Shown piece by piece: positions 1 through 64,000 of a DNA stretch of 64,000 bases. Source of the stretch: Achromobacter pulmonis (GTDB taxonomy: Bacteria; Pseudomonadota; Gammaproteobacteria; Burkholderiales; Burkholderiaceae_B). Position 1 is the stretch's first letter, and every line of letters begins with the position of its first letter. The stretch covers positions 1-64,000 of the forward strand of contig NZ_CADIJV010000014.1 in the NCBI RefSeq assembly GCF_902859765.1, read 5' to 3'. The notes under the pieces are model-generated. The model was not told where the DNA came from. It searched no databases and saw only the letters and a list, made by a program, of their open reading frames with translations. A program made the translations under genes and the position numbers.

Positions 1-1
1 G

Positions 2-1381
2 GTGATGGCGACTGGCCGTTCGGACTACCCGAACCAGGTCAACAACGTGCTGTGCTTTCCGTACATCTTCCGCGGCGCGCTGGACGTGGGCGCCACGACC
101 ATCACGCGCGACATGGAAAAGGCGGCGGTCTACGCCATCGCCGAGTTGGCCGAGGAAGAACAGAACGAAGTGGTGGCCGCGGCCTATGGCACCTACGACA
201 TCTCGTTCGGCCCCGACTACCTGATTCCCAAGCCGTTCGATCCGCGCCTGATCGTGCGCATCGCGCCGGCGGTGGCCAAGGCCGCCATGGAGGGCGGCGT
301 GGCCACGCGTCCGCTGGCCGACCTGGAAGCCTACGAAGAGCAACTGCAGCAGTTCGTGTACCACTCCGGCGCCTTCATGAAGCCGCTGTTCTCGGCCGCC
401 AAGCGCATCGTGCGCGGCGGCGGCAAATCGCGCATCGTCTTCACCGAGGGCGAAGACGAACGCGTGCTGCGCGCGGTGCAGGTGGTGGTGGATGAAGGCC
501 TGGCGCGCCCTATCCTGGTGGGCCGCCCTGCGGTGCTGCTGTCGCGCATCGAGAAATTCGGCCTGCGCCTGCGCCTGGGCGAGGACGTCGAGGTCACCAA
601 CCCCGAATACGACGAACGCTTCCACCAGTACTGGACCACGTACTGGGAGCTGATGTGCCGCCGCGGCATCACCAAGGAAATGGCGCGCGTGGAAATGCGC
701 CGCCGCCTGACCCTGATCGGCGCGATGATGGTGCATCTGGGCGATGCCGACGGCATGGTCTGCGGCACGGTCGGCGCTTACCACGACCACCTGCGCTTCA
801 TCGACGAAGTGATCGGCCGCCGTCCTGGCGCCAACGTCTATGCCGCGATGAACATCCTGCTGCTCAACGAGCGCACCGTGGTGCTGGTGGACACGCACGT
901 CAACGATGAGCCCACGGCCGAGCAGATCGCCGAGTTCACCATCGCTGCCGCGCGCGAAATGGGCCGCATGTTCCTGGCGCCCAAGGTGGCGCTGCTGTCG
1001 CGCTCGAACTTCGGTTCGGGCAGTTCGGCATCGGGCGCCAAGATGCGTCGCGCGCTGGAGCTGGTGCGCGAGGCTGCACCTGACCTGGAGATCGACGGCG
1101 AGATGCACGGCGATTGCGCGCTGGACGAGGCGCTGCGCCTGCGCATCCTGCCGTCCTCGACGCTCAAGGGCGAGGCCAACTTGTTGGTGTGCCCGAACGT
1201 GGACGCCGGCAACATCGCCTACAACCTGCTCAAGACGGCCGCCGGCGGCAACGTGGCGGTGGGCCCGATCCTGCTGGGCGCCAATGCGCCGGTGCACATC
1301 CTGACTTCCAGCTCGACCGTGCGCCGCATCATCAACATGACGGCCATGACGGTGCTGGACGCCAACCGCATCGAAGGCTGA
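2..1381 (+). CDS. maeB: NADP-dependent malic enzyme, C-terminal part (5' end outside window)
   Basis: This is the C-terminal 459 residues of a large malic enzyme that decarboxylates malate to pyruvate with NADP. The first residues visible, ATGRSDYPNQVNN, are the malic-enzyme NAD(P)-domain signature. From about residue 140 (KSRIVFTEGEDERVLRA) the protein continues as the phosphotransacetylase-like domain found in MaeB-type enzymes, where it is thought to be regulatory rather than catalytic. The family is usually about 760 residues, so roughly 300 residues lie upstream of the window. The gene ends at a strong hairpin terminator. The family assignment is secure; regulation cannot be judged because the promoter is not in view. 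Confidence 0.93.
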   Translation: MMATGRSDYPNQVNNVLCFPYIFRGALDVGATTITRDMEKAAVYAIAELAEEEQNEVVAAAYGTYDISFGPDYLIPKPFDPRLIVRIAPAVAKAAMEGGVATRPLADLEAYEEQLQQFVYHSGAFMKPLFSAAKRIVRGGGKSRIVFTEGEDERVLRAVQVVVDEGLARPILVGRPAVLLSRIEKFGLRLRLGEDVEVTNPEYDERFHQYWTTYWELMCRRGITKEMARVEMRRRLTLIGAMMVHLGDADGMVCGTVGAYHDHLRFIDEVIGRRPGANVYAAMNILLLNERTVVLVDTHVNDEPTAEQIAEFTIAAAREMGRMFLAPKVALLSRSNFGSGSSASGAKMRRALELVREAAPDLEIDGEMHGDCALDEALRLRILPSSTLKGEANLLVCPNVDAGNIAYNLLKTAAGGNVAVGPILLGANAPVHILTSSSTVRRIINMTAMTVLDANRIEG

Positions 1382-1410
1382 TCGGCGCGCGGTCCCGCGC
1401 GGCCGCAAGG

Positions 1411-1451
1411 CAAAACGCCCGCGTCATCGCATGATGACGCGGGCGTTTTTT
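1411..1451. terminator. Bidirectional rho-independent terminator after maeB
   Basis: A long perfect stem (ACGCCCGCGTCATC against its complement, loop GCAT) is flanked by an A tract on the left and a T6 tract on the right. It can therefore stop maeB transcripts and also those of the convergent small gene on the other strand. Confidence 0.9.
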
Positions 1452-1479
1452 CATGGGGCTGACCAGGCCGGCAGGCGAC

Positions 1480-1854
1480 TCAGTTGGCGCTGGCCTTCCA
1501 GGTGCCGTCGGATTGCTTGCAGAACCAGAACTTCCAGGTTTCGGTGGTGCTGGTGCGGGCGAAATCGCCTTCCAGCAGGCGACAGGTGCGATCGCCCGCC
1601 GTGCTGGTCTGCAGCGGTGTGATCTTGGCGGTGATCGGCGCGGCCTTGCGCTTGGGCGTGCTCGACCAGTTGACGCTGCGGCCATCGGCAGTGTTGTTCA
1701 GCGCTTCCGCGACGGCCTGGTGGAACGCGGGCTTGTCGGCCTTGGAAATCTGCGTGATGAGGGCGTTGTTCAGCATCACGGCGGGAGCCGCCAGGACCGG
1801 TCCGGAAGCGGCGCCGGCGGCGAGTGCGAATGCGATGAGTCGGATGGTTTTCAT
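1480..1854 (-). CDS. Small exported protein, possible 17 kDa surface-antigen-like fold
   Basis: This is a 124-residue protein. The start chosen is the ATG giving MKTIRLIAFALAAGAASG, because a typical Sec signal peptide (ending near VLAAP) follows at once; the longer upstream reading frame has no such feature. The mature part has two cysteines, in DRTCRLLEGDFA and FWFCKQSDGTW. The second segment resembles the C-terminal CRQPDGSW motif of 17 kDa or RT0821/Lpp0805-type surface proteins. That resemblance is weak and by eye only. It is probably a periplasmic or envelope protein with a disulfide. It stands alone between two terminators, so it is likely a single-gene unit. No function is assigned. 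Confidence 0.7.
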   Translation of the reverse strand: MKTIRLIAFALAAGAASGPVLAAPAVMLNNALITQISKADKPAFHQAVAEALNNTADGRSVNWSSTPKRKAAPITAKITPLQTSTAGDRTCRLLEGDFARTSTTETWKFWFCKQSDGTWKASAN

Positions 1855-1983
1855 TGCGGGGTCCCTCGTTGTTGTCAGGGCTGCGCGCGCAGCCTTTTGA
1901 TGGTCAGGTACCGATGGTACGCGAAGCCCGCGCTTCTTGTCTCGACCGCCCCGCGACATGCGCCGGCGTGTTTGCGCGGGCAC

Positions 1984-2009
1984 AAAAAAGGCCGCCCGGA
2001 GGGCGGCCA
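1984..2009 (-). terminator. Rho-independent terminator of the DUF4148 gene
   Basis: Read on the minus strand, GGCCGCCC-TCC-GGGCGGCC forms a perfect 8-bp stem followed by a run of six T. It lies 40 bases past the stop of the DUF4148 gene. Confidence 0.88.
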
Positions 2010-2049
2010 AGGTACAACAAGGGGAGGGGTAAATCCGTGCGGCGGGCGC

Positions 2050-2409
2050 TCAGTTGGCGCTGAGATACACGCCGGCGAATGGCGTGTCGTCGGGTTCGAC
2101 ACCCGAGACTTGGCCGGCGGCCTTGGCGGCGGCCAGGTCGGCCCGCACTTGGGTGCGCGTCAGGCCGGATTGGGGGGCGCCATAAACGCCCTGGAAGGGC
2201 ATGTCGTTGGGCTCGACGTTCGAGACCTGGCCGGCGATCTTGGCGGTGGCCAGGTCGGCCTGCACCTGGGCGCGGGTCGGGCCTTCATAGGGGGTGCCGT
2301 AGACGCCCTGGAAGGGCATGTCGTTCGGTTCGACGTCCTGCCCGGCGTAGGCGCCGGCGCTCAAGGCGGCCAGGGACATCAACAGGGCAGAGGCAAGGGT
2401 CTTTTTCAT
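2050..2409 (-). CDS. Exported DUF4148-like protein made of tandem 39-residue repeats
   Basis: This is a 119-residue protein with a clear signal peptide (MKKTLASALLMSLAALSAGAYA). The mature part is nearly all repeat. The segment VEPNDMPFQGVYG appears at residues 26 and 65 and a diverged copy (VEPDDTPFAGVY) at 104, so the period is 39 residues (117 bp). Between copies sits TRAQVQADLATAKIAGQVS, which matches the DUF4148 helix common in Burkholderiales periplasmic proteins. The function of DUF4148 is not known. A good terminator follows, and a 16-bp palindrome lies about 130 bases upstream, so it is likely a monocistronic regulated gene. Confidence 0.85.
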   Translation of the reverse strand: MKKTLASALLMSLAALSAGAYAGQDVEPNDMPFQGVYGTPYEGPTRAQVQADLATAKIAGQVSNVEPNDMPFQGVYGAPQSGLTRTQVRADLAAAKAAGQVSGVEPDDTPFAGVYLSAN

Positions 2410-2540
2410 GGTGAATCTCCGATTTCAGAAGCCGGGGAGCGAATCCGGCGGCTTGTCCGTCGTGGTTCGTTGTTGTTTCCCGATGGCTCAATACTGCGCG
2501 CAATCGAGATACGGATAAACCCTGATATCGGTAAAAGATT

Positions 2541-2556
2541 TTTCCATGAATGGAAA
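2541..2556. promoter_or_regulatory. 16-bp palindrome upstream of the DUF4148 gene
   Basis: TTTCCATGAATGGAAA is a perfect 7-bp inverted repeat with a 2-bp spacer, in the AT-richer part of an otherwise gene-free stretch (about 2410-2762) between the DUF4148 gene and slyX. It could be a repressor or activator site for the DUF4148 gene. The regulator is unknown. I see no other convincing gene in this stretch. Confidence 0.4.
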
Positions 2557-2762
2557 GAATTCGCAGGAAGCTGGAATTAGATTCAATCTATGGAATTAAT
2601 AGCCGTTGCGTGATGGCTCGGCATGCGGGCGGCAAGGCATGCGTCCCCCCGCCCGCGAGGCGCCCATGGCCTGGGTCAGGCGCGCCGTCGCCGGCAGGCC
2701 CAGGCCCGCCAGACGCGTCGGCGCGAATCGCGCCAGGACCCTGCCCCTGTTGGGGGGGCGGT

Positions 2763-2981
2763 TCAGTAGTGCGGCGGCAGCTCGTCGCGCAGGCTGCGCC
2801 ACTGCGCGCCGCCCTCGGGCGCCTGCTGCTGGCGCAGGTCGGCAAGCTCGCGCTGCAGGCGGTCGATCTGCTGCTGTTGGCGCACGATGATCTGGTTCAA
2901 CTGTTCCAGCAGGTCGTCGGCGAAACTGGCCTTGACCTCCAGGTCCAGCAACCGGCGTTCGATGTCTTGCGAATTTTCCAT
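2763..2981 (-). CDS. slyX: SlyX family protein
   Basis: This is a 72-residue acidic coiled-coil protein. The run ERRLLDLEVKASFADDLLEQ followed by LNQIIVRQQQQIDRLQRE and the C-terminal RDELPPHY are hallmarks of SlyX, whose ends in PPHY are strongly conserved. SlyX has no firmly established biochemical role. I start at MENSQ because it matches the family N-terminus; an alternative ATG six codons upstream (MGSNSV) cannot be excluded. The gene diverges from the TonB receptor gene on its left end of the plus strand, with about 110 bases between them. Confidence 0.88.
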   Translation of the reverse strand: MENSQDIERRLLDLEVKASFADDLLEQLNQIIVRQQQQIDRLQRELADLRQQQAPEGGAQWRSLRDELPPHY

Positions 2982-3093
2982 GACGCTATTAGAACCCATT
3001 GTCCTGCGTCCATTCCCCGCGCGCCGGGCCGTATCGACATTGCCGACGTCCTGTGCGAGGCTGCGGGGCACGGTGGCATATCGGGGAATTCGA

Positions 3094-5247
3094 TTGACGC
3101 GGGAGCGATACTGGCGCGGCGCCCTGGCCCGCCCCTTTCTGCATGGCCTGCTGGGCATGGCGCCGGCGGTGACGGCGTTGGCGCAATCCGCGGCGCCGCA
3201 GGCGCTGGCGCCGGTGGTGGTGAGCGGTACCCGTATCGGCGTGCCGCTGCTCGAGACGCCGGCCTCGGTCGATATCGTCGACGGCGCGGGAATGCGCCGT
3301 GGCCAGCCGGGGATCAACTTGTCCGAAGGCCTGGCCGGCGTCCCCGGCTTGCAAATCCAGAACCGCCAGAACTACGCGCAGGACCTGCAGATATCCAGCC
3401 GGGGATTCGGCGCGCGCTCCACCTTCGGCGTGCGCGGGGTGCGGCTATACGTGGACGGCATCCCGGCGACCATGCCCGACGGGCAGGGCCAGACTTCGAA
3501 CATCGACATCGGCTCGCTCGATCGGGTGGAGGTGCTGCGCGGGCCGTTCTCGGCGCTGTACGGCAATTCCTCGGGCGGCGTGATCCTGGCTTATACCGAA
3601 GACGGCGCCGTGCCCTCGGCAATCGGCGCCTCGGCCTGGGCTGGCAGCGGCCACACCTGGCGCTATGGCGCCAAGGCTTCCGGCACGTCCGGCGACATGG
3701 ACTACGTGCTGGACCTGTCGCGCATGACCACCGACGGCTACCGCGACCACAGCGCCGCGCGCAAGAACCTGGGCAACGCCAAGCTGGGCGTGCAACTGGA
3801 CGATGCCAGCCGGCTGACGATCGTGGCCAACCGCGTGGACCTGAGAGCCCAGGACCCGCTCGGCCTGACCTACGCACAGTTCCAGGACGCGCCGCGCAGC
3901 GCCGGCCTGGCGGCGCAGTACGACACCCGCAAGACCGTGCGCCAGACCCAGGGGGGGCTGGTCTACGAGCGCCACATCGACGGCGCCAACACGCTGCGCC
4001 TGATGGTCTACTACGGCCAGCGTGACACCACGCAGTTCCAGGCCATCCCACCCGCGGCGCAGGCGGCCCCGACCCAGTCGGGCGGCGTCATCGACCTGCG
4101 CCGGCGCTATGGCGGCGCGGACCTGCGCTGGACCGCGGAACTGGGGCCGGCGGACCGGCCCTTGATCCTGGTCGGCGGCTTTGCCTACGACACGCTGCGC
4201 GAGAACCGCAAGGGCTACCAGAATTACACGGACGACGGCGCCACCCGCCAGCTCGGCGTGCAAGGGACGCTGCGGCGCGACGAGACCAATACGGTCTCCA
4301 ACGCCGATCCCTACCTGCAGGCCTCGTGGCGCGTGGCGCCGCGCTGGACACTGGACGCGGGCCTGCGCTACAGCACGGTCGCGTTCCGTTCGCGCGATCA
4401 TTACATCGTGCCTGGCAACGGCGATGACAGCGGCGACGCCCGCTACCGTCGCGCCCTGCCGGTGGCCGCGCTACGTTACCAGCCCGACACGCGCACCAGC
4501 CTGTATGTGTCTTATGGCCGCGGTTTCGAAACCCCCACGTTCAACGAGCTGTCGTACCGGCCGGGCGGACAGCCCGGCCTGAACTTCGGCCTGGCGCCCG
4601 CGCTCAGCGACAACGCCGAGGCGGGCCTGAAGACGGACCTGGCGGGCGGGCAACTGAGCGCCGCCGTGTTCCGGGTGTCGACGCGCGACGAGATCGTGGC
4701 GGCCGGCAGCACGGGCGGGCGCGCCACGTTCCGCAACGCCGGGCGCACCCGGCGCGATGGCGTGGAGCTGGGCTGGTCGGCCGGTTTCGCCAGGCACGGG
4801 CGAGCGCAACTGGCGTATACCTGGCTGGATGCGCGCTACCGCGATGAGGGCGGCGGCGCGATCCGCGCCGGCAGCCGTATCCCGGGCATCGCGCGCCAGT
4901 CGGCCTACGCCGCGCTGGCCTGGGCCCCGCCGCAAGGGTGGCAGGCCGGCATCGAGGCTCGCTATCTCGGCCGTCTGTACGCCAACGATGCCAACGACGC
5001 CGCCGCGCCTGCCTATGTGGTGGCGGCGCTGTCGGCCGGCTATGTGAAGCGCCTGGGCAACTGGGAGGTGAATGCCTATGCCCGCGTCGACAATCTGTTC
5101 GACCGGCGTTACGCCGGTTCGGTCATTGTCAACGAGAGCAATGGCCGCTATTACGAACCGGCCCCGGGGCGTGGCCTGGGTGGGGGGGCTGGGGGTGACC
5201 TACCGGTACTGAGCCGGACGTCCGGGCCCATTCAGCGTTCGCGCTGA
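3094..5247 (+). CDS. pqqU: TonB-dependent receptor, PqqU/YncD type, with C-terminal frameshift in a G7 tract
   Basis: This is an outer-membrane TonB receptor very close to E. coli YncD (PqqU, the pyrroloquinoline quinone receptor). Shared stretches include GVPGLQIQNRQNYAQDLQ, YVDGIPATMPDGQGQTSNID, VEVLRGPFSALYGN, YGRGFETPTFNELSYR and SVIVNESNGRYYEP. I chose TTG at 3094 because it gives a basic start and signal peptide ending AVTALAQ; no in-frame ATG does so. The 0 frame ends in ..GGAGGDLPVLSRTSGPIQRSR and lacks the terminal aromatic residue that OMP assembly needs. Removing one G from the G7 run at 5182-5188 restores LGVTYRY and a stop at 5212, giving about 705 residues, close to YncD. The gene is therefore frameshifted or phase-variable. 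The PQQ role is inferred from the E. coli homologue. Confidence 0.85.
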   Translation: MTRERYWRGALARPFLHGLLGMAPAVTALAQSAAPQALAPVVVSGTRIGVPLLETPASVDIVDGAGMRRGQPGINLSEGLAGVPGLQIQNRQNYAQDLQISSRGFGARSTFGVRGVRLYVDGIPATMPDGQGQTSNIDIGSLDRVEVLRGPFSALYGNSSGGVILAYTEDGAVPSAIGASAWAGSGHTWRYGAKASGTSGDMDYVLDLSRMTTDGYRDHSAARKNLGNAKLGVQLDDASRLTIVANRVDLRAQDPLGLTYAQFQDAPRSAGLAAQYDTRKTVRQTQGGLVYERHIDGANTLRLMVYYGQRDTTQFQAIPPAAQAAPTQSGGVIDLRRRYGGADLRWTAELGPADRPLILVGGFAYDTLRENRKGYQNYTDDGATRQLGVQGTLRRDETNTVSNADPYLQASWRVAPRWTLDAGLRYSTVAFRSRDHYIVPGNGDDSGDARYRRALPVAALRYQPDTRTSLYVSYGRGFETPTFNELSYRPGGQPGLNFGLAPALSDNAEAGLKTDLAGGQLSAAVFRVSTRDEIVAAGSTGGRATFRNAGRTRRDGVELGWSAGFARHGRAQLAYTWLDARYRDEGGGAIRAGSRIPGIARQSAYAALAWAPPQGWQAGIEARYLGRLYANDANDAAAPAYVVAALSAGYVKRLGNWEVNAYARVDNLFDRRYAGSVIVNESNGRYYEPAPGRGLGGGAGGDLPVLSRTSGPIQRSR

Positions 5248-5834
5248 TCCCCATAGCAGAAGGCGTGGTCCTCGCAGGCGCCGCAACCCGGCGCGGCCTG
5301 CGGCGGCAGGCCGGCATGCTCGAAAGCGGAATACGCCAGGAATTGCTTCCAGCGCAGGTTGCGGCTGTTGCGCGCCACCAGGCCGGGGTAGTGGCGGGTC
5401 AGCAGCGCGGTGACGTCCTCGCGCCCGCTCAGGCCGAGGTCGCGCCACAGGTGGTCCGGCCGCAGGCAGGCGTGCGCCAGCACGCTGGTGACCCAGGCGG
5501 TCGTCATGGCCTGGCCGCTGCAGGCGTCGAGCAGCACGCGCAGCCGCCGCGTGAAATCCGGTTGCGGGCTGGCCAGGCCGCGCGCGGCGTAGGCCGGCAG
5601 TTGCGCCCGCAGGCCGGCGCCGGCCGGCGCGCCAGGGAACAGGTTGGCCAGCACCTCGACCAGCTCGGCGGGAGACAGGCCGGTGCGGGCCAGATCGCGG
5701 TGCGCCAGGCTCTTGCCGATCACCGTGGCGAAAAAGCGGGCGTCGGGATGGTCGGGCGCGGCCTGCTCCAGCAGGCTATCGGTCAGGGCATCGATGTCCC
5801 GGGCGAGCGGGGCGGCGGTCAGGACGGCATCCAT
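5232..5834 (-). CDS. NifQ-like molybdenum-trafficking protein
   Basis: This is a 200-residue protein of the NifQ family. Typical segments are LSPAELVEVLANLFPGA, HACLRPDHLWRDLGL, LLTRHYPGLVARNSRNLRWK and a C-terminal cysteine cluster. NifQ carries C-x4-C-x2-C-x5-C, which holds a Mo-Fe-S cluster used to supply Mo for FeMo-cofactor. Here the motif reads QAAPGCGACEDHAFC, so the last three cysteines are kept and the first is Gln. No nif genes are in the window. I start at MDAVLTAA because the longer frame would run through a ModE-type operator 33 bp upstream. Its 3' end overlaps the 0-frame tail of the pqqU reading frame by 16 bp; that overlap disappears if the pqqU frameshift is corrected. A role in molybdenum handling is inferred. 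Confidence 0.82.
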   Translation of the reverse strand: MDAVLTAAPLARDIDALTDSLLEQAAPDHPDARFFATVIGKSLAHRDLARTGLSPAELVEVLANLFPGAPAGAGLRAQLPAYAARGLASPQPDFTRRLRVLLDACSGQAMTTAWVTSVLAHACLRPDHLWRDLGLSGREDVTALLTRHYPGLVARNSRNLRWKQFLAYSAFEHAGLPPQAAPGCGACEDHAFCYGDQRER

Positions 5835-5866
5835 GGCGGTTCGCGGCAAGCAAGGTTCTAAGGAAT

Positions 5867-5890
5867 CGTTATATGCCGCAATATATAACG
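5867..5890. promoter_or_regulatory. ModE-type molybdate operator
   Basis: CGTTATAT-N8-ATATAACG is a perfect 8-bp inverted repeat with an 8-bp spacer. It has the same half-sites and spacing as the E. coli modA operator bound by ModE-molybdate. It lies 33 bp upstream of the nifQ-like start and 107 bp upstream of the divergent ankyrin gene, so it most likely controls the nifQ-like gene in response to molybdate. That ModE is the binder is inferred from the match. Confidence 0.8.
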
Positions 5891-5996
5891 AAGGAGGATA
5901 CCCCTGTCTGCGATCGGTCAAGGCGGCCGGGCCGGGCAGGGCGGCGGACAAATGGGGGCGGTATCATCGGCGGGCTTCCCACCACAGGTTCATGCG

Positions 5997-8513
5997 ATGC
6001 CCCGTCTTGCCCCTCTTGCGGTTCCCCGCCATCTCGGCGCCGTTGCGCTGGCGCTGGCCGGCCTGTTCGCCCTGTCCGCGCCGCCGCCCGCGGCGGCGCA
6101 CGACATCGGCGCCTTCATCGAGGCCACGCGGCTGGGCCGCTACCCGTTGCGCGAGCCGGAGCGCCGCGTCTGGGGCACCGAAAATGTCAGGGATGCCGTG
6201 CTGGTGGGGCAGGTGGAGAACCGGCTGTACCTGTACCACTACCTGCGCCAGGGTGGCGCTGGCACGCCGTCCGAACTGGCATTCCGTTCGCGGCCACTGG
6301 TGATCGATCCGGCCGCCTGGAACCCGGCGCGCGAGGAGGATGTCAGCGTGTCGGCGCCGCGCGACGGGCTGGGGTTCTATTGGGTGACCTACACCTATCC
6401 CGATGCCGATGGCCGGCAGGCCCACGGCTTCCTGGTGGACGAGAGTGGCGCCGTGGTGACGGTGCGCGCCGATGCCACCCGGGTGGTGGCGACGGCCGAG
6501 CAGCCTTGGGACGAGGCGCGCCGCGCCCGGGCGCTGGCCACGCTCAAACCGGCGCTGGCGGGGTTTCCCTGGCGCCTGCCGGCTTTTCCCGCCGATGTGC
6601 GTTTCGAGACGCGGCCGCCGGTCGAGACGACCGCGGCCTTCCGCAAGCTGCATCAGGCGGTGCGCGCCATCCCGCGCGCCCGGGCGGCCGACTTCAACCG
6701 GGCCTTCGCCGCGCTGCGCCGCTTCGTGCTGGAGCACGACTACCGCGAGATCGATCCGCAGAACAAGGACGCCGAGATGCTGACGGCCCTGAACGACTAT
6801 GGCTTCTGGCTGGCCGAGGCGGGCGAGGCGGTCGAGGCCGAGCGGGTGCTGGACGAGGTGCTGCGCCGCGATCCGGCACGCACGCCGGCCTACTTGAACC
6901 GCGCCGACGCGCGCATCAAACTGCGCGACCGCCAGCGCGAGCAGCGCGATGTGCACGCAACGCGGGCCCAGGAAGACTATCGCCGATATTGCTCGCGCAG
7001 GCTGGCGGCCGGCGAGGCGATCCCGGCGAACGTGGCCGCGCGCATCGGCGCGGCGTTGGGCGTCAAGGCGCTCGATGCGGCGGCGTGCCGGCCGCGGTTG
7101 GTGATTTTCGAGGCGATCCGCGCTGGCGACCTGAACGCCGTGCGCGCCGAACTGGCGCAGGGCCAGGACCCGAATGGCGTCAACGAGTACGGCGTGTCGG
7201 CATTGAGCATTGCCACCCACAACCGGCAACTCGAGATGGTGCGGGCGCTGCTGGCCGCCGGCGCCAAGGTCGATGGCCCCAATCGCGGCGCGCCGCTGCT
7301 GGCCTCGGCGCTGCCGCAGGCGCGCGACACCCGTCCGGCCGCCGAGCGCTATGCGCTGGCCGACACGCTGATCGCCGCGGGCGCCTCGCTGGAGGCGCTC
7401 GACGCCAATGGCACGCCGCTGCTGCTGCGGCGTGTCTCGTACTACGCCGAGGATAGGGACACGCTCGACTACCTGCTGGCCAAGGGCGCCGATCCGAATG
7501 GCCGCGAGAAGAATGGCCGCTCGGTGCTGCACGCGGCCATGAGCAGTCCGTCGAAATTCTGGTTCGCGGAAAAACTGCTGGCCAAGGGCGCGGACATCAA
7601 TGCCGCCTATATCCGCATGTACTACGGCCGCCAGGCCATGTGGGAAACACCGCTGCTGGAAGCGCTGCGTGAATCGCCCGGCGGCGAGCCCAAGCCGCAG
7701 GTGTTTGAGCGCGTGGCGTTCGCGCTGGCCAGGGGCGCCGATCCGGCCGTGGGCGGCTATGGGCCGAAGGCGGGGCAGCAGCGCGCCGGGCTGGACGAAG
7801 CCTTGAGCCTGGCGGCGCGGCAGATGTCGCCGGAACTGGTGGACCGGTTGGCGCAGGCCGCCGCCGGCAAGCCGCGCGCGCCGTTGACGACGGCGGCACT
7901 GTCGAGCCTGCTGCGGCAATGGAACGAGGTCGAGAACCGCGCCGATGCGCAGGCCAAGGGGGCGCAGTGGGACGATCTGCGGGCGCGCCTGCGCGCCACC
8001 GCCGAGCGCCTGCTGGCGGCGGGCGTGCCGCTGGCGTATTCCGGCAACGCCACCGGCGAATCAACTGACCAGATCGCGCCGCTGTCGCTGCCCTGGTTGC
8101 CCGACGATCTTTACCAGGCGTGGCTGCTGGCGGGCGCGAACCCGTCGGATCGCAGCGATCGCGGCACGCGGCTGCGTGGCGTGGTGGATGCCGATGCCCT
8201 GCCGCTGGTCATCATGCTGCGGCTGGGCAACGACGCCAAGGCGCGCATGCTGTTGGCGCACGACGGCGGCCTGTATGCCACGCCCGCGCGCTGCGGCATG
8301 GCGGTGGCGGACATGCTGGCCTGGTGCCTGAGCGACAACGGCCCGCTCGGGCCGTCCGCCGCGCGCGCTTTGCAGCAGGTGCTGGATGGCGCGGCCAAGG
8401 CGCCGGCCTGCGACCTGGCGCAGGGGGCGCGGGTGAAGCCGTTCGTCGGGGTCAGCGCGCGCGACCTGGCGCAGCGCGCCGGCGTGACGCTGGCGGTGAA
8501 GGCGCCGGGCTGA
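5997..8513 (+). CDS. Large exported ankyrin-repeat protein
   Basis: This is an 838-residue protein. I start at MPRLAPLAVPRH because it opens a signal peptide (hydrophobic core AVALALAGLFALS, likely cut after PAAA-H). The N-terminal third is of unknown fold. A short TPR-like segment (ALNDYGFWLAEAGEAVEAERVLDEVLRRDP..AYLNRADAR) lies around residues 265-310. From about residue 365, ankyrin units begin: IFEAIRAGDLNAVRAELAQGQDPNGV, ALSIATHNRQLEMVRALLAAGA and LDYLLAKGADPNGREKNGRSVLHAA. Ankyrin arrays mediate protein binding, so a periplasmic scaffold or immunity-like role is possible but not shown. Its divergent neighbour is the nifQ-like gene. Confidence 0.8.
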   Translation: MPRLAPLAVPRHLGAVALALAGLFALSAPPPAAAHDIGAFIEATRLGRYPLREPERRVWGTENVRDAVLVGQVENRLYLYHYLRQGGAGTPSELAFRSRPLVIDPAAWNPAREEDVSVSAPRDGLGFYWVTYTYPDADGRQAHGFLVDESGAVVTVRADATRVVATAEQPWDEARRARALATLKPALAGFPWRLPAFPADVRFETRPPVETTAAFRKLHQAVRAIPRARAADFNRAFAALRRFVLEHDYREIDPQNKDAEMLTALNDYGFWLAEAGEAVEAERVLDEVLRRDPARTPAYLNRADARIKLRDRQREQRDVHATRAQEDYRRYCSRRLAAGEAIPANVAARIGAALGVKALDAAACRPRLVIFEAIRAGDLNAVRAELAQGQDPNGVNEYGVSALSIATHNRQLEMVRALLAAGAKVDGPNRGAPLLASALPQARDTRPAAERYALADTLIAAGASLEALDANGTPLLLRRVSYYAEDRDTLDYLLAKGADPNGREKNGRSVLHAAMSSPSKFWFAEKLLAKGADINAAYIRMYYGRQAMWETPLLEALRESPGGEPKPQVFERVAFALARGADPAVGGYGPKAGQQRAGLDEALSLAARQMSPELVDRLAQAAAGKPRAPLTTAALSSLLRQWNEVENRADAQAKGAQWDDLRARLRATAERLLAAGVPLAYSGNATGESTDQIAPLSLPWLPDDLYQAWLLAGANPSDRSDRGTRLRGVVDADALPLVIMLRLGNDAKARMLLAHDGGLYATPARCGMAVADMLAWCLSDNGPLGPSAARALQQVLDGAAKAPACDLAQGARVKPFVGVSARDLAQRAGVTLAVKAPG

Positions 8514-8638
8514 GGCTCAGGCCGTGCCTGGCCAACTGGCCCGCGCCGCGCCCGCCGACAGGGGCAGGCTCAGCGCAGAATAGACGCGGGCGTCGCGGCG
8601 GGCGAAGGGATCTTCGCCCTTGCGCTTGAGAATATGCC

Positions 8639-8665
8639 AAAAAAACAGGCGCCTCTCGGCGCCTG
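8639..8665 (-). terminator. Terminator of the cyo operon
   Basis: On the minus strand CAGGCGCC-GAGA-GGCGCCTG forms a perfect 8-bp stem followed directly by T7. It lies 25 bases past the cyoD stop. Confidence 0.92.
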
Positions 8666-8689
8666 TCTGTCGTCATGGAATGACGGGTC

Positions 8690-9040
8690 TTACATGGCGT
8701 GGCCCATGTTGACGTTCATGTTGTACAGCACCCAGGCCGAACCCCCGACGATGATGGCGATGATCATCACGGTGAAGACGAACGTGGCCAGGTTGTCACG
8801 GGCCGATTTCGAAGCGCCCATGTGCAGGAAGTACACCAGCTGCACCAGCAGCTGGAGCACGCACAGCGCCACCACACCGGCGATGGTGATGGTGTGGGAC
8901 AGCGCGCCGCTCATCACCAGGCCGAACGAGCCGAAGGTGAGCAGGAGCGAAAGCACGAAACCGATGATGTAGGACTTCACGGTGCCGTGGTCGGCGGCGT
9001 GATCGTCGTGGCCGTGGGCGGCCGCAGCGGAGTGCGACAT
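8690..9040 (-). CDS. cyoD: Cytochrome bo quinol oxidase subunit IV
   Basis: This is a 116-residue membrane protein, the small subunit IV of the cytochrome bo3 ubiquinol oxidase. It has a His-rich N-terminus (HGHDDHAADHG) and three membrane segments: SYIIGFVLSLLLTFGSFGL, ITIAGVVALCVLQLLVQLVY and FVFTVMIIAIIVGGSAWVLY. The motif VQLVYFLHM is conserved in CyoD. Subunit IV helps assembly of the CuB centre in E. coli. The start ATG overlaps the cyoC stop (TGATG), showing translational coupling. It is the last gene of the operon and is followed by a strong terminator. The heme O synthase gene cyoE, present at this place in E. coli, is absent here. Confidence 0.94.
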   Translation of the reverse strand: MSHSAAAAHGHDDHAADHGTVKSYIIGFVLSLLLTFGSFGLVMSGALSHTITIAGVVALCVLQLLVQLVYFLHMGASKSARDNLATFVFTVMIIAIIVGGSAWVLYNMNVNMGHAM

Positions 9041-9654
9041 CAGAGGGCTCCCAGAAGATAGACGAAGGTGAAGACGCAGATCCAGACGATGTCCAGGAAG
9101 TGCCAGAACAGGCTCAGGCACGCCAGGCGGCGCTTGTTGACCGAGTCCAGGCCATGGCGGCGGACCATGTCGATCATGACGACGATCCAGATCAGGCCGA
9201 ACGTCACGTGCAGGCCGTGCGTGCCGATCAGCGTGAAGAACGCCGACAGGTAGGCGCTGCGGCCGGGGCCGGCGCCTTCGGTGATCAGGTGATGGAATTC
9301 ATAGACTTCCATCGCGATGAAGCCCGCGCCGAACAGGAACGTGACCATCAACCAGCCGATTGCGCGGCTCTTGTTGTTGGCGTGGACGTTCAGGTTGGCC
9401 ATGCCGAAGGTGAAGCTCGAGAACAGCAGCAACAGGGTTTCGACCAGCACGAACTTCAGGTCGAACAGTTCCTTGCCGGTGGGACCGCCCGCGGTGGCGT
9501 TGGACAACACCGCGAACGTCGCGAACAGCACCGAAAAGATCAGCAAGTCGCTCATGAGGTAGACCCAGAAACCGAAAACGGTCTTGGATCCATCGTCATG
9601 GTGCGCGTGATCGTCGTGACCCGCGTGGGGGTGAGTGGCTACGGCTTGAATCAT
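9040..9654 (-). CDS. cyoC: Cytochrome bo quinol oxidase subunit III
   Basis: This is a 204-residue, five-helix membrane protein of the heme-copper oxidase subunit III family. The N-terminus is His-rich ([14 protein letters not shown]). Conserved helices include [31 protein letters not shown] and [19 protein letters not shown], the last a subunit III signature. The final helix, [19 protein letters not shown], also fits. It acts in the inner membrane with subunits I and II in quinol oxidation and proton pumping. It follows cyoB after 3 bases and overlaps cyoD by one, so all four genes are read as one coupled transcript. Confidence 0.95.
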
Positions 9655-9657
9655 GGC

Positions 9658-11634
9658 TCAGGCGGCCTTCTGCATTTTTTCAAAATGGGCGTTTTCGATG
9701 CGTTCGACTTCCGCGGCCGGGACCCAGTAGTCGACGTCGCGGTCATAGGCGCGGACGATGAACGAACCGATCATGCCGACGAAACCGACAATCGCCAGCC
9801 ACCAGATGTGCCAGATCAGGGCAAAGCACATGACCAGGCCGAACGCGCCGATGAAGACGCCGGCGGCGGTGTTCTTCGGCATGTGGATGTCTTCGTACTT
9901 GGCCGGGCGCTTGTAGGCCTTGCCGTTCTGCTTGTCTTCCCAGAACTGGTCCAGTTCATCGACGTGAGGAACATGGGCGAAGTTGTAGAAAGGCGCGGGC
10001 GAGGCGATCGACCATTCCAGGGTACGGCCATCCCAGGGGTCGCCCGTGATGTCCAGGTTCTGCTTGCGCTGGCGCACCGACACGAACACTTGCTGCAGCA
10101 GGAACCAGATGCCCAGCATGATCAGCGCGGCACCGGCCAGCGCCACCAGCAGGTAGGGCTGCCATTCGGGGTTGTCGTAGTGGTTCAGGCGACGCGTCAT
10201 GCCCTTGAAGCCCAGGATGTACAGGGGCATGAAGGCCAGGAAGAAGCCGACGAACCAGCAGTAGAACGAGTAGCGGCCCAGGCGTTCGTTCAGCTTGAAG
10301 CCGAAAGCCTTGGGGAACCAGTAGGTCATGCCGGCGATACACCCGAACACCACGCCACCGATGATGGTGTTATGGAAGTGGGCGATCAGGAACAGGCTGT
10401 TGTGCAGCACGAACGACACGCCGGGGATGGCCAGCATCACGCCGGTCATGCCGCCGATGACGAACACCAGCATGAAGCCCAGCGTCCACAGCACCGGCGT
10501 GGTGATGCGCAGGCGGCCGCGGTAGATGGTGAACAGCCAGTTGAAGATCTTCGCGCCCGTCGGGATCGAGATGATCATTGTGGCGATGCCGAAGAACGCG
10601 TTGACGTTGGCCCCCGCGCCCATGGTGAAGAAGTGGTGCAGCCAGACCAGGAACGACAGCACGCCAATGGCGGCCGTGGCGTAGACCATGGACTTGTAGC
10701 CGAACAAGGTCTTGCGGGCGAACGTGGCGACCACTTCGGAGTACACGCCGAAGGCCGGCAGCACCAGGATGTAGACCTCGGGGTGGCCCCAGATCCAGAT
10801 CAGGTTCACGTACATCATGACGTTGCCGCCCATGTCGTTCGTGAAGAAGTGCGTGCCCAGGTAGCGGTCCATCGTCAGCAGCGCCAGCGTGGCGGCCAGC
10901 ACCGGGAAGGCGGCCACGATCAGGACGTTGGTGACCAGCGAGGTCCAGGTGAAGATCGGCATCTTCATCAGGCTCATGCCCGGCGCGCGCATGCGCAGGA
11001 TGGTCACGATGAAGTTGATGCCGCTGAGGGTTGTTCCCAGCCCGGAGATCTGCAGCGCCCAGATGTAGTAGTCCACCCCGACACTTGGGCTGTAATCGAG
11101 CCCGGACAGCGGCGGATAGGCGAGCCAGCCGGTCGCGGCGAATTCACCGACGAACAGCGAGATCATCATCAGCGCGACGCCGGCGCCGAACAGCCAGAAG
11201 CTCAGCGAGTTCAGGAACGGGTAGGCCACGTCGCGGGCGCCGATCTGCAGCGGCACCACGATGTTCATCAGCCCGGTGATGAAAGGCATCGCCATGAAGA
11301 AGATCATGATGACGCCGTGGGCGGTGAAGATCTGGTCGTAGTGGTGCGGCGGCAGGAAGCCGGCGGAGTCGGCCGATGCCACGGCCAACTGGGTGCGCAT
11401 CATGATGGCGTCGGCGAAGCCGCGCAGCAGCATGATCAGCGCGACGATGATGTACATCACGCCGATGCGCTTGTGGTCGACCGAGGTCAGCCATTCGGTC
11501 CAGAGATACTTCCACTTGCGGAAGTAGGTGATGGCGCCGAAGACCGCTAGGCCTCCCAGGCACACGGCGGCCAGCGTAACCATGACGATGGGTTCATGGT
11601 ACGGAATGGCCTCGAGGGTAAGTTTCCCGAGCAT
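9658..11634 (-). CDS. cyoB: Cytochrome bo quinol oxidase subunit I
   Basis: This is a 658-residue catalytic subunit of the bo3-type quinol oxidase, which reduces oxygen to water at a heme-CuB centre and pumps protons. Visible active-site motifs are [16 protein letters not shown] (CuB His and the cross-linked Tyr), [11 protein letters not shown] (the two other CuB His) and [14 protein letters not shown] (heme ligands). The length matches E. coli CyoB (663). The ATG overlaps the cyoA stop as TAATG. The N-terminal extra helix and the C-terminal extension with [14 protein letters not shown] are typical of the CyoB branch rather than of cytochrome c oxidases. Confidence 0.97.
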
Positions 11635-12545
11635 TATTGAGTCAATCCTGCAACAAGATTATTCGACGTGGGGGTGCACGTGGCGTCTTCGACGCCGGCC
11701 ATCTTGGACATGGTGCTGCCCAGGATGTAGTCGAACATGGACGGCGGCACCGAGGCGTACCTGGCGACCGGGTTGTGTTCGCTGCGCTTGGTCAGTTCCT
11801 GGTACACGGCCGGGGTCAGCGCGGTGCCGGAAGCCTTGGCTTGCTTGACCCAGTTGTCGAAGCCTTCCTGGGACGTGGCGATGGCCTTGAAGCGCATGCC
11901 GGAGAAGCCGGCGCCGCTGTAGTTGGCCGAGATGCCGGCGTAGGTGCCGGGTTCGCGCGCGTTCAGGTGCAGCTTGGTCTCCATGCCGGCCATCGAGTAG
12001 ATCTGGCTACCCAGCTGGGGAATGAAGAACGAGTTCATGACCGAGGCCGAGGTGATCCGGAAATTGACCGGGACGTCGACCGGGAACGCGATCTCGTTGA
12101 CCGTGGCGATGTCGTACTCGGGGTAGATGAACAGCCACTTCCAATCCAGCGACACCACTTCGATGGTGACCGGCTTGTGCTCGGAGACGAGCGGCTTGTA
12201 GGGATCGAGCGCGTGGGTGGAGCGCCAGGTGATCACGGCCAGGATCGCCACGATGACACACGGGATGGTCCAGACCACGACTTCGATCGCCGTGGAGTGG
12301 GCCCACTTGGGCTGGTAGTCGGCTTTGGTATTGGATGCGCGGTATTTCCAGGCAAACGTCAGGACCATGATGATGACCGGGATCACCACCAGGAGCATCA
12401 GACCGGTTGCCGTGAACAGCAGGGTCTTTTCCTGAGCGCCAATATCTCCCTTGGGGGAGAGGATTTCCATGTTGCAGCCGCCAAGCAGCATGACCGCGCC
12501 GACGCCAAAAATGCGCGTAAGGGTCGCAAGGAGGGGGTGTTTCAC
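11634..12545 (-). CDS. cyoA: Cytochrome bo quinol oxidase subunit II, lipoprotein
   Basis: This is a 303-residue subunit II. I start at the GTG giving [20 protein letters not shown], preceded by an AAGG ribosome site, because it opens a lipoprotein signal with the box LLGGC. The longer upstream frame would cross the promoter region. Two helices follow ([16 protein letters not shown] and [18 protein letters not shown]), then a cupredoxin domain. The CuA ligands of cytochrome c oxidases are absent ([15 protein letters not shown] in their place), so this is a quinol oxidase. Upstream lie redox-type operators, and the divergently thinking neighbour regA is in fact read in the same direction from further upstream. 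Confidence 0.94.
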
Positions 12546-12572
12546 GTACAGCCTTGGATGGAAGGTGGGAAA

Positions 12573-12610
12573 TGCTGCGGAGCAGCAGACTGGAATGCTG
12601 CTAGGCAGCA
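12573..12610. promoter_or_regulatory. Twin TGCTGC-N3-GCAGCA palindromes in the cyo leader
   Basis: Two 15-bp palindromes, TGCTGCGGAGCAGCA and TGCTGCTAGGCAGCA, start 23 bp apart, each preceded by AA. They lie about 28 to 65 bases upstream of the cyoA start. They could be operator pairs or, in RNA, two adjacent tight hairpins in the leader. Confidence 0.5.
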
Positions 12611-12627
12611 ACGTCCATCCTATCGGT

Positions 12628-12641
12628 TTGACCTGGGTCAA
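12628..12641. promoter_or_regulatory. FNR/FixK-like site upstream of cyoA
   Basis: TTGACCTGGGTCAA is a perfect 6-bp inverted repeat with a 2-bp spacer. It matches the TTGA-N6-TCAA core of FNR, Anr and FixK boxes, with C and G where the E. coli FNR consensus has T and A. It lies directly beside a RegA-type box. The binder is inferred. Confidence 0.5.
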
Positions 12642-12644
12642 GCG

Positions 12645-12661
12645 TGCGACGAATGGTCGCA
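12645..12661. promoter_or_regulatory. RegA/PrrA/RoxR-type box 1
   Basis: TGCGAC-GAATG-GTCGCA has the inverted GCGAC and GTCGC half-sites with a 5-bp spacer that are characteristic of RegA-family sites. It lies about 100 bp upstream of cyoA. Confidence 0.68.
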
Positions 12662-12741
12662 TTGCCCTGTGGGCTTTTGCCCTCAATGCGGCCGGTCTAG
12701 GGTTTTCCCAGGCGGGAGCGGGCGTTGTGGAGAGGAAGTGG

Positions 12742-12760
12742 GTGCGACGATATGTCGCAC
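12742..12760. promoter_or_regulatory. RegA/PrrA/RoxR-type box 2
   Basis: GTGCGAC-GATAT-GTCGCAC is a perfect 7-bp inverted repeat with a 5-bp spacer, the same pattern as box 1 and centred about 98 bp from it. It sits 44 bp past the stop of the regA-like gene, whose product is the natural candidate to bind it. Confidence 0.72.
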
Positions 12761-12803
12761 CTGCACAAAAAGAGATTGTTGCGATGTGTGGCGTCCGCGC
12801 CAA

Positions 12804-13358
12804 TCAGTCGACCAGGACCTCGCGTTCCGGCCCCGGTTTTTTGGCCAGCTTGCGCTGCAGGGAGCGCCGGTGCATGCCCAGCAGGCGGGCGGCGGCCGAG
12901 ACGTTGCCGCCGGTCTCGTGCAGGGCCTGGTGGATGTGCTCCCATTCCAGGCGGTGCAAGGGCGTCATGGTGCTCTCGATGGTAACGGATTCCGGCTTCA
13001 CCAGGCCCAGGGTGCGCAGGATCATGGGCGCGGTGGCGGGCTTGGGCAGGTAGTCGTCGGCGCCGCGCTTGATGGCTTCGACCGCGGTGGCCACGCTGGC
13101 GTAGCCGGTGACCAGCAGGATGCGCATGTCGGCGCGCAGGGCGCGCAGGGGGCGGATCAGGGTCAGGCCGGAGTCTTCGCCCAGGCGCAGGTCGACCAGC
13201 GCGAAGGCGGGGCGGATTTCTTCGGCCACGCGCAGCGCCTCGGCGATGCTGGTGGCGGTGCGGGTTTCCAGGCCGCGGCGCGACAGGCTGCGCTGCAGGG
13301 TGCGCACGTAGAGCTCGTCGTCGTCGATCAGCAGGCCAAGGTCGGTGGGATTCAACAT
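12804..13358 (-). CDS. RegA/RoxR-type redox response regulator
   Basis: This is a 184-residue response regulator. The N-terminal receiver has the acidic pair LLIDDDELYV, the phospho-acceptor Asp in FALVDLRLGEDSG, a conserved Thr in LLVTGYAS and Lys in YLPKPA. The C-terminal part is a Fis-type helix-turn-helix, LHETGGNVSAAARLLGMHRR followed by SLQRKLAKK, which is the nearly invariant DNA-binding motif of RegA, PrrA, ActR and RoxR. I start at MLNPTD, one base after the kinase stop. These regulators adjust respiration and oxidases to redox state. Downstream are two matching boxes and then cyoABCD. The gene could be called roxR or regA; the assignment to this family is firm. Confidence 0.92.
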   Translation of the reverse strand: MLNPTDLGLLIDDDELYVRTLQRSLSRRGLETRTATSIAEALRVAEEIRPAFALVDLRLGEDSGLTLIRPLRALRADMRILLVTGYASVATAVEAIKRGADDYLPKPATAPMILRTLGLVKPESVTIESTMTPLHRLEWEHIHQALHETGGNVSAAARLLGMHRRSLQRKLAKKPGPEREVLVD

Positions 13359-13359
13359 A

Positions 13360-14562
13360 TCAGGTCCCGGAGCTACCGAGAGGTAAATAAAAGCGGATGC
13401 GGGTGCCGCCGCCATCGGCGGCCGTCATGGTCATTTCACCGCCCATCTGCTCGACGGTGGCGTGCGACAGGGCCAGGCCGACGCCCAGCCCGCCGGGCTT
13501 GCCGCTGTTGAACAGGCTGGTGGCCGGCAGCAGCGTGTGGTCGGGGTCGAAGCCGTGGCCGTAGTCGCGCACTTCCCCGCGCAGGGCGCCATAGCCGTAT
13601 TCCAGGTGCAGGTCGACGCGCGGCTCGCTGGCGGCCTCGCCGGCGTCGGCCGCGTTGTTCAGCAGGGCCTGCAGCAGGTGGGCGATGGCCGGATCGACCC
13701 GCAGGCTGGCCGGCAGTGTGCCCGATCGCCGCAGGTCGATGGTCGGGCGGATCAGGCGCCACTGCCCCACCACGCGCACCAGGTCCACGGCGGTTGGGAC
13801 CGCCAGATTGCGGATACGTTCCCGGCACAGGGCCAGCAGTTGGCTGAGGGTGGCGACGTCCTGCTTGAGTTCGGGTTCCTTGACCTCGGCGGCGATCTCG
13901 TCGGCCAGCAGGGTCATGGTGGCCAGCGGGGTGTTCAGTTCGTGCGCCATGGCCGCGGCGTGGGTGGCCAGCGCGACGATGCCCTCGTTGCGGGTGAAGC
14001 GTTCGCGCAGCCGCGCCAGCTCGCGTTCGCGCGCCCGCAGGTCCGCCGCCAGGCGGGTGCTGAACACCAGCACCACCACCACGGAGATCAGGAAGTTGGC
14101 GCCCAGGCCCCACAACAGCAGCGTATGGGTGTTGAGGTCGCCGCGCAGCGGCTGGCCGAAGATGGCGGCGGCGAAATAGCCGGAGATGCCCGCCAGCGCC
14201 GCCGCCAGCGCCCAGTTGCGCGGCAGCGCCAGCGCCGCCAGGGCGGTGAGGATCAGGAACATCATGCCGAACGGATTGCTCAGGCCGCCGCTCCAGCCCA
14301 CCATCCAGGCCAGCACCGCCATGTCCACCAGCAGGTGGCCGAAGGCGGTGGCGGGCGACAGGTCGCGGCTGTGGCGCAGGCGCAGGCTGGCGTAGACGTT
14401 GAAGCCGATCAGCACGCCCACGCCGATCCATAGCGGTTCGAGCGGCAGGGCCAGGCCGAGCACGGCGCTGGCCACCAGGATGGTGGCAGCCTGGCCCGCG
14501 ATGGCGAGCCAGCGCAGGCTGCAGAGGGTACGCAGGAAGGAGAAGGCGGAACTACCGGGCAT
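13360..14562 (-). CDS. RegB/RoxS-type redox sensor histidine kinase
   Basis: This is a 400-residue membrane kinase. Six hydrophobic helices occupy about residues 10-180. The segment GGLSNPFGMM contains the quinone-sensing GGXXNPF motif of RegB and PrrB. The H-box is AAMAHELNTPLATMTL. A cysteine in LLALCRERI lies where RegB has its redox-active Cys. The ATPase part shows LLNNAADAGE (N box) and GGLGVGLALSHATVEQMGG (G boxes). I start at MPGSSAFSFLRTL; the upstream extension is low-complexity. It forms an operon with the response regulator one base downstream and probably senses the quinone pool and thiol state to control cyo. Confidence 0.92.
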   Translation of the reverse strand: MPGSSAFSFLRTLCSLRWLAIAGQAATILVASAVLGLALPLEPLWIGVGVLIGFNVYASLRLRHSRDLSPATAFGHLLVDMAVLAWMVGWSGGLSNPFGMMFLILTALAALALPRNWALAAALAGISGYFAAAIFGQPLRGDLNTHTLLLWGLGANFLISVVVVLVFSTRLAADLRARERELARLRERFTRNEGIVALATHAAAMAHELNTPLATMTLLADEIAAEVKEPELKQDVATLSQLLALCRERIRNLAVPTAVDLVRVVGQWRLIRPTIDLRRSGTLPASLRVDPAIAHLLQALLNNAADAGEAASEPRVDLHLEYGYGALRGEVRDYGHGFDPDHTLLPATSLFNSGKPGGLGVGLALSHATVEQMGGEMTMTAADGGGTRIRFYLPLGSSGT

Positions 14563-14805
14563 ATCCAGACACAGGGTTGCCGGTCTATCGCCGGCGGATC
14601 GGGCGCCCGGCTGCGCGGAACGCTGGCATCCAGGGCGGCGTGGGGCGCCGCACTGCCGCCGGGCCCCGGGAGGCCGCCGGCGGCGGATGTGTGCAGGCAT
14701 TGTATGAGGAATCAGGACGGGCCGCAGGCTGCGGTGCGTCCCTATTATCAAATGCCGGACACGCCGCCAGGGCCCGGGCGGCGGCGCGGTTTCCGTGCGG
14801 GGATC

Positions 14806-15294
14806 TCAGTGTTTGTGGCCGGCGGCGGGAGCGGCGGCCAGCGGGCGGGCCTCGGCCGTCACCGGCACGCGCCGCTGCTTGCCATCGGCGTCCTGCACCA
14901 GCAGCGTCAGGGTCACCGGGTCGCCCACGGAGATCTGTTTCGCCAGGTCGATCAGCATGACGTGGTAGCCGCCCGGCTTGAGTTCCACCGGCTTGCCGGC
15001 CGGCAGGTCGATGGCGGGCACCTGGCGCATCTTCATGACGTTGTCCTGCATCGCCATTTCGTGCACCTCGGCATGCTTGGCGGCGGCGGATTCGACGCCG
15101 ACCAGACGGCTCGCGGTCGACGAGGTCAGGCGCATGAAGACGCCGGTGGCATGTTGGTTGGGCACCGTGGCGCGGACCCAGGCGTCCTCGACCTTGAGGG
15201 TGGCGTCCTGCGCCGAGGCGGGCGCGCTGGCCAGCATCAGGGCGCCCAGGGAGAAGGCGCAGGCAAGGGACTTGAAGGTGGTGGTCATGGTCAT
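14806..15294 (-). CDS. Periplasmic copper chaperone PCu(A)C
   Basis: This is a 162-residue exported protein with a signal peptide ending SAPASAQ. The copper-binding pattern H-x-M ... M ... H-x-M is visible: HEMAMQDNVMKM, then further on GGYHVMLIDL. PCu(A)C proteins take Cu(I) in the periplasm and pass it to the CuA or CuB sites of terminal oxidases, often with Sco. The gene lies 28 bases downstream of the Sco gene in the same direction and near cyoABCD, which fits oxidase metallation. The His-rich tail AAGHKH may add a metal site. Confidence 0.93.
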   Translation of the reverse strand: MTMTTTFKSLACAFSLGALMLASAPASAQDATLKVEDAWVRATVPNQHATGVFMRLTSSTASRLVGVESAAAKHAEVHEMAMQDNVMKMRQVPAIDLPAGKPVELKPGGYHVMLIDLAKQISVGDPVTLTLLVQDADGKQRRVPVTAEARPLAAAPAAGHKH

Positions 15295-15322
15295 TGGAAA
15301 TTCCTTTGGAGTTGGCGGGGGA

Positions 15323-15940
15323 TCAGAGCACGGTGCGCAGGTCGGCGGCGCATTCCTCGGCGCTCTGCTGGTGTCGCAGGGCCAGGCGCAGCTTGCCCTG
15401 GGCGTCGATGACGTAGGTCAGCGCGGTGTGATCCATGGTGTAGGACGAGCCGGTCGGCACCTTCTGGTAGAACACCTTGAAGGATTGCGCGGCCGCGCGG
15501 GTCTGCTCGGCGTCGCCGCGCAGGCCCACGAACGCGGGGTCGAAGGCCTGCATGTAGGCGCGCAGGATGTCCGGCGTGTCGCGTTCCGGGTCCACGGTGA
15601 TGAACAGCACCTGCAACTTGGCGGCGTCGGCCCCGAGCAGGCTTTTGATTTCCAGCGCGCGGGTCAGCGCGGTGGGGCAGATGTCGGGGCATTGGGTGAA
15701 GCCGAAGAACAGCATCACGGTCTTGCCGCGATAGTCGGCCAGTTGGCGCGGATGGCCGTCGGTATCGCGCAGCTGGAAATCGCCGGTGGGCATGCTGGAC
15801 AGATCCATGCCGTTGATCTTGGGGGCGTCGGGGCCGCAGCCGGCCAGGGGCAGCAGGGCCAGGGCCGACAGCAGGCGGCGCCGATGACGGTCGGGCGCCG
15901 GCGGCGCGCCCAGGGGGGCGCGCATGGGAAGAGCATGCAT
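15323..15940 (-). CDS. Sco1/SenC family copper-delivery lipoprotein
   Basis: This is a 205-residue thioredoxin-fold protein. The start MHALPMRAPLG is preceded by an AGG ribosome site; the longer frame upstream is arginine/alanine noise. A basic stretch RHRRRLLSALALLPLAGC gives a lipoprotein signal. The copper motif CPDIC occurs in FFGFTQCPDICPTALT, and the distal His in MDHTALTYVID. Sco proteins reduce and metallate copper sites of respiratory oxidases. It lies between a DUF2946 gene and PCu(A)C in one likely operon. Confidence 0.93.
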   Translation of the reverse strand: MHALPMRAPLGAPPAPDRHRRRLLSALALLPLAGCGPDAPKINGMDLSSMPTGDFQLRDTDGHPRQLADYRGKTVMLFFGFTQCPDICPTALTRALEIKSLLGADAAKLQVLFITVDPERDTPDILRAYMQAFDPAFVGLRGDAEQTRAAAQSFKVFYQKVPTGSSYTMDHTALTYVIDAQGKLRLALRHQQSAEECAADLRTVL

Positions 15941-15999
15941 TGAAACCTCGTTGCTTGACGGTTCGCACAGGCGCGGCGGCGCCGCGCGGGAGGGCGGGG

Positions 16000-16437
16000 T
16001 CAGGCGGCGCGAGGCGGGGCGCGCGATCCCAGTGGCGGCCCTTGGGCCGGCTGCACGGGCAGCGCGAGCGGGACCGGCGCGAGCAGGAGCGCGGGCCCGG
16101 CAGCGGCGAGCGCCAGCGGCGCCAGGAACGAGGCGGGGGCGGGCGTGAGGTGCGCCAGCAGCCCGAACGGGCACTGCGCGCCGGTATCGGCGCCGGAGTG
16201 GGAGCCGGACCCCGCGTCGTGCCTGCCCGCGGGTGACAGCGCCAGCTGCAGCGAGGACAGGTCGCCGGCGGCCGAGCAGAAGGTGACTTCGATCCGGCCA
16301 TCGTGCAGCGCGCGGGCGTCGGGCATGTACCCCTGCGGCACCGCGGCGCGCAGCAATACCGCCAGGAACGCCAGCCACAGCACGACGCGCACGCTCAGGG
16401 CGTTGCGGGTTCGCGGAGGTCGGATCGGGGCGGACAT
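16000..16437 (-). CDS. DUF2946 family protein, copper-operon neighbour
   Basis: This is a 145-residue protein starting MSAPIRPPRTRNALSV. One membrane helix (VVLWLAFLAVLLRAAVPQGYMPD) is followed by EVTFCSAAGD and a GADTGAQCPFGLLA segment. The pairing of a helix ending in VPxGxMP with later C and CPF residues is the DUF2946 pattern. A second hydrophobic stretch lies near the C-terminus. DUF2946 is of unknown function but is often found by copper and siderophore genes; a second copy is in this window next to a TonB receptor. It is the first gene before Sco and PCu(A)C. Confidence 0.8.
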   Translation of the reverse strand: MSAPIRPPRTRNALSVRVVLWLAFLAVLLRAAVPQGYMPDARALHDGRIEVTFCSAAGDLSSLQLALSPAGRHDAGSGSHSGADTGAQCPFGLLAHLTPAPASFLAPLALAAAGPALLLAPVPLALPVQPAQGPPLGSRAPPRAA

Positions 16438-16472
16438 GGCGCGATTGTAGGCCGAGCGGCGGCGAGCGTGCT

Positions 16473-17990
16473 TCAGGTGTCCGGATCCAGGCGTCGGATC
16501 AGGGCGATATAGCGGCGCCGGGCCTGGTCCGCGGGCAGGCCTGCCAGCAGGCGCCAGGCGGCCAGATCGATCCGGGCGCGCAGGGGCGCGTCGGGGGCGT
16601 CCTGCGGCGGGGCATCGCCCCGCCGCGCCTGCTGCTCGTAGGCGTGCAGGCGGATGGCGACGTTCAGGGAAGGGGCTTGCGGCAGGGCGCGCAGTGCGAT
16701 CACCGCAGCCTCGAAGGCGTCTTCCAGGGCGTCGGCCGCGATGGCCTGGGTGGCCGGGTCCATGGCGTCGCCTTCGGGTTCCAGGCCGCTGGCCACGGCC
16801 AGCCGCCGCCACAGGGCGTCGGCGGCGGCCGGATCGACGGCCTGCGAGGTGACCCTGGCGATGCTGTCGTTGCGCAGGCGCAGCGTGTGGGTGGCGGCGC
16901 CGTGGCAGGGCGTGGCGCCGTCGCGCACCTGGAAGGCCAGCGGCATCGCGAAGCCGCGTCCGGCCGGCGCCGGCGGGCCGACGCTGGCAACCGTGAAGGT
17001 ATTGCGCGAGTAGTCCATCACGCGCGAGAACAGGTCGATCAATCCGCCGCGGCCGTGGTAGACGCCGCTCAGGGGGTTGTCGCCGCCTTCCTGCCAGACG
17101 ACGTCCTCGGCAAACAGCGGGAACAGGTCCTCGAAGCGGCCCGACAGCATTGCCTCGCGGTATTGGCCCAGCAAGCGCTCGGCCTGGTCCGCGCTCATGG
17201 CGGCGGCGCGGCCCGCACGCGCGGGGGCGGGGGACCGGTCCATGAACTGCAGGATGTCGGCGGCGACCTGATCGCGGTCGTTGTCCACGCAGATCATGTG
17301 ATAGCTGTTGTCCAGCAGAACCATGCGGCTGTCGGCAATGGCGTCGTTCAGGAAGCGGGCCGACCGCACCGAGGTCAGCTCGTCCTCGTGCGCGTGGATG
17401 ATCAGGCTGGGGCAGGCGATGGCGTCAAGGCCGCGCTGCACGAAGCGGCGCAGCCGGTCCACCTCGCGGATGCAGGCCAGCGGCACCCAGCGGTAATGGA
17501 AATTTTCGCCGCGCTCGAACTTGGCCTTGACGATGGAGCGGACCAGTTCATTCTTGATGCCGTAAGGTTCTTCTTCCTCGACCCGCATGCGCGCCGCCAG
17601 GCCTGGGATGCGGTAAACCAGCTTGCGCAGGCCGCGGTACCAGGGGGTGCTCCAGCCGTCGATGAAGACGGGCGCCGCCAGGCTCACCAGTTTGCCCTGG
17701 CGGTGCCGCACGCGCTTGCACAACTCCACCGCCAGCAGCGCGCCCAGGCACATGCCGATCACGTGCAGGGTGTCGTGGCGGGCGGCCACTTCGCGGTAGC
17801 GGGCGGTGACGGCGTCGATCCAGTCCTCGGCGCGCACCGGCAGCAGATCTTCGGGCGTGGTGCCATGGCCGGGCAGGGTCAGCGTGTGCGTCTCGATGCC
17901 GGCGCGCTTGAGGGTCTTGTGCAGCGATCCCAGGTCGTACTGGGTGCCGCCCAGGCCATGGATGAGCAGGGCGCCCGTGCTAGTGGACAT
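16473..17990 (-). CDS. Three-domain fusion: alpha/beta hydrolase, SnoaL-like, acyl-CoA-binding
   Basis: This is a 505-residue protein. Residues 1-255 are an alpha/beta hydrolase: oxyanion HGLGG near residue 11, nucleophile elbow GMCLGA with Cys81 in the usual Ser place, and likely Asp203 and His231 (HAHEDE, NSYHMI). Residues 266-390 look like a SnoaL/NTF2 fold (LLGQYREAMLSGRFEDLFPLF, YHGRGGLIDLFSRVM). Residues 420-505 match acyl-CoA-binding protein: FEAAVIALRALPQAPS, RLHAYEQQARRGD, AAWRLLAGLPADQARRRYIA. I do not know a described protein with this order. It overlaps the 3' end of the MASE1-PAS gene by 11 bp, so the two are coupled. A thioesterase or lipase acting on acyl-CoA is plausible but inferred. 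Confidence 0.78.
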   Translation of the reverse strand: MSTSTGALLIHGLGGTQYDLGSLHKTLKRAGIETHTLTLPGHGTTPEDLLPVRAEDWIDAVTARYREVAARHDTLHVIGMCLGALLAVELCKRVRHRQGKLVSLAAPVFIDGWSTPWYRGLRKLVYRIPGLAARMRVEEEEPYGIKNELVRSIVKAKFERGENFHYRWVPLACIREVDRLRRFVQRGLDAIACPSLIIHAHEDELTSVRSARFLNDAIADSRMVLLDNSYHMICVDNDRDQVAADILQFMDRSPAPARAGRAAAMSADQAERLLGQYREAMLSGRFEDLFPLFAEDVVWQEGGDNPLSGVYHGRGGLIDLFSRVMDYSRNTFTVASVGPPAPAGRGFAMPLAFQVRDGATPCHGAATHTLRLRNDSIARVTSQAVDPAAADALWRRLAVASGLEPEGDAMDPATQAIAADALEDAFEAAVIALRALPQAPSLNVAIRLHAYEQQARRGDAPPQDAPDAPLRARIDLAAWRLLAGLPADQARRRYIALIRRLDPDT

Positions 17991-19269
17991 CGGCCTGCTC
18001 GATGTCACCGAGACGCCACATGCCCGCCACCACGGCCACGCTGCCGTCGAAATCCTCCAGCGGCGAGCCGCGGTCGCTGACCACGCGCCAGCCGCCGCCG
18101 GCATGAGCCATGCGGAACAACAGCGGCGTGCGGTCTTGGGCGCCGGCGCGGCGCGCGGCCCAGTGCAGCGTCAGGCGCGCGCGGTCGTCGGGGTGCGCGA
18201 GGGCCAGCAACGCATCCAGGTTGGCCAGCGCGGCAGCCTGCACGCCGAAGGCGCCCTGCACATCGCCGGCCAGTTCGAGCGAGCCGTCAAACGGGCTGTA
18301 GCGGTACATCAGCTGGTGGCTGCCCGCCAGCGCCAGGTCGAAGCGGCCGCGCCACTGCTCGGCGTTTTCGAGTTCCTGCGCGCGGGCGCCGCGCAGGGTG
18401 TTGACCAGCAGGATCAGCAGCGCCGTGACCACCAGATAGACCTGGGTGGCCAGCAGCACGTGCCAGGGGTCATTGGCCTCGACGAAAGGGCCTTCGCCCT
18501 GCGCGCTCTGGTACAACGCCATCCCGGTCAGGGTGACGACGGCGAGGGTGCCGCCCAGCGGCCCCCATACCAAGGCGGCCAGCACCGCGAACACCAGCGG
18601 CAGATAGGTCAGTTCGAACGTGACGACATAGGGCAGGTTCCTGATCATTTCGCCGTCGAAGGTCATGAAGGTCGATACGATCAGGCCGGTGTAGGCGATC
18701 ACGCCCAGCGCCAGGTCGCGCATGCGCGGGCCACCCGAACGGCGCGGCCGGAAATGGGCCCACCCGGTCAGCGCCGGCGCCAGGATCAGGATGCCGGCCA
18801 GATAGGCCGCGACCCAGGTGCGCAGCCGGACCAGGGCGTCGCTGGCCTGCGTCAGCCAGAGCCAGCCGCCGCCCAGCAGCGCCGAGAGCGCGGCGCCGGC
18901 CACCGCGCCGGCCAGCAGCGCCGCCACCAGTCCCAGTCCGCCTTCGCGCGGCGTCAGGCGCCGGACTGTCCAGGCCGCCAGCAGGCTGGACACGCTGGCG
19001 TTGATGGCGAACACCAGCGCCGTGGCGGGCTGGCCCCGAGTGAAGCTGGTGAGCGCCAGCTGGGCGCAGAAGAAGGCGGCCAGCAGCAGCGGCCAGTTCT
19101 GGCGCCGGGTCAGCAGATAGGCGCCGACGGCCACGCCCGGTGGCAGCCAGACGAATACGGCATGGCTGACCGGATCGTTGAGCAGGCGCGAGAAGACCCC
19201 GCACAGCAGATACGGGACGGCCCATAGCAGGCAGTATGGATTTCTTCGCGGTGCTTGGGGCATTCCCAT
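17980..19269 (-). CDS. MASE1 membrane sensor with PAS domain and no output domain
   Basis: This is a 429-residue protein. The start MGMPQAPRRNPY follows an AAGGA ribosome site. Residues 10-290 are a MASE1-type array of about eight helices, with VSHAVFVWLPPGVAVGAYLL and FELTYLPLVFAVLAALVWGPLGG typical of that domain. A short linker (RGARAQELENAEQWRGRF) leads to a PAS fold at about 308-425 (LALAGSHQLMYRYSP, AHPDDRARLTLHW). MASE1 proteins usually end in a kinase, GGDEF or EAL domain; here the chain stops right after PAS, inside the start of the hydrolase fusion gene. The partner may supply the output. A truncation is also possible. Confidence 0.8.
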   Translation of the reverse strand: MGMPQAPRRNPYCLLWAVPYLLCGVFSRLLNDPVSHAVFVWLPPGVAVGAYLLTRRQNWPLLLAAFFCAQLALTSFTRGQPATALVFAINASVSSLLAAWTVRRLTPREGGLGLVAALLAGAVAGAALSALLGGGWLWLTQASDALVRLRTWVAAYLAGILILAPALTGWAHFRPRRSGGPRMRDLALGVIAYTGLIVSTFMTFDGEMIRNLPYVVTFELTYLPLVFAVLAALVWGPLGGTLAVVTLTGMALYQSAQGEGPFVEANDPWHVLLATQVYLVVTALLILLVNTLRGARAQELENAEQWRGRFDLALAGSHQLMYRYSPFDGSLELAGDVQGAFGVQAAALANLDALLALAHPDDRARLTLHWAARRAGAQDRTPLLFRMAHAGGGWRVVSDRGSPLEDFDGSVAVVAGMWRLGDIEQADVH

Positions 19270-19432
19270 ATGGTTCCTTGCAGACGCTGTGGCACAGGGC
19301 GAGCCGGGGCTCGCGGCGATCAGCGGGTTATACACGGCACCGCCCGGTCCGCGAAAGCTGGCGCGCGCGTACCGCCATCCGAAAATCTTGGTACCCTTGG
19401 ACGCAGTCGATTCCACTCCGTTCCAGGACTCA

Positions 19433-20221
19433 GTGCACTCCTTGCCCGCCCAGACCCTGCCCGCCTTCGATTCCACCGCCGTTTCCGGCCTCGCCCGGGC
19501 ATGTCCGCCCGCCCGCGGCATCCTGCGCCGGGTCCGGCTGGTGTTGCTGGCCGCATTGCTGGCATTGCTGACGGCCTGCGGCACGACGCCCAAGGTCCAG
19601 CCCGGCTATTACCGGGTGCAGTCGGGCGACACGCTGACGCAGATCGCGCGCAAGCACGGCACCAGCGTATCCAACCTGGCGCGCTGGAACAAGCTGTCGA
19701 ACACCAATGCCATCGAGGTCGGTCAGATGCTGCGGGTGGCGCCGCCGGCCGGCCAGGCCAGCGGTTCGGCACGCTCCAAGTCACGTCCCAAGGCCTCGGG
19801 CGGGTCGCGCGCGTCGGCGTCGTCCATGGGCAAGCGGCGCACCGCGCCGCCAGGGGCGATCTCGCTGGTGTGGCCGGCGCAGGGCAAGGTGACGCGCGGC
19901 TACGACGGGTCGGGCTCGAACGGCATTGTCATCTCCAATGCCTCGGGCACGCCGGTGGTGGCCGCCGCCGCCGGGACCGTCGCCTATTCCGGCAGCGGCC
20001 TGCGGGGCTATGGGCATCTGGTGATCGTCAAGCACAACGCCAGTTTCCTCAGCATCTATGCGCACAATCGCAAGCTGCTGGTCAAGGAAGGCCAGCGGGT
20101 GAGCCAGGGCCAGAAGATCGCCGAAATGGGCAACAGCGACAGCAAGCAGGTCGGGCTGTACTTCGAGTTGCGGTACGACGGCCAGGCGGTCGATCCGGCG
20201 GGATCCCTGCCGGGGCGGTGA
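19433..20221 (+). CDS. NlpD-like lipoprotein with LysM and degenerate M23 domain
   Basis: This is a 262-residue protein. I start at GTG (MHSLPAQTLPAF), which has AGGA five bases upstream and leads to a lipoprotein signal ending LLALLTAC. A LysM domain follows (YYRVQSGDTLTQIARKHGTS to IEVGQMLRV), then a Ser/Lys/Gly-rich linker, then a LytM/M23 domain. The zinc ligands are lost: the HxxxD site reads NGIVIS and the HxH site reads LYFELR. Such degenerate factors (NlpD, EnvC) activate cell-wall amidases at division and do not cut peptidoglycan themselves. The gene diverges from the MASE1-PAS gene. Confidence 0.87.
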   Translation: MHSLPAQTLPAFDSTAVSGLARACPPARGILRRVRLVLLAALLALLTACGTTPKVQPGYYRVQSGDTLTQIARKHGTSVSNLARWNKLSNTNAIEVGQMLRVAPPAGQASGSARSKSRPKASGGSRASASSMGKRRTAPPGAISLVWPAQGKVTRGYDGSGSNGIVISNASGTPVVAAAAGTVAYSGSGLRGYGHLVIVKHNASFLSIYAHNRKLLVKEGQRVSQGQKIAEMGNSDSKQVGLYFELRYDGQAVDPAGSLPGR

Positions 20222-20225
20222 TAGG

Positions 20226-20296
20226 CCCCCACGCGGCGCGCGCGTTGCGCGCTTGCTGCCCCCCGAGGGGGCTGCCCGGCCTTCGGGCGGCCGGGC
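20226..20296. repeat. GC-rich palindromic intergenic element
   Basis: Between two convergent genes lie three GC-rich inverted motifs: a CGCGCGCGTTGCGCGC tract, GCCCCCCGAGGGGGC, and GCCCGGCC with GGCCGGGC at 20274-20296. This composite resembles short intergenic palindromic repeats widespread in Burkholderiales. It may act as a bidirectional terminator. That it is repeated elsewhere in the genome is recollection, not seen in this window. Confidence 0.5.
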
Positions 20297-20302
20297 GCCG
20301 CC

Positions 20303-21060
<758 letters not shown>

Positions 21061-21064
<4 letters not shown>

Positions 21065-21810
21065 CGGTTGTTCTCGGAAAACACCGCATGCCGGCCGAAG
21101 CGCCGTTCCAGGCGCACCTGGGCGGCGGACAGCGCCGAACTGAACACCAGGTAGATCAGCGCGGCCTCGGTGTACAGGATCAGCGGTTCATAGGTGACGG
21201 CGGCGATGCGCTGGGCCGCCTGGAAGATCTCGGGCACCGTCAGCACGGCGGCCAGCGAGGTGTCCTTGACCAGGGCGATGAAGGCGTTCGACAGCGGCGG
21301 CACCGCCACCCGCGCGGCCTGCGGCAGCACGGTGCGGCGCAGGGCCTGGCCGCGCGTCATGCTCAGTGAATAGGCGGCTTCCCACTGGCCCTTGGAAATC
21401 GACTCGATGGCGCCGCGGATCACTTCGGAGTTGTAGGCGCCGACGTTCAGGGTGAAGCCGATCAACGCCGCCGGCAGCGGGTCGAGCACCACGCCGACGC
21501 TGGGCAGGCCATAGAAGATCACGAACAACTGCACCAGCAGCGGCGTGCCGCGGATCAGCCAGACGTAGAAGCGCACCAGCGCCACCAGCGGCGCCGGTCC
21601 GAACAGCCGGATCAGCGCCACTACGAAGGCCAGCGCCAGCCCCAGCGCGAACGACATCAGCGTCAGCGGCACGGTGAACACCAGCCCGGCGTGCAGCAGG
21701 GGCCAGAACGAGTCGGCCATCAACTGCACCCAGGCCGGCACCGTCAGGGCGTCGAGCTGGGCCAGGATCCAGTCGGGCAGGGCGTCGCGCAGCCAGATGG
21801 GGAGCGTCAT
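21061..21810 (-). CDS. Polar amino acid (cystine-type) ABC transporter permease
   Basis: This is a 249-residue permease of the His/Glu/Gln/Arg/opine family. A loop YVWLIRGTPLLVQLFVIFYGLP and the motif EVIRGAIESISKGQWEAAYSL, the EAA loop that contacts the ATPase, are clearly visible. About five helices. It lies 12 bases after the binding-protein gene and overlaps the ATPase gene (ATGA). The similarity to TcyL-type permeases suggests cystine or a related amino acid as substrate, judged mostly from its partner binding protein. Confidence 0.92.
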
Positions 21811-21822
21811 GGAACGGCCCGC

Positions 21823-22608
21823 TTATTGCTGCGCCGACAGGTCCGTGCCGAAGTACTTGACCGAGATGGTCTTGTAGGTGCCATCGGCCTTGATGTCGGC
21901 CAGCGCCTTGTTGATGGCGGCCACCAGTTCGGGATTGTTCTTGCGCAGCAGCACGCCGGAGTTGCTGAATTCGGCGGCCTTGTCGGTGGCGGCGATCCTG
22001 ACCTTGGCGTTGGGCTTGTGCTTCTTGAAATCCAGGAACGACAGGTTGTCGTTGACGGTGGCTTCGACGCGGCCCGAGGTCAGCAGGTCGATGGCTTCGT
22101 TGAAACCCTGCACCGCGACCACCTCGGCGCCGTGGCGCTGCGCCAGCTTGCCGAAGTTGCTGGTGAGCGTGTTGGCGGACTTCTTGCCCTTGAGGTCGGC
22201 GAATGACTTGATGGTGGTGTTGTCGTCGCGCACGATCAGCACCGCGGCCGACGAGATGTAGGGGTCGGAGAAGTCGTACTTGGCGCGGCGCGCGTCGGTG
22301 ATGCCGACCTGGTTGATGACGGCGTCGTAGCGCTTGGCGTCGAGCCCGGCGATCAGGCCGTCCCACTTGCCTTCGACGAATTCGGCCTTGACGCCCAGGC
22401 GCTGGGCGATGGCGCGGCCGATGTCGACGTCAAACCCGGTAAGCTGTCCGGAGGCGTCGTGGTAGGTGAAGGGCGCGTAGGTGCCTTCGGTGCCGATCTT
22501 GAACACGCCGGCGGACTTGATCTGGTCCAGCCCCGACTGGGCATGGGCGGCGGACAGGGCGGCGGCCTGGATCAGGCCGGCGATGAACAACGAGCGCAAG
22601 AGTTTCAT
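21823..22608 (-). CDS. Polar amino acid (cystine-type) periplasmic binding protein
   Basis: This is a 261-residue solute-binding protein. The start MKLLRSLFIAGL has GGAG upstream and a signal peptide ending AAHAQ. The conserved family 3 motif is GQLTGFDVDIGRAIAQRLG, followed by VEGKWDGLIAGLDAKRYDAVINQVGIT, which is characteristic of cystine binders of the FliY/TcyJ type. It delivers the ligand to the permease and ATPase encoded immediately downstream. Substrate is inferred from sequence similarity and not proven. Confidence 0.9.
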   Translation of the reverse strand: MKLLRSLFIAGLIQAAALSAAHAQSGLDQIKSAGVFKIGTEGTYAPFTYHDASGQLTGFDVDIGRAIAQRLGVKAEFVEGKWDGLIAGLDAKRYDAVINQVGITDARRAKYDFSDPYISSAAVLIVRDDNTTIKSFADLKGKKSANTLTSNFGKLAQRHGAEVVAVQGFNEAIDLLTSGRVEATVNDNLSFLDFKKHKPNAKVRIAATDKAAEFSNSGVLLRKNNPELVAAINKALADIKADGTYKTISVKYFGTDLSAQQ

Positions 22609-22756
22609 GGCAATGCTCCACGGATGAGAGATCACTGCGAAAGGCCCGCGCAGCGCGCCGCCTTCCGGTGTAGCCGCACTCTAACAACGCGTCTATTTTT
22701 CCACAAAGCATAAGGAATAGTAAAAATATAGCGGCAAGTCATATGCGGCATTCGCG

Positions 22757-22778
22757 CCCCGGGCCGCCTGGCCCGGGG
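22757..22778. promoter_or_regulatory. GC hairpin just upstream of the P1 peptidase gene
   Basis: CCCCGGGCC-GCCT-GGCCCGGGG is a perfect 9-bp stem ending 19 bases before the ATG. In the leader RNA it would stand next to the ribosome site. It could also be an operator. Confidence 0.4.
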
Positions 22779-22797
22779 GCATCCAGGTGATATCCAG

Positions 22798-23886
22798 ATG
22801 GAGACAGGCGTGCAACAACAATGGAACAGGCGGGCTTTCATGATGGCGGCGGCGGGCGTCGCGGCATCCGCGGGCGTGATGCCGGCGCAGGGCGCCAGCG
22901 GTTTGCGCCGGGTGCCCGGCGGCGGCAGCATTACCGACGTGGCCGGCCTCAAGGTGGGGCACTACACCGACACCCGGCGGCCGACCGGCTGCACCGTCAT
23001 CATCGCCGAGGCGGGGGCCACCGGGGGCGTGGATGTGCGCGGCGCCGCGCCCGGCACGCGCGAGACCGACCTGCTCAACCCGGTCAACATGGTGGAGAAA
23101 GTGCACGCGGTGATGCTGGCCGGCGGCAGCGCCTTTGGCCTGGAGGCCGCCACCGGCGTCATGCGCTATCTGGAAGAGCGCAAGATCGGCTTCGACGTGG
23201 GCGTGGCGCACGTGCCGATCGTGCCGGCCGCCATCCTGTTCGACCTGGGCGTGGGCGACGCCTCGATCCGGCCCGACGCGGCGGCCGGCTACCAGGCCTG
23301 CAAGGCGGCCAGCGCCAAGCCGCCGCAGGAGGGCAATGTCGGCGCCGGGGCCGGCGCCACGGTCGGCAAGCTGTACGGCGCCAAGCGCGCCATGAAGGGC
23401 GGCCTGGGCAGCGCTTCGCTGACCGTGGCGGGCGTCACCGTGGGCGCGATCGTGGCGGTCAACGCGGTCGGCGACGTGGTCGATCCGGCCACTGGCCACG
23501 TGCTGGCCGGCGCCCGCAGCGCCGACGGCAAGACCTTGCTGGACACGCGCGCGGCGATCCTGGCGGGCGACCTGCCGACCTCGATGCGCGAGGGCGCGGC
23601 CACCACCATCGGGCTGGTGGCGACCGATGTCAGGCTGACCAAGGCCCAGGCGCAGAAGATGGCGCAGAGCGCGCATGACGGCCTGGCGCGCACCATCAAC
23701 CCGATCCACACCATGCTCGATGGCGATACCGTGTTCGCGCTGGGCACGGGCGCCGTCAACAAACCCGCCAACATGATGCTGCTGGGCGTGATGGCGGCCG
23801 AGGCCATGGCGATCGCGGTGCAGCGCGCCATCCTGGCGGCGCGCGCGCTGGAAGGCTACCCGGCGGCGGTCGACTTCATCGCCTGA
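22798..23886 (+). CDS. P1 (S58) family autoprocessing aminopeptidase-like hydrolase, exported
   Basis: This is a 362-residue member of the DmpA/BapA/NylC family of N-terminal-nucleophile hydrolases. Family segments include ITDVAGLKVGHYTDTRRPTG, AVMLAGGSAFGLEAATGV, EGNVGAGAGATVGK and NPIHTMLDGDTVFALGTG. The N-terminus NRRAFMMAAAGVAASAGV resembles a Tat signal. NylC-type enzymes cleave themselves before a Thr; here the likely site is at AATTIGLVATD (Thr269 or Thr270), with Ala where I recall Asn in many relatives. Substrates may be beta-peptides or amides. It stands alone, transcribed away from the cystine importer. Confidence 0.85.
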   Translation: METGVQQQWNRRAFMMAAAGVAASAGVMPAQGASGLRRVPGGGSITDVAGLKVGHYTDTRRPTGCTVIIAEAGATGGVDVRGAAPGTRETDLLNPVNMVEKVHAVMLAGGSAFGLEAATGVMRYLEERKIGFDVGVAHVPIVPAAILFDLGVGDASIRPDAAAGYQACKAASAKPPQEGNVGAGAGATVGKLYGAKRAMKGGLGSASLTVAGVTVGAIVAVNAVGDVVDPATGHVLAGARSADGKTLLDTRAAILAGDLPTSMREGAATTIGLVATDVRLTKAQAQKMAQSAHDGLARTINPIHTMLDGDTVFALGTGAVNKPANMMLLGVMAAEAMAIAVQRAILAARALEGYPAAVDFIA

Positions 23887-23918
23887 GCCGCCGCCGCTTC
23901 GCGGCGCCGCGCCCGGAT

Positions 23919-23941
23919 GACGCGGCTTTTCACGCCGCGTC
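23919..23941. terminator. Hairpin after the P1 peptidase gene
   Basis: GACGCGGC-TTTTCAC-GCCGCGTC forms an 8-bp perfect stem 33 bases past the stop. There is no T tract, so termination is only a possibility. Confidence 0.35.
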
Positions 23942-24039
23942 TGGCGGCGCCCCTCCCGGACCCCTGACCCCAGGCTGTCACATGGCGTGGGCAAGATGGA
24001 AAGCGTCGGCGCCACGCCTGCGCGCGGGAGAGGGACAGC

Positions 24040-24663
24040 ATGTACCAGGGAGAGCGTTTCAACGGGGCCACGCATCTGGCCGGCCTGGCCTTGGCGGTGG
24101 CCGCCTCGGCCGCGCTGATCGCCCGGGCCGCGGAACTCCGGGTGGACGCGCGCCAGATCGCGGCCTGCGCCGTGTTCGCGGCGTCGATGATCGCGGTCTA
24201 CGCGTCCTCGGTGCTGTATCACTGCTCGCGCGGGCGCCGCAAGGCGCTGTGGGCCAAGGCCGACCATTGCGCTATTTATCTATTGATCGCCGGCACCTAT
24301 ACGCCGCTGGCCTTCGTCCCGCCGGAACTGGGATGGGGCGCCGCCATGGCGGTGGCGATCTGGCTGCTGGCGCTGTATGGCATTGGCCGCGAATTGTGGT
24401 GGGCCCGCGGCGCCCCGCCGGCCCTGCCGCTGTACCTGGCGATGGGCTGGCTGGGGGTGATGTGCGCCGCGCCCATTGCCGGCGCGCTGTCGGGCGCCGG
24501 GCTGGCCTGGCTGCTGGCCGGGGCCGCGCTCTATACGGTGGGCACGGTGTTCTACGCCAATGACAAGCGCTGGCGCCATGCCCATGGCATCTGGCACCTG
24601 TTCGTCATGGGCGGATCGGCCTGCCATTTCGTCACGGTGTTCGGCTTCCTGCGATACGCCTGA
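24040..24663 (+). CDS. Hemolysin III / PAQR family membrane protein
   Basis: This is a 207-residue protein with seven hydrophobic helices. Typical motifs are MYQGERFNGATHLAG, ASSVLYHCSRGRRKALWAKA DH (the Ser/Tyr-His-Asp set of PAQR proteins), LLIAGTYTPLAF and a last helix HGIWHLFVMGGSACHFV with two His. PAQR proteins are related to receptors and ceramidases with a zinc site; the bacterial role is unclear and the name hemolysin is historical. An AGAGGGA ribosome site precedes the ATG. Its 3' end faces the kynR gene with 17 bases between. Confidence 0.9.
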   Translation: MYQGERFNGATHLAGLALAVAASAALIARAAELRVDARQIAACAVFAASMIAVYASSVLYHCSRGRRKALWAKADHCAIYLLIAGTYTPLAFVPPELGWGAAMAVAIWLLALYGIGRELWWARGAPPALPLYLAMGWLGVMCAAPIAGALSGAGLAWLLAGAALYTVGTVFYANDKRWRHAHGIWHLFVMGGSACHFVTVFGFLRYA

Positions 24664-24680
24664 ACGCCGCGGGGGGGCCG

Positions 24681-25154
24681 TCAGCGCCAGGGCGCCAGCG
24701 GCAGCATACCGCCGCGATCCTTGATCTTGCGCATGACGATATGCGAACACAGATCGCGCACGCCGGCGAGCTTGCTGAGCTTGTCCTCGACGAACTGCGA
24801 GAACGCCGCCAGGTTGCGGGTGCGCACGGTCAGGATGTAGTTCGAGGCGCCCGTGACGATGCTGGCTTCGGTGATTTCGTCATGCAGGGCGATGCCGGCC
24901 AGGAATTCCTCGTGCCAGCCCGGCCGCGACTGGTCCAGCGACACGTGCACGATGGCTTCCAGTTCGAAACCCAGCCGTTCGGCGTCGAGCACGGCGCGGT
25001 AGCCGCGCACGAAGCCACCTTCTTCCAGCGCCCGCACCCGCCGCAGGCAGGCTGAGGGCGACAGGGCCACCTGCTCGGCCAGGTCCTGGTTGCTGAGCTG
25101 GCTGTTCTCCTGCAGGCGGTAGAGGATGCGATGGTCGATGGTGTCCAGCTGCAT
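24681..25154 (-). CDS. kynR: Lrp/AsnC regulator of kynurenine degradation
   Basis: This is a 157-residue Lrp-family protein. The start MQLDTIDHRILYRLQ fits the family. A winged HTH lies at residues 5-60 (LSNQDLAEQVALSPSACLRRVRALE), followed by the ligand-binding RAM domain (TGASNYILTVRTRNLAAFSQFVEDKL). It is divergent from kynU, the arrangement known for KynR in Pseudomonas, where the regulator responds to kynurenine. The 138-bp gap is AT-richer than the surroundings and includes CGCA-ATTTAA-TGCG near 25187, a possible Lrp-type site. Confidence 0.9.
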   Translation of the reverse strand: MQLDTIDHRILYRLQENSQLSNQDLAEQVALSPSACLRRVRALEEGGFVRGYRAVLDAERLGFELEAIVHVSLDQSRPGWHEEFLAGIALHDEITEASIVTGASNYILTVRTRNLAAFSQFVEDKLSKLAGVRDLCSHIVMRKIKDRGGMLPLAPWR

Positions 25155-25292
25155 GATGCAATCCAATTCTGAAAAATGGCCGATGGCGCAATTTAATGCG
25201 AAATTCCAGGGTAAGTCACGCCTGATTTTGCAAGTTTTCGGCTGGTTCACGCTGATAGTATGTAGCCAGCCCATTGCCTCAAGGAGCCGTGA

Positions 25293-26543
25293 ATGAACAC
25301 CCGCGAAGCCTGCGTCGCCGCCGACCGGCAGGACCCCCTTGCGCCGCTGAAGGCGCGTTTCGATCTGCCGCCCGGCGTGCTGTACATGGACGGCAACTCG
25401 CTGGGCGTGATGCCGCGCGCCGCCGCCGCGCGCGCCGCCGAAGTCATCACCCAGGAATGGGGCACGGGCCTGATCCGCAGCTGGAACACCGCCGGCTGGT
25501 TCGAGCTGCCGTCGCGGCTGGGCGACAAGCTGGCCGGCCTGCTGGGCGCGAAGGAAGGCGAGCTGGTCATCACCGACACCACCTCGCTGAACATCTTCAA
25601 GGCGCTGGCGGCCAGCCTGCGCATCCAGCAGAAGCGCCACCCCGAGCGCCGCGTGATCCTGTCCGAGCGCGACAATTTCCCCACCGACCTGTACATGATC
25701 CAGGGCATGATCGACCTGCTGCAGCAGGGCTACGAGATGCGCCTGATCGACGACGAACTGCCGCTGGACCGCGCCCTGGACGAGGACGTGGCGGTGGTGC
25801 TGTTGTCGCACGTCAACTACCGCAGTGGCCAGATGCACGACATGGCGGCGGTCACGCGCCAGGCGCACGCGCGCGGCGCGCTGGTCATCTGGGACCTGGC
25901 GCACGCCGCCGGCGCGGTGCCGGTGGACCTGAACGGCGCCGACGCCGACTATGCCGTGGGCTGCACCTATAAATACCTGAACGGCGGCCCGGGCTCGCCG
26001 GCCTTCATCTGGGTCGCGCCGCGCCATATTCCCGACTTCTGGCAGCCGCTGTCGGGCTGGTGGGGCCACCAGCGGCCGTTCGACATGACCGTCGCCTATG
26101 AACCCGCCGGCGGCATCCGCCGCTACCTGTGCGGCACCCAGCCGATCGTGTCGCTGGCCATGGTCGAGTGCGGCCTGGACGTGGCGCGCGAGGCCGACAT
26201 GGCCGAGGTGCGCAGGAAGTCGCTGGCGCTGGGCGACCTGTTCATCGCCCTGGTCGAGGAACGCTGCGCCGGCCATCCGCTGACGCTGGTGACGCCGCGC
26301 GAACACGCCGCGCGCGGCAGCCATGTCAGCCTGCGCCATCCCAACGGCTACGAGGTCATGCAGGCGCTGATCGCGCGCGGCCTGATCGGCGACTACCGCG
26401 AACCCGAGGTGCTGCGCTTCGGCCTGACGCCGCTGTATTTCGGCTATGCCGATGTCTGGGACGCGGTGGAAATCCTCAAGGATGTGCTCGACAGCAAGGC
26501 TTGGGACACGCCCGAGTTCAAGCAGCGCTCGGCCGTGACCTGA
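25293..26543 (+). CDS. kynU: Kynureninase
   Basis: This is a 416-residue PLP enzyme that cleaves kynurenine to anthranilate and alanine in tryptophan breakdown. The PLP lysine lies in [15 protein letters not shown]. Other family marks are [49 protein letters not shown] and WGHQRPFDM. The length agrees with bacterial KynU. An AAGGAG ribosome site precedes the ATG. The genes for tryptophan dioxygenase and formamidase (kynA, kynB) are not adjacent; instead an amino acid permease follows after 58 bases. Confidence 0.96.
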
Positions 26544-26601
26544 CCCGCCGCGCACCGGCCCAAGCGACATCCAGCAAGAGCGCGCAGTACCGGAGGAGAC
26601 A

Positions 26602-28008
26602 ATGAATCAACAACAAGGCTTCGGCAAGATCGCCGAACGGGAGCAGGGGCTCAAGCGCCGTCTGACGTCCGGCCAGATGAGCATGATCGCGATCGGCGGG
26701 GCCATCGGCACCGGCCTGTTCCTGGGCAGCAAGTTCGCGATCGGCTTTGCCGGCCCCAGCGTCATCATCAGCTACGCCATCGGCGGGCTGATCACGCTGC
26801 TGCTGATGGGCTGCCTGGCCGAGATGACGGTGGCGCATTCCACCTCGGGCTCGTTCGGCGCCTACGCTGAGCACTACATCGGCCCGCTGGCGGGCTTTCT
26901 GGTGCGCTACGCGTACTGGTCGTGCGTGGTGCTGGCGGTGGGCACCGAGGTCACCGCGGTGGCCGAGTACATGAAGTTCTGGTTCCCGGCGGTACCGGGC
27001 TGGCAATGGGTCTGCCTGTTCTCGGCGGCGCTGATCTTCATCAACGCCATGAGCGTGAAGGCGTTCGGCACCATCGAATACGGGTTCTCGACCATCAAGA
27101 TCAGCGCCATCGTGGCGTTCATCATCCTGGGCGCCTATGTGGTCTGGGGCAACCCGCAGTACGGCGCGGCGCAGTACACGGCACACGGCGGCTTCTTCCC
27201 CAACGGCGTGTGGGGCATGTGGATCGCGGTGGTCATCTCGATCTTCAGCTACCTGAGCGTGGAGATGATCGCGGTGGCGGCGGGCGAAGCCGAAGACCCC
27301 GAGCGCGCGGTGAAACAGGCGTTTCGCGCCACCATCGTGCGGCTGGTGGTGTTCTACCTGCTGACGCTGGCGCTGATCCTGGCCATCGTGCCGTGGGACC
27401 AGGCCGGCAAGGGCGGCAGCCCGTTCGTGACGGTGATGGCAGCGGTGAAGGTGCCGTACGCGGCCGGCGTCATCAATTTCATCGTGCTGGTGGCGGCGCT
27501 TTCGGCCATGAACAGCCAGCTGTATATCACCACCCGCATGATGTTCAGCCTGTCGCGCGCCGGCCATGCGCCGGCGGCGCTGGGCCGGCTGACGCGCAGC
27601 GGCACGCCGCTGAACGCGCTGCTGCTGTCGACCAGCGGCATCGCCATCGCCACCGTGCTGAACGTGCTGTATCCGGAAACCTCGTTCACGCTGATGATGG
27701 CGATCTCGATGTTCGGCGCGCTGTTCACGTGGATGATGATCTTCGTCACGCATTACTTCTTTCGCCGCCGCTGGGCGCGCGAGGGCGGCGCCGCGCTGTC
27801 GTTCCGCATGCCGGGCTTTCCGCTGCTGACGCTGCTGGGCGCCGGCGCGATGCTGGCGATCCTGGTGACGACCTCCTTCACTGGCGTGTTCAAGATGACG
27901 TTGGTGTTCGGCGTGCCGTTCCTGCTGGTGCTGGCGGCGTTGTACCTGCTGCTGTTCCGCAAGCGCGCCGCGGCGGTGGTGCTGCAAGCGCGCGGGCAGC
28001 GCTCCTAG
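26602..28008 (+). CDS. APC family amino acid permease
   Basis: This is a 468-residue transporter with 12 helices, of the AroP/ProY/GabP branch of the amino acid-polyamine family. The N-terminal MIAIGGAIGTGLFLGS is the substrate-binding helix signature. Further motifs are AYAEHYIGPLAGFLVRYAYW and EMIAVAAGEAEDPERAV. A GGAGGAG ribosome site precedes the ATG. The position directly after kynU suggests import of an amino acid linked to tryptophan or kynurenine use, but alternatives such as proline or alanine cannot be excluded from sequence. Confidence 0.88.
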   Translation: MNQQQGFGKIAEREQGLKRRLTSGQMSMIAIGGAIGTGLFLGSKFAIGFAGPSVIISYAIGGLITLLLMGCLAEMTVAHSTSGSFGAYAEHYIGPLAGFLVRYAYWSCVVLAVGTEVTAVAEYMKFWFPAVPGWQWVCLFSAALIFINAMSVKAFGTIEYGFSTIKISAIVAFIILGAYVVWGNPQYGAAQYTAHGGFFPNGVWGMWIAVVISIFSYLSVEMIAVAAGEAEDPERAVKQAFRATIVRLVVFYLLTLALILAIVPWDQAGKGGSPFVTVMAAVKVPYAAGVINFIVLVAALSAMNSQLYITTRMMFSLSRAGHAPAALGRLTRSGTPLNALLLSTSGIAIATVLNVLYPETSFTLMMAISMFGALFTWMMIFVTHYFFRRRWAREGGAALSFRMPGFPLLTLLGAGAMLAILVTTSFTGVFKMTLVFGVPFLLVLAALYLLLFRKRAAAVVLQARGQRS

Positions 28009-28128
28009 TTCACGGAAAGCGCATCGCGCAGGCCGGCAGTCGGCCGCCGCGTCGGCGCCGCCCTGCGCAACCGGCGCATGCCGTGGGGGCCGGCCACGTT
28101 CGTGGCGCTGGCTGCGCCGGCCCGGGGA

Positions 28129-28551
28129 TCAGGCCCCTGGGAAGGCCGGGATCGTGACCGGTTCGTCGGCGGCGGGCACGGTGTCGGGCGCCGGCGAGAA
28201 CACGCGCAGGCGATGGCCGTCGGGGTCGAGCGCGACGAAGGTGCGGCCGAAGTCCATGTTGGTGGGGGCCTGCAGGATGGCCAGCCCGCGCAGGCTCCAG
28301 TCGCGATGGCATTGGCCGAGGGCTTCGGCGTCGGGGACGGTGAAGGCCAGTTCGGTGCAGCCGCCGCGGCCGGCCGCCGCCGGCTCGACGGTGTGGCGCG
28401 ACCACAGCCCCAGCATCAGGCCGGAGTCGAGCGCGAACAGCGCGAAGGTGGGCGAGCTTTCGACCGGCGGACGGTTCAGCAGCGCGCTATAGAACGCCGC
28501 GCTGGCCTCGGGTTTGTCGACGTAGAAGATGACGAAGTTCTTGGCGGACAT
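28129..28551 (-). CDS. VOC (glyoxalase/dioxygenase) superfamily protein
   Basis: This is a 140-residue protein with the paired beta-alpha-beta-beta-beta units of the vicinal oxygen chelate fold: NFVIFYVDKPEASAAFYSAL, LMLGLWSRHTVEPAA, then ELAFTVPDAEALGQC and FVALDPDGHRLRVFSP. The last motif is the common DPDGH/N-x-L-x-V end. The family includes fosfomycin and bleomycin resistance proteins and glyoxalases; the substrate is unknown. A 12-bp palindrome lies 17 bases upstream of the start, and a WYL regulator gene lies further upstream on the same strand. Confidence 0.85.
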   Translation of the reverse strand: MSAKNFVIFYVDKPEASAAFYSALLNRPPVESSPTFALFALDSGLMLGLWSRHTVEPAAAGRGGCTELAFTVPDAEALGQCHRDWSLRGLAILQAPTNMDFGRTFVALDPDGHRLRVFSPAPDTVPAADEPVTIPAFPGA

Positions 28552-28568
28552 GATGCGCTCCTGGTTGA

Positions 28569-28580
28569 ATGAGCGCTCAT
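28569..28580. promoter_or_regulatory. Palindromic operator candidate for the VOC gene
   Basis: ATGAGCGCTCAT is a perfect 12-bp palindrome of the kind bound by dimeric repressors such as TetR proteins. It lies between the WYL regulator gene and the VOC start. The binder is unknown. Confidence 0.4.
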
Positions 28581-28650
28581 CTTAGAGAGGCATGCTGTCA
28601 GATTTTGTCAGTAGTCCGCGCGCCGATGTCGCACCGCGCCGGCGGCCGCG

Positions 28651-29343
28651 TCAGCAGCCGTCGCAATGAGCCGCATTGATGACGCGCCACTCCTTGAGCA
28701 GGGCATGGCGGCGGCGCGGGTAGCGCGGTCCGGGGTCGAGCGTGGCGATGCGGTCGGTGCGGAAATGGCGGTAGTCCTGGCGCAGCTCGCACCAGGCCAT
28801 GACGATACGCACGCTATCGAAGAACCCCAGCGCGAACGGCCAGATGACGCGTTGCGAGTCGGCGCCCTTGTCGTCGCGGTAGGTGATGGCGATTTTCTGT
28901 TCGCCGCGTATCGCCTGGCGGATCTGGGACAGGTCGACCCGGTCGGCCACCGCCCAACTGCTGGGGCCGACCAGCAATGGGATGGCGTCGAGTTCGTCGC
29001 GCAGTTCCTGGGGCAGGACCGCGCTGATCTTGGCCAGCGCGTTGGCCGCAGCCTGGCCCAGGCGCGGGTCGGAGCGCCCGGCGACCCAGCGCGTGCCCAG
29101 CACCAGCGCTTCGATCTCTTCGGTGCTGAACATCAGCGGCGGCAGCATGAAGCCGGGCCGCAGCACGTAGCCGACGCCGGGCTCGCCCTCGATCCCGGCG
29201 CCCTGGGCCTGCAGCGTGGCGATATCGCGGTACAGCGTGCGCAGGCTGATCCCCAGGTCGGCCGCCAGGCGCTGGCCGCTGATGGGCAGGCGATGGCGCC
29301 GCAGGATCTGCAGCAGGTCGAGGAGTCGTTCGGCGCGGGACAT
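28651..29343 (-). CDS. YafY-type HTH/WYL transcriptional regulator
   Basis: This is a 230-residue protein. I start at MSRAERLLDLLQILRRHR, the usual family start; upstream sequence is a large inverted repeat. An N-terminal winged HTH (ISGQRLAADLGISLRTLYRD followed by IATLQAQG) is followed by a WYL ligand-sensing domain (QKIAITYRDDKGADSQRVIWPFALGFFD, then VMAWCELRQDYRHFRTDRI). YafY relatives usually act on a neighbouring gene, here most likely the VOC gene 99 bp downstream or itself. The hairpin abutting its start codon may limit its translation. Confidence 0.88.
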   Translation of the reverse strand: MSRAERLLDLLQILRRHRLPISGQRLAADLGISLRTLYRDIATLQAQGAGIEGEPGVGYVLRPGFMLPPLMFSTEEIEALVLGTRWVAGRSDPRLGQAAANALAKISAVLPQELRDELDAIPLLVGPSSWAVADRVDLSQIRQAIRGEQKIAITYRDDKGADSQRVIWPFALGFFDSVRIVMAWCELRQDYRHFRTDRIATLDPGPRYPRRRHALLKEWRVINAAHCDGC

Positions 29344-29348
29344 GGGAC

Positions 29349-29435
29349 GGGGCGGAGAGGGCGGCGGGCGGGACGGCCCAATGCTGCCACGGAATGGCAG
29401 CAGCGGGAAGTCTCGCCCGCCGCCCTCTCCGCCCC
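29349..29435. repeat. Nested 22-bp inverted repeat with inner hairpin
   Basis: A perfect 22-bp GC-rich inverted repeat (arms 29349-29370 and 29414-29435) encloses a second perfect hairpin, GCTGCCA-CGGAA-TGGCAGC at 29383-29401. The element occupies most of the gap between the 2H gene and the WYL gene and ends 5 bases before the WYL start codon. It could be a REP-like element, a structured leader or a terminator of the 2H gene; it lacks a T tract. Confidence 0.75.
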
Positions 29436-29488
29436 GCAGGCCGCGCCGCCAGTCAGACGCGCGCGGCCCGCGGGGCGAACCGTCCGGC

Positions 29489-30352
29489 TCAGCGGTTGAC
29501 CGGCTTGCCGCTGGCCACGTCGAGGGTCGAGCCGTCTTCCAGGCTGACACGGTAGATTTCGCGCAGCACGTTACCGGCAAAGCCGATCTCGACGATGGAC
29601 ACGTCCTTGAACGTGGTGGCGATGCCGTCGGGCAGCGCGGCGTTGAACTTGGCGGCTTCCTGTTTCATGGCGTCGGCCAGGCGTTCGTCATACCGCGCCA
29701 TGCTGTAGACCAGCGTGGTGTGCGGGTTGTGGGCGCGCACTTCCTGGCCGTCGCGCATGACGTTGACGCCGCTCACGCCGACCGACTTGACCAGGGCGCG
29801 GCCGGCCTCCGACATCTTGGCGTAGACCGGGCCGGTCACGCGCGGCAGCGGGCCGTCGCGCAGCGGCGCCAGGGCAGCGGTGGCCACGGTGTTATAGGCC
29901 ATCATGGCCTCGAAGCCCGGGCCGCTCTTGACCACGCCCAGGTCCAGCCACCACGGATGGCCCGCGCCCTTGGCGGCTTCGGTCGGATAGAAGCCCTTGA
30001 GCGTGATGGCCAGCGGCGCCGGCGGTTTGGGCAGCGCCTGCAGCATGCGTTGCGGGGTGGCGGGGTCGGCGCTATGGATGTGGACCACCGTGACGTGGGG
30101 CATGTTGGGCGTTTCGGCCTCGGTCTTCAGGCCCAGCGCCAGCAGGTCCTGTTTGAGCGTGGCGTTGACCTTGGCGTCCAGCACGGCGTTGACTTCCTGG
30201 GGCAGGCGGTACACCACGCCATAGGTGGCCTTGTGCGGGCGGAACGCGGATTGTTCCAGCGCGCTGTTGTCGATGGGGGCGGCGGCGTGGGCGGCGGCGA
30301 GGGTGGCGAAGGACAGGCCGAGGGCGGCCAGGGGCAGGATACGCTTGATCAT
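29489..30352 (-). CDS. Exported 2H phosphoesterase-like protein
   Basis: This is a 287-residue protein with a signal peptide (MIKRILPLAALGLSFATLAAAHAAA). Two H-x-T-x motifs about 125 residues apart are visible: His86 in MPHVTVVHIH and His211 in NPHTTLVYS. This is the paired active-site pattern of the 2H phosphoesterase/RNA-ligase superfamily, most of which act in the cytoplasm on RNA or cyclic nucleotides. An exported version is unusual. Overall family membership is inferred from the two motifs and their spacing. The upstream region has three periodic CCGATA repeats. Confidence 0.65.
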   Translation of the reverse strand: MIKRILPLAALGLSFATLAAAHAAAPIDNSALEQSAFRPHKATYGVVYRLPQEVNAVLDAKVNATLKQDLLALGLKTEAETPNMPHVTVVHIHSADPATPQRMLQALPKPPAPLAITLKGFYPTEAAKGAGHPWWLDLGVVKSGPGFEAMMAYNTVATAALAPLRDGPLPRVTGPVYAKMSEAGRALVKSVGVSGVNVMRDGQEVRAHNPHTTLVYSMARYDERLADAMKQEAAKFNAALPDGIATTFKDVSIVEIGFAGNVLREIYRVSLEDGSTLDVASGKPVNR

Positions 30353-30439
30353 GGATTTTCCTTTTATGTGGGACCCGCGAGAGTCCGCTCAAGTGTCGCC
30401 ACGCCGGATGTAAGGCGTATTGCACCAGTCCAAAGAAAT

Positions 30440-30488
30440 CCGATAGCCAACCCCGGTTGGCCGATAGCTGCGACGTAGGCGGCCGATA
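30440..30488. repeat. Three CCGATA repeats at helical spacing with an inverted repeat
   Basis: CCGATAGC occurs at 30440 and 30461 and CCGATA again at 30483, so the steps are 21 and 22 bp, two helical turns. Between the first two lies GCCAACC-CC-GGTTGGC. The site is upstream of the 2H gene and may bind a regulator several times on one DNA face. Confidence 0.4.
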
Positions 30489-30491
30489 CCC

Positions 30492-30959
30492 CTAGAGCAG
30501 GAAAACGGCCGCGACGATGGCCAGCCCCAATAGCAGATTGACGCCGACCCAACGGCGGATGCTGGCCATGGCCAGGCCGCCGCGCGGCCATTCCGAAGCG
30601 GCCACCGCCGCGCGCAGGCGCGGATAGAGCGCCGCGCGGATGTAGGCGTAGATGGCCGTCATCAGCAGCCCGCCCGCGGCCATCACGGTCCACGCGCGCG
30701 GCATGAAGAAGGCGCCGCCACTGCGCGCGGCCTGGGCCGCCTCCTGGCCGATCATTGCCGCGCCGGTGGCAAGAATCAGTACGACGGCGGCCAGCACGGC
30801 GTTCAGGAATGGGCCCAGCACTGCGTTCATCAGCCGTAGCCGTTGCGGCGGCTCCAGTTGCGCCGCCGCCGGCCGCAGGAAACAGTGGGCGAACAGCATG
30901 CCGCCGACCCAGAGGATCACGGCCAGCAGGTGGATGAGCTTGAAGGCGCTATAGGACAT
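30492..30959 (-). CDS. CopD-like integral membrane protein
   Basis: This is a 155-residue protein with four hydrophobic helices: FKLIHLLAVILWVGGMLFAHCF, NAVLAAVVLILATGAAMIG, WTVMAAGGLLMTAIYAYI and VNLLLGLAIVAAVFLL. The first helix with HLLAVxxWVGG and the pattern of His and Arg after it fit the CopD domain family, linked to copper uptake or heme/copper handling. No metal cluster beyond that helix is visible, so the role is open. It is followed on the same strand by the 2H gene after 139 bases. Confidence 0.72.
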   Translation of the reverse strand: MSYSAFKLIHLLAVILWVGGMLFAHCFLRPAAAQLEPPQRLRLMNAVLGPFLNAVLAAVVLILATGAAMIGQEAAQAARSGGAFFMPRAWTVMAAGGLLMTAIYAYIRAALYPRLRAAVAASEWPRGGLAMASIRRWVGVNLLLGLAIVAAVFLL

Positions 30960-31086
30960 GGCAGGGAACCGTTGATATTGCGGGGGGCCGGCACGGGCCG
31001 GGGCCGGCCGCCGCTCGCGGCGGCCAAGTCCGTCCCCATCATATCGTCAAGGCGGCGCTTGACCTGCGGCCGGATTTTCCATTTAG

Positions 31087-31105
31087 AATGAGATTGATTT
31101 GTATT
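31087..31105 (+). promoter_or_regulatory. Fur-box-like sequence before the heme locus
   Basis: AATGAGATTGATTTGTATT resembles the repeated NAT(A/T)AT-type units of Fur boxes and stands out as AT-rich in GC-rich DNA. It is about 30 bases upstream of the sigma-factor start. Iron-starvation control of this locus is known in Bordetella; here the match is by eye. Confidence 0.55.
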
Positions 31106-31133
31106 TGTGATCGAGCCTGTTCGGGAGTCCACC

Positions 31134-31988
31134 GTGTCCAACCTTGCGCCAGCCTCCGGCGACGCTGTCCACTTGCTTTACCGCGCGCACCACGGATGGC
31201 TGCACAGCTGGCTGCGGAGCAGGCTGGGCAATCCGTCGGATGCCGCCGACCTGGCCCAGGACACCTTCGTGCGCGTGCTGCGCCATCGCCACGAACTCGC
31301 TGCGTTGCGCGAGCCGCGCGCCTACCTGACCACCGTCGCCAAGCGGCTGGTGCTGAACCTGTACCGGCGCCGCTCGCTCGAACAGGCCTACCTCGACGCG
31401 CTGGCCGCCATGCCCGAGGCGCAGGCGCCGTCGCCGGAGCAGCGCCTGCTGATCCTCGAGGCGCTCCAGGAAATCGACGCCATGCTGGCGGGCCTGCCGC
31501 GGCCCGCGCGCGTGGTGCGCACGCGGCAGGGCGACATCCAGGCCCAGGCGGCGCGATTCTGCGTGCAGGAAACGGGCGCGGCCTGCCGGGTCAGCGTGCA
31601 AGAAGGCCGTGTGATGCTGGGCCGGGCCGATACCTGGGCGGCGCTGTCGGCCGGCGAGCAGGCCTGGTTGCGCGGCGATGATGTGCCCCGCCCCGAGCCC
31701 GCCGATCCGCACGCCGCCGACTGGACGCGCGGCGTGCTGCACGCCAGCGCCTGGCGCCTGGACGCATTCGCGGCCGAGCTGGGCCGCTATCGGCCAGGGG
31801 TGTTGCGTTGCGACCCGGAGGTGGCCGGGCTGCGGATCTCCGGGGCGTTCCAATTGCACGACACCGACGCGGTGCTGGCGGCCTTGCCGTCCACGCTGCC
31901 GGTACAGGTGCGCTACCGCAGCGCGTATTGGGTGACGATCCTGCCGCGCGCGGCTATTCACTCGACCGAGAGGCCCTATGCCGACTGA
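31134..31988 (+). pseudogene. Chimeric remnant: ECF sigma factor (hurI-like) joined to FecR-type anti-sigma (hurR-like)
   Basis: One open frame carries two broken genes. From GTG (MSNLAPASGDAVHLLYRAHH, with GGGAG upstream) to about codon 125 it is sigma region 2 of an iron-type ECF factor (DAADLAQDTFVRVLRHR, LREPRAYLTTVAKRLVLNLY). At PRPARVVRTRQGD, near 31500, it switches to the second half of a FecR domain (RFCVQETGAACRVSVQEGRV, then WTRGVLHASAW). Region 4 of sigma, needed for -35 binding, and the N-terminal, membrane-spanning part of FecR are missing. In Bordetella, hurI and hurR stand here as two genes controlling bhuR. The chimera cannot work as either protein. Confidence 0.88.
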
Positions 31989-32279
31989 CCCGCCTGGCCC
32001 TGGCGCTGCGTATTGCCACCGCACTGGCCGCCCCGGCCGTGGCGCTGTGGCCGGCCGCCGCCGCCGCCGGGCTATGGCGTGGTGGACCTGATGGGCTACT
32101 GGCGCCCGGCCTCGGTGAAGGGCCTGCAGGTGCAGGCCGGTGTGTTCAACCTGTTCGACAAGAAGTACTGGGAAGCCATCAATGTGCCGACCGCCGGCGC
32201 CACGGCGCTGCCGCGGCCGGTGGACGAGTACACGGAACCGGGACGCAGCCTGCGCGTCTCACTGACGTATCAATATTGA
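31978..32279 (+). pseudogene. Remnant of TonB-dependent heme receptor (bhuR-like)
   Basis: Two ends of a heme receptor are joined. Codons from 31979 give a signal-peptide-like segment (RLTRLALALRIATALAAPAV), but no ATG lies in that frame; the ATG at 31978 is in another. From about 32070, in a third frame, the last 69 residues of a receptor appear: GYGVVDLMGYWRPAS, QAGVFNLFDKKYWEAINVP and the terminal SLRVSLTYQY with its aromatic end. About 700 or more residues in the middle are absent. The intact hemin genes follow directly. This is the outer-membrane receptor of the hur/bhu system, now lost. Confidence 0.88.
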
Positions 32280-32347
32280 CCCGCGCTGCCGCCGCCGCGC
32301 GCCAGCGGTGGCAGCCCCGATTTTCCTTTCCGGCCGGAGAGCCCGCG

Positions 32348-33406
32348 ATGAGCAACGAAGTGAAGCAACCCGATTTCGACACCCGCGCCGCCGAGCTGCG
32401 CGCCCGCCACGAAGCGCTGGCAGCGTCCCATCCCGGCCTGCGCGCCCGCAACCTGGCCCGGGAACTCGGCGTGTCCGAGGCCGAATGGCTCGCCGCCGGC
32501 AGCGGCGGCGTCAAGGCGATCGAGCTGCATGGCGAGCCGCAGGCGATCTTTCGCGAACTGGGCACGCTCGGACGCGTGATGGCCTTGACGCGCAACGACT
32601 GGTGCGTGCACGAGCGCCATGGCGCGTACCTGGACATCCAGGCCGATGGCCCGGTCGGCCTGGTGCTGGGGCCCGACATCGACCTGCGGGTGTTCTTCTC
32701 TTGCTGGAAGTCCGCCTGGGCGGTCGAGCAGGACGGCCGTCACAGCCTGCAGTTCTTCGACGGCGCGGGCGTGGCGGTGCACAAGGTCTACCGTACCGAG
32801 GCCACCGACGTGGCCGCGTACGACGCGCTGGTGGCCCGGTTCGCCGGCGCCTCGCGCTGGCCCGAGACCACGCCCTACATGCCCGCTGACGAAGCGCCGC
32901 GGGTCGAGGACAGCGCGCAATGGCGCCAGGCCTGGCTGGGCATGCAGGACACGCACGAGTTCTTTCCGCTGCTGCGCAAGTTCAAGGTGTCGCGGCTGGC
33001 GGCGCTGGCCGCGGCCGGCGAGGACCTGGCGCAGACGGTGCCGGCCGACTCGGTGGAACGGATGCTGGAGTCGGCGGCGGCCAGCGGCCTGTCGATCATG
33101 TGCTTCGTGGGCAACCGCGGCATGATCCAGATTCACACCGGCCCGGTGCGGCAGCTGCGCCGCACCGGCCCCTGGTTCAACGTGCTGGATCCGGCCTTCA
33201 ACCTGCACCTGGACACCAGCGCCATCGCTTCGGCCTGGGTGGTGAACAAACCCACCAGCGATGGCTGGGTGACGTCGCTGGAACTGTACGCGTCCAGCGG
33301 CGACCTGATCGCGCAGTTCTTCGGCGAGCGCAAGCCGGGCAAGCCGGAACTGCAAGGCTGGCGTGCGTTGATGCTGGGCCTGTGCCGCGTGCCTTTGGCC
33401 GCGTGA
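32348..33406 (+). CDS. bhuS: Hemin-degrading or heme-trafficking factor
   Basis: This is a 352-residue protein of the HmuS/ShuS/PhuS family, built from two similar halves. Visible marks are RARHEALAASHPGLRARNLAR, LGTLGRVMALTRNDWCVHE, DLRVFFSCWKSAWAV in the first half and SGLSIMCFVGNRGMIQIHTGPV and FNLHLDTSAIASAWVV in the second. These cytoplasmic proteins receive heme from the ABC importer and hand it to oxygenases or degrade it. I start at MSNEVKQPDFD after GGAGAG. It is the first intact gene of the heme operon. Confidence 0.93.
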   Translation: MSNEVKQPDFDTRAAELRARHEALAASHPGLRARNLARELGVSEAEWLAAGSGGVKAIELHGEPQAIFRELGTLGRVMALTRNDWCVHERHGAYLDIQADGPVGLVLGPDIDLRVFFSCWKSAWAVEQDGRHSLQFFDGAGVAVHKVYRTEATDVAAYDALVARFAGASRWPETTPYMPADEAPRVEDSAQWRQAWLGMQDTHEFFPLLRKFKVSRLAALAAAGEDLAQTVPADSVERMLESAAASGLSIMCFVGNRGMIQIHTGPVRQLRRTGPWFNVLDPAFNLHLDTSAIASAWVVNKPTSDGWVTSLELYASSGDLIAQFFGERKPGKPELQGWRALMLGLCRVPLAA

Positions 33407-33416
33407 GGACGAAACC

Positions 33417-34250
33417 ATGAAGAAATGGCTGATGGTGGTGGCGGGATGGCTGCTGGTGGCGGGCGCGCAGGCGGCGCCGCCCACGCGCGTGGTGACCCTG
33501 GGCGGCACCGTGACGGAGATCGTGTACGGCCTGGGGCAGGGCGACCGGCTGGTCGGCGACGACCTGTCCAGCCTGTATCCGGAGGCCGCGACCCGCCTGC
33601 CGCGGGTCGGCTATTACCGCGCCGTGCCGGTCGAGGGCGTGCTCGCGCTCAAGCCGGATCTGGTGCTGGCCTCGGAGCAGGCCGGTCCGCCCGACGCGCT
33701 CAAGCGGTTGGGCGAGGTCGGCGTGCGGGTGGTGAGTGTGCCGGACGCGCCGTCGGTCGATTCGCTCAAGGCGCGCATCCGCGCCGTGGCCGCGGCGCTG
33801 GACGCAGCGCCGGCGGGCGAGCAGATGGTGCGGGACGTGACGCGCGCGCTGGCCAAGGCCGAGGCCATGCCGGCCACGCGCGCGCGGGCGCTGCTGCTGA
33901 TCAACCGCAGCGGCGCGCCGCAAGGCGCGGGGCGCGGCACCGCGGCGGCCGAAATCATGCATTTGGCCGGGCTGGACAACGTGCTGGACGCGCAGCAGGG
34001 CTACAAGCCGCTGTCGCCCGAGGCCATCGGCGCGCTGGCGCCCGACCTGATCATCGTCACGCGCGAATCGGTGCAGGCCAGCGGCGGGCTGGAGGGCTTC
34101 GCGCGACTGCCCGGTATCGCCGTCACGCAGGCCGCGGCCAAGCAGCGCATCATCGTGATGGACGATCTGCTGATCCTGGGCCTGGGCCCGCGCCTGCCGC
34201 AGGCGCTGGCCCAGCTCAAGCAGGAGGCCGCGCATGCCATGGCGCGTTAG
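33417..34250 (+). CDS. bhuT: Heme ABC transporter periplasmic binding protein
   Basis: This is a 277-residue class III binding protein with signal peptide MKKWLMVVAGWLLVAGAQA. Segments TRVVTLGGTVTEIVYGLGQGDRLVG, LPRVGYYRAVPVEGVLALKPDLVLAS and IVTRESVQASGGLEGFARLPG are typical of HmuT/PhuT heme binders. It would pick up heme in the periplasm and dock on BhuU. It starts 10 bases after bhuS and overlaps bhuU by 17, so expression is coupled. The cognate outer-membrane receptor gene upstream is broken. Confidence 0.93.
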   Translation: MKKWLMVVAGWLLVAGAQAAPPTRVVTLGGTVTEIVYGLGQGDRLVGDDLSSLYPEAATRLPRVGYYRAVPVEGVLALKPDLVLASEQAGPPDALKRLGEVGVRVVSVPDAPSVDSLKARIRAVAAALDAAPAGEQMVRDVTRALAKAEAMPATRARALLLINRSGAPQGAGRGTAAAEIMHLAGLDNVLDAQQGYKPLSPEAIGALAPDLIIVTRESVQASGGLEGFARLPGIAVTQAAAKQRIIVMDDLLILGLGPRLPQALAQLKQEAAHAMAR

Positions 34251-35232
34251 GACGCCGTGGGCGCTGGCGCTGCTGGCCGTGGCGCTGCTGCTGGCGATGG
34301 CGGCGGCCAGCGCCAGCGGCGCGGTGTCGATTCCGTTGCGCGACTTGCCGTCGCTGTTGTGGGGCGCGCCCGCGCCCGAACAGGCCTTGTGGCGCAACGT
34401 GCTGATCGACATCCGCCTGCCGCGCGTGCTGCTGGCGGTGGTGATGGGCGCCGGCCTGGCGATCTCGGGGGCGGCGTTGCAGGCGCTGTTCCGCAATCCG
34501 CTGGCCGAGCCGGGGCTGATCGGCATTTCCGCCGGCGCTTCGCTGGGCGCGGTCATCGCCATCGTGATGACGCAAGGCGGCTTCTGGTACACGGCGCCGG
34601 GCGCCTTCATCGGCAGCCTGGCCGCGACGCTGTCGGCCTATCTGGTCGGCCGGCGGGTGCCGGGCGTGGCGGGGCTGTTGCTGGCGGGAGTGGCGATCAC
34701 AGCCATCGCGTTCAGCCTGATCGGCCTGTTCACCTTCATGGCCAGCGATGCCCAGCTGCGCGACCTGACCTTCTGGAACATGGGCAGCCTGGCCGGCGCC
34801 AACTGGAAGCTGCTGGCGTTCCTGGGACCGTGGGTGCTGTTGCTGTCATGCTGGCTGTTGCGGCAATGGCGCGTGATGAATGCGCTGCTGCTGGGCGAGC
34901 GCGAGGCCCAGCACCTGGGCTATTCGCTCGGGCAGGCGCGGGCCCGGCTGGTGCTGGCCTGCACCTTGATCGTCGGGCCGCTGGTGGCCGCCAGCGGCAC
35001 CATCGTGTTCGTCGGCCTGGTGGTGCCGCACCTGGCGCGCATGACGCTGGGCGCCAACCACCGGCTGCTGTTGCCGGCCTGCCTGCTGGGCGGCGCGCTG
35101 GTGATGACGCTGGCGGACTGGCTGGCGCGCATCGTGGTGGTGCCTGCCGAATTACCGATCGGCCTGGTGACCGGGCTGGTGGGCGGTCCTTTCTTTCTGT
35201 GGCTGCTGGCGCGCGGCCGGAGGCATGGTTGA
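34234..35232 (+). CDS. bhuU: Heme ABC transporter permease
   Basis: This is a 332-residue permease of the FecCD family with about ten helices. Clear motifs are DIRLPRVLLAVVMGAGLAISGAALQ, NPLAEPGLIGISAGASLGA, FWNMGSLAGANW and IVFVGLVVPHLARM, the last being the coupling loop region to the ATPase. It transports heme across the inner membrane with BhuT and BhuV. The stop overlaps the bhuV start as TGATG. Confidence 0.95.
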   Translation: MPWRVRTPWALALLAVALLLAMAAASASGAVSIPLRDLPSLLWGAPAPEQALWRNVLIDIRLPRVLLAVVMGAGLAISGAALQALFRNPLAEPGLIGISAGASLGAVIAIVMTQGGFWYTAPGAFIGSLAATLSAYLVGRRVPGVAGLLLAGVAITAIAFSLIGLFTFMASDAQLRDLTFWNMGSLAGANWKLLAFLGPWVLLLSCWLLRQWRVMNALLLGEREAQHLGYSLGQARARLVLACTLIVGPLVAASGTIVFVGLVVPHLARMTLGANHRLLLPACLLGGALVMTLADWLARIVVVPAELPIGLVTGLVGGPFFLWLLARGRRHG

Positions 35233-36017
35233 TGCTGGCCGCCGAGAACCTGACGTTGGCGCGCGGCGGCAAACGCATCCTCGACCGGGTGTCGCTGGCG
35301 ATCCCGGCGGGCGAGGTGGTGGGCCTGCTGGGCAGCAATGGCGCGGGCAAGTCGACCCTGCTGGGCGCGCTGTCGGCCGAACTGGCTGCCGACAGCGGCA
35401 GCCTGACGCTGGATGGCCGCCCGCTGGGCGCGATGCGGCCGCGCGAGCAGGCGCGCAAGCGCGCGGTGCTGCCGCAGAAGCCCGGGCTGACCTTCGACCT
35501 GGGCGTGCGCGAAGTGGTGGCGATGGGCGCGTATCCGTTTCCGGAGCTGTCGCCGGATGCGGTCGACGAACTGGCGCGGCAGGCGCTGGCGTGGGCCGAT
35601 GCCGGCCACCTGGACGGGCGCCGCTATCCGCAACTGTCGGGCGGCGAACAGCAGCGGGTGCAGTTCGCGCGGGCGCTGGTGCAATGCCGCGCGGCGCGCG
35701 CAGAGGGCGAGGCCCGCTACCTGCTGCTGGACGAACCGACCGCCAGCCTCGATCCCAAGCATCAGGCCGAGTTGATGCGACGGGCGGCGCACCTGGCGCA
35801 CGAGGGCAACACGGGCGTGCTGGTGATCCTGCACGACATGAATCTGGCGGCACGCTGGTGCGACCGCCTGTTGCTGCTGGGCAGTGGCCAGGCGATCGCG
35901 CAGGGCACGCCGGCGCAGGTGCTGACGCCGGCCAACCTGTATCTGGCCTACGGCATCGAGGCGCGGGTGATGCCGCATCCGTTGCAGGCGGACCGGTTGC
36001 TGGTGCTGATGGCTTGA
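35232..36017 (+). CDS. bhuV: Heme ABC transporter ATPase
   Basis: This is a 261-residue ATPase: Walker A LLGSNGAGKST, Q-loop VLPQKPGLTF, signature LSGGEQQRVQFARAL, Walker B YLLLDEPTASLDPKH and switch VILHDMNLAARWC. The insertion RAARAEGEARYLLL before Walker B is usual for HmuV proteins. I start at MLAAENLTL, overlapping the bhuU stop. It ends the operon, and a strong terminator hairpin follows. Confidence 0.95.
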   Translation: MLAAENLTLARGGKRILDRVSLAIPAGEVVGLLGSNGAGKSTLLGALSAELAADSGSLTLDGRPLGAMRPREQARKRAVLPQKPGLTFDLGVREVVAMGAYPFPELSPDAVDELARQALAWADAGHLDGRRYPQLSGGEQQRVQFARALVQCRAARAEGEARYLLLDEPTASLDPKHQAELMRRAAHLAHEGNTGVLVILHDMNLAARWCDRLLLLGSGQAIAQGTPAQVLTPANLYLAYGIEARVMPHPLQADRLLVLMA

Positions 36018-36051
36018 TGGGCGCCAGCCCCGGTAAAATGGGGCAATCCGC

Positions 36052-36075
36052 GGCGGCCGCGGCCGCCTTTTTTTT
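36052..36075 (+). terminator. Terminator after bhuV / possible attenuator before yajQ
   Basis: GGCGGCC-GC-GGCCGCC followed by T8 is a strong intrinsic terminator. It is 35 bases past bhuV and only 23 bases before yajQ. A TAAAAT box at 36034-36039 lies upstream of it, so a yajQ transcript starting there would also carry this hairpin in its leader. Confidence 0.88.
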
Positions 36076-36098
36076 CTCTATCGACAGGACCCAGTGTC

Positions 36099-36581
36099 AT
36101 GCCTACTTTCGACGTCGTCTCCGAAGTCGACAAACACGAACTCACCAACGCCATCGACCAGGCCAACCGCGAACTCGCCACCCGTTTCGATTTCAAGGGC
36201 ACGGATGCCAAGTTCGAGCTGGAAGGCTTCGTGGTGACGCAGGTGGCGTCGAGCGCGTTCCAGCTCAAGCAGATGCTGGACATCCTGCGCGGCCGGCTGT
36301 CGGCGCGCGGCATCGATGTGCGGTGCCTGGATGTGGCGGACCCGCTGGAGAACCTGGGCGGGGCGCGGCAGAAGATCACCGTGAAGCAGGGGATCGAACA
36401 GCCGGTGGCCAAGAAGCTGATCGCGGCGATCAAGAACGCGAAGCTCAAGGTCGAGAGCCAGATCAACGGCGACAAGCTGCGCATCAGCGGCAAGAAGCGG
36501 GATGACCTGCAGACGGCGATTGCGTTGCTGAAGAAGACGGATGTGGACTTGCCGTTGCAGTTCGAGAATTTTCGCGACTGA
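36099..36581 (+). CDS. yajQ: YajQ family nucleotide-binding protein
   Basis: This is a 160-residue protein matching YajQ throughout: MPTFDVVSEVDKHELTNAID, TRFDFKGTDAKFELEG, ARQKITVKQGIEQPVAKKLI and the C-terminal LPLQFENFRD. Members bind nucleotides, and a Xanthomonas homologue binds cyclic di-GMP as an effector in virulence control. It is cytoplasmic, with two ferredoxin-like domains. It is monocistronic, with the hairpin described just upstream of the start. Confidence 0.96.
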   Translation: MPTFDVVSEVDKHELTNAIDQANRELATRFDFKGTDAKFELEGFVVTQVASSAFQLKQMLDILRGRLSARGIDVRCLDVADPLENLGGARQKITVKQGIEQPVAKKLIAAIKNAKLKVESQINGDKLRISGKKRDDLQTAIALLKKTDVDLPLQFENFRD

Positions 36582-36683
36582 CTTTTGATGCGGCGGGGGG
36601 CTTCGCAGGCCGCCCGTTGCGCGGGGGGCCGGGCGGGGCTGAGAGGCGCGCGCCGCGGCATTGCGTAACGCCATCCGGCTGAC

Positions 36684-38141
36684 TCAATACGCTGCCCACA
36701 GATGCTGGGCCGCATACGCGCGCCAGGGGCGCCAGGCTTCGGCGCGGGCCAGGAGCTGGGCCGGGGTGTATGCGCGGTTTTCGAGTTTTTCCAGGGCGCG
36801 GATCAGGCCGATGTCGGAGGCGGGGAAGGCATCGGGTTCGCGCAGTTGGCGCAGGGCGATGTACTGGGCGGTCCATTCGCCGACACCGCGGAGGGCACGC
36901 AACCGAGTGACGGCGCTGTCCAGGTTGTCGCTGGCTTCGAACCGCTGCGGGTCGGCCAGGGCCGCGGCGGCGACGGCGCTGAGCGTGGCGGCGCGGCTGC
37001 GGGGCATGCCGAGGGGGGCGAGGTCGACGGGGGCGATGGCGGCCGGTGTCGGGAACAGGTGGCTCAGGTCGCCGTCGGGCTGGTCCAGCGGCTGGCCGTG
37101 GGCGGCGACGAGTTTGCCGGCCAGCTTGATGGCCGCGCCCACCGTGATCTGCTGGCCGAGGACGGCGCGCAGGGCGAGCTCGAAGCCATCCCAGGCGCCG
37201 GGCACGCGCAGGCCGGGGCGGGCGGCGGTCAGCGCGGCCATGACGGGATCATGCGCCAACTGGGCGGCGAGCGCGGCGGGATCGCTGTCCAGGTCGAAGA
37301 CGCGCCGCAGCCGGGCGATGAGGGCGGGCAGGGCGTGCAGCCGGGGGAACCGCAAGGTGGCTTGCAGCGCGTTGCCGGCGCCGGGTTCGACCCGCACGGT
37401 GCCCTGGGCGCCGTCCAGGCCGATGGTGCGCGTGTAGCGGTTGTCCGTGACCCGTTCGATGCCGGGAATGGCGCGCACGCGCAGGAAATCCAGCATGGCG
37501 GGCCAGTCATAGGGCGGGCGGTAGCGCAGCAGCAGCCTGATTTCGCCTTGCGGGCCGGCCGAGACGTCGGGCTTGCCGGAACGGCGCAGTTCGCCCGGCG
37601 CGCGGCCGAACAGGGCCAGGAAGATCTCGTTGAAGCGGCGGATGCTGCCGAAGCCGGCGGCAAACGCGATCTCGGCCATGGGCAGCCGGGTTTCGTGGAT
37701 CAGCTGCTTGGCCAGCAGCACGCGCCGGGTTTGCGCCACCGCCACGGGCGAGGCGCCCAGGTGCTGGCGGAACTGGCGCCGCAGCTGGCGTTCGCCGACG
37801 CCCAGGCGCGCGGCCAGGGCGTCGACCCCGGCGTCGTCGAGCGCGCCGAGTTCGATCATGCCGAGGGCGCGCGCGACACTGTCGGGCAGCTCGCGGGCGC
37901 GGCCGGCGGCGGGCGCGGTTTCGGGCCGGCAGCGCAGGCAGGGGTGGAAACCCGCTTCCTGGGCGGCGGCGGCCGTGGGGTAGAAGACGACATTGCGCGA
38001 CAGCGGCGTGCGCGCCGGGCATACCGGGCGGCAGTAGATGCGCGTGGTCTTGACGGCGGTGAAGAAGCGTCCGTCGTAGCGGGCATCGCGCACGCGGATG
38101 GCGCTGTAGCAGGCGTCGTGGTCGAGGTTCATGAGGGTCAT
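36684..38141 (-). CDS. Ada-type regulator fused to AlkA-type DNA glycosylase
   Basis: This is a 485-residue bifunctional repair protein. Residues 1-85 are the Ada zinc domain with Cys37, Cys41, Cys68 and Cys71 (YCRPVCPA, HPCLRCR), which senses methylphosphotriesters. Residues 90-190 are an AraC-type HTH (LGVGERQLRRQFRQHLGASP, AFAAGFGSIRRFNEIF). Residues 200-485 are an AlkA 3-methyladenine glycosylase with a helix-hairpin-helix (LRGVGEWTAQYIALRQL) and catalytic Asp in FPASDIGL. The fusion links sensing and base excision. It diverges from ogt over a 15-bp inverted repeat, a likely operator. The start may be three codons later (MNLDHD). Confidence 0.93.
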   Translation of the reverse strand: MTLMNLDHDACYSAIRVRDARYDGRFFTAVKTTRIYCRPVCPARTPLSRNVVFYPTAAAAQEAGFHPCLRCRPETAPAAGRARELPDSVARALGMIELGALDDAGVDALAARLGVGERQLRRQFRQHLGASPVAVAQTRRVLLAKQLIHETRLPMAEIAFAAGFGSIRRFNEIFLALFGRAPGELRRSGKPDVSAGPQGEIRLLLRYRPPYDWPAMLDFLRVRAIPGIERVTDNRYTRTIGLDGAQGTVRVEPGAGNALQATLRFPRLHALPALIARLRRVFDLDSDPAALAAQLAHDPVMAALTAARPGLRVPGAWDGFELALRAVLGQQITVGAAIKLAGKLVAAHGQPLDQPDGDLSHLFPTPAAIAPVDLAPLGMPRSRAATLSAVAAAALADPQRFEASDNLDSAVTRLRALRGVGEWTAQYIALRQLREPDAFPASDIGLIRALEKLENRAYTPAQLLARAEAWRPWRAYAAQHLWAAY

Positions 38142-38168
38142 GCTAGCGCCGTCGGTCGCCCTGATCTA

Positions 38169-38217
38169 GCGGATTCCGGACATTGTTGTCACGACGACTG
38201 CCATGTCCGGAATCCGC
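38169..38217. promoter_or_regulatory. 15-bp inverted repeat between divergent alkylation-repair genes
   Basis: GCGGATTCCGGACAT (38169-38183) and its exact complement (38203-38217) are separated by 19 bases. Each arm contains TCCGGA. The element sits midway between the ada-alkA and ogt starts and is a good candidate for a shared Ada-type operator controlling both. Confidence 0.65.
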
Positions 38218-38277
38218 CAGCGAAGGTCCGCCGACGCGCCTATATTGGTCCCGTCACCGCCGCCTCCGGAGCCTGTC

Positions 38278-38829
38278 ATGCCCGTCCAGACTTTCACCCT
38301 TGAACGCATCGCCACGCCCATCGGGCAAATGCTCGTGCTGATCGATGCCGGGCAATGCCTGCGCGCCGTCGATTGGGCGGACTACGAACCCCGCATGCAT
38401 GATTTGCTGCGCCGCCAGTATGGCAAGGGCGCGGTAAAGGTGGAGGACGCCGCGCGCGCCTCGGCGGCCAGCCGCGCCTTGCAGGCGTATTTCGAGGGTG
38501 AAGTCGATGCGATCGACCGGCTGCGGGTGGCGCAGGGCGGCACCGATTTCCAGCGGCAGGTGTGGCGGGCGCTGCGCGCTATCGGGCCAGGCGACACGGT
38601 CAGCTATGGCGTGCTGGCCGGGCGTATCGGCCGCGCCTCGGCGGTACGCGCCGTGGGCCTGGCCAACGGCGCCAATCCGGTGGGAATCGTGGTGCCGTGC
38701 CACCGGGTGATCGGCGCCGATGCGTCGCTGACCGGCTACGGCGGCGGGCTGCACCGCAAGCGTTGGCTGTTGGCGCACGAGGCCCGCTGGCGCGCCGCCC
38801 GGGACCGCTCGTTGGCGGGGGCCGCCTGA
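38278..38829 (+). CDS. ogt: Methylated-DNA--protein-cysteine methyltransferase
   Basis: This is a 183-residue suicide repair protein that moves a methyl group from O6-methylguanine to its own cysteine. The active site is Cys141 in GIVVPCHRVIGA. The DNA-recognition helix region FQRQVWRALRAIGPGDTVSYG and the Arg finger segment ASAVRAVGLANGANP precede it. I start at MPVQTFTLERIATPIG, with CCGGAG upstream. It diverges from the Ada/AlkA fusion gene; together they form an adaptive response to alkylation. Confidence 0.95.
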   Translation: MPVQTFTLERIATPIGQMLVLIDAGQCLRAVDWADYEPRMHDLLRRQYGKGAVKVEDAARASAASRALQAYFEGEVDAIDRLRVAQGGTDFQRQVWRALRAIGPGDTVSYGVLAGRIGRASAVRAVGLANGANPVGIVVPCHRVIGADASLTGYGGGLHRKRWLLAHEARWRAARDRSLAGAA

Positions 38830-38887
38830 CCCGGCCGCAACGGTAAGGCGATGCCCGCGGCGCATCGGCGCGGGCGGTCAGGCGCGG

Positions 38888-39493
38888 TCAGGCGCGGATC
38901 CAGCCGCGCGCGATGGGCAGGGCCAGCAGCTTGCGGTAGATGCCCTGCAGCAAGGCCGTCAGCGGCGCGCCGACACGGTGCCATACCGGCACGGCCAGTC
39001 CGGCGGCCACGGGCGCCAGCAACAGGCCGCCGGCGATGTCCAGCGGGAAGTGCACGCCCAGATAGACGCGCGACAGGCCGACCACGGCCGCCAGCAGCAG
39101 CGTGGCGTAGCCCCAGCCGGCCCAGCGCCGGTCGAAGATCAGCGTGAACGCCAGCGTGGCGATGATGATCGTGTGGTTGCTGGGGAAAGACGAGGTCGGC
39201 TTGTGGACGAAGAAGGCATGGCCCAGCCCCAACACGAAGGGGCGCGCGTGCGGCCACAGGGCGCCGCACAGATAGCTCAGGCACAGTCCCACGCCAATGC
39301 TGGCCAGCGCCTTGAGCGCCAGGCTGCGCTGGGCAGGTCCGCCCCACAGCCACAGCGCGGCAAGCGTGGCGGGCACCAGCAGGATCAGCTTGTTGGCGAC
39401 CAGCAGCGCCAGGTGGATCTGCCACGCCGGCGTGGCCGGGGCGGCGTTGATCTGTAGAAAAAGAGACTGGTTGAAAGCTTCAAGGAAATCCAT
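38888..39493 (-). CDS. PAP2 family membrane phosphatase, undecaprenyl-diphosphatase type
   Basis: This is a 201-residue membrane protein with the three PAP2 motifs: a basic-Arg-Pro site HARPF, PSNH in TSSFPSNHTIIIATLAF, and SRVYLGVHFPLDIAGG. The order and the N-terminus MDFLEAFNQSLFLQINA match BcrC/YbjG undecaprenyl-diphosphate phosphatases, which recycle the cell-wall lipid carrier at the outer face of the inner membrane. About six helices. A 10-bp tandem repeat (GGTCAGGCGC twice) lies at its 3' end. No operon partner is evident. Confidence 0.88.
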   Translation of the reverse strand: MDFLEAFNQSLFLQINAAPATPAWQIHLALLVANKLILLVPATLAALWLWGGPAQRSLALKALASIGVGLCLSYLCGALWPHARPFVLGLGHAFFVHKPTSSFPSNHTIIIATLAFTLIFDRRWAGWGYATLLLAAVVGLSRVYLGVHFPLDIAGGLLLAPVAAGLAVPVWHRVGAPLTALLQGIYRKLLALPIARGWIRA

Positions 39494-39584
39494 GACCTGT
39501 CATCGTGGCGTAATAATTGATCAGCCGCGATGGTAATGGGGTTTCCCGTCAGTCCGCTTACAAATCGTGCCTAAAACCCGGCAT

Positions 39585-40013
39585 TTACTTCTGGATGCGT
39601 TTGCCCTGCGCATCCACCACCGCTTCGCCGTCTTCCTTGGTGAAGGCGCCCTGCTGCGGCGCCGGCAGGATGTCCAGCACCCGTTCGGACGGGCGGCACA
39701 GGCACGCGCCCAGCGGGGTGGTGACGAAGGGCCGGTTCAACAGGATCGGGTGGGCCTCGATGGCATCCAGCAGGGCGTCGTCGCTCAGCGAGGTGTCATC
39801 CAGGCCGAGTTCGGCATAGGGCGTGCCCTTTTCGCGCAGGGCATCGCGCACGGTGATGCCGGCGCGCTTGAACAGCGCCTGCAGTTCCGCGCGTGAGGGC
39901 GGCGTCTCCAGGTACAGGACGACGCTCGGCTCGATGCCGGCGTTGCGGATCATGGCGAGCGTGTTGCGCGAGGTGCCGCACTTGGGGTTGTGGTAGATGG
40001 TGACGTCGGACAT
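39585..40013 (-). CDS. arsC: Arsenate reductase, glutaredoxin-dependent
   Basis: This is a 142-residue ArsC. The active-site Cys12 lies in YHNPKCGTSRNTL, and downstream motifs HPILLNRPFVTTPLGACLCRPSE match the E. coli plasmid ArsC type, which uses glutaredoxin and glutathione. No arsB, arsR or acr3 gene is adjacent. It lies 74 bases after a PepSY protein gene on the same strand. The possible start is fixed by homology at MSDVTIYHN. A few relatives with this fold act in other redox roles, so arsenate specificity is inferred. Confidence 0.92.
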   Translation of the reverse strand: MSDVTIYHNPKCGTSRNTLAMIRNAGIEPSVVLYLETPPSRAELQALFKRAGITVRDALREKGTPYAELGLDDTSLSDDALLDAIEAHPILLNRPFVTTPLGACLCRPSERVLDILPAPQQGAFTKEDGEAVVDAQGKRIQK

Positions 40014-40087
40014 GGGCGCTTCCTTGAGGTGTTGCGGGAACAGGGAGGAGCATAGTGCATTCCCGACCAGTCCCCGCCACGCCGGCC

Positions 40088-41623
40088 TCAGGCGCGTAGC
40101 TTGCGCCCCAGCCGGCGCCAGCCGATCACCACGCCGGTCAGGCTGAGCGCCGCGCCACCCAGGCTCAGGAACACCAGCAGGATGTCCCACAGCGGCCGGC
40201 GCGCCAGCAGGCCGGTCCAGTCCCAGCTGTGCAGGAAGGCGAACAGCCAGCGGCTGGCGCGGTTGCCCCGGTCCTGCCGGCTCAGCACCTGGCCGGTGCG
40301 CGGGTCCAGGTAGATCCAGCTGGCCTGTGGGTCGTCGAACACCAGGCGCCAGGCCGGCAGCGGCTTTTCGATATGGCCCAGCATGGCGTGCTCGTCGCGG
40401 CCGTAATAGTAGAAGTCGTAGTGGTCCAGCACCTGCACGTCGGTGAGGGCGGCGCCGGGCAGCAGCCGGGCGGCGGCGGCGCGCAGGGCGGCCGGATCGA
40501 GCGTGACCGGCCGCGCGTCGGCGGCCGACAGCAGTTGCGGCGCGCCCGGGCCGCTGCGGGCCAGCACCAGATCCTGGCCGTCCACGCGTTGCCAGCGCAG
40601 TTCGCGCGGCGGCGCGAGCAGGGCGCGGATCAGCGCGGCGGGGGACGCTTGCGGCGCGTCGGCGGCGTAGGCGCCGCCGGCGTAGGCCTGTTGCGCCATC
40701 GGCGCCGCGTTGCTGCTGAATACCTTCCACGGATTCATCGACATCAATCCGCTGAAAATCCAGGTGAGGGTGATGCCGGCGAACAGCAGGCCGGCCAGGT
40801 GATGCCAGCGCATCATGTTCTCGCGGTAGGGCGAGCGGCTGCCGCTGGCGTAGGGACGCGAGAAGCGCCAGCGCAGGATGCCCACCACCGTGCCCGTCAG
40901 CGCCACGGCCACGCCAGCCAGCGACAGCCAGACCACGATGTCGTGCCACCACGGATCGAAGACGTTGCCGCGAAACGGGTACAGCCAGTGGATCCAGGCG
41001 CCGGCGTAGTTCCACAGCCGTTCGCGGCGGGTGGCGTCCAGCACCACCGCGCCGGTGGCGGACGAGACATACAGCCGCGTGTGGTCGGGGTCGTCCATGT
41101 CGATACGGTGCAGCGGCCGGTGCATGTCGAGCGCGCCGGAATGCGTATAGACGTCCTCGCCCACCTCGCCCTGGTAGTGCGCGGCGTAGCGGCCATCGAA
41201 CCAGGCCGCGGCGCTGGCGGTGGCGACCGTGGCATCGGCGCGCGGCAGCGGCATGCCGCTGGCGGCGTCCACCACTTTGGGCGCGCGGCCACGGCCCATC
41301 GGCACCAGGTAGACCGGCGCGCCGCCGCGCAGCGCGGCCAGACTCAGCCCCGCCATGTCGCCCGCGCCGGCTGCCGCCAGCGCCTGGGCCGGCGTGGCCG
41401 TGACCCGGGCCGGGTCCAGGGGCGCCAGGTGCGTCATGCGTTCCTGCGGCGTGAGCTTGGGGTAGCCCACGTACATCATCACCACGCCCGAGATGAACCA
41501 CATGGCGAAGAACAGGCACAGCACGATGCCGGCCCAACGGTGCGTCAGGTACAGCCAGCGCTTGGCGCGGGCGGACCACGGCACGGGCGCGGGCCGGCGG
41601 CGGGCGGAGGGGATCGCGTCCAT
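40088..41623 (-). CDS. PepSY-associated transmembrane protein, siderophore-linked
   Basis: This is a 511-residue inner-membrane protein with four main helices: YLTHRWAGIVLCLFFAMWFISGVVMMY, a middle pair (DIVVWLSLAGVAVALTGTVVGILRW; HHLAGLLFAGITLTWIFSGLMSM) and PLWDILLVFLSLGGAALSLTGVVIGW. Histidines in the helices (THRWAG, RWHHLAG) suggest heme or reductase-like electron transfer, as proposed for PepSY proteins such as FoxB. It begins 8 bases after the TonB siderophore receptor gene, so it likely helps iron release or uptake from the same siderophore. Confidence 0.88.
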   Translation of the reverse strand: MDAIPSARRRPAPVPWSARAKRWLYLTHRWAGIVLCLFFAMWFISGVVMMYVGYPKLTPQERMTHLAPLDPARVTATPAQALAAAGAGDMAGLSLAALRGGAPVYLVPMGRGRAPKVVDAASGMPLPRADATVATASAAAWFDGRYAAHYQGEVGEDVYTHSGALDMHRPLHRIDMDDPDHTRLYVSSATGAVVLDATRRERLWNYAGAWIHWLYPFRGNVFDPWWHDIVVWLSLAGVAVALTGTVVGILRWRFSRPYASGSRSPYRENMMRWHHLAGLLFAGITLTWIFSGLMSMNPWKVFSSNAAPMAQQAYAGGAYAADAPQASPAALIRALLAPPRELRWQRVDGQDLVLARSGPGAPQLLSAADARPVTLDPAALRAAAARLLPGAALTDVQVLDHYDFYYYGRDEHAMLGHIEKPLPAWRLVFDDPQASWIYLDPRTGQVLSRQDRGNRASRWLFAFLHSWDWTGLLARRPLWDILLVFLSLGGAALSLTGVVIGWRRLGRKLRA

Positions 41624-41631
41624 GGCGGTCC

Positions 41632-43833
41632 TCAGTAGCGCGCCTGCAGCGTCAGTTCGAACGAGCGCGGCGCGCCCAGGTAGAACATCGGCGTGCCGCT
41701 GACATTGGCCGCGTACACCTTGTCGGTCAGGTTGCGGACCCGGCCGGTGACGGTGAAGTGGCGGTCGATGCGGTGCGACAGCGCCGCGTCGAACACGGTG
41801 TACGACGGCGCCCAGACGGTGTTGGCGGCATCGGCGTAGGCGCGGCCGACGTAGCGCGCGGCGATGCTGGCGTTCCAGTCCGGCAGGAAGGCGTAGTCGA
41901 TCCAGGCATTGGCCACGCGCCGCGGCGTGTTGGCCGGCACCTTGCCGTTGCGCGATACCGCGACACCGTTGACCGTCTGCGAGAAGTCGTCATACCTGGG
42001 ATCGACGAAGGCGATGTTGGCCTGTAGCGACAGCGCGCGCGTCAGGCGCAGCCCGCCCGCCAGTTCCAGGCCGCGCGCCGACTGCTGGCCCACGGGCAGG
42101 CTGACCCCGGGATTGTCGGGGTCGGGCGTCGCGATGTTCTTGCGGATGATCTCGTAGGCGGCGACGGTGGCCGAGCCGCGGCCGTCCCAGAACTCGAACT
42201 TGCCGCCCACTTCCTTCTGCGTGCCAGTGGTCAGTTTGTCGTTGTTGAGCACGTCGGCGAACGAGGCCGTGGCCATGATGCCGGACGGGGGATCGGCGGC
42301 GGTGGCGTACTGCGCGTAGAGCGAGGCCTGCGGCGTGATGGCCCAGTTCAACGCCAACCGGCCGGTGGTGGGGGCGTAGCGGCGCGAGGCCGAGGCCGGC
42401 GAACTGGCCGTGACCGCGCGGCGGTTGGTCAGGTCCAGGTCGATGAAGTCCTTGCGCAGGGCAGACACGATGGCCACGCCGGGCAGCACTTCGGTGCGGT
42501 TTTCCAGCGTAAAGGCCAGCGTGCGGATGCGGTTGTCGCGGTCCGGATTATGGCCGCGCGTCATGCCGGGGATGTCGTAGAAATCGCCCGGCTGGAACGT
42601 ATACGGATTGACCGCGTCCACCGTGGCCGGCAGGCTGGTGGGGTAGCGGGTCTGCTTGTTCACGCTCAGGTCGGCGCCGAACGACCAACGGCTCGGCAGC
42701 CCGGCCAGGGTCGATTCGACCAGGCCTTCGACGCGGTTGCCGATCAGGCTTTGCTCATGCCGTTGCAGCAGCGCGCCCGAGCGCAGCACGCGGCTGTTGG
42801 CGGCGTTGTAGCGGTAGGTTTCCAGGTTGCGGAAATCGCGCTCGGCCCGATAGTAGTAGAGCGTGTTCTTGAACGTCACGCCCGGCGCCGCGCGCCATTG
42901 CGTCAGCGAGCGGGCCCACAGCACCGACTGCGCGTACTGGCCATCGTCGACGTTGTAGTTCTTGAACCGGGTGCCGCCGCGGATGTGGCCCTCGCCGCTG
43001 ACCTTGCCGTTCGCGTCCACCGTCAGTGGCGTGCCCCAGTAGGGGCGGTCGACCCGCTCGCGCTGGTATTCGAAGGCCCAGGTCTGGGTGACGTCCTCGC
43101 CCAGGTCGGACAGCAGCGAGGCCGCCACCTGCGTGGCGCGCGAACGTTCGCCGTCGACCCAGCCATTGCTGGCGGTGGTATTGGCGTCGATGCGCAGGTA
43201 ATGGCCGCGTCCGCCGGGCGAACCGGACAGTTGCTGGTTGATGCCGGCCGATGCCTGGCGCGTATCGAACGAGCCCAGCCGCAACTGGCCTTCGTAGAAG
43301 GTGTCGCGCTCGGCCAGCTTGGTGACGTAATTGATGGCGCCGCCGACCGCGCCGGCGCCGAACAGGAAGGTCGAGGGGCCGCCGATGGCTTCGACCCGGT
43401 CGTAGATCCAGCTGTTGACCGGCCGCGCCGCGACTGCGTCGTACTGCACCGAAATGCCGTTGAACAGTTGCGACACCTGGCTGCCGCCGAAGCCGCGGTA
43501 ACTGACCGCGCCAGCCATGCCTGGCGGCGAGGCGGCCGTCACGCCCGGGATGCCGCGGGCGATGTCCTGGGTATCGACGGCGCCGCGGGCCTCGATCTGG
43601 CGGCGCGAGACCACGGTGACGGAGGCCGGCGTGTCTTTCAAGCTAAGGCCGAGACGGCTGCCGGTGGCGTCGATGCGCGTCAGGTCGAGCGGGCCATTGG
43701 GCTGTTCGTCGGCGTCGTCGCCTTCGACCACGGTGGGCGCCAGGGTTTCGATGGCGGGCTCGCTGGTCAGGGCGAGCGCCGGATTGGCGGCGCAGGCGCC
43801 GGCCAGCAAAGAGGCTGCGTAGGTTTTTTTCAT
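41632..43833 (-). CDS. TonB-dependent siderophore receptor
   Basis: This is a 733-residue outer-membrane receptor. The signal peptide is MKKTYAASLLAGACAANPALA. The plug shows LSLKDTPASVTVVSRRQIEARG, IPGVTAASPPGMAGAVSYRG, FNGISVQYDAVAARPV and VEAIGGPSTFLFGAGAVGGAIN. The barrel ends RSFELTLQARY with a final aromatic Tyr, so the protein is complete, unlike pqqU. Siderophore type is suggested by family likeness and by the PepSY partner downstream. The upstream 158 bases before the DUF2946 gene show no obvious Fur box. Confidence 0.92.
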   Translation of the reverse strand: MKKTYAASLLAGACAANPALALTSEPAIETLAPTVVEGDDADEQPNGPLDLTRIDATGSRLGLSLKDTPASVTVVSRRQIEARGAVDTQDIARGIPGVTAASPPGMAGAVSYRGFGGSQVSQLFNGISVQYDAVAARPVNSWIYDRVEAIGGPSTFLFGAGAVGGAINYVTKLAERDTFYEGQLRLGSFDTRQASAGINQQLSGSPGGRGHYLRIDANTTASNGWVDGERSRATQVAASLLSDLGEDVTQTWAFEYQRERVDRPYWGTPLTVDANGKVSGEGHIRGGTRFKNYNVDDGQYAQSVLWARSLTQWRAAPGVTFKNTLYYYRAERDFRNLETYRYNAANSRVLRSGALLQRHEQSLIGNRVEGLVESTLAGLPSRWSFGADLSVNKQTRYPTSLPATVDAVNPYTFQPGDFYDIPGMTRGHNPDRDNRIRTLAFTLENRTEVLPGVAIVSALRKDFIDLDLTNRRAVTASSPASASRRYAPTTGRLALNWAITPQASLYAQYATAADPPSGIMATASFADVLNNDKLTTGTQKEVGGKFEFWDGRGSATVAAYEIIRKNIATPDPDNPGVSLPVGQQSARGLELAGGLRLTRALSLQANIAFVDPRYDDFSQTVNGVAVSRNGKVPANTPRRVANAWIDYAFLPDWNASIAARYVGRAYADAANTVWAPSYTVFDAALSHRIDRHFTVTGRVRNLTDKVYAANVSGTPMFYLGAPRSFELTLQARY

Positions 43834-43991
43834 GATCGGTGCCGGCGCTGGCCGGCATGCACGCTCGCGCCGATGCCGCGATGCAGGGCGGCGAAGGCAC
43901 GGACGCAGGGTTCCGCGGAGGCGCCGCCAAGGGGCGGACGGCGCCGGTTCTGGCGGGCGCGGCGGCCGTCGCGAGGACGGCGCCAGCGCGG

Positions 43992-44390
43992 TCAGGCCGC
44001 GGGCGGGGCGCGCGGCTGAGGCGCGCGCCAGGCATGGAGCGGATGGGCGGCGCGGTAGAACAGCGCCGGATAGGTGACGCCGCCGGCGGCGGGCGCGGGC
44101 AGCACGATCAGGGGCGCGGGCAGGATGCCGGGACCGGCCTGGGGATTGCGGCAGAACGGGCAGTGTGTGCCGTCGCCGTGGTGGGCGGCGTGGTCGCCGG
44201 CCGCGTCATCGCCCTGAACCTCGATGGTCAGGGAGGACCGGCCCTCGGGGGCGCAGTAGTCCAGCGTGACCTGGCGGCTGGCGCCGGCCTGGGGAGCGCC
44301 ATGCGCCAGCGACGGAACCACGGACGCCCACAGGATCGCGATCAGGGCGATCCAGGCGTAGCCGCGGTTCAGGAAGTGGGCAAGGTGCAT
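43992..44390 (-). CDS. DUF2946 family protein, siderophore-operon neighbour
   Basis: This is a 132-residue protein with an N-terminal helix (GYAWIALIAILWASVVPSLAHG), then TLDYCAPEGRSSL, a His-rich segment (DDAAGDHAAHHGDGTHCPFC) and a second hydrophobic stretch (GILPAPLIVLPAP). The C then HCPFC pattern is the DUF2946 signature and looks able to bind metal. It lies upstream of the TonB receptor gene on the same strand. The other copy of this family in the window is by copper genes, suggesting metal-linked envelope roles. Confidence 0.82.
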   Translation of the reverse strand: MHLAHFLNRGYAWIALIAILWASVVPSLAHGAPQAGASRQVTLDYCAPEGRSSLTIEVQGDDAAGDHAAHHGDGTHCPFCRNPQAGPGILPAPLIVLPAPAAGGVTYPALFYRAAHPLHAWRAPQPRAPPAA

Positions 44391-44415
44391 GACGGCGCAT
44401 TATATCCAAGCCGTT

Positions 44416-45114
44416 TCAGACGGAAAGATGGCGCCGCACCTCCTCGCCGTGGATGGTGGCGCGGTCGCCGCTGGCCACCACCTCGCCGCGTGACAGCACC
44501 ACGTAGCGATCGGCCAGCTCGCGGGCGAAGTCGAAGTACTGTTCGCACAGCAGGATGGCGATGTCGCCGCGCTGGCGCAGCATGTGGATGACGCGGCCGA
44601 TGTCCTTGATGATGGATGGCTGGATGCCTTCGGTCGGCTCATCCAGGATGATCAGCTTGGGTTCGGCCACCAGCGCGCGGGCAATCGCCAATTGCTGTTG
44701 CTGGCCGCCGGACAGGTCGCCGCCGCGCCGCGCCAGCATGCTCTTGAGCACCGGGAACAGCTCGAATACGTCTTCCTTGATGCGGCGCGCGCGCGCCGCC
44801 GGCTTGGTCGCCATCCCCATCAGGATGTTCTCTTCCACCGTCAGCCGGGCGAAGATATCGCGGCCTTGCGGCACATAGGCCATGCCGCGCGCGGCGCGCT
44901 GGTGCGGCGCCAGCCGGGTGACGTCGGCGCCGTCGAAACCGATGGCGCCGCGCGCCACCGGCAGCACGCCCATCACGCATTTGAGCAGGGTGGTCTTGCC
45001 GACGCCGTTGCGGCCCAGCAGCGCCAGGCATTCGCCCTGGTTGACCGCCAGGGACACGCCGCGCAGGGTATGGCTGCCGCCGTAGTACTGGTCGATGGTG
45101 TTCACGTTCAGCAT
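44416..45114 (-). CDS. urtE: Urea ABC transporter ATPase UrtE
   Basis: This is a 232-residue ATPase: Walker A LLGRNGVGKTTLLK, signature LSGGQQQQLAIARAL, Walker B LIILDEPTEGIQPS and switch LLCEQYFDFAREL. The phrase IDQYYGGSHTLRGVS and the length match UrtE of urea importers. It is the last gene of urtABCDE and starts 2 bases after urtD. It provides energy for urea uptake with UrtD. Confidence 0.95.
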   Translation of the reverse strand: MLNVNTIDQYYGGSHTLRGVSLAVNQGECLALLGRNGVGKTTLLKCVMGVLPVARGAIGFDGADVTRLAPHQRAARGMAYVPQGRDIFARLTVEENILMGMATKPAARARRIKEDVFELFPVLKSMLARRGGDLSGGQQQQLAIARALVAEPKLIILDEPTEGIQPSIIKDIGRVIHMLRQRGDIAILLCEQYFDFARELADRYVVLSRGEVVASGDRATIHGEEVRRHLSV

Positions 45115-45115
45115 G

Positions 45116-45951
<836 letters not shown>

Positions 45952-45955
<4 letters not shown>

Positions 45956-47079
45956 GCGCGTCGCTCCTGATAGCGGGCGGCCAGGCGCCGGGCCAGGCCG
46001 ACGATGCCGGTGGGCAGGAAGAGGGTCACCAGCACGAAGATCAGGCCCAGCGCGTACAGCCAGAACTCGGGCAGCACGCTGGTGAACCAGGTCTTCAGGC
46101 CGTTCACGGCGCCGGCGCCGATGATGGGGCCGATCAGCGTGCCGCGCCCTCCGGTGGCCACCCAGATCACCATCTCGATGGAGTTCTCGGTGGACATCTC
46201 GCTGGGGTTGATGATGCCGACCTGCGGCACGTACAGCGCGCCGGCGATGCCGCACAGCACGGCCGACAGCGTCCACACGAATAGCTTGAAGCCGAGCGGG
46301 TCGTAGCCGATGAAGCGCAGCCGGCTCTCGGCATCGCGCACCGCCGTCAGCACCCGGCCCAGCTTGGACTGGGTGACGGCGCGCGCCAGCACCAGCGCGC
46401 CGGCCAGCGCCGCCAGCGTGATCCAGTAGAGCGCGGCGCGGGTGCCGGGCGCGGTGATATCGAAACCCAGGATGCGCTTGAAATCGGTGAAGCCATTGTT
46501 GCCGCCAAAGCCCGTGTCGTTGCGGAAGAACAGCAGCATGGCGGCAAAGGTCAGCGCCTGGGTGATGATGGAGAAATACACGCCCTTGATGCGCGAGCGG
46601 AAGGCGAAGTAGCCGAACACGAAGGCCAGCACGCCCGGCACCAGCACCACCAGCAGCATGGCGTACCAGAAGTGGTCGGTGAACGACCAGTACCAGGGGT
46701 AGTCCTTCCAGTCCAGAAACACCATGAAGTCCGGCAGGTTGCTCTGGTAGACGCCGTCGCGGCCGATGGCGCGCATCAGATACATGCCGTGGGCGTAGCC
46801 GCCCAGCGCGAAGAACAGGCCGTGGCCCAGCGACAGGATGCCGGCGTAGCCCCACACCAGGTCCAGCGCCAGCGCCGCCATGGCGTAGCACATGAACTTG
46901 CCCAGCAGCGCCACGGCGTAGGCCGAGACGTGCAGCGGATGGCCGGCGGGAAACACCAGGTTCAGCAGCGGCACCAGCGCCAGCAGCAGCACGCCCGCGC
47001 CCAGCGCGGCCCAGGCGCGGCCGTTGAACAAGGGCCGGCGCGCCAGCAGGTTGAGATCGGTCAGCGCGGTCTGTTTCAT
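45952..47079 (-). CDS. urtC: Urea ABC transporter permease UrtC
   Basis: This is a 375-residue branched-chain-type permease with about ten helices. Family segments are GKFMCYAMAALALDLVWGYAGILSLGHG, FFALGGYAHGMYLMR, GVYFSIITQALTFAAMLLFF and TGGRGTLIGPIIGAGAVNGLK. The insertion DFMVFLDWKDYPWYWSF is usual in UrtC. I start at MKQTALTDLNLLARR; the frame upstream of it is noise opposite urtB. Overlaps both neighbours by 4 bases. Confidence 0.95.
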
Positions 47080-48701
47080 TCGACGCTCCGACCGCGCGGG
47101 GCGAACAGGCCTTGCGGCCGCTTTTGCACGAAAAGCACGATGAGCACCAGGATGGTGATCTTGGCCATGACCGCTCCGGCGTAAGGCTCCAGGAATTTGT
47201 TGACACCGCCCAGGCCGAGCGCGGCGATGACGGTGCCGGCCAGTTGGCCGACGCCGCCCAGCACCACCACCATGAAGGAATCGACGATGTAGCCGCGGCC
47301 CAGGTCCGGGCCCACATTGCCCAGCTGCGACAGCGCCACGCCCGCCAGCCCGGCGATGCCCGAGCCCAGGCCGAAGGCCAGCATGTCGACGCGTCCGGTA
47401 GGTACGCCGACGCAATCGGCCATGCGCCGGTTCTGCGTGATGGCGCGCACGAACAGGCCCAGCCGCGTGTGGTTCAGCAGCGCCCACACCAGGAACACCA
47501 CGAACAGCGCGAAGCCGATGATGACCAGCCGGTTGTAGGTCAGCACCAGGCCGCCCAGCACGGTGACGCCGCCAGACATCCAGCTGGGGTTGCCCACCTC
47601 GACGTTCTGCGCGCCGAACAGCGTGCGCACGCCCTGCATCAGCATCAGGCTGATGCCCCAGGTGGCCAGCAGCGTCTCCAGCGGCCGGCCGTAGAGCCAG
47701 CGGATCACGGTGCGTTCCAGCGCCATGCCGACCAGCGCGGTCACCAGGAAGGCCAGTGGCAGCGCCGCCGCCACGTACCAGTCGAGCCAGCCCGGCAGCC
47801 AGGCGCGGAAAAAGGTCTGCACCAGGTAGGTGACATAGGCGCCGATCATCAGCAGCTCGCCGTGCGCCATGTTGATGACGCCCATCAGGCCGAAGGTGAT
47901 GGCCAGGCCCAGCGCCGCCAGCAGCAGCACGCTGCCCAGGCTGAGACCGTAGAACAGGTTGCCGGCCCACTCGATGGTGGCCAGATGGCGGTCGATGCGT
48001 TTGACCGCGTTGGCCGCCGCCTCGCGCACCGCGGCGTCCGGTTCGGCGTAGACGCCGTCGCGCTGTTGCGTCAGTGCCAGCAGCGTGGGCCGGAATGTAG
48101 CGTTGTCGGTGCGTCCCAGCAGTTCGACCGCATGGCGCCGCACGGCCGGGTCGGTGCTCTTGAGTTCGAGGTTGGCCTGCGCGATTTCCAGCGCGGCGCG
48201 CACCGCGGTGTCTTTTTCGGCGGCCAGCGCTTTTTCCAGCAGCGGCAGGCGCGCCGGATCGCCGGTCTGTTGCAGGCGGCGGGCCGCGTCCAGGCGCTCG
48301 CGCGCATCCTCGGAAAACAGCCTCGATCCGGCCAGCGCGGCCCCGATCGCGCGCCGCAGCCGGTTGTTGATGCCGATGGTGTCGGCCTGCGGCGGCAGCG
48401 CCATGGTCGCGCCGCTGACCGGATCGGTGCCCTGGCCGTTGCCGTCGCCGATCAGCACGCGGCCGTCCGGCAGCGCATACAGTAGATCGTTGCCGAGGGC
48501 TTGCAGCACCGCTTGCGCGCCGGGCTGGCGGCCCAGGGCGGCGATGGCCTGCAGCTTGGCGTCGGTGTCGTCGCCGGCCAGGGGCGCCAGCAGCGCCGGG
48601 TCCACGCCGGGCGCGGCCGCGTGGGCGGCCAGCGCCGGCGCGGCCAGCAGCCATGCAAGCAGGAGGTGACGCAGGAATTTCGCGATGACCGCATTGAGCA
48701 T
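47076..48701 (-). CDS. urtB: Urea ABC transporter permease UrtB
   Basis: This is a 541-residue permease. UrtB proteins carry a long periplasmic N-terminal part, here a signal peptide (AWLLAAPALAAHAAA) and about 200 residues with HEAT-like helices (LQAIAALGRQPGAQAV, LLEKALAAEKDTAVRAALEIA). The membrane part starts near residue 250 (LFYGLSLGSVLLLAALGLAITFGLMGVINMAHGE) and keeps the MAHGELLMIGAY motif. It lies 21 bases after urtA and overlaps urtC by 4. Confidence 0.95.
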   Translation of the reverse strand: MLNAVIAKFLRHLLLAWLLAAPALAAHAAAPGVDPALLAPLAGDDTDAKLQAIAALGRQPGAQAVLQALGNDLLYALPDGRVLIGDGNGQGTDPVSGATMALPPQADTIGINNRLRRAIGAALAGSRLFSEDARERLDAARRLQQTGDPARLPLLEKALAAEKDTAVRAALEIAQANLELKSTDPAVRRHAVELLGRTDNATFRPTLLALTQQRDGVYAEPDAAVREAAANAVKRIDRHLATIEWAGNLFYGLSLGSVLLLAALGLAITFGLMGVINMAHGELLMIGAYVTYLVQTFFRAWLPGWLDWYVAAALPLAFLVTALVGMALERTVIRWLYGRPLETLLATWGISLMLMQGVRTLFGAQNVEVGNPSWMSGGVTVLGGLVLTYNRLVIIGFALFVVFLVWALLNHTRLGLFVRAITQNRRMADCVGVPTGRVDMLAFGLGSGIAGLAGVALSQLGNVGPDLGRGYIVDSFMVVVLGGVGQLAGTVIAALGLGGVNKFLEPYAGAVMAKITILVLIVLFVQKRPQGLFAPRGRSVE

Positions 48702-48722
48702 GGCTGCGCTTCCGGTTCAGGT

Positions 48723-49976
48723 TTAAAGGCCTTGCTTGCTTTCGTTGCCCGGGATGTACGGGCTCCACGGTTGCGCGCGGATCGGGCCCTTGCTCTTCCA
48801 GACCACGTTGAACTGGCCGTCCGCCTTGATCTCGCCGATATAGACCGGCTTGTGCAGGTGGTGGTTGGTCTTGTCCATCTCGATGGTGAAGCCGCTCGGC
48901 GAATTGAACTTCTGGCCGCCCATGGCCGCGATCACCTTGTCCACATCGGTGGTCTTGGCCTGCTCGACCGCCTGCTTCCACATGTGGATGCCGATATAGG
49001 TGGCTTCCATCGGGTCATTGGTGACCACGGTGCTGGCGTTGGGCAGGTTCTTGGCCTTGGCGTAGGCCTGCCACTTCTTGATGAATTCCGCGTTGACCGG
49101 ATTCTTGATCGACTCGAAGTAGTTCCAGGCGGCCAGGTGGCCCACCAGCGGCTTGGTGTCGACGCCTCGCAGTTCTTCCTCGCCCACCGAGAAAGCCACC
49201 ACCGGCACGTCGGTGGCTTTCAGGCCGGCGTTGCCCAGCTCCTTGTAGAACGGCACGTTGGAGTCGCCGTTGATGGTGGAGATGACGGCGGTCTTGCCGC
49301 CGGCCGCGAACTTCTTGATATTGGCGACGATGGTCTGGTAGTCGGAATGGCCGAAAGGCGTGTAGACCTCGTCGATGTCGCTGTCCTTGACGCCCTTGGA
49401 ATGCAGGAAGGCGCGCAGGATCTTGTTGGTGGTGCGCGGGTATACATAGTCGGTGCCCAGCAGCACGAAGCGCTTGGCGCCGCCGCCGTCTTCGCTCATC
49501 AGGTATTCCACCGCCGGGATGGCCTGCTGGTTGGGCGCGGCGCCGGTGTAGAAGACGTTCTTCTCCAGTTCCTCGCCTTCGTACTGCACCGGGTAGAACA
49601 GCAGCCCGTTCAATTCCTTGAACACCGGCAGCACCGACTTGCGCGATACCGAGGTCCAGCAGCCGAACACCACCGCCACCTTGTCCTGCGACAGCAGCTG
49701 GCGCGACTTTTCGGCGAACAGCGGCCAGTTCGAGGCGGGATCGACCACCACGGCTTCGAGCTTCTTGCCCATCACGCCGCCGTTGGCATTGATCTCGTCG
49801 ATGGTCATCAGGGCGACGTCCTTGAGCGACGTTTCCGAGATGGCCATGGTGCCCGACAGCGAATGCAGGATGCCGACCTTGATGGTGTCTTCGGCGGCGA
49901 ACAGCTGCGGCGTCCAGCCCGACATGGCCAATAGGCTCGCGGCGGTCAATTGCTTGAGGACTAGTCTGCGTTTCAT
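48723..49976 (-). CDS. urtA: Urea ABC transporter periplasmic binding protein UrtA
   Basis: This is a 417-residue binding protein. The start MKRRLVLKQLTAASLL precedes a signal peptide ending PQLFAAED. Family motifs include IKVGILHSLSGTMAISE, WPLFAEKSRQLLSQDKVAVVFGCWTSVSRKS and NNLLFYPVQYEGEE-like LNGLLFYPVQYEGEEL. This is the urea/short-amide binder rather than a leucine binder. It is first in the operon; a perfect sigma-54 promoter lies about 120 bases upstream, pointing to nitrogen control. Confidence 0.96.
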   Translation of the reverse strand: MKRRLVLKQLTAASLLAMSGWTPQLFAAEDTIKVGILHSLSGTMAISETSLKDVALMTIDEINANGGVMGKKLEAVVVDPASNWPLFAEKSRQLLSQDKVAVVFGCWTSVSRKSVLPVFKELNGLLFYPVQYEGEELEKNVFYTGAAPNQQAIPAVEYLMSEDGGGAKRFVLLGTDYVYPRTTNKILRAFLHSKGVKDSDIDEVYTPFGHSDYQTIVANIKKFAAGGKTAVISTINGDSNVPFYKELGNAGLKATDVPVVAFSVGEEELRGVDTKPLVGHLAAWNYFESIKNPVNAEFIKKWQAYAKAKNLPNASTVVTNDPMEATYIGIHMWKQAVEQAKTTDVDKVIAAMGGQKFNSPSGFTIEMDKTNHHLHKPVYIGEIKADGQFNVVWKSKGPIRAQPWSPYIPGNESKQGL

Positions 49977-50095
49977 GGTGACTCCTGGATGGGAAGAGGC
50001 CGGCGGCGCCGGCGATAACGGTCTCAATGCCTGAACTACATCCAACTACCTCTGCGCGCGGCCCTGCCGGAGCAGGGGCGTGACCAGGACTTCAA

Positions 50096-50112
50096 AGCAA
50101 GAGCCGTGCCAA
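50096..50112 (-). promoter_or_regulatory. Sigma-54 promoter of urtABCDE
   Basis: Read on the minus strand, TTGGCACGGCTCTTGCT is an exact match to the -24/-12 consensus (TGGCACG-N4-TTGC) with correct GG-N10-GC spacing. Transcription would start near 50085, about 109 bases before urtA. Confidence 0.88.
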
Positions 50113-50210
50113 CTGCGTGGCGAGGACGGAGGCGCCGCAGGGAGCCGTGGCGTCAAGAGGGGCGGGACGGCGGCGGGCGGCGTGGCATGGCGTGGTTCAA
50201 TCTGGTGCCG

Positions 50211-50231
50211 CGCGCACAAGATCGGTGCGCG
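50211..50231. promoter_or_regulatory. NtrC-type enhancer site shared by both urea operons
   Basis: A perfect 7-bp inverted repeat with the core GCAC-AAGATCG-GTGC fits the GCAC-N7-GTGC pattern of NtrC sites at glnA. It is centred about 136 bp upstream of the urtA start point and 132 bp upstream of the allophanate hydrolase one. Confidence 0.7.
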
Positions 50232-50326
50232 GGTTGCCCGTTGGGAGTGCGCGCGCGGCGGCGGTGCGGGCGGCGCCGCCGCCGCGGCGTGGGTGCGCAA
50301 GGGGAAGGCGGGCGGCGCGGCGCACA

Positions 50327-50342
50327 TGGCACGCGTATTGCT
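50327..50342 (+). promoter_or_regulatory. Sigma-54 promoter of the allophanate hydrolase operon
   Basis: TGGCACGCGTATTGCT matches the -24/-12 consensus exactly. Transcription would start near 50353, directly beside a GntR-type palindrome. Confidence 0.88.
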
Positions 50343-50354
50343 TGGGTATCCGGA

Positions 50355-50366
50355 CTTGTATACAAG
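50355..50366. promoter_or_regulatory. GntR-type operator at the transcription start
   Basis: CTTGTATACAAG is a perfect 12-bp palindrome with the GTATAC core usual for FCD-type GntR regulators. It lies immediately after the predicted start point and 13 bases before the first gene. The operon ends in a FadR/FCD-type GntR gene, the likely binder. Confidence 0.68.
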
Positions 50367-50379
50367 AAAGGATTCCAGC

Positions 50380-52209
50380 ATGAATGCCGTAGCAACGCCG
50401 CAGGCCCCTCTCGGTTGGACCATCGCGCAATGGCTGTCCGCCTATCAGGATGGCGCCACGCCCGAAGCGCTGTTGATGCCCCTGGCCGCCGCGCCGGACG
50501 ATCCGGCCGACAATGCCTGGATCACGCGCGCCAGCGCCGCGGTGCTGGCGCGCCAGCTCGACGATCTGCGCTTGTTGCTGGCCGCGGCCGGCGGTGACCG
50601 CTCGCGTCTGCCGCTCTACGGCGTGCCGTTCGCCATCAAGGACAACATCGACGCGGCGGGCTGGCCCACCACGGCGGCCTGCCCGGCATTCGCCTACACC
50701 CCGGACGAGGACGCCACCGTGGTGCGGCGCCTGCGCGCGGCCGGCGCCATCCTGATCGGCAAGACCAATCTCGACCAGTTCGCCACGGGCCTGGTCGGCA
50801 CCCGTTCGCCGCACGGCGCGGTGGCCAACAGTTTCCAGCCCGAGTACATCAGCGGCGGCTCCAGTTCCGGTTCGGCCTCGGTGGTGGCGCGCGGGCTGGC
50901 GGCGTTTTCGCTGGGCACCGACACGGCGGGCTCGGGCCGGGTGCCGGCAGGTTTCAACAATATCGTCGGCCTCAAGCCGACCAAGGGGTGGCTCAGTACC
51001 GCCGGCGTGGTGCCGGCCTGCCGCACGCAGGACTGCGTATCGATCTTCGCGCTGACGGTGGACGATGCCGAGCGCGTCGCGGGCATCGCCGGCGGCTATG
51101 ACGCGCGCGATGCCTATTCGCGCGCGCAGCCGGCCGGCGCCGCCGCGCCCTGGCCCGCGACGCCGCGCTTGGCCGTGCCGGACCGGCTGGAGTTCTTCGG
51201 CGATACGCAGGCCGCCGCGGCATTCGAGGCGGCGGTGCAGGCGCTCAAGGCCAGTGGCGCCCAGGTCGACAGCATCGACTTCGCGCCCTTTGCCGAACTG
51301 GCGGCCCTGCTGTACCAGGGGCCCTGGGTGGCCGAGCGCTTCGCCGCCGTCGAGCCGCTGTGGCGCCGCGATCCCGATGCCATCCACCCGGTGGTGCGCG
51401 GCATCGTGGAAGGCGCGGCGCATTACGATGCGCTGGATGCCTTCAAGGCGGAGTACCGCCGCGCCGAGCTGACGCACCGCATCCATCAGTCGCTGCAGGG
51501 CTTTGACGCGCTGGTGGTGCCGACCGCGCCGTCGATCTACACCATCGCGCAGTTGCAGGCCGACCCGGTGCGGCTCAATTCGCAATTGGGCATCTATACC
51601 AACTTCGCCAACCTCGCCGATCTGTCGGCGCTGGCGCTGCCGGCCGGCATGCGCGAGGACGGCCTGCCGGCCGGCATCACCCTGATCGGCATGGCCTGGC
51701 AGGACCGCGCGCTGGCGTGCTTTGGCCGCCAATGGCAGGCGCAGCGCGGGCTGCCATTGGGCGCCACGGGCCTGCCGCTGCCGCCCCAGGGACCGCCGCC
51801 GGCCGATCCGGGCTTGCTGCGCGTGGCGGTCGTGGGCGCGCACCTGAGCGGCATGCCCTTGAATCACCAGCTGACCTCGCGCCGCGCGGTGCTGGTCGAA
51901 AAAACCCACACCGCCGCCGACTACCGGCTCTATGCGTTGGCCAATACCACCCCGCCCAAACCCGGCCTGGTGAAGTCCGACAGCGGCGCGCCGATCGAGG
52001 TGGAACTGTGGGACATCCCGCTGGCGGCGTTCGGCGCCTTCGTGGCCGAGATCCCGGCGCCGCTGGGCATCGGCACGTTGACGCTGCACGACGGCCGCCA
52101 GGTCAAGGGCTTTATCTGCGAGCCGCGCGGCCTGGCCGGCGCGCGCGACATCACCGCCTTCGGCGGCTGGCGCGCCTATCTCGCCAGCCTGAACGCCACC
52201 CCCCGCTAA
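50380..52209 (+). CDS. atzF: Allophanate hydrolase
   Basis: This is a 609-residue enzyme that splits allophanate to two ammonia and two carbon dioxide, the second step of ATP-dependent urea use. The N-terminal 450 residues are an amidase-signature domain: catalytic Lys in YGVPFAIKDNID, Ser-rich GGSSSGSASVVARG and nucleophile Ser in GTDTAGSGRVPAGFNN. The C-terminal 150 residues (RVAVVGAHLSGMPLNHQL, FICEPRGLAGARDITAFGGW) are the allophanate-specific domain. The start has AGAAAGGA upstream. It lies 26 bases before the urea carboxylase gene. Confidence 0.95.
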   Translation: MNAVATPQAPLGWTIAQWLSAYQDGATPEALLMPLAAAPDDPADNAWITRASAAVLARQLDDLRLLLAAAGGDRSRLPLYGVPFAIKDNIDAAGWPTTAACPAFAYTPDEDATVVRRLRAAGAILIGKTNLDQFATGLVGTRSPHGAVANSFQPEYISGGSSSGSASVVARGLAAFSLGTDTAGSGRVPAGFNNIVGLKPTKGWLSTAGVVPACRTQDCVSIFALTVDDAERVAGIAGGYDARDAYSRAQPAGAAAPWPATPRLAVPDRLEFFGDTQAAAAFEAAVQALKASGAQVDSIDFAPFAELAALLYQGPWVAERFAAVEPLWRRDPDAIHPVVRGIVEGAAHYDALDAFKAEYRRAELTHRIHQSLQGFDALVVPTAPSIYTIAQLQADPVRLNSQLGIYTNFANLADLSALALPAGMREDGLPAGITLIGMAWQDRALACFGRQWQAQRGLPLGATGLPLPPQGPPPADPGLLRVAVVGAHLSGMPLNHQLTSRRAVLVEKTHTAADYRLYALANTTPPKPGLVKSDSGAPIEVELWDIPLAAFGAFVAEIPAPLGIGTLTLHDGRQVKGFICEPRGLAGARDITAFGGWRAYLASLNATPR

Positions 52210-52235
52210 TTCCAATCGCCCCTGGGAGCCGAACC

Positions 52236-55200
52236 GTGTTCGATACCGTCCTGATCGCCAACCGTGGCGAAATCGCCGTCCGCGCCATCCGTACCCTCAA
52301 ACGCCTGGGCATCCGCAGTGTTGCCGTGTATTCCGATCCCGACCGCAACGCGGCCCATGTGCGCGAGGCCGACGTGGCCGTGGCGCTGGGCGGCGAGAAG
52401 GCCGCCGACAGCTATCTGCGCATGGACCTGTTGCTGGCGGCCGCGCGCGAGCACGGCGCCCAGGCCATCTACCCTGGCTATGGCTTCCTGTCGGAAAGCG
52501 CCGAGTTCGCCGAGGCCTGCGAGGCCGCCGGCATCGCCTTCGTCGGCCCGACGCCGCTGCAGATCCGCGAGTTCGGCTTGAAGCACCGGTCGCGCGAGCT
52601 GGCGGCGGCGGCCGGCGTGCCCATGACGCCGGGCACCGGCCTGCTGGCCAGCCTGGGCGAGGCGCTGACGCAGGCCGAGCGCATCGGCTATCCGGTGATG
52701 CTCAAGAGCACCGCCGGTGGCGGCGGCATCGGCCTGTCGCGCTGCGACAACGAGGCCGAGCTGACGGTGGCGTTCGACAGCGTGCAGCGCATGGGCGAGC
52801 ATTTCTTCCGCGACGGCGGCGCCTTCATCGAACGCTACGTGGACAATGCCCGCCATGTCGAGGTGCAGATCTTCGGTGACGGCATGGGCCGCGTGCTGGC
52901 GCTGGGCGAGCGCGACTGCTCGGTGCAGCGGCGCAACCAGAAGGTGATCGAGGAAACCCCCGCGCCGCACCTGCCGGCCGCGACCCGCGCGGCGCTGCTG
53001 GACGCCGCGGTCAAGCTGGGCGAGTCGGTGGCCTACCGCTCGGCCGGCACGGTCGAATTCATCTACGATCCGGCGCGCGACAGTTTCTATTTCCTGGAGG
53101 TCAATACCCGCCTGCAGGTGGAACACCCGGTGACCGAGGCCGTGACCGGCCTGGACCTGGTCGAATGCATGCTGCGCGTGGCGGCGGGCGAGCCGCTGGA
53201 CCTGGCCGCGATGTCGCGCGCGCCGCGGGGCGCGTCGATCGAGGTGCGGCTGTATGCCGAGGACCCGCTGCGCCAGTTTCAGCCCTCGCCCGGCGTGCTG
53301 ACCGAGGTGTATTTTCCCGACGGCGTGCGCCTGGACGGCTGGGTCTCGACCGGCACCGAGGTGCCGGCGTTCTACGACCCGATGCTGGCCAAGCTGATCG
53401 TGCACGCCGACACGCGCGAGGCGGCGCTCGACAAGCTGGCCGATGCGCTGGCGCATACGCGCCTGCACGGCATCGCCACCAACCTGGATTACCTGCGCCA
53501 GATTGTGGCCGACGCGCGTTTCCGCGCCGGCCAGCTGTCGACCCGCTTCCTGGAGAGTTTCGTCTATCGCCCCGCGGCGATCGAGGTGCTGGAGGCCGGC
53601 ACCTACACCAGCGTGCAGGATTACCCGGGCCGCACCGGTTATTGGGATATCGGCGTGCCGCCGTCGGGGCCGATGGACGATTATGCGTTCCGCCTGGCCA
53701 ATCGCATCGTCGGCAACGCGCCCGATGCGGCGGGCATCGAGGCCACGTTGGTCGGGCCGACGTTGCGTTTCCATGGCGATGCCATCATCGCGCTGACGGG
53801 CGCCGAATGCGCCGCCACGCTGGACGGCGCGCCGGTGCCGATGTGGCAGCCGGTCACGGTGCGTTCGGGCCAGGTGCTGGCCACCGGCCGCGCGCTGTCC
53901 GGCTGCCGCACCTACCTGGCGGTGCGCAATGGACTGGACGTGCCGGTCTACCTGGGCAGCCGCTCGACCTTCGCGCTGGGCCAGTTCGGCGGCCATGCCG
54001 GCCGCACGCTGCGGGTTGGCGACATGCTGGCGCTGGTTCGTCCAGCGCTGGCCGCCGCGAACGCTGCGGCGCCCGTGAGCGCGCCGCAGGCGGCGCCGGC
54101 CGAGCTGATCCCGGCCTATGGCAACACCTGGGAAATCGGCGTGTTGTACGGCCCGCACGGCGCGCCGGACTTCTTCCGTCCCGAAGCCATCGAGGCCTTC
54201 TTCGCCGCCGACTGGGAGGTGCACTACAACTCCAACCGCCTGGGCGTGCGCCTGACCGGCCCCAAGCCGACCTGGGCGCGCGAGAACGGCGGCGAGGCCG
54301 GCCTGCATCCGTCCAATATCCATGACTGCGAATACGCCATCGGCAGCATCAACTTCACCGGCGACAGCCCGGTGATCCTGACGCGCGACGGCCCCAGCCT
54401 GGGCGGCTTCGTCTGCCCGGTGACGATCGCGCGCGCCGAGCTGTGGAAGGTGGGGCAGGTCAAGCCGGGCGACCGCATCCGCTTCGTGCGCATCGACTAC
54501 GCCGACGCGGTGGCGCGCGAGGCGGCGCAGGATCGCAGCGTGGCGCTGCTCCAGGCAGTGGCGCCACAGGCCACCACGCCGTCGGCGGCGCCGGCCACGG
54601 CCTCGGAGACCATCGTCGCCGCCTTGCCGGCGGCTGGCTCGCGTCCGTCGGTGTCCTACCGCCAGGCGGGCGACGGCTATCTGTTGCTGGAATACGGCGA
54701 CAACGTGCTCGACCTGGCGTTGCGCATGCGCATCCATCTGTTGATGGAGGCGCTGGCGGCGCAGCCGATCGACGGGGTATGCGAGCTGTCGCCGGGGGTG
54801 CGTTCGCTGCAGATCCGCTACGACAGCCGCGTGATCCTGCAGCAGGCGCTGATCGCGCGGCTGCTGGAAATCGAGGCGGGGCTGGCCGACGTGGCCACGC
54901 TGAAGGTGCCAACCCGCGTGGTCTACCTGCCGATGGCGTTCGAGGATTCGGCCACGCTGGGCGCGGTGCAGCGCTATCAGGAAACCGTGCGCGCCAGCGC
55001 GCCGTGGCTGCCGAACAATGTGGACTTCATCCAGCGCATCAACGGCCTGGCCAGCCGCGAGGACGTGCGCCGCATCGTGTTCGACGCCAGCTATCTCATC
55101 ATGGGCCTGGGCGACGTCTACCTGGGTGCGCCGTGCGCGGTGCCGATCGACCCGCGCCACCGGCTGCTGACGTCCAAATACAACCCGGCGCGCACCTTCA

Positions 55201-55871
55201 CGGCCGAAGGCACGGTGGGCATCGGCGGCGTCTACATGTGCATCTACGGCATGGACTCGCCCGGCGGCTACCAGTTGGTGGGCCGCACGCTGCCGATCTG
55301 GAACAAGTTCCTGAAGAACCCGGTGTTCCAGGATGGCAAGCCGTGGCTGCTGCGCTTTTTCGACCAGGTGCGCTTCTATCCGGTGAGCGAGGCCGAACTC
55401 GATACGCTGCGCGAGGACTTCCGCGAAGGCCGCGCCACGGTTCGCATCGAGGAAGAAGTGTTCGACTTCGCCGCCCACCAGCGCTTCCTGGCCGAACAGG
55501 CCGACAGCATCGGTGCGTTCCAGGCGCGCCAGAAAACGGCGTTCGACGCCGAGGTGGCGCTGTGGAAGCACGAGGATGTGGCGGCGGCGCCGGTCGAGGC
55601 TGCGCCGGAAGTGGAGACCGCGCTGCGCGAGGGCGAACGCCTGGTCAGCGCCGACATGTGCGGCAACATCTGGAAGATCCCGGTGCAGGTGGGCCAGAGC
55701 GTGGCGGCCGGCGACACGCTGGTGGTGGTCGAGGCCATGAAGATGGAGCTGTCGGTGATCGCGCCGGTGTCGGGCACGGTGACGGCGATCCGCTGCGTGC
55801 CGGGCAAGCCGGTGAACGCGGGCGACGCGCTGATCGTGCTGGCCGAGGATGCCACCTGCCCGGTGACCTGA
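52236..55871 (+). CDS. uca: Urea carboxylase, biotin-dependent
   Basis: This is a 1211-residue enzyme that carboxylates urea to allophanate with ATP and bicarbonate. Residues 1-450 are biotin carboxylase (FDTVLIANRGEIAVRAIRTL, STAGGGGIGLSR, EETPAPHLP). Residues about 465-770 and 780-1000 onward are the two carboxyltransferase parts related to KipA and KipI (VQDYPGRTGYWDIGVPPSGPMDD; YLGAPCAVPIDPRHRL). The biotin site is Lys1169 in VVEAMKMELS. The GTG start has GGGAG upstream. Together with allophanate hydrolase it replaces urease; no urease gene is seen. Confidence 0.96.
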   Translation: MFDTVLIANRGEIAVRAIRTLKRLGIRSVAVYSDPDRNAAHVREADVAVALGGEKAADSYLRMDLLLAAAREHGAQAIYPGYGFLSESAEFAEACEAAGIAFVGPTPLQIREFGLKHRSRELAAAAGVPMTPGTGLLASLGEALTQAERIGYPVMLKSTAGGGGIGLSRCDNEAELTVAFDSVQRMGEHFFRDGGAFIERYVDNARHVEVQIFGDGMGRVLALGERDCSVQRRNQKVIEETPAPHLPAATRAALLDAAVKLGESVAYRSAGTVEFIYDPARDSFYFLEVNTRLQVEHPVTEAVTGLDLVECMLRVAAGEPLDLAAMSRAPRGASIEVRLYAEDPLRQFQPSPGVLTEVYFPDGVRLDGWVSTGTEVPAFYDPMLAKLIVHADTREAALDKLADALAHTRLHGIATNLDYLRQIVADARFRAGQLSTRFLESFVYRPAAIEVLEAGTYTSVQDYPGRTGYWDIGVPPSGPMDDYAFRLANRIVGNAPDAAGIEATLVGPTLRFHGDAIIALTGAECAATLDGAPVPMWQPVTVRSGQVLATGRALSGCRTYLAVRNGLDVPVYLGSRSTFALGQFGGHAGRTLRVGDMLALVRPALAAANAAAPVSAPQAAPAELIPAYGNTWEIGVLYGPHGAPDFFRPEAIEAFFAADWEVHYNSNRLGVRLTGPKPTWARENGGEAGLHPSNIHDCEYAIGSINFTGDSPVILTRDGPSLGGFVCPVTIARAELWKVGQVKPGDRIRFVRIDYADAVAREAAQDRSVALLQAVAPQATTPSAAPATASETIVAALPAAGSRPSVSYRQAGDGYLLLEYGDNVLDLALRMRIHLLMEALAAQPIDGVCELSPGVRSLQIRYDSRVILQQALIARLLEIEAGLADVATLKVPTRVVYLPMAFEDSATLGAVQRYQETVRASAPWLPNNVDFIQRINGLASREDVRRIVFDASYLIMGLGDVYLGAPCAVPIDPRHRLLTSKYNPARTFTAEGTVGIGGVYMCIYGMDSPGGYQLVGRTLPIWNKFLKNPVFQDGKPWLLRFFDQVRFYPVSEAELDTLREDFREGRATVRIEEEVFDFAAHQRFLAEQADSIGAFQARQKTAFDAEVALWKHEDVAAAPVEAAPEVETALREGERLVSADMCGNIWKIPVQVGQSVAAGDTLVVVEAMKMELSVIAPVSGTVTAIRCVPGKPVNAGDALIVLAEDATCPVT

Positions 55872-55873
55872 TC

Positions 55874-56593
55874 ATGCGCGATTCGGTACGCATCGGGCCG
55901 GCGCTGCGGCAGGCGCCGGCGCTCGCGGGGTCGCTGGCGGACCAGGTCTACCAGCGGATCAAGGACGAGCTGTTCGACTTCCGGCTGCTGCCCGGCGACC
56001 GCTTCACCGAGGCGGAGCTGGCGCTGCGGCTGGGGGTGAGCCGCACGCCGGTGCGGCTGGGACTGGCGCGGCTGGAGCGCGAGGGCTTCGTGCTGCCCAG
56101 TCCGCGCAGCGGCTGGCAGGTGCGGCCGTTCGATTTCGAGCGCTTCGAGGCGCTGTATGACGTGCGCGTGGTGCTGGAGCTGGCGGCGGTGGAGCGGCTG
56201 TGCGCGCGTGAGCAGATGGATGAACGCGGGCTGCTGGGGGCGCTGGCGCAGGTGTGGCTGGTGCCGCCGGCGCAGCGCATTCTGGATGGGCGGATGGTGG
56301 CGCAGCTGGATGAGGCGTTTCACTGCTCACTGGTGGCGGCGGCGGGCAATGCGGAGATGGCGCTGATCCACCGCGAGGTGACGGAGAAGATCCGGATCGT
56401 GCGGCGCCTGGATTTCACCAAGGATTTCCGGGTGGATGCGACGTATGAGGAGCATGGGGCCATCTTGCGTGCGGTGCTTGCCCGGCGAGGGGAGGCGGCC
56501 GGGAGGATGTTGCGCGGGCATATCGAGATGAGCAAGGCCGAGGTGAGGAAGATCACGCTGCATATGTTGCATGTGGCGCGGGAGGGTTCTTGA
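55874..56593 (+). CDS. GntR/FadR-type (FCD) regulator of urea amidolyase operon
   Basis: This is a 239-residue regulator. Residues 15-80 are a GntR winged HTH (LADQVYQRIKDELFDFRLLPGDR, LALRLGVSRTPVRLGLARLE). The rest is the helical FCD ligand domain (FEALYDVRVVLELAAVERLC, LDEAFHCSLVAAAGN). The start is 2 bases after the urea carboxylase stop, so it belongs to the same operon. A GTATAC-type palindrome at the promoter is its probable operator, giving feedback control. Ligand unknown, perhaps urea, allophanate or ammonia-related. Confidence 0.9.
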   Translation: MRDSVRIGPALRQAPALAGSLADQVYQRIKDELFDFRLLPGDRFTEAELALRLGVSRTPVRLGLARLEREGFVLPSPRSGWQVRPFDFERFEALYDVRVVLELAAVERLCAREQMDERGLLGALAQVWLVPPAQRILDGRMVAQLDEAFHCSLVAAAGNAEMALIHREVTEKIRIVRRLDFTKDFRVDATYEEHGAILRAVLARRGEAAGRMLRGHIEMSKAEVRKITLHMLHVAREGS

Positions 56594-56719
56594 GGCGCGG
56601 CGGGCTGCGGCGGATGGCAGGCAGGCGGTTTGCTTGGCGTTCTGCTCAGCGTCGGGGCGGTGGTCGCTGCGCGCGGTGGCGGCGATAAGGGCGCGCCCGC
56701 GTTCTCTCTCGCGCCCGGG

Positions 56720-57535
56720 TCAGCCCTGCAGTTGTTTGTAGACGTCTTCGGAGACGCGTTGCAGTTCTTCGCGGCTGACGGCGCCGGAGAGGGCGTAGCC
56801 GAATTGGCCTTCGACCCAGTAGAAGACGCGCACGGGGCCTTCCTGGGTGAACTGGAAGGCGGTCTGGCCGCCGGCGGCTTCGCGGGTGACGTAGAGGGTC
56901 AGGCGTTGGCCGTCGGGGGCGCCGTACATGAAGAGGGCGACGGGACCGCTGCCGCCCGGCAGCAGGCGGCCGCCGACGAGGTCGTAGCCGGCCTGGGTCA
57001 GCGAGGGGGCGCGCACGGGGGCGCCGAGGCGCTTGGTGAGCCAGGTGACCAGGGCCTTTTCGTTGTCGCCGCTGACTTCGACGGGGCGGCCCATGTCGGG
57101 GGCGTAGACGGCGTGGGCGATGGCGGCGCGCTGGGCGTAGCCGCCGGCGGCGCGGTCGGGTGCGGCGGTGGCCAACACGGTCTGCAGATGGCGGGCGTCC
57201 AGGGCGCCGCGCGCCAGCCAGGCGCTGCTGGCGCTGATAACGGCGATGGCGATGCCGGCGGCAACGGCGCGCCAGGGCAGGCGGCGGGCGGGCGGCGACA
57301 GCGGCAGGCGCAGGGGCAGGGGTTCGTCCAGCACCGGGTCCAGCAGCGCGTGCAGCGCGCGGCGCTGGGCCTGCCAGGCGTGCACGCGAGCCAGGTCCTG
57401 CGGATGGGCGGCGAGGAAGGCGTCGACCTCGGCGTGGCGGCCGGGCGGCAACTGGCCGTCGGCGTAGGCATGCAGGTCGGCTTCGGTGATCGGGTTGCCG
57501 GCGGTGGGGACGGCGTGGAGGCGTTTGTCGTTCAT
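56720..57535 (-). CDS. Anti-sigma factor, single-pass
   Basis: This is a 271-residue protein. The N-terminal cytoplasmic part (ITEADLHAYADGQLPPGRHAEVDAFLAAHPQD) is the anti-sigma helix set. One membrane helix follows (WRAVAAGIAIAVISASSAWLA), then a periplasmic domain ending in VYKQLQG. The zinc HxxxCxxC motif of ZAS proteins is not present. It follows the sigma factor gene after one base and would hold that sigma factor at the membrane until a periplasmic signal arrives. Confidence 0.87.
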   Translation of the reverse strand: MNDKRLHAVPTAGNPITEADLHAYADGQLPPGRHAEVDAFLAAHPQDLARVHAWQAQRRALHALLDPVLDEPLPLRLPLSPPARRLPWRAVAAGIAIAVISASSAWLARGALDARHLQTVLATAAPDRAAGGYAQRAAIAHAVYAPDMGRPVEVSGDNEKALVTWLTKRLGAPVRAPSLTQAGYDLVGGRLLPGGSGPVALFMYGAPDGQRLTLYVTREAAGGQTAFQFTQEGPVRVFYWVEGQFGYALSGAVSREELQRVSEDVYKQLQG

Positions 57536-57536
57536 G

Positions 57537-58049
57537 TCATTTCACGCGATGGAGCCGGCTGGCGGGTTGCTGGCCTTGCATCAGGGCGCCCAGCCGTTCG
57601 CGGGCGCGCGACAGCCGCGACATGACCGTGCCCATCGGCACGCCCAGCACCTGCGCGGTTTCCTGGTACGACAGGTCTTCCACGCATACCAGCAGCAGCA
57701 CTTCGCGCTGCTCGGCCGGCAGGCCTTGCAGGCAGCGGTCCAGGTCGCGCACCTCCAGGTGGTCGGTCTGCGTGGCGCGCACCGGCACGTCGGGCAGGTC
57801 GCCCGCGCCGGCCTGTTCGGCCTGCCGGTGGTTGGCGCGCACGCCGTCGATAAAATGGTTATGCATGATGCCGAACATCCACGCCCGCAATTCGCCGCGC
57901 CGCTGCCAGCGCGAGTAGCGGCTCCAGGCGCGTTCGAGCGTGTCCTGCACCAGGTCGTCGGCCCGGTGCAGGTCGCCCGTCAGCCCGCGGGCGTAGCGCC
58001 GCAGGCTGGGGATGCAGGCCAGGATCGCGGCTTCGTCGTCGGCGCGCAT
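57537..58049 (-). CDS. ECF RNA polymerase sigma factor
   Basis: This is a 170-residue ECF sigma. Region 2 shows RYARGLTGDLHRADDLVQDTLERAW and AWMFGIMHNHFIDGVR; region 4 shows LQGLPAEQREVLLLVCVEDLSYQETAQVLGVPMGTVMSRLSRARERL. Unlike the chimeric sigma gene near 31 kb, it is complete. It lies between a secreted-protein gene and the anti-sigma gene in one operon. A promoter with GGAATA and GTCTGTA elements lies upstream of the operon and may be its own target. Confidence 0.94.
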   Translation of the reverse strand: MRADDEAAILACIPSLRRYARGLTGDLHRADDLVQDTLERAWSRYSRWQRRGELRAWMFGIMHNHFIDGVRANHRQAEQAGAGDLPDVPVRATQTDHLEVRDLDRCLQGLPAEQREVLLLVCVEDLSYQETAQVLGVPMGTVMSRLSRARERLGALMQGQQPASRLHRVK

Positions 58050-58079
58050 GGTCGGGCGTGGATGGGCGGCGAACCCGGT

Positions 58080-58448
58080 TCAGGGCTTGATCACGTGCCA
58101 GACGTCCTTGACGTTGTCGCCGGTCTTGTCGCCCGGTTTGGCGTCCTTGGCGAACAGGTAGATCGGCTTGCCCTTGTAGGCCCACTGCTTGGAGCCGTCG
58201 TCGCGGGTGATGATGCTCAGGTCGCCCGAGGCCTTGGCGTCGGCGGCGGCCATGACCGGCGGCCAGATCTTGGCGCACTGGTCGTTGCAGGCGCTCTTGC
58301 CGCCGGCATCCTTGTCGAAGGTGTAGAGGGTCATGCCGGCGCTGTTGACCAGGATGCCGTTCTGGGTCTTGACGGCCTGGGCGTGGGCGCCGGCCGAGAA
58401 CAGGGCGGCGCAGGAGAGGGCCAGGGTGGCGGCGATTTGAGTACGCAT
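58080..58448 (-). CDS. Secreted repeat protein, COG4315 type
   Basis: This is a 122-residue exported protein with signal peptide MRTQIAATLALSCAALFSAGAHAQ. The mature part has the COG4315/secreted-repeat pattern twice: GMTLYTFDKDAGGKSACNDQCAKIWPP and GKPIYLFAKDAKPGD, each with a Y-x-F-x-x-D core. Two cysteines in CNDQC may form a disulfide. The family's function is unknown. As first gene of the ECF sigma operon it may be the effector or the stress-sensing target of that system. Confidence 0.85.
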   Translation of the reverse strand: MRTQIAATLALSCAALFSAGAHAQAVKTQNGILVNSAGMTLYTFDKDAGGKSACNDQCAKIWPPVMAAADAKASGDLSIITRDDGSKQWAYKGKPIYLFAKDAKPGDKTGDNVKDVWHVIKP

Positions 58449-58486
58449 GTCGTGCCTCGCAGGTAGGAAGGTGGGGAACTGCCGAC

Positions 58487-58516
58487 TACAGACGCCGGGC
58501 GAAACGGGAATATTCC
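58487..58516 (-). promoter_or_regulatory. ECF-type promoter of the secreted protein/sigma/anti-sigma operon
   Basis: On the minus strand GGAATA and GTCTGTA are separated by 17 bases, the layout of ECF promoters. The start point would be about 30 bases before the first gene. Autoregulation by the operon's own sigma is inferred. Confidence 0.5.
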
Positions 58517-58614
58517 GCCGCGGGGAAAAAAAAGTGGAGGGCCGGCAACCGCATATCCGGCCGCGCCGCGCGCCACCCGTGAACGCCCGTGCCCGACGGC
58601 GCTGGCGAATCGGG

Positions 58615-59079
58615 TCAGGCGTGGCCGGCGGCGGGCGGGGCCGGGTCGTAGCGCATTTCTATTTCCTGGGCGGTCTCCTGGACGGGGGTGAAACCCAGCG
58701 ACTGGTAGAGCCGGCGGGCGGGGTTGCCCTTGAGCACCGACAGGGTCACCGGCGCGCCTTCCTGGTCGGCCTGCCGCAGCAGTCCCGCCAGCAGGCGCCG
58801 GCCCAGCCCCTGGCCCTGGAAGGCGGGGTCGATCTGGATCTGCACCACGCGCCAGCCATCCGGATCGCGGTGGGTCTTGAACAGGCCGGCCGGACGCCCG
58901 TGCAGCCAGACGATCCGGGCGTCATCGAAGTGATGGCGGATACGGGTCAGGTGATGGGCATCGTCGCGCGGCGCGCCCACGCGCGCCAGGTGCTCGGTCA
59001 TGGTCGCCTTGCGCAGCGCCAGCAGGAACGGCAGGTCATCTTCGGTGGCGGCTTGCAACGCCAGGGAATGGAGAGTCAT
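58615..59079 (-). CDS. GNAT family acetyltransferase
   Basis: This is a 154-residue protein with the GNAT fold. Motif A is IQIDPAFQGQGLGRRLLAGLL, with the Q-x-x-G-x-G acetyl-CoA loop. The end has NPARRLYQSLGFTPVQE, the usual motif B. The acceptor substrate is not known. It lies 9 bases after the LysR regulator gene on the same strand, so both are likely co-transcribed. Confidence 0.88.
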   Translation of the reverse strand: MTLHSLALQAATEDDLPFLLALRKATMTEHLARVGAPRDDAHHLTRIRHHFDDARIVWLHGRPAGLFKTHRDPDGWRVVQIQIDPAFQGQGLGRRLLAGLLRQADQEGAPVTLSVLKGNPARRLYQSLGFTPVQETAQEIEMRYDPAPPAAGHA

Positions 59080-59088
59080 GGTGCGGCC

Positions 59089-60018
59089 TCAGGGTTGCTT
59101 GGGGGAAGAACCACGCTTGGCGCTCTTGCCGGTTTGGTGGATAAGGTTATAGAGCTGTTGAGCCGCCGGCGCCAGGGGGCGGCCGCGGCGCGAGATCAAG
59201 CCCAGGCTGCGGGTGACGCGCGGATGTTCGAGCTTGACGCCCGCCAGGGTGGCGTGGCCGGCCGGCGGCATCGCCAGCTGCGGCACCGCCGCCACGCCCA
59301 GGCCGGCCTCCACCAGCCCCAGCAGGGTCATGACGTGGCTGACCTCGAAGGCGCTGACGGTGCGCTTGCCGCTCTTGGCCAGCGCATCGTCGATCAGCAG
59401 GCGGTTGCCGCTTTCCTTGGCCACGGTCATGAAACGTTCCTGCGACAGCTCTTCCCACGATACGCTGCGGCGCGCGGCCAGCGGATGATCGCGGCGCACC
59501 GCCAGCACGAAGTCCTCGCGCAGCACCGCCTTGAAGTCCACGTCCGGCTCCTGGGTGCCGAAAAAACTGATGCCGAAATCGGCGCGGCCCGTCACTACGC
59601 TGTTGAGCACGGTGTGGGCGGTTTCGTCGATGATGCGCACGCGGATGCGCGGAAAACGTTCGGCGTAGTCGCGGATGATGGCCGGCAGGAAGTAATAGGC
59701 CACCGATGGCACGCAGGCCACGGTCACCAGCCCGCCGCGCTGCGCCGCCAGGTCGCCGATGCTGAGCACCGCGCGCTCCAGTTCGTCGATGGCGCCGCGG
59801 GCCCGCTCCAGGAAGATGCGGCCGACGTGCGTCAGCGCCACGCGGCGGGTGGTGCGTTCCAGCAGGCGTGCGCCCAGCAGGTCTTCCAGTTTGTCGATGC
59901 GCCGGCTCAGCGCCGGCTGCGACAGGCTCAGGTCTTCGGCCGCGGCGCGGAAACTGGCGCGTTCGGCCACGGCCACGAAGGCCTGTAATTCCTGTAAATC
60001 GAAATTGATGCGTGCCAT
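59089..60018 (-). CDS. LysR family transcriptional regulator
   Basis: This is a 309-residue regulator. The HTH is at residues 1-60 (LQELQAFVAVAERASFRAAAED followed by LSLSQPALSRRIDKLEDLLG). The ligand domain follows (LVTVACVPSVAYYFLPAIIRDY). It is divergent from the PrpF-family gene, with 52 bases between, and probably controls that gene and the Bug receptor in response to a tricarboxylate or related acid. The gap holds AT-rich DNA with TTGCAATTCAA, a possible LysR half-site pair. Confidence 0.93.
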   Translation of the reverse strand: MARINFDLQELQAFVAVAERASFRAAAEDLSLSQPALSRRIDKLEDLLGARLLERTTRRVALTHVGRIFLERARGAIDELERAVLSIGDLAAQRGGLVTVACVPSVAYYFLPAIIRDYAERFPRIRVRIIDETAHTVLNSVVTGRADFGISFFGTQEPDVDFKAVLREDFVLAVRRDHPLAARRSVSWEELSQERFMTVAKESGNRLLIDDALAKSGKRTVSAFEVSHVMTLLGLVEAGLGVAAVPQLAMPPAGHATLAGVKLEHPRVTRSLGLISRRGRPLAPAAQQLYNLIHQTGKSAKRGSSPKQP

Positions 60019-60070
60019 GCATTAATCCATCCGTAAGTTGCAATTCAAATAATAGCCGCGTCGTCGCAGA

Positions 60071-61213
60071 ATGCACCGCATGGAAACGATCATCCCTTGC
60101 GTACTGATGCGCGGCGGCACTTCCCGCGGCCCCTTTTTTCTGGGCGACTGGCTGCCCGCGGACCCCGCCGAGCGCGACCGGCTGCTGCTGCAGGCGATGG
60201 GCTCGCCGCATGCGTTGCAGGTCGACGGCCTGGGCGGCGGCAACTCGCTGACCAGCAAGGTCGCGATCGTGTCGCGCTCGACCTGGCCCGGCTGCGACAT
60301 CGACTATCTGTTCGCCCAGGTGTCGGTGGACCGCGCCAGCGTCGACACCCGTCCCAACTGCGGCAACATGCTGTCGGGCGCCGCGCCCTTCGCCATCGAC
60401 GAGGGCCTGATCCCGGCCGCCGACGGCGAGACGTCGGTGCGGGTGCACAACGTCAATACCGGCGCCGTCATCGAGGCGGTGGTGCAGACGCCCGGCGGCC
60501 GGCTGACCTACGAAGGCGATGCGCGCATCGATGGCGTGCCGGGCGCCGCCGCGCCGGTGCGGCTGAACTTCCTGGACGCCTGGGGCGCGCTCACCGGACG
60601 CCTGTTCCCGACCGGCCTGCGCCAGGAGACCGTGGATGGCGTGGCCGCCACGCTGATCGACGCGGCCATGCCGATGGTGCTGCTGCGCGCCGCCGACTTC
60701 GGCCTGCGCGGCGACGAATCGCCGGCCGAGCTGGACGCCAACCCGGCGTTGCTGGCGCGCCTGGAGCGTATCCGCCGCGAGGCCGGCGCCCGCATGGGGT
60801 TGGGGGACGTATCGAACAGCGTGATTCCCAAGCCGGTACTGCTGGCGCCCGGGAGCGACCCGGCGGTTCTGTCGGTGCGTTCGCGTTACTTCACGCCGCA
60901 CGCCTGCCACCGCGCGCACGCCGCCACGGGCGCGGTGGGCGTGGCCGCCGCTTTCCTGATGGCGGGCACCGTGGCGCACGATTGCGGCGGGCCAGCCCCG
61001 CGCCCGGGCTATCGTGGCGTGCGCATCGAGCATCCGTCGGGCGGCATGGACATCGACGTCAGGCTGGACCCGGACAGCGGCGAGGTGCGGGCCGCCGGCC
61101 TGGTGCGCACCGCGCGCAAGATCATGAAGGGCCTGTTATACGTGCCGGGACGCTACGTGCCGGCGCGGGAGGAACCGGCCATGCGGCCGGCGCACGCCGC
61201 GATGGCGGCCTAG
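60071..61213 (+). CDS. PrpF family isomerase (aconitate or oxalomesaconate type)
   Basis: This is a 380-residue protein of the PrpF/GalD diaminopimelate-epimerase-like fold. Characteristic segments are IPCVLMRGGTSRGPFFL, VDGLGGGNSLTSKVAIVS, VDTRPNCGNMLSGAAPFAI (catalytic Cys) and FTPHACHRAHAATGAVGVAAA. Such enzymes isomerise 2-methylaconitate or 4-oxalomesaconate. It may start three codons later (METIIPC). It is followed by a tricarboxylate-type Bug receptor gene, which fits use of a related acid. The exact substrate cannot be settled here. Confidence 0.9.
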   Translation: MHRMETIIPCVLMRGGTSRGPFFLGDWLPADPAERDRLLLQAMGSPHALQVDGLGGGNSLTSKVAIVSRSTWPGCDIDYLFAQVSVDRASVDTRPNCGNMLSGAAPFAIDEGLIPAADGETSVRVHNVNTGAVIEAVVQTPGGRLTYEGDARIDGVPGAAAPVRLNFLDAWGALTGRLFPTGLRQETVDGVAATLIDAAMPMVLLRAADFGLRGDESPAELDANPALLARLERIRREAGARMGLGDVSNSVIPKPVLLAPGSDPAVLSVRSRYFTPHACHRAHAATGAVGVAAAFLMAGTVAHDCGGPAPRPGYRGVRIEHPSGGMDIDVRLDPDSGEVRAAGLVRTARKIMKGLLYVPGRYVPAREEPAMRPAHAAMAA

Positions 61214-61351
61214 ACCGGCGTCACCGATTCCACACCCGGAAGCCGTTCACGGCCTGCCGAACCGAAACAAGAAGGCAGCGGGCCGACCCGCTTCCGAACC
61301 GAGACACAGCGGTCCACAGAGACCGTCCCCATAACCGTCAGGAGACATGAC

Positions 61352-62320
61352 ATGGCTTTCCCCTCTCGCGGCGCGCTGTGCGCCGCCGCGCTTTGCCTGG
61401 CCCTGGGCGGCCAGGCCGCGCATGCCGAATTCCCCGAACGTCCCATCACCATGGTGGTGCCCACCGCCGCCGGTGGCGGCAACGACACCCTGGCCCGGGT
61501 CATCGGACAGAAGATGGGCGAACTGCTGGGCCAGACCGTCATCGTGGTCAACAAACCCGGCGCGCAGGGGGCCATCGCGTCCGACTACGTGGCGCGCCAG
61601 CCGGCCGACGGCTATACGCTGATACTGGGCTACATCGGCACGCACGGCATCAACCCCGCGCTGCAGAAGCTCAACTACGACCCGGTGCGTGATTTCACCG
61701 CCATCGGCATGGTGGCCGATTCACCCACGCTCATGGTGGTGTCCAGCAGCATCGGTGTGCAGGACGTGCCCGGCCTGCTCAAGTACGGCCAGGCCCATCC
61801 CGACGGGCTGAGCTACGCCACCGCCGGCCCGGGCACCGCGCCGGCGGTGGCGGGCGAACTGTTCAACCGCGCCACTGGCGCCGCCATGCTCGAAATTCCC
61901 TACAAGGGATCGGCGCCCGCCATGACGGATACGCTGGCCGGCGTCACCCAGGTCATGTTTCCCAGCCTGTTCAGCGCCTATCCGCACTTGAAGTCAGGCA
62001 AGATCCGCGCGCTCGGGGTGGCCGGCGCGCGGCGCGCCAAGGTGCTGCCGGACATGCCGACGCTGGCGGAACTGGGCGTGCAGGGCGTGGACGTGGCGCA
62101 GTGGTATGCCGTGTTCGCGCCCGCCAACGCCGATCCTAAGGTCGTCGCCAAGCTCAATGGCGCGCTCAATGGCGCGCTCAATGATCCGGCCGTGGCCGCC
62201 AAGATCGACGACCAGGGCGCCGAGGTACGCACCAGCACGCCGGCCGAGCTGGCGGCGTTCGTGCGCGAAGAAGCGGTCAAGTGGAAGCGGCTGGCGTCGA
62301 CGATCCACGCGGCGCTGTAA
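61352..62320 (+). CDS. Bug family tripartite tricarboxylate transporter receptor
   Basis: This is a 322-residue periplasmic binding protein with a signal peptide ending AAHAEFPERP. Family marks are PITMVVPTAAGGGNDTLARV, VNKPGAQGAIASDYVARQPADGYTL, LSYATAGPGTAPAVAGELF and MFPSLFSAYPHLKSGKIRALGV. It presents small carboxylates to a TctAB-type transporter, whose genes are not here. The ATG has AGGAG upstream. A 12-bp direct repeat gives LNGALNGALND near the end. Its 3' end overlaps the convergent DUF1501 gene by 44 bases. Confidence 0.93.
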   Translation: MAFPSRGALCAAALCLALGGQAAHAEFPERPITMVVPTAAGGGNDTLARVIGQKMGELLGQTVIVVNKPGAQGAIASDYVARQPADGYTLILGYIGTHGINPALQKLNYDPVRDFTAIGMVADSPTLMVVSSSIGVQDVPGLLKYGQAHPDGLSYATAGPGTAPAVAGELFNRATGAAMLEIPYKGSAPAMTDTLAGVTQVMFPSLFSAYPHLKSGKIRALGVAGARRAKVLPDMPTLAELGVQGVDVAQWYAVFAPANADPKVVAKLNGALNGALNDPAVAAKIDDQGAEVRTSTPAELAAFVREEAVKWKRLASTIHAAL

Positions 62321-63677
62321 ACAGCGCCAGCGGCGCGGCGTCGAAGTGGCGCAGGTTCGGAAACACCAGGCGCAGGTCGTCGGCGCTGGCGCCGAACCAG
62401 CCGCCCAGCGCCGCGCCTAGTTGTTCCACCGCCAGCGTCGGCAGCAGCCGGCCGTTGTCGACGAAACCGGGGCCATCGGGCGCGATCGCCGGATGCGTGC
62501 CGTAGCAGCGGCCGCCGTTGACGGCGCCGCCCAGGACGAAATGGTGCGCGCCCCAGCCGTGATCCGAGCCGTTGCCGTTCGAGCCCAGCGTGCGGCCGAA
62601 TTCCGATGCGGTGAAGGTGGTGACCTGGCGCGCCACGCCCAGGCCCGCCAGCGCCTCCTGGAACGTGGCCAGCGCCTGGCCCAGTTCCTGCAACAGGGCG
62701 GGGTGGGTGTCGTTCAGGCCGGTGTGATTGTCATAGCCATTCTGCGACACGAAGAACACCTGGCGGCGGGCGCCCAGCGCCTGGCGCGCGGCGATGATGC
62801 GCGCCACGATCCTGAGCTGCTGCGCCAGCGGCGAGGCGAAGTCGCCGGGCACCGCCACGCCCGCCAAGGCTGCCCGCAGCTGTGTGTCGGCGTCGATCGA
62901 CTGGGCGGCGATGCGCGACAGTTCGCGTTCCATCAAGTGCTCGCGCGGTTGCGTGATTAGTTGCCGCAGCAGCGCGGTGCAGGCGCTGGAACCATACAGG
63001 TCGCGCGTCAGCAGCTCGATGCGGGTCGAGCCGTTCACGCCGACCCGGTAGCCGGCGACATGGCGGCCCGCCAGCAGCACGGTGTTGCCGCCGGCGGTGA
63101 TGCCGGTGAAGCTGCGCCGCGTGTTGATGCCGGCGTACAGGTCCGTCAGGCGCCCGGCCCAGCCGGACGACGCGCCTTCCGGCGCCAGCGCCTGCCAGTA
63201 TGACTGCTGGTCGTTGTGCGAGAACAGCTTCGGCGGCAGCGGCACCCGCGCGCCGAGGTAGTCCGCCTTGCTGGTGGGGACCACCAGCGGGCCGACGTTC
63301 AGCACCGCCGCCATGTCTGCGCGCGCGAACAGCGGCGCCAGCGGCGCCAGGGACGGGGCCAGCGCGAACGACATGCCGTCGGTGGCGGGCGTCGGGTCGC
63401 GCAGCGCCGTGGCCCGCAGCGCCTCGCGCGGCAACGCGATGTCGGTTCGCGCCGCGGCGTAGGCGCGATAGGCGGCCGGATCGAAAGGCACCAGGGTGTT
63501 GAACGGGTCATTGCCGCCGTACAGGAAGACGCACACCAGCGCCTTGTAGTCCCCCGGCGGCGCGGACTGCGCCGCCGCCGCGCCCAGCGCCGCCAGGTTC
63601 AGCGCCAGCGGCGCCGCCGCGCGGCTCGCGCCCAGGGCGCAGGCGCGCAGCAGGAATTCGCGGCGGTCGGCGTTCAT
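62277..63677 (-). CDS. DUF1501 protein, Tat-exported
   Basis: This is a 466-residue protein with a Tat-like signal (NADRREFLLRACALGASRAA). DUF1501 proteins adopt a sulfatase-like fold. Visible motifs are VCVFLYGGNDPFNTLVPFD, LFSHNDQQSYWQALAPEG, VFFVSQNGYDNHTGLNDTH, FTASEFGRTLGSNGNGSDHGWGAHHFVLGG. The gene lies directly after the DUF1800 gene, with a 4-base overlap, the usual pairing. The role is unknown; in planctomycetes and others these pairs are secreted and may act on polysaccharides or polymers. Confidence 0.92.
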   Translation of the reverse strand: MNADRREFLLRACALGASRAAAPLALNLAALGAAAAQSAPPGDYKALVCVFLYGGNDPFNTLVPFDPAAYRAYAAARTDIALPREALRATALRDPTPATDGMSFALAPSLAPLAPLFARADMAAVLNVGPLVVPTSKADYLGARVPLPPKLFSHNDQQSYWQALAPEGASSGWAGRLTDLYAGINTRRSFTGITAGGNTVLLAGRHVAGYRVGVNGSTRIELLTRDLYGSSACTALLRQLITQPREHLMERELSRIAAQSIDADTQLRAALAGVAVPGDFASPLAQQLRIVARIIAARQALGARRQVFFVSQNGYDNHTGLNDTHPALLQELGQALATFQEALAGLGVARQVTTFTASEFGRTLGSNGNGSDHGWGAHHFVLGGAVNGGRCYGTHPAIAPDGPGFVDNGRLLPTLAVEQLGAALGGWFGASADDLRLVFPNLRHFDAAPLALFTAPRGSSTPAAST

Positions 63678-64000
63678 TTCTGCACCAGGTATTCGGGGCT
63701 GGCCGCCACCAGCATGATGGCGGCGCGCACGCGGTCGCGGGGCCGCGCGCGCGGCAGGGTGTCGACCGCCTGCGCAATGGCGCGCGCGGTCGTCGCGCTG
63801 AAAGCGTCGCCGGCCAGCAGCAGCGACACCCGCGCCACCAGCGCCTCGGCGTCGCCGGCCACGGCGATCTCGGCGTCATAGCGCGTCTGCAGATCCTCCC
63901 AGCCGCGATCGACGTAGATGGCCAGGAAGTTCAGATAGCCGGCGACGCTGGTTTCGTCGGTGATCTGCAATTCCGGCGCCACCAGCCCACGCCGCGCCAG
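63674..64000 (-). CDS. DUF1800 protein, C-terminal part (5' end outside window)
   Basis: The last about 108 residues of a DUF1800 protein are visible and the frame stays open to the window edge. The segment YLNFLAIYVDRGWEDLQTRYDAEIA, LARVSLLLAGDAFS-like and RDRVRAAIMLVAASPEYLVQK, which is the typical DUF1800 end, support this. It overlaps the DUF1501 gene start by 4 bases. These two families nearly always occur together. Confidence 0.85.
   Translation of the reverse strand: MARRGLVAPELQITDETSVAGYLNFLAIYVDRGWEDLQTRYDAEIAVAGDAEALVARVSLLLAGDAFSATTARAIAQAVDTLPRARPRDRVRAAIMLVAASPEYLVQK

Follow-up and report, generated by a model that had tools for sequence, protein, structure and literature searches.

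The nifQ-family gene described here probably belongs to a second, non-nitrogenase branch of its family within the molybdate regulon, a branch that would be repressed by ModE and would take imported molybdenum for molybdenum-cofactor enzymes; we give this reading a probability of about 0.7. The gene lies in a window of 64,000 nucleotides, the whole stretch of Achromobacter pulmonis DNA that was analysed. Its product departs from nitrogenase NifQ in two defining respects, and comparison with other genomes would place it in the molybdate regulon. A preliminary description of this DNA had proposed a molybdate-regulated, molybdenum-handling protein outside nitrogen fixation. Comparison, gene context and family membership support that proposal, which appears to apply more widely than was claimed.

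The nifQ gene and its upstream box

The coordinates of the features are collected in Table 1. The frame begins with an ATG at 5834 on the reverse strand and ends with a stop codon at 5232-5234. Its assignment to the nifQ family, already made in the preliminary description, was borne out by a profile search, in which the window protein scored 112.7 bits against a PF04891 gathering cut-off of 27. A Pfam scan of the protein gave the NifQ family alone, and the window gene is the only NifQ match in the source genome (5.67 Mb, 91 contigs). The nearest named relatives of this genome are A. insuavis, at 86% identity over the best segment, which puts it in Achromobacter. A sequence search of the PDB yielded no relatives of NifQ; the three matches, with a best E of 0.04, were to a designed bundle and a heat shock protein.

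Table 1. Positions in the window of the nifQ-family gene, its motifs and the upstream box
Feature	Position	Strand	Remarks
nifQ-family gene, three-cysteine form	5232..5834	(-)	200 aa; PF04891 E 3.1e-32
Q-x4-C-x2-C-x5-C remnant of NifQ cluster motif, codons Q179 to C193	5256..5300	(-)	alignment A3
Core motif D-HLWRDLGL-S, codons D127 to S136	5427..5456	(-)	H128 invariant in A3
ModE-type operator CGTTATAT-N8-ATATAACG	5867..5890	(.)	32 nt upstream of nifQ; column conservation and shuffles

The box CGTTATATGCCGCAATATATAACG at 5867-5890 has no mismatches to the pattern CGTTATAT-N8-ATATAACG and is an inverted repeat just upstream of a gene, as is characteristic of ModE operators. It is the sole match in the window at three or fewer mismatches, and 100 dinucleotide shuffles produced none; the resemblance to a modA operator that had been pointed out upstream of nifQ is therefore real, the one correction being that the end of the box lies 32 nt, not 33 bp, from the nifQ ATG. 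The modA operator of E. coli K-12, CGTTATATTGTCGCCTACATAACG (NC_000913), is one base off the same pattern and is found 19 nt before modA. Unlike the E. coli modABC arrangement, the source genome has such a box before two genes, modA and the NifQ-family gene. No sigma-70 promoter satisfying the consensus rule was detected near the box.

The preliminary description had made its reading depend on a modE gene, and one is present on contig C43, where a 264-aa ORF scores 101.6 bits with TIGR00637, above the cut-off. It adjoins modC, which is on the opposite strand, and modA is near. The further ModE boxes for which a search had been suggested proved to be one, CGTTATATACCTCTATATATTTCG, which has two mismatches and lies 33 nt before the likely modA ATG and ~2.7 kb from modE. 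With the strict pattern (two mismatches or fewer) the genome contains just two sites, those at nifQ and modA, versus none for the reversed control. The looser pattern (three or fewer) gives 42 sites versus 32 for the control, indicating that weak sites across the genome are mostly due to chance. A site with one mismatch to the loose pattern, C9:136812, was also taken as chance; its neighbour was read as a PadR-like gene.

The box is retained throughout the genus. Among the matches listed, NifQ is carried by 40 of 43 congeneric genomes, and all 40 keep a box upstream of nifQ with 0-4 mismatches (0 in 7 genomes, 1 in 12, 2 in 16, 3 in 2 and 4 in 3); at best, the reversed pattern reaches 3-7 mismatches in the same stretches. 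At two or fewer mismatches there are two sites per genome in 25 of the 43, one in 10, three or four in 7 and none in 1, compared with 0-2 sites per genome for the reversed control. Among the sites listed, through genome G039, two-site genomes have one site at nifQ and another with the modA-type core. The modA-type site is 2.7-3.0 kb from modE in the genomes where positions were compared (G001, G004, G023 and G031), and the genomes without nifQ (G023, G024 and G031) each have a single site, of the modA type. Searches for ModE succeeded in 42 of the 43 genomes; for G036, which has the box, 53 of 84 candidates were scored and none was a ModE at E 1e-15.

In 25 named Achromobacter loci the mean column identity of the box is 0.83, versus 0.49 and 0.56 in the flanks (40 nt either side). 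A divergently oriented ankyrin-repeat gene found beyond the box in the window is absent from 11 of these loci, and the box remains at the nifQ end in all 25, with 0-4 mismatches. Because the box is a conserved island, and is kept where the ankyrin gene is missing, we assign the operator to nifQ. The empty shuffles, the 40/40 conservation and the island together led us to reject a chance match. A point on the opposing side is that no ModA, ModC, ModE or Mop matches occur near nifQ in the 25 loci. Overall, the sequence comparisons support recognition of the nifQ box by ModE.

Cysteine motif and nitrogenase genes

Three of the four cluster cysteines are present in the window protein and glutamine takes the place of the first (Q179-x4-C184-x2-C187-x5-C193), exactly as first described. 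The complete motif, C-x4-C-x2-C-x5-C, which we define as the nitrogenase type by the occurrence of at least one such NifQ per genome in 93 genomes with nif matches, is absent from it. C184, C187, C193, H128 and N156 are all invariant in alignment A3, which has 81 rows and 28 invariant residues in total. The first position of the motif varies widely. In the 40 genus proteins it is occupied by Ala (21), Ser (14), Thr (3) or Gln (2), and in 80 named relatives by Gly (27), Ala (16), Thr (14), Ser (10), Gln (7), Val (2), Arg (2), Asp (1) or Met (1), with Cys in 0/80. The idea that orthologues conserve the glutamine was consequently rejected, since 2/40 genus proteins have it; the constant feature is the absence of cysteine.

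A few relatives have no cluster cysteines at all, and in these the histidine of the HLW core is also replaced. In alignment A2 the rows with cysteines retain His128, and the three rows without them have Asp or Glu at this position; L078, a fourth no-Cys protein, has Glu. The pattern is as if the histidine and the cysteines shared one site.

The lack of nif genes near nifQ, noted originally for the window, extends to the whole genome. Neither PF00148 nor TIGR01282 has a match in the 5.67 Mb assembly, which is rated 100% complete; by these two models there is no nif cluster elsewhere in it, and the nitrogenase and FeMo-co scaffold genes that would accompany a nitrogenase NifQ were not found. TIGR01282 likewise had no match in 38 further congeneric genomes or in G040. 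As to the molybdoenzymes for which a search had been proposed, PF00384 has matches at seven places in the source genome; one of these may be NuoG, and an in-frame TGA in one may encode selenocysteine.

To relate the form of NifQ to the presence of nif genes, NifQ-bearing genomes were screened for TIGR01282 in sets of 80 and 79. In the first set 53 genomes have a match, 51 of them above cut-off (among the matches listed); in the second the numbers are 40 and 37. Among the matches listed, a four-Cys NifQ is present in 93/93 genomes with nif matches, two of which (G811 and G824) have a motif-less NifQ paralogue in addition. The 66 nif-negative genomes, some of them incomplete (for example, G033 at 57% and G027 at 78%), carry three-Cys (59), no-Cys (4) or four-Cys (3) proteins, again among the matches listed. 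The four-Cys exceptions are G347 (a 3.4-kb contig), G582 (87% complete) and G655 (100% complete), of which G347 and G582 belong to genera with nif. All these genome counts represent non-independent events, as few changes of cysteine label are needed on the tree.

The tree was built from 63 chosen rows, with a midpoint root for drawing only. On its nif side are 33 four-Cys rows and the two motif-less paralogues from nif-match genomes; the non-nif side holds 11 rows of the Achromobacter/Bordetella type, 7 of the Burkholderia/Pigmentiphaga type, 6 of the mod-operon type and 4 without cysteines. Support for the split between the two sides is 80/97, which is under the starred level. The rows without cysteines, all four of them, cluster together with support of 100/95, and their group sits within the mod-operon type.

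With the NifQ of diazotrophs (PF04891; Azotobacter vinelandii, Klebsiella) the window protein shares the family, the HLW-DLGL and WKKF cores and the last three cluster cysteines. It differs in the replacement of the first cysteine and in its separate branch. The setting differs as well: the genome has no nifD/K/E/N-type gene, and the gene is found under a ModE-type box or, elsewhere in the branch, in a mod operon.

Molybdate genes around nifQ in other lineages

By sequence comparison, the gene is tied in several other lineages to predicted molybdate genes through operon or neighbourhood. In nine of 11 order-level loci (L078-L080, L082-L086 and L133), which span four genera (g117 with four, g51 with three, g69 and g148 with one each), the order modA-modB-modC-nifQ-modE is found on one strand, as derived from homology search. 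A box with 1-3 mismatches occurs near the 5' end of the modA frame in each of the nine, those of L078 and L082 being individually weak because they have 3 mismatches and the reversed pattern reaches 3-4 mismatches locus-wide. In L077, modE adjoins nifQ and a perfect box precedes a separate modABC. L081 encodes a fusion of a NifQ domain with ModD (239.8 bits with TIGR01334, above the cut-off), and the fusion is followed by a Mop-like ORF that matches the TOBE part of ModE. ModD, Mop and other accessory genes of molybdate operons thus share a neighbourhood with NifQ, and in this one case a polypeptide, but have no Pfam family in common with the window protein.

The Achromobacter ModE matches an ORF, via its HTH or TOBE part, in 42 of 55 named loci from outside Achromobacter, with no matching ORF in the other 13. 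Homologues of three further proteins recur in the same 55 loci: the PF00174 Moco-domain protein of L206 (26 loci), the Mop protein of L212 (16) and the WtpA/ModA-like binding protein of L235 (11). In Caballeronia, a box with 2-3 mismatches lies ahead of the Moco-domain gene and nifQ in 10 of 17 loci. An HTH-only ModE-like gene follows nifQ in L075 (TIGR00637, 78.2 bits, below the cut-off of 98.5), and in many other Burkholderiaceae loci the stretch immediately after nifQ contains a match to ModE.

The expectation that orthologues would keep the box holds within Achromobacter and fails in several lineages beyond it. Scans of 250-900 nt before the DHLW codons detected no box at the nifQ genes of Bordetella genomosp. 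5, Pigmentiphaga, Pollutimonas or most Burkholderia/Paraburkholderia loci, so a box at nifQ itself is a feature of particular lineages. The first three of these also have no mod-specific neighbours. In the g31 and g32 genomes, from which the Pigmentiphaga and Pollutimonas loci come, the best ModE frame measures only 140-183 aa, less than would be expected of a ModE that includes its molybdate-binding part.

Proposed role, alternatives and significance

The non-nitrogenase branch probably manages molybdenum for enzymes other than nitrogenase, judging from its gene contexts. We propose that ModE binds the box before nifQ, a step supported by comparison, and that molybdate-bound ModE would repress nifQ and modA alike. 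Because the box is 32-33 nt before both predicted starts, shared repression seems likely, and both genes would rise when molybdate is scarce; low molybdate thus probably induces the window nifQ. Because ModE is also capable of activating genes, the sign of the regulation is less certain. The protein would then take up molybdenum imported by ModABC, on its core. In three-Cys members the metal would probably sit on an Fe-S cluster held by C184, C187 and C193 with His128 nearby; three cysteines might suffice for three irons, with the fourth corner free for molybdenum. An Fe-S cluster cannot be the whole function, given the four relatives without cysteines, which argue for a separate role of the remaining protein. 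From there, molybdenum may be buffered or passed to Moco synthesis and molybdenum-cofactor enzymes. We infer the biochemical step, that of a carrier, a buffer or a sensor, from these patterns.

The nitrogenase role of NifQ provides the precedent. According to passages of PMC11605450, A. vinelandii NifQ binds Fe-S and molybdenum and donates molybdenum to NifEN/NifH; the metal is carried by a Mo-Fe3-S4 cluster that is assembled from an Fe3-S4 precursor, and nifQ mutants are rescued by high molybdate. A nitrogenase role is also given in a part of PMC6448029.

Molybdenum donation being the known activity of the family (PMC11605450, in part), it is unlikely that the protein is instead a regulator or sensor that reports molybdenum status to ModE or restrains ModABC. 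The location of nifQ between modC and modE in 9/11 loci, the HTH-only gene after nifQ in L075 and the ModE matches downstream in many Burkholderiaceae loci would suit a sensor, and the no-Cys forms could work without a cluster; the Achromobacter gene, however, is away from the mod genes and is itself under a box, and the NifQ family was the only one in the Pfam scan. An Fe-S redox or oxygen sensor that has lost molybdenum handling, and stays in the molybdenum regulon by history, seems to us improbable. The loss of the first cysteine and the invariance of C184, C187 and C193 in 81 sequences are compatible with it, but ties to ModD, Mop, modABC and the Moco-domain protein recur across separate lineages, and no-Cys members (L078-L080) remain in the mod operon. 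It is very hard to regard the gene as a functionless relic of a lost nif cluster, for all that the genome has no nifD/K/E/N-type gene and the first cluster cysteine is missing, when 40/43 genus genomes keep nifQ (among the matches listed), an alignment of 81 sequences has 28 invariant residues, the branch separates from nif NifQ on the tree (80/97) and the box stands out from its flanks by its conservation. Nor do we give much credence to a box that serves the divergent ankyrin-repeat gene (5997-8513) instead of nifQ: it lies between both genes, with 106 nt separating it from the likely ATG of the ankyrin gene, but outlasts the ankyrin gene in 11 of 25 named Achromobacter loci, which disfavours that gene as its sole target.

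The existence of NifQ without nif has been published. In passages of PMC4101177, NifQ is reported to be broadly distributed in Burkholderia without other nif genes and is called likely to be involved in molybdenum processing, and Table 3 of that paper marks NifQ in B. cenocepacia and B. multivorans, which lack NifHDKENB; these passages give no motif, operator or gene neighbourhood. The relevant parts of PMC3464626, PMC8250432, PMC10434068 and PMC8042378 add nothing on NifQ in non-diazotrophs. Among the papers listed by searches of an open-access library, none was seen to tie NifQ to ModE in non-diazotrophs, and on that basis the link may be new.

To our knowledge, no dedicated carrier explains how molybdate passes from the ModABC importer to molybdenum-cofactor synthesis in most bacteria. 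A NifQ branch whose genes share operons with modABC and modE, and whose genomes have no nif matches, is a direct candidate for such a molybdenum carrier. More tentatively, the NifQ family as a whole could function within the ModE regulon as a general carrier of molybdenum inside the cell, leading from ModABC to Moco, with the nitrogenase donor as one specialised branch and the protein core carrying the older or shared function; we consider this possible but doubtful. The three- and zero-cysteine variants found in nature are material for dissecting how NifQ holds molybdenum, and a 'nifQ' annotation should not be taken as a sign of nitrogen fixation.

Variant forms of NifQ and ModE

The two genomes G811 and G824, both of which have nif (TIGR01282) matches, carry extra NifQ paralogues that lack the cysteine motif and may be frame-shifted or degenerate. 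In G811 about 1.5 kb separates this paralogue from the four-Cys copy. At a locus in genome G496, a no-cysteine NifQ domain and ModD are joined in a single ORF, which is followed by an ORF matching the TOBE part of ModE. Boxes with 2 and 3 mismatches to the ModE-type pattern lie about 6 kb upstream of the fusion ORF, where the reversed control scores 3. The best ModE match in the Pigmentiphaga and Pollutimonas groups falls in frames of only 140-183 aa, which is short for a ModE carrying the molybdate-binding TOBE pair.

Features of the window, its genome (G000) and other loci (L)
Feature	Position	Strand	Remark
Molybdopterin-domain ORF	G000:C12:17761-19413	-	outside window
ModE-type box, third	L144:1501-1524		2 mismatches; Achromobacter genome
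ModE-type box, third	L299:1989-2012		2 mismatches; Achromobacter genome
Large ankyrin-repeat protein gene	window 5997-8513	+	between nifQ and cyoD
Small DUF4148 protein gene	window 2053-2409	-	
Second NifQ paralogue	L284:7743-8316	-	G811
Second NifQ paralogue	L285:6752-7442	+	G824
NifQ-ModD fusion ORF	L081:7922-9346	+	G496

Other genes of the window and its genome

The ankyrin-repeat gene is present at 14 of the 25 named Achromobacter loci and absent from 11, and the DUF4148 protein holds three copies of an EP(N/D)D..PF.GVY repeat. Elsewhere in the genome, the molybdopterin-domain ORF contains a single in-frame TGA and may encode a selenocysteine formate dehydrogenase.

A third box and nitrate reductase genes

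In two Achromobacter genomes the third box precedes a small ORF, which we read as NapE, by about 115 nt. NapD comes next (PF03927 match in L144), and we interpret these genes as part of a molybdenum nitrate reductase operon.
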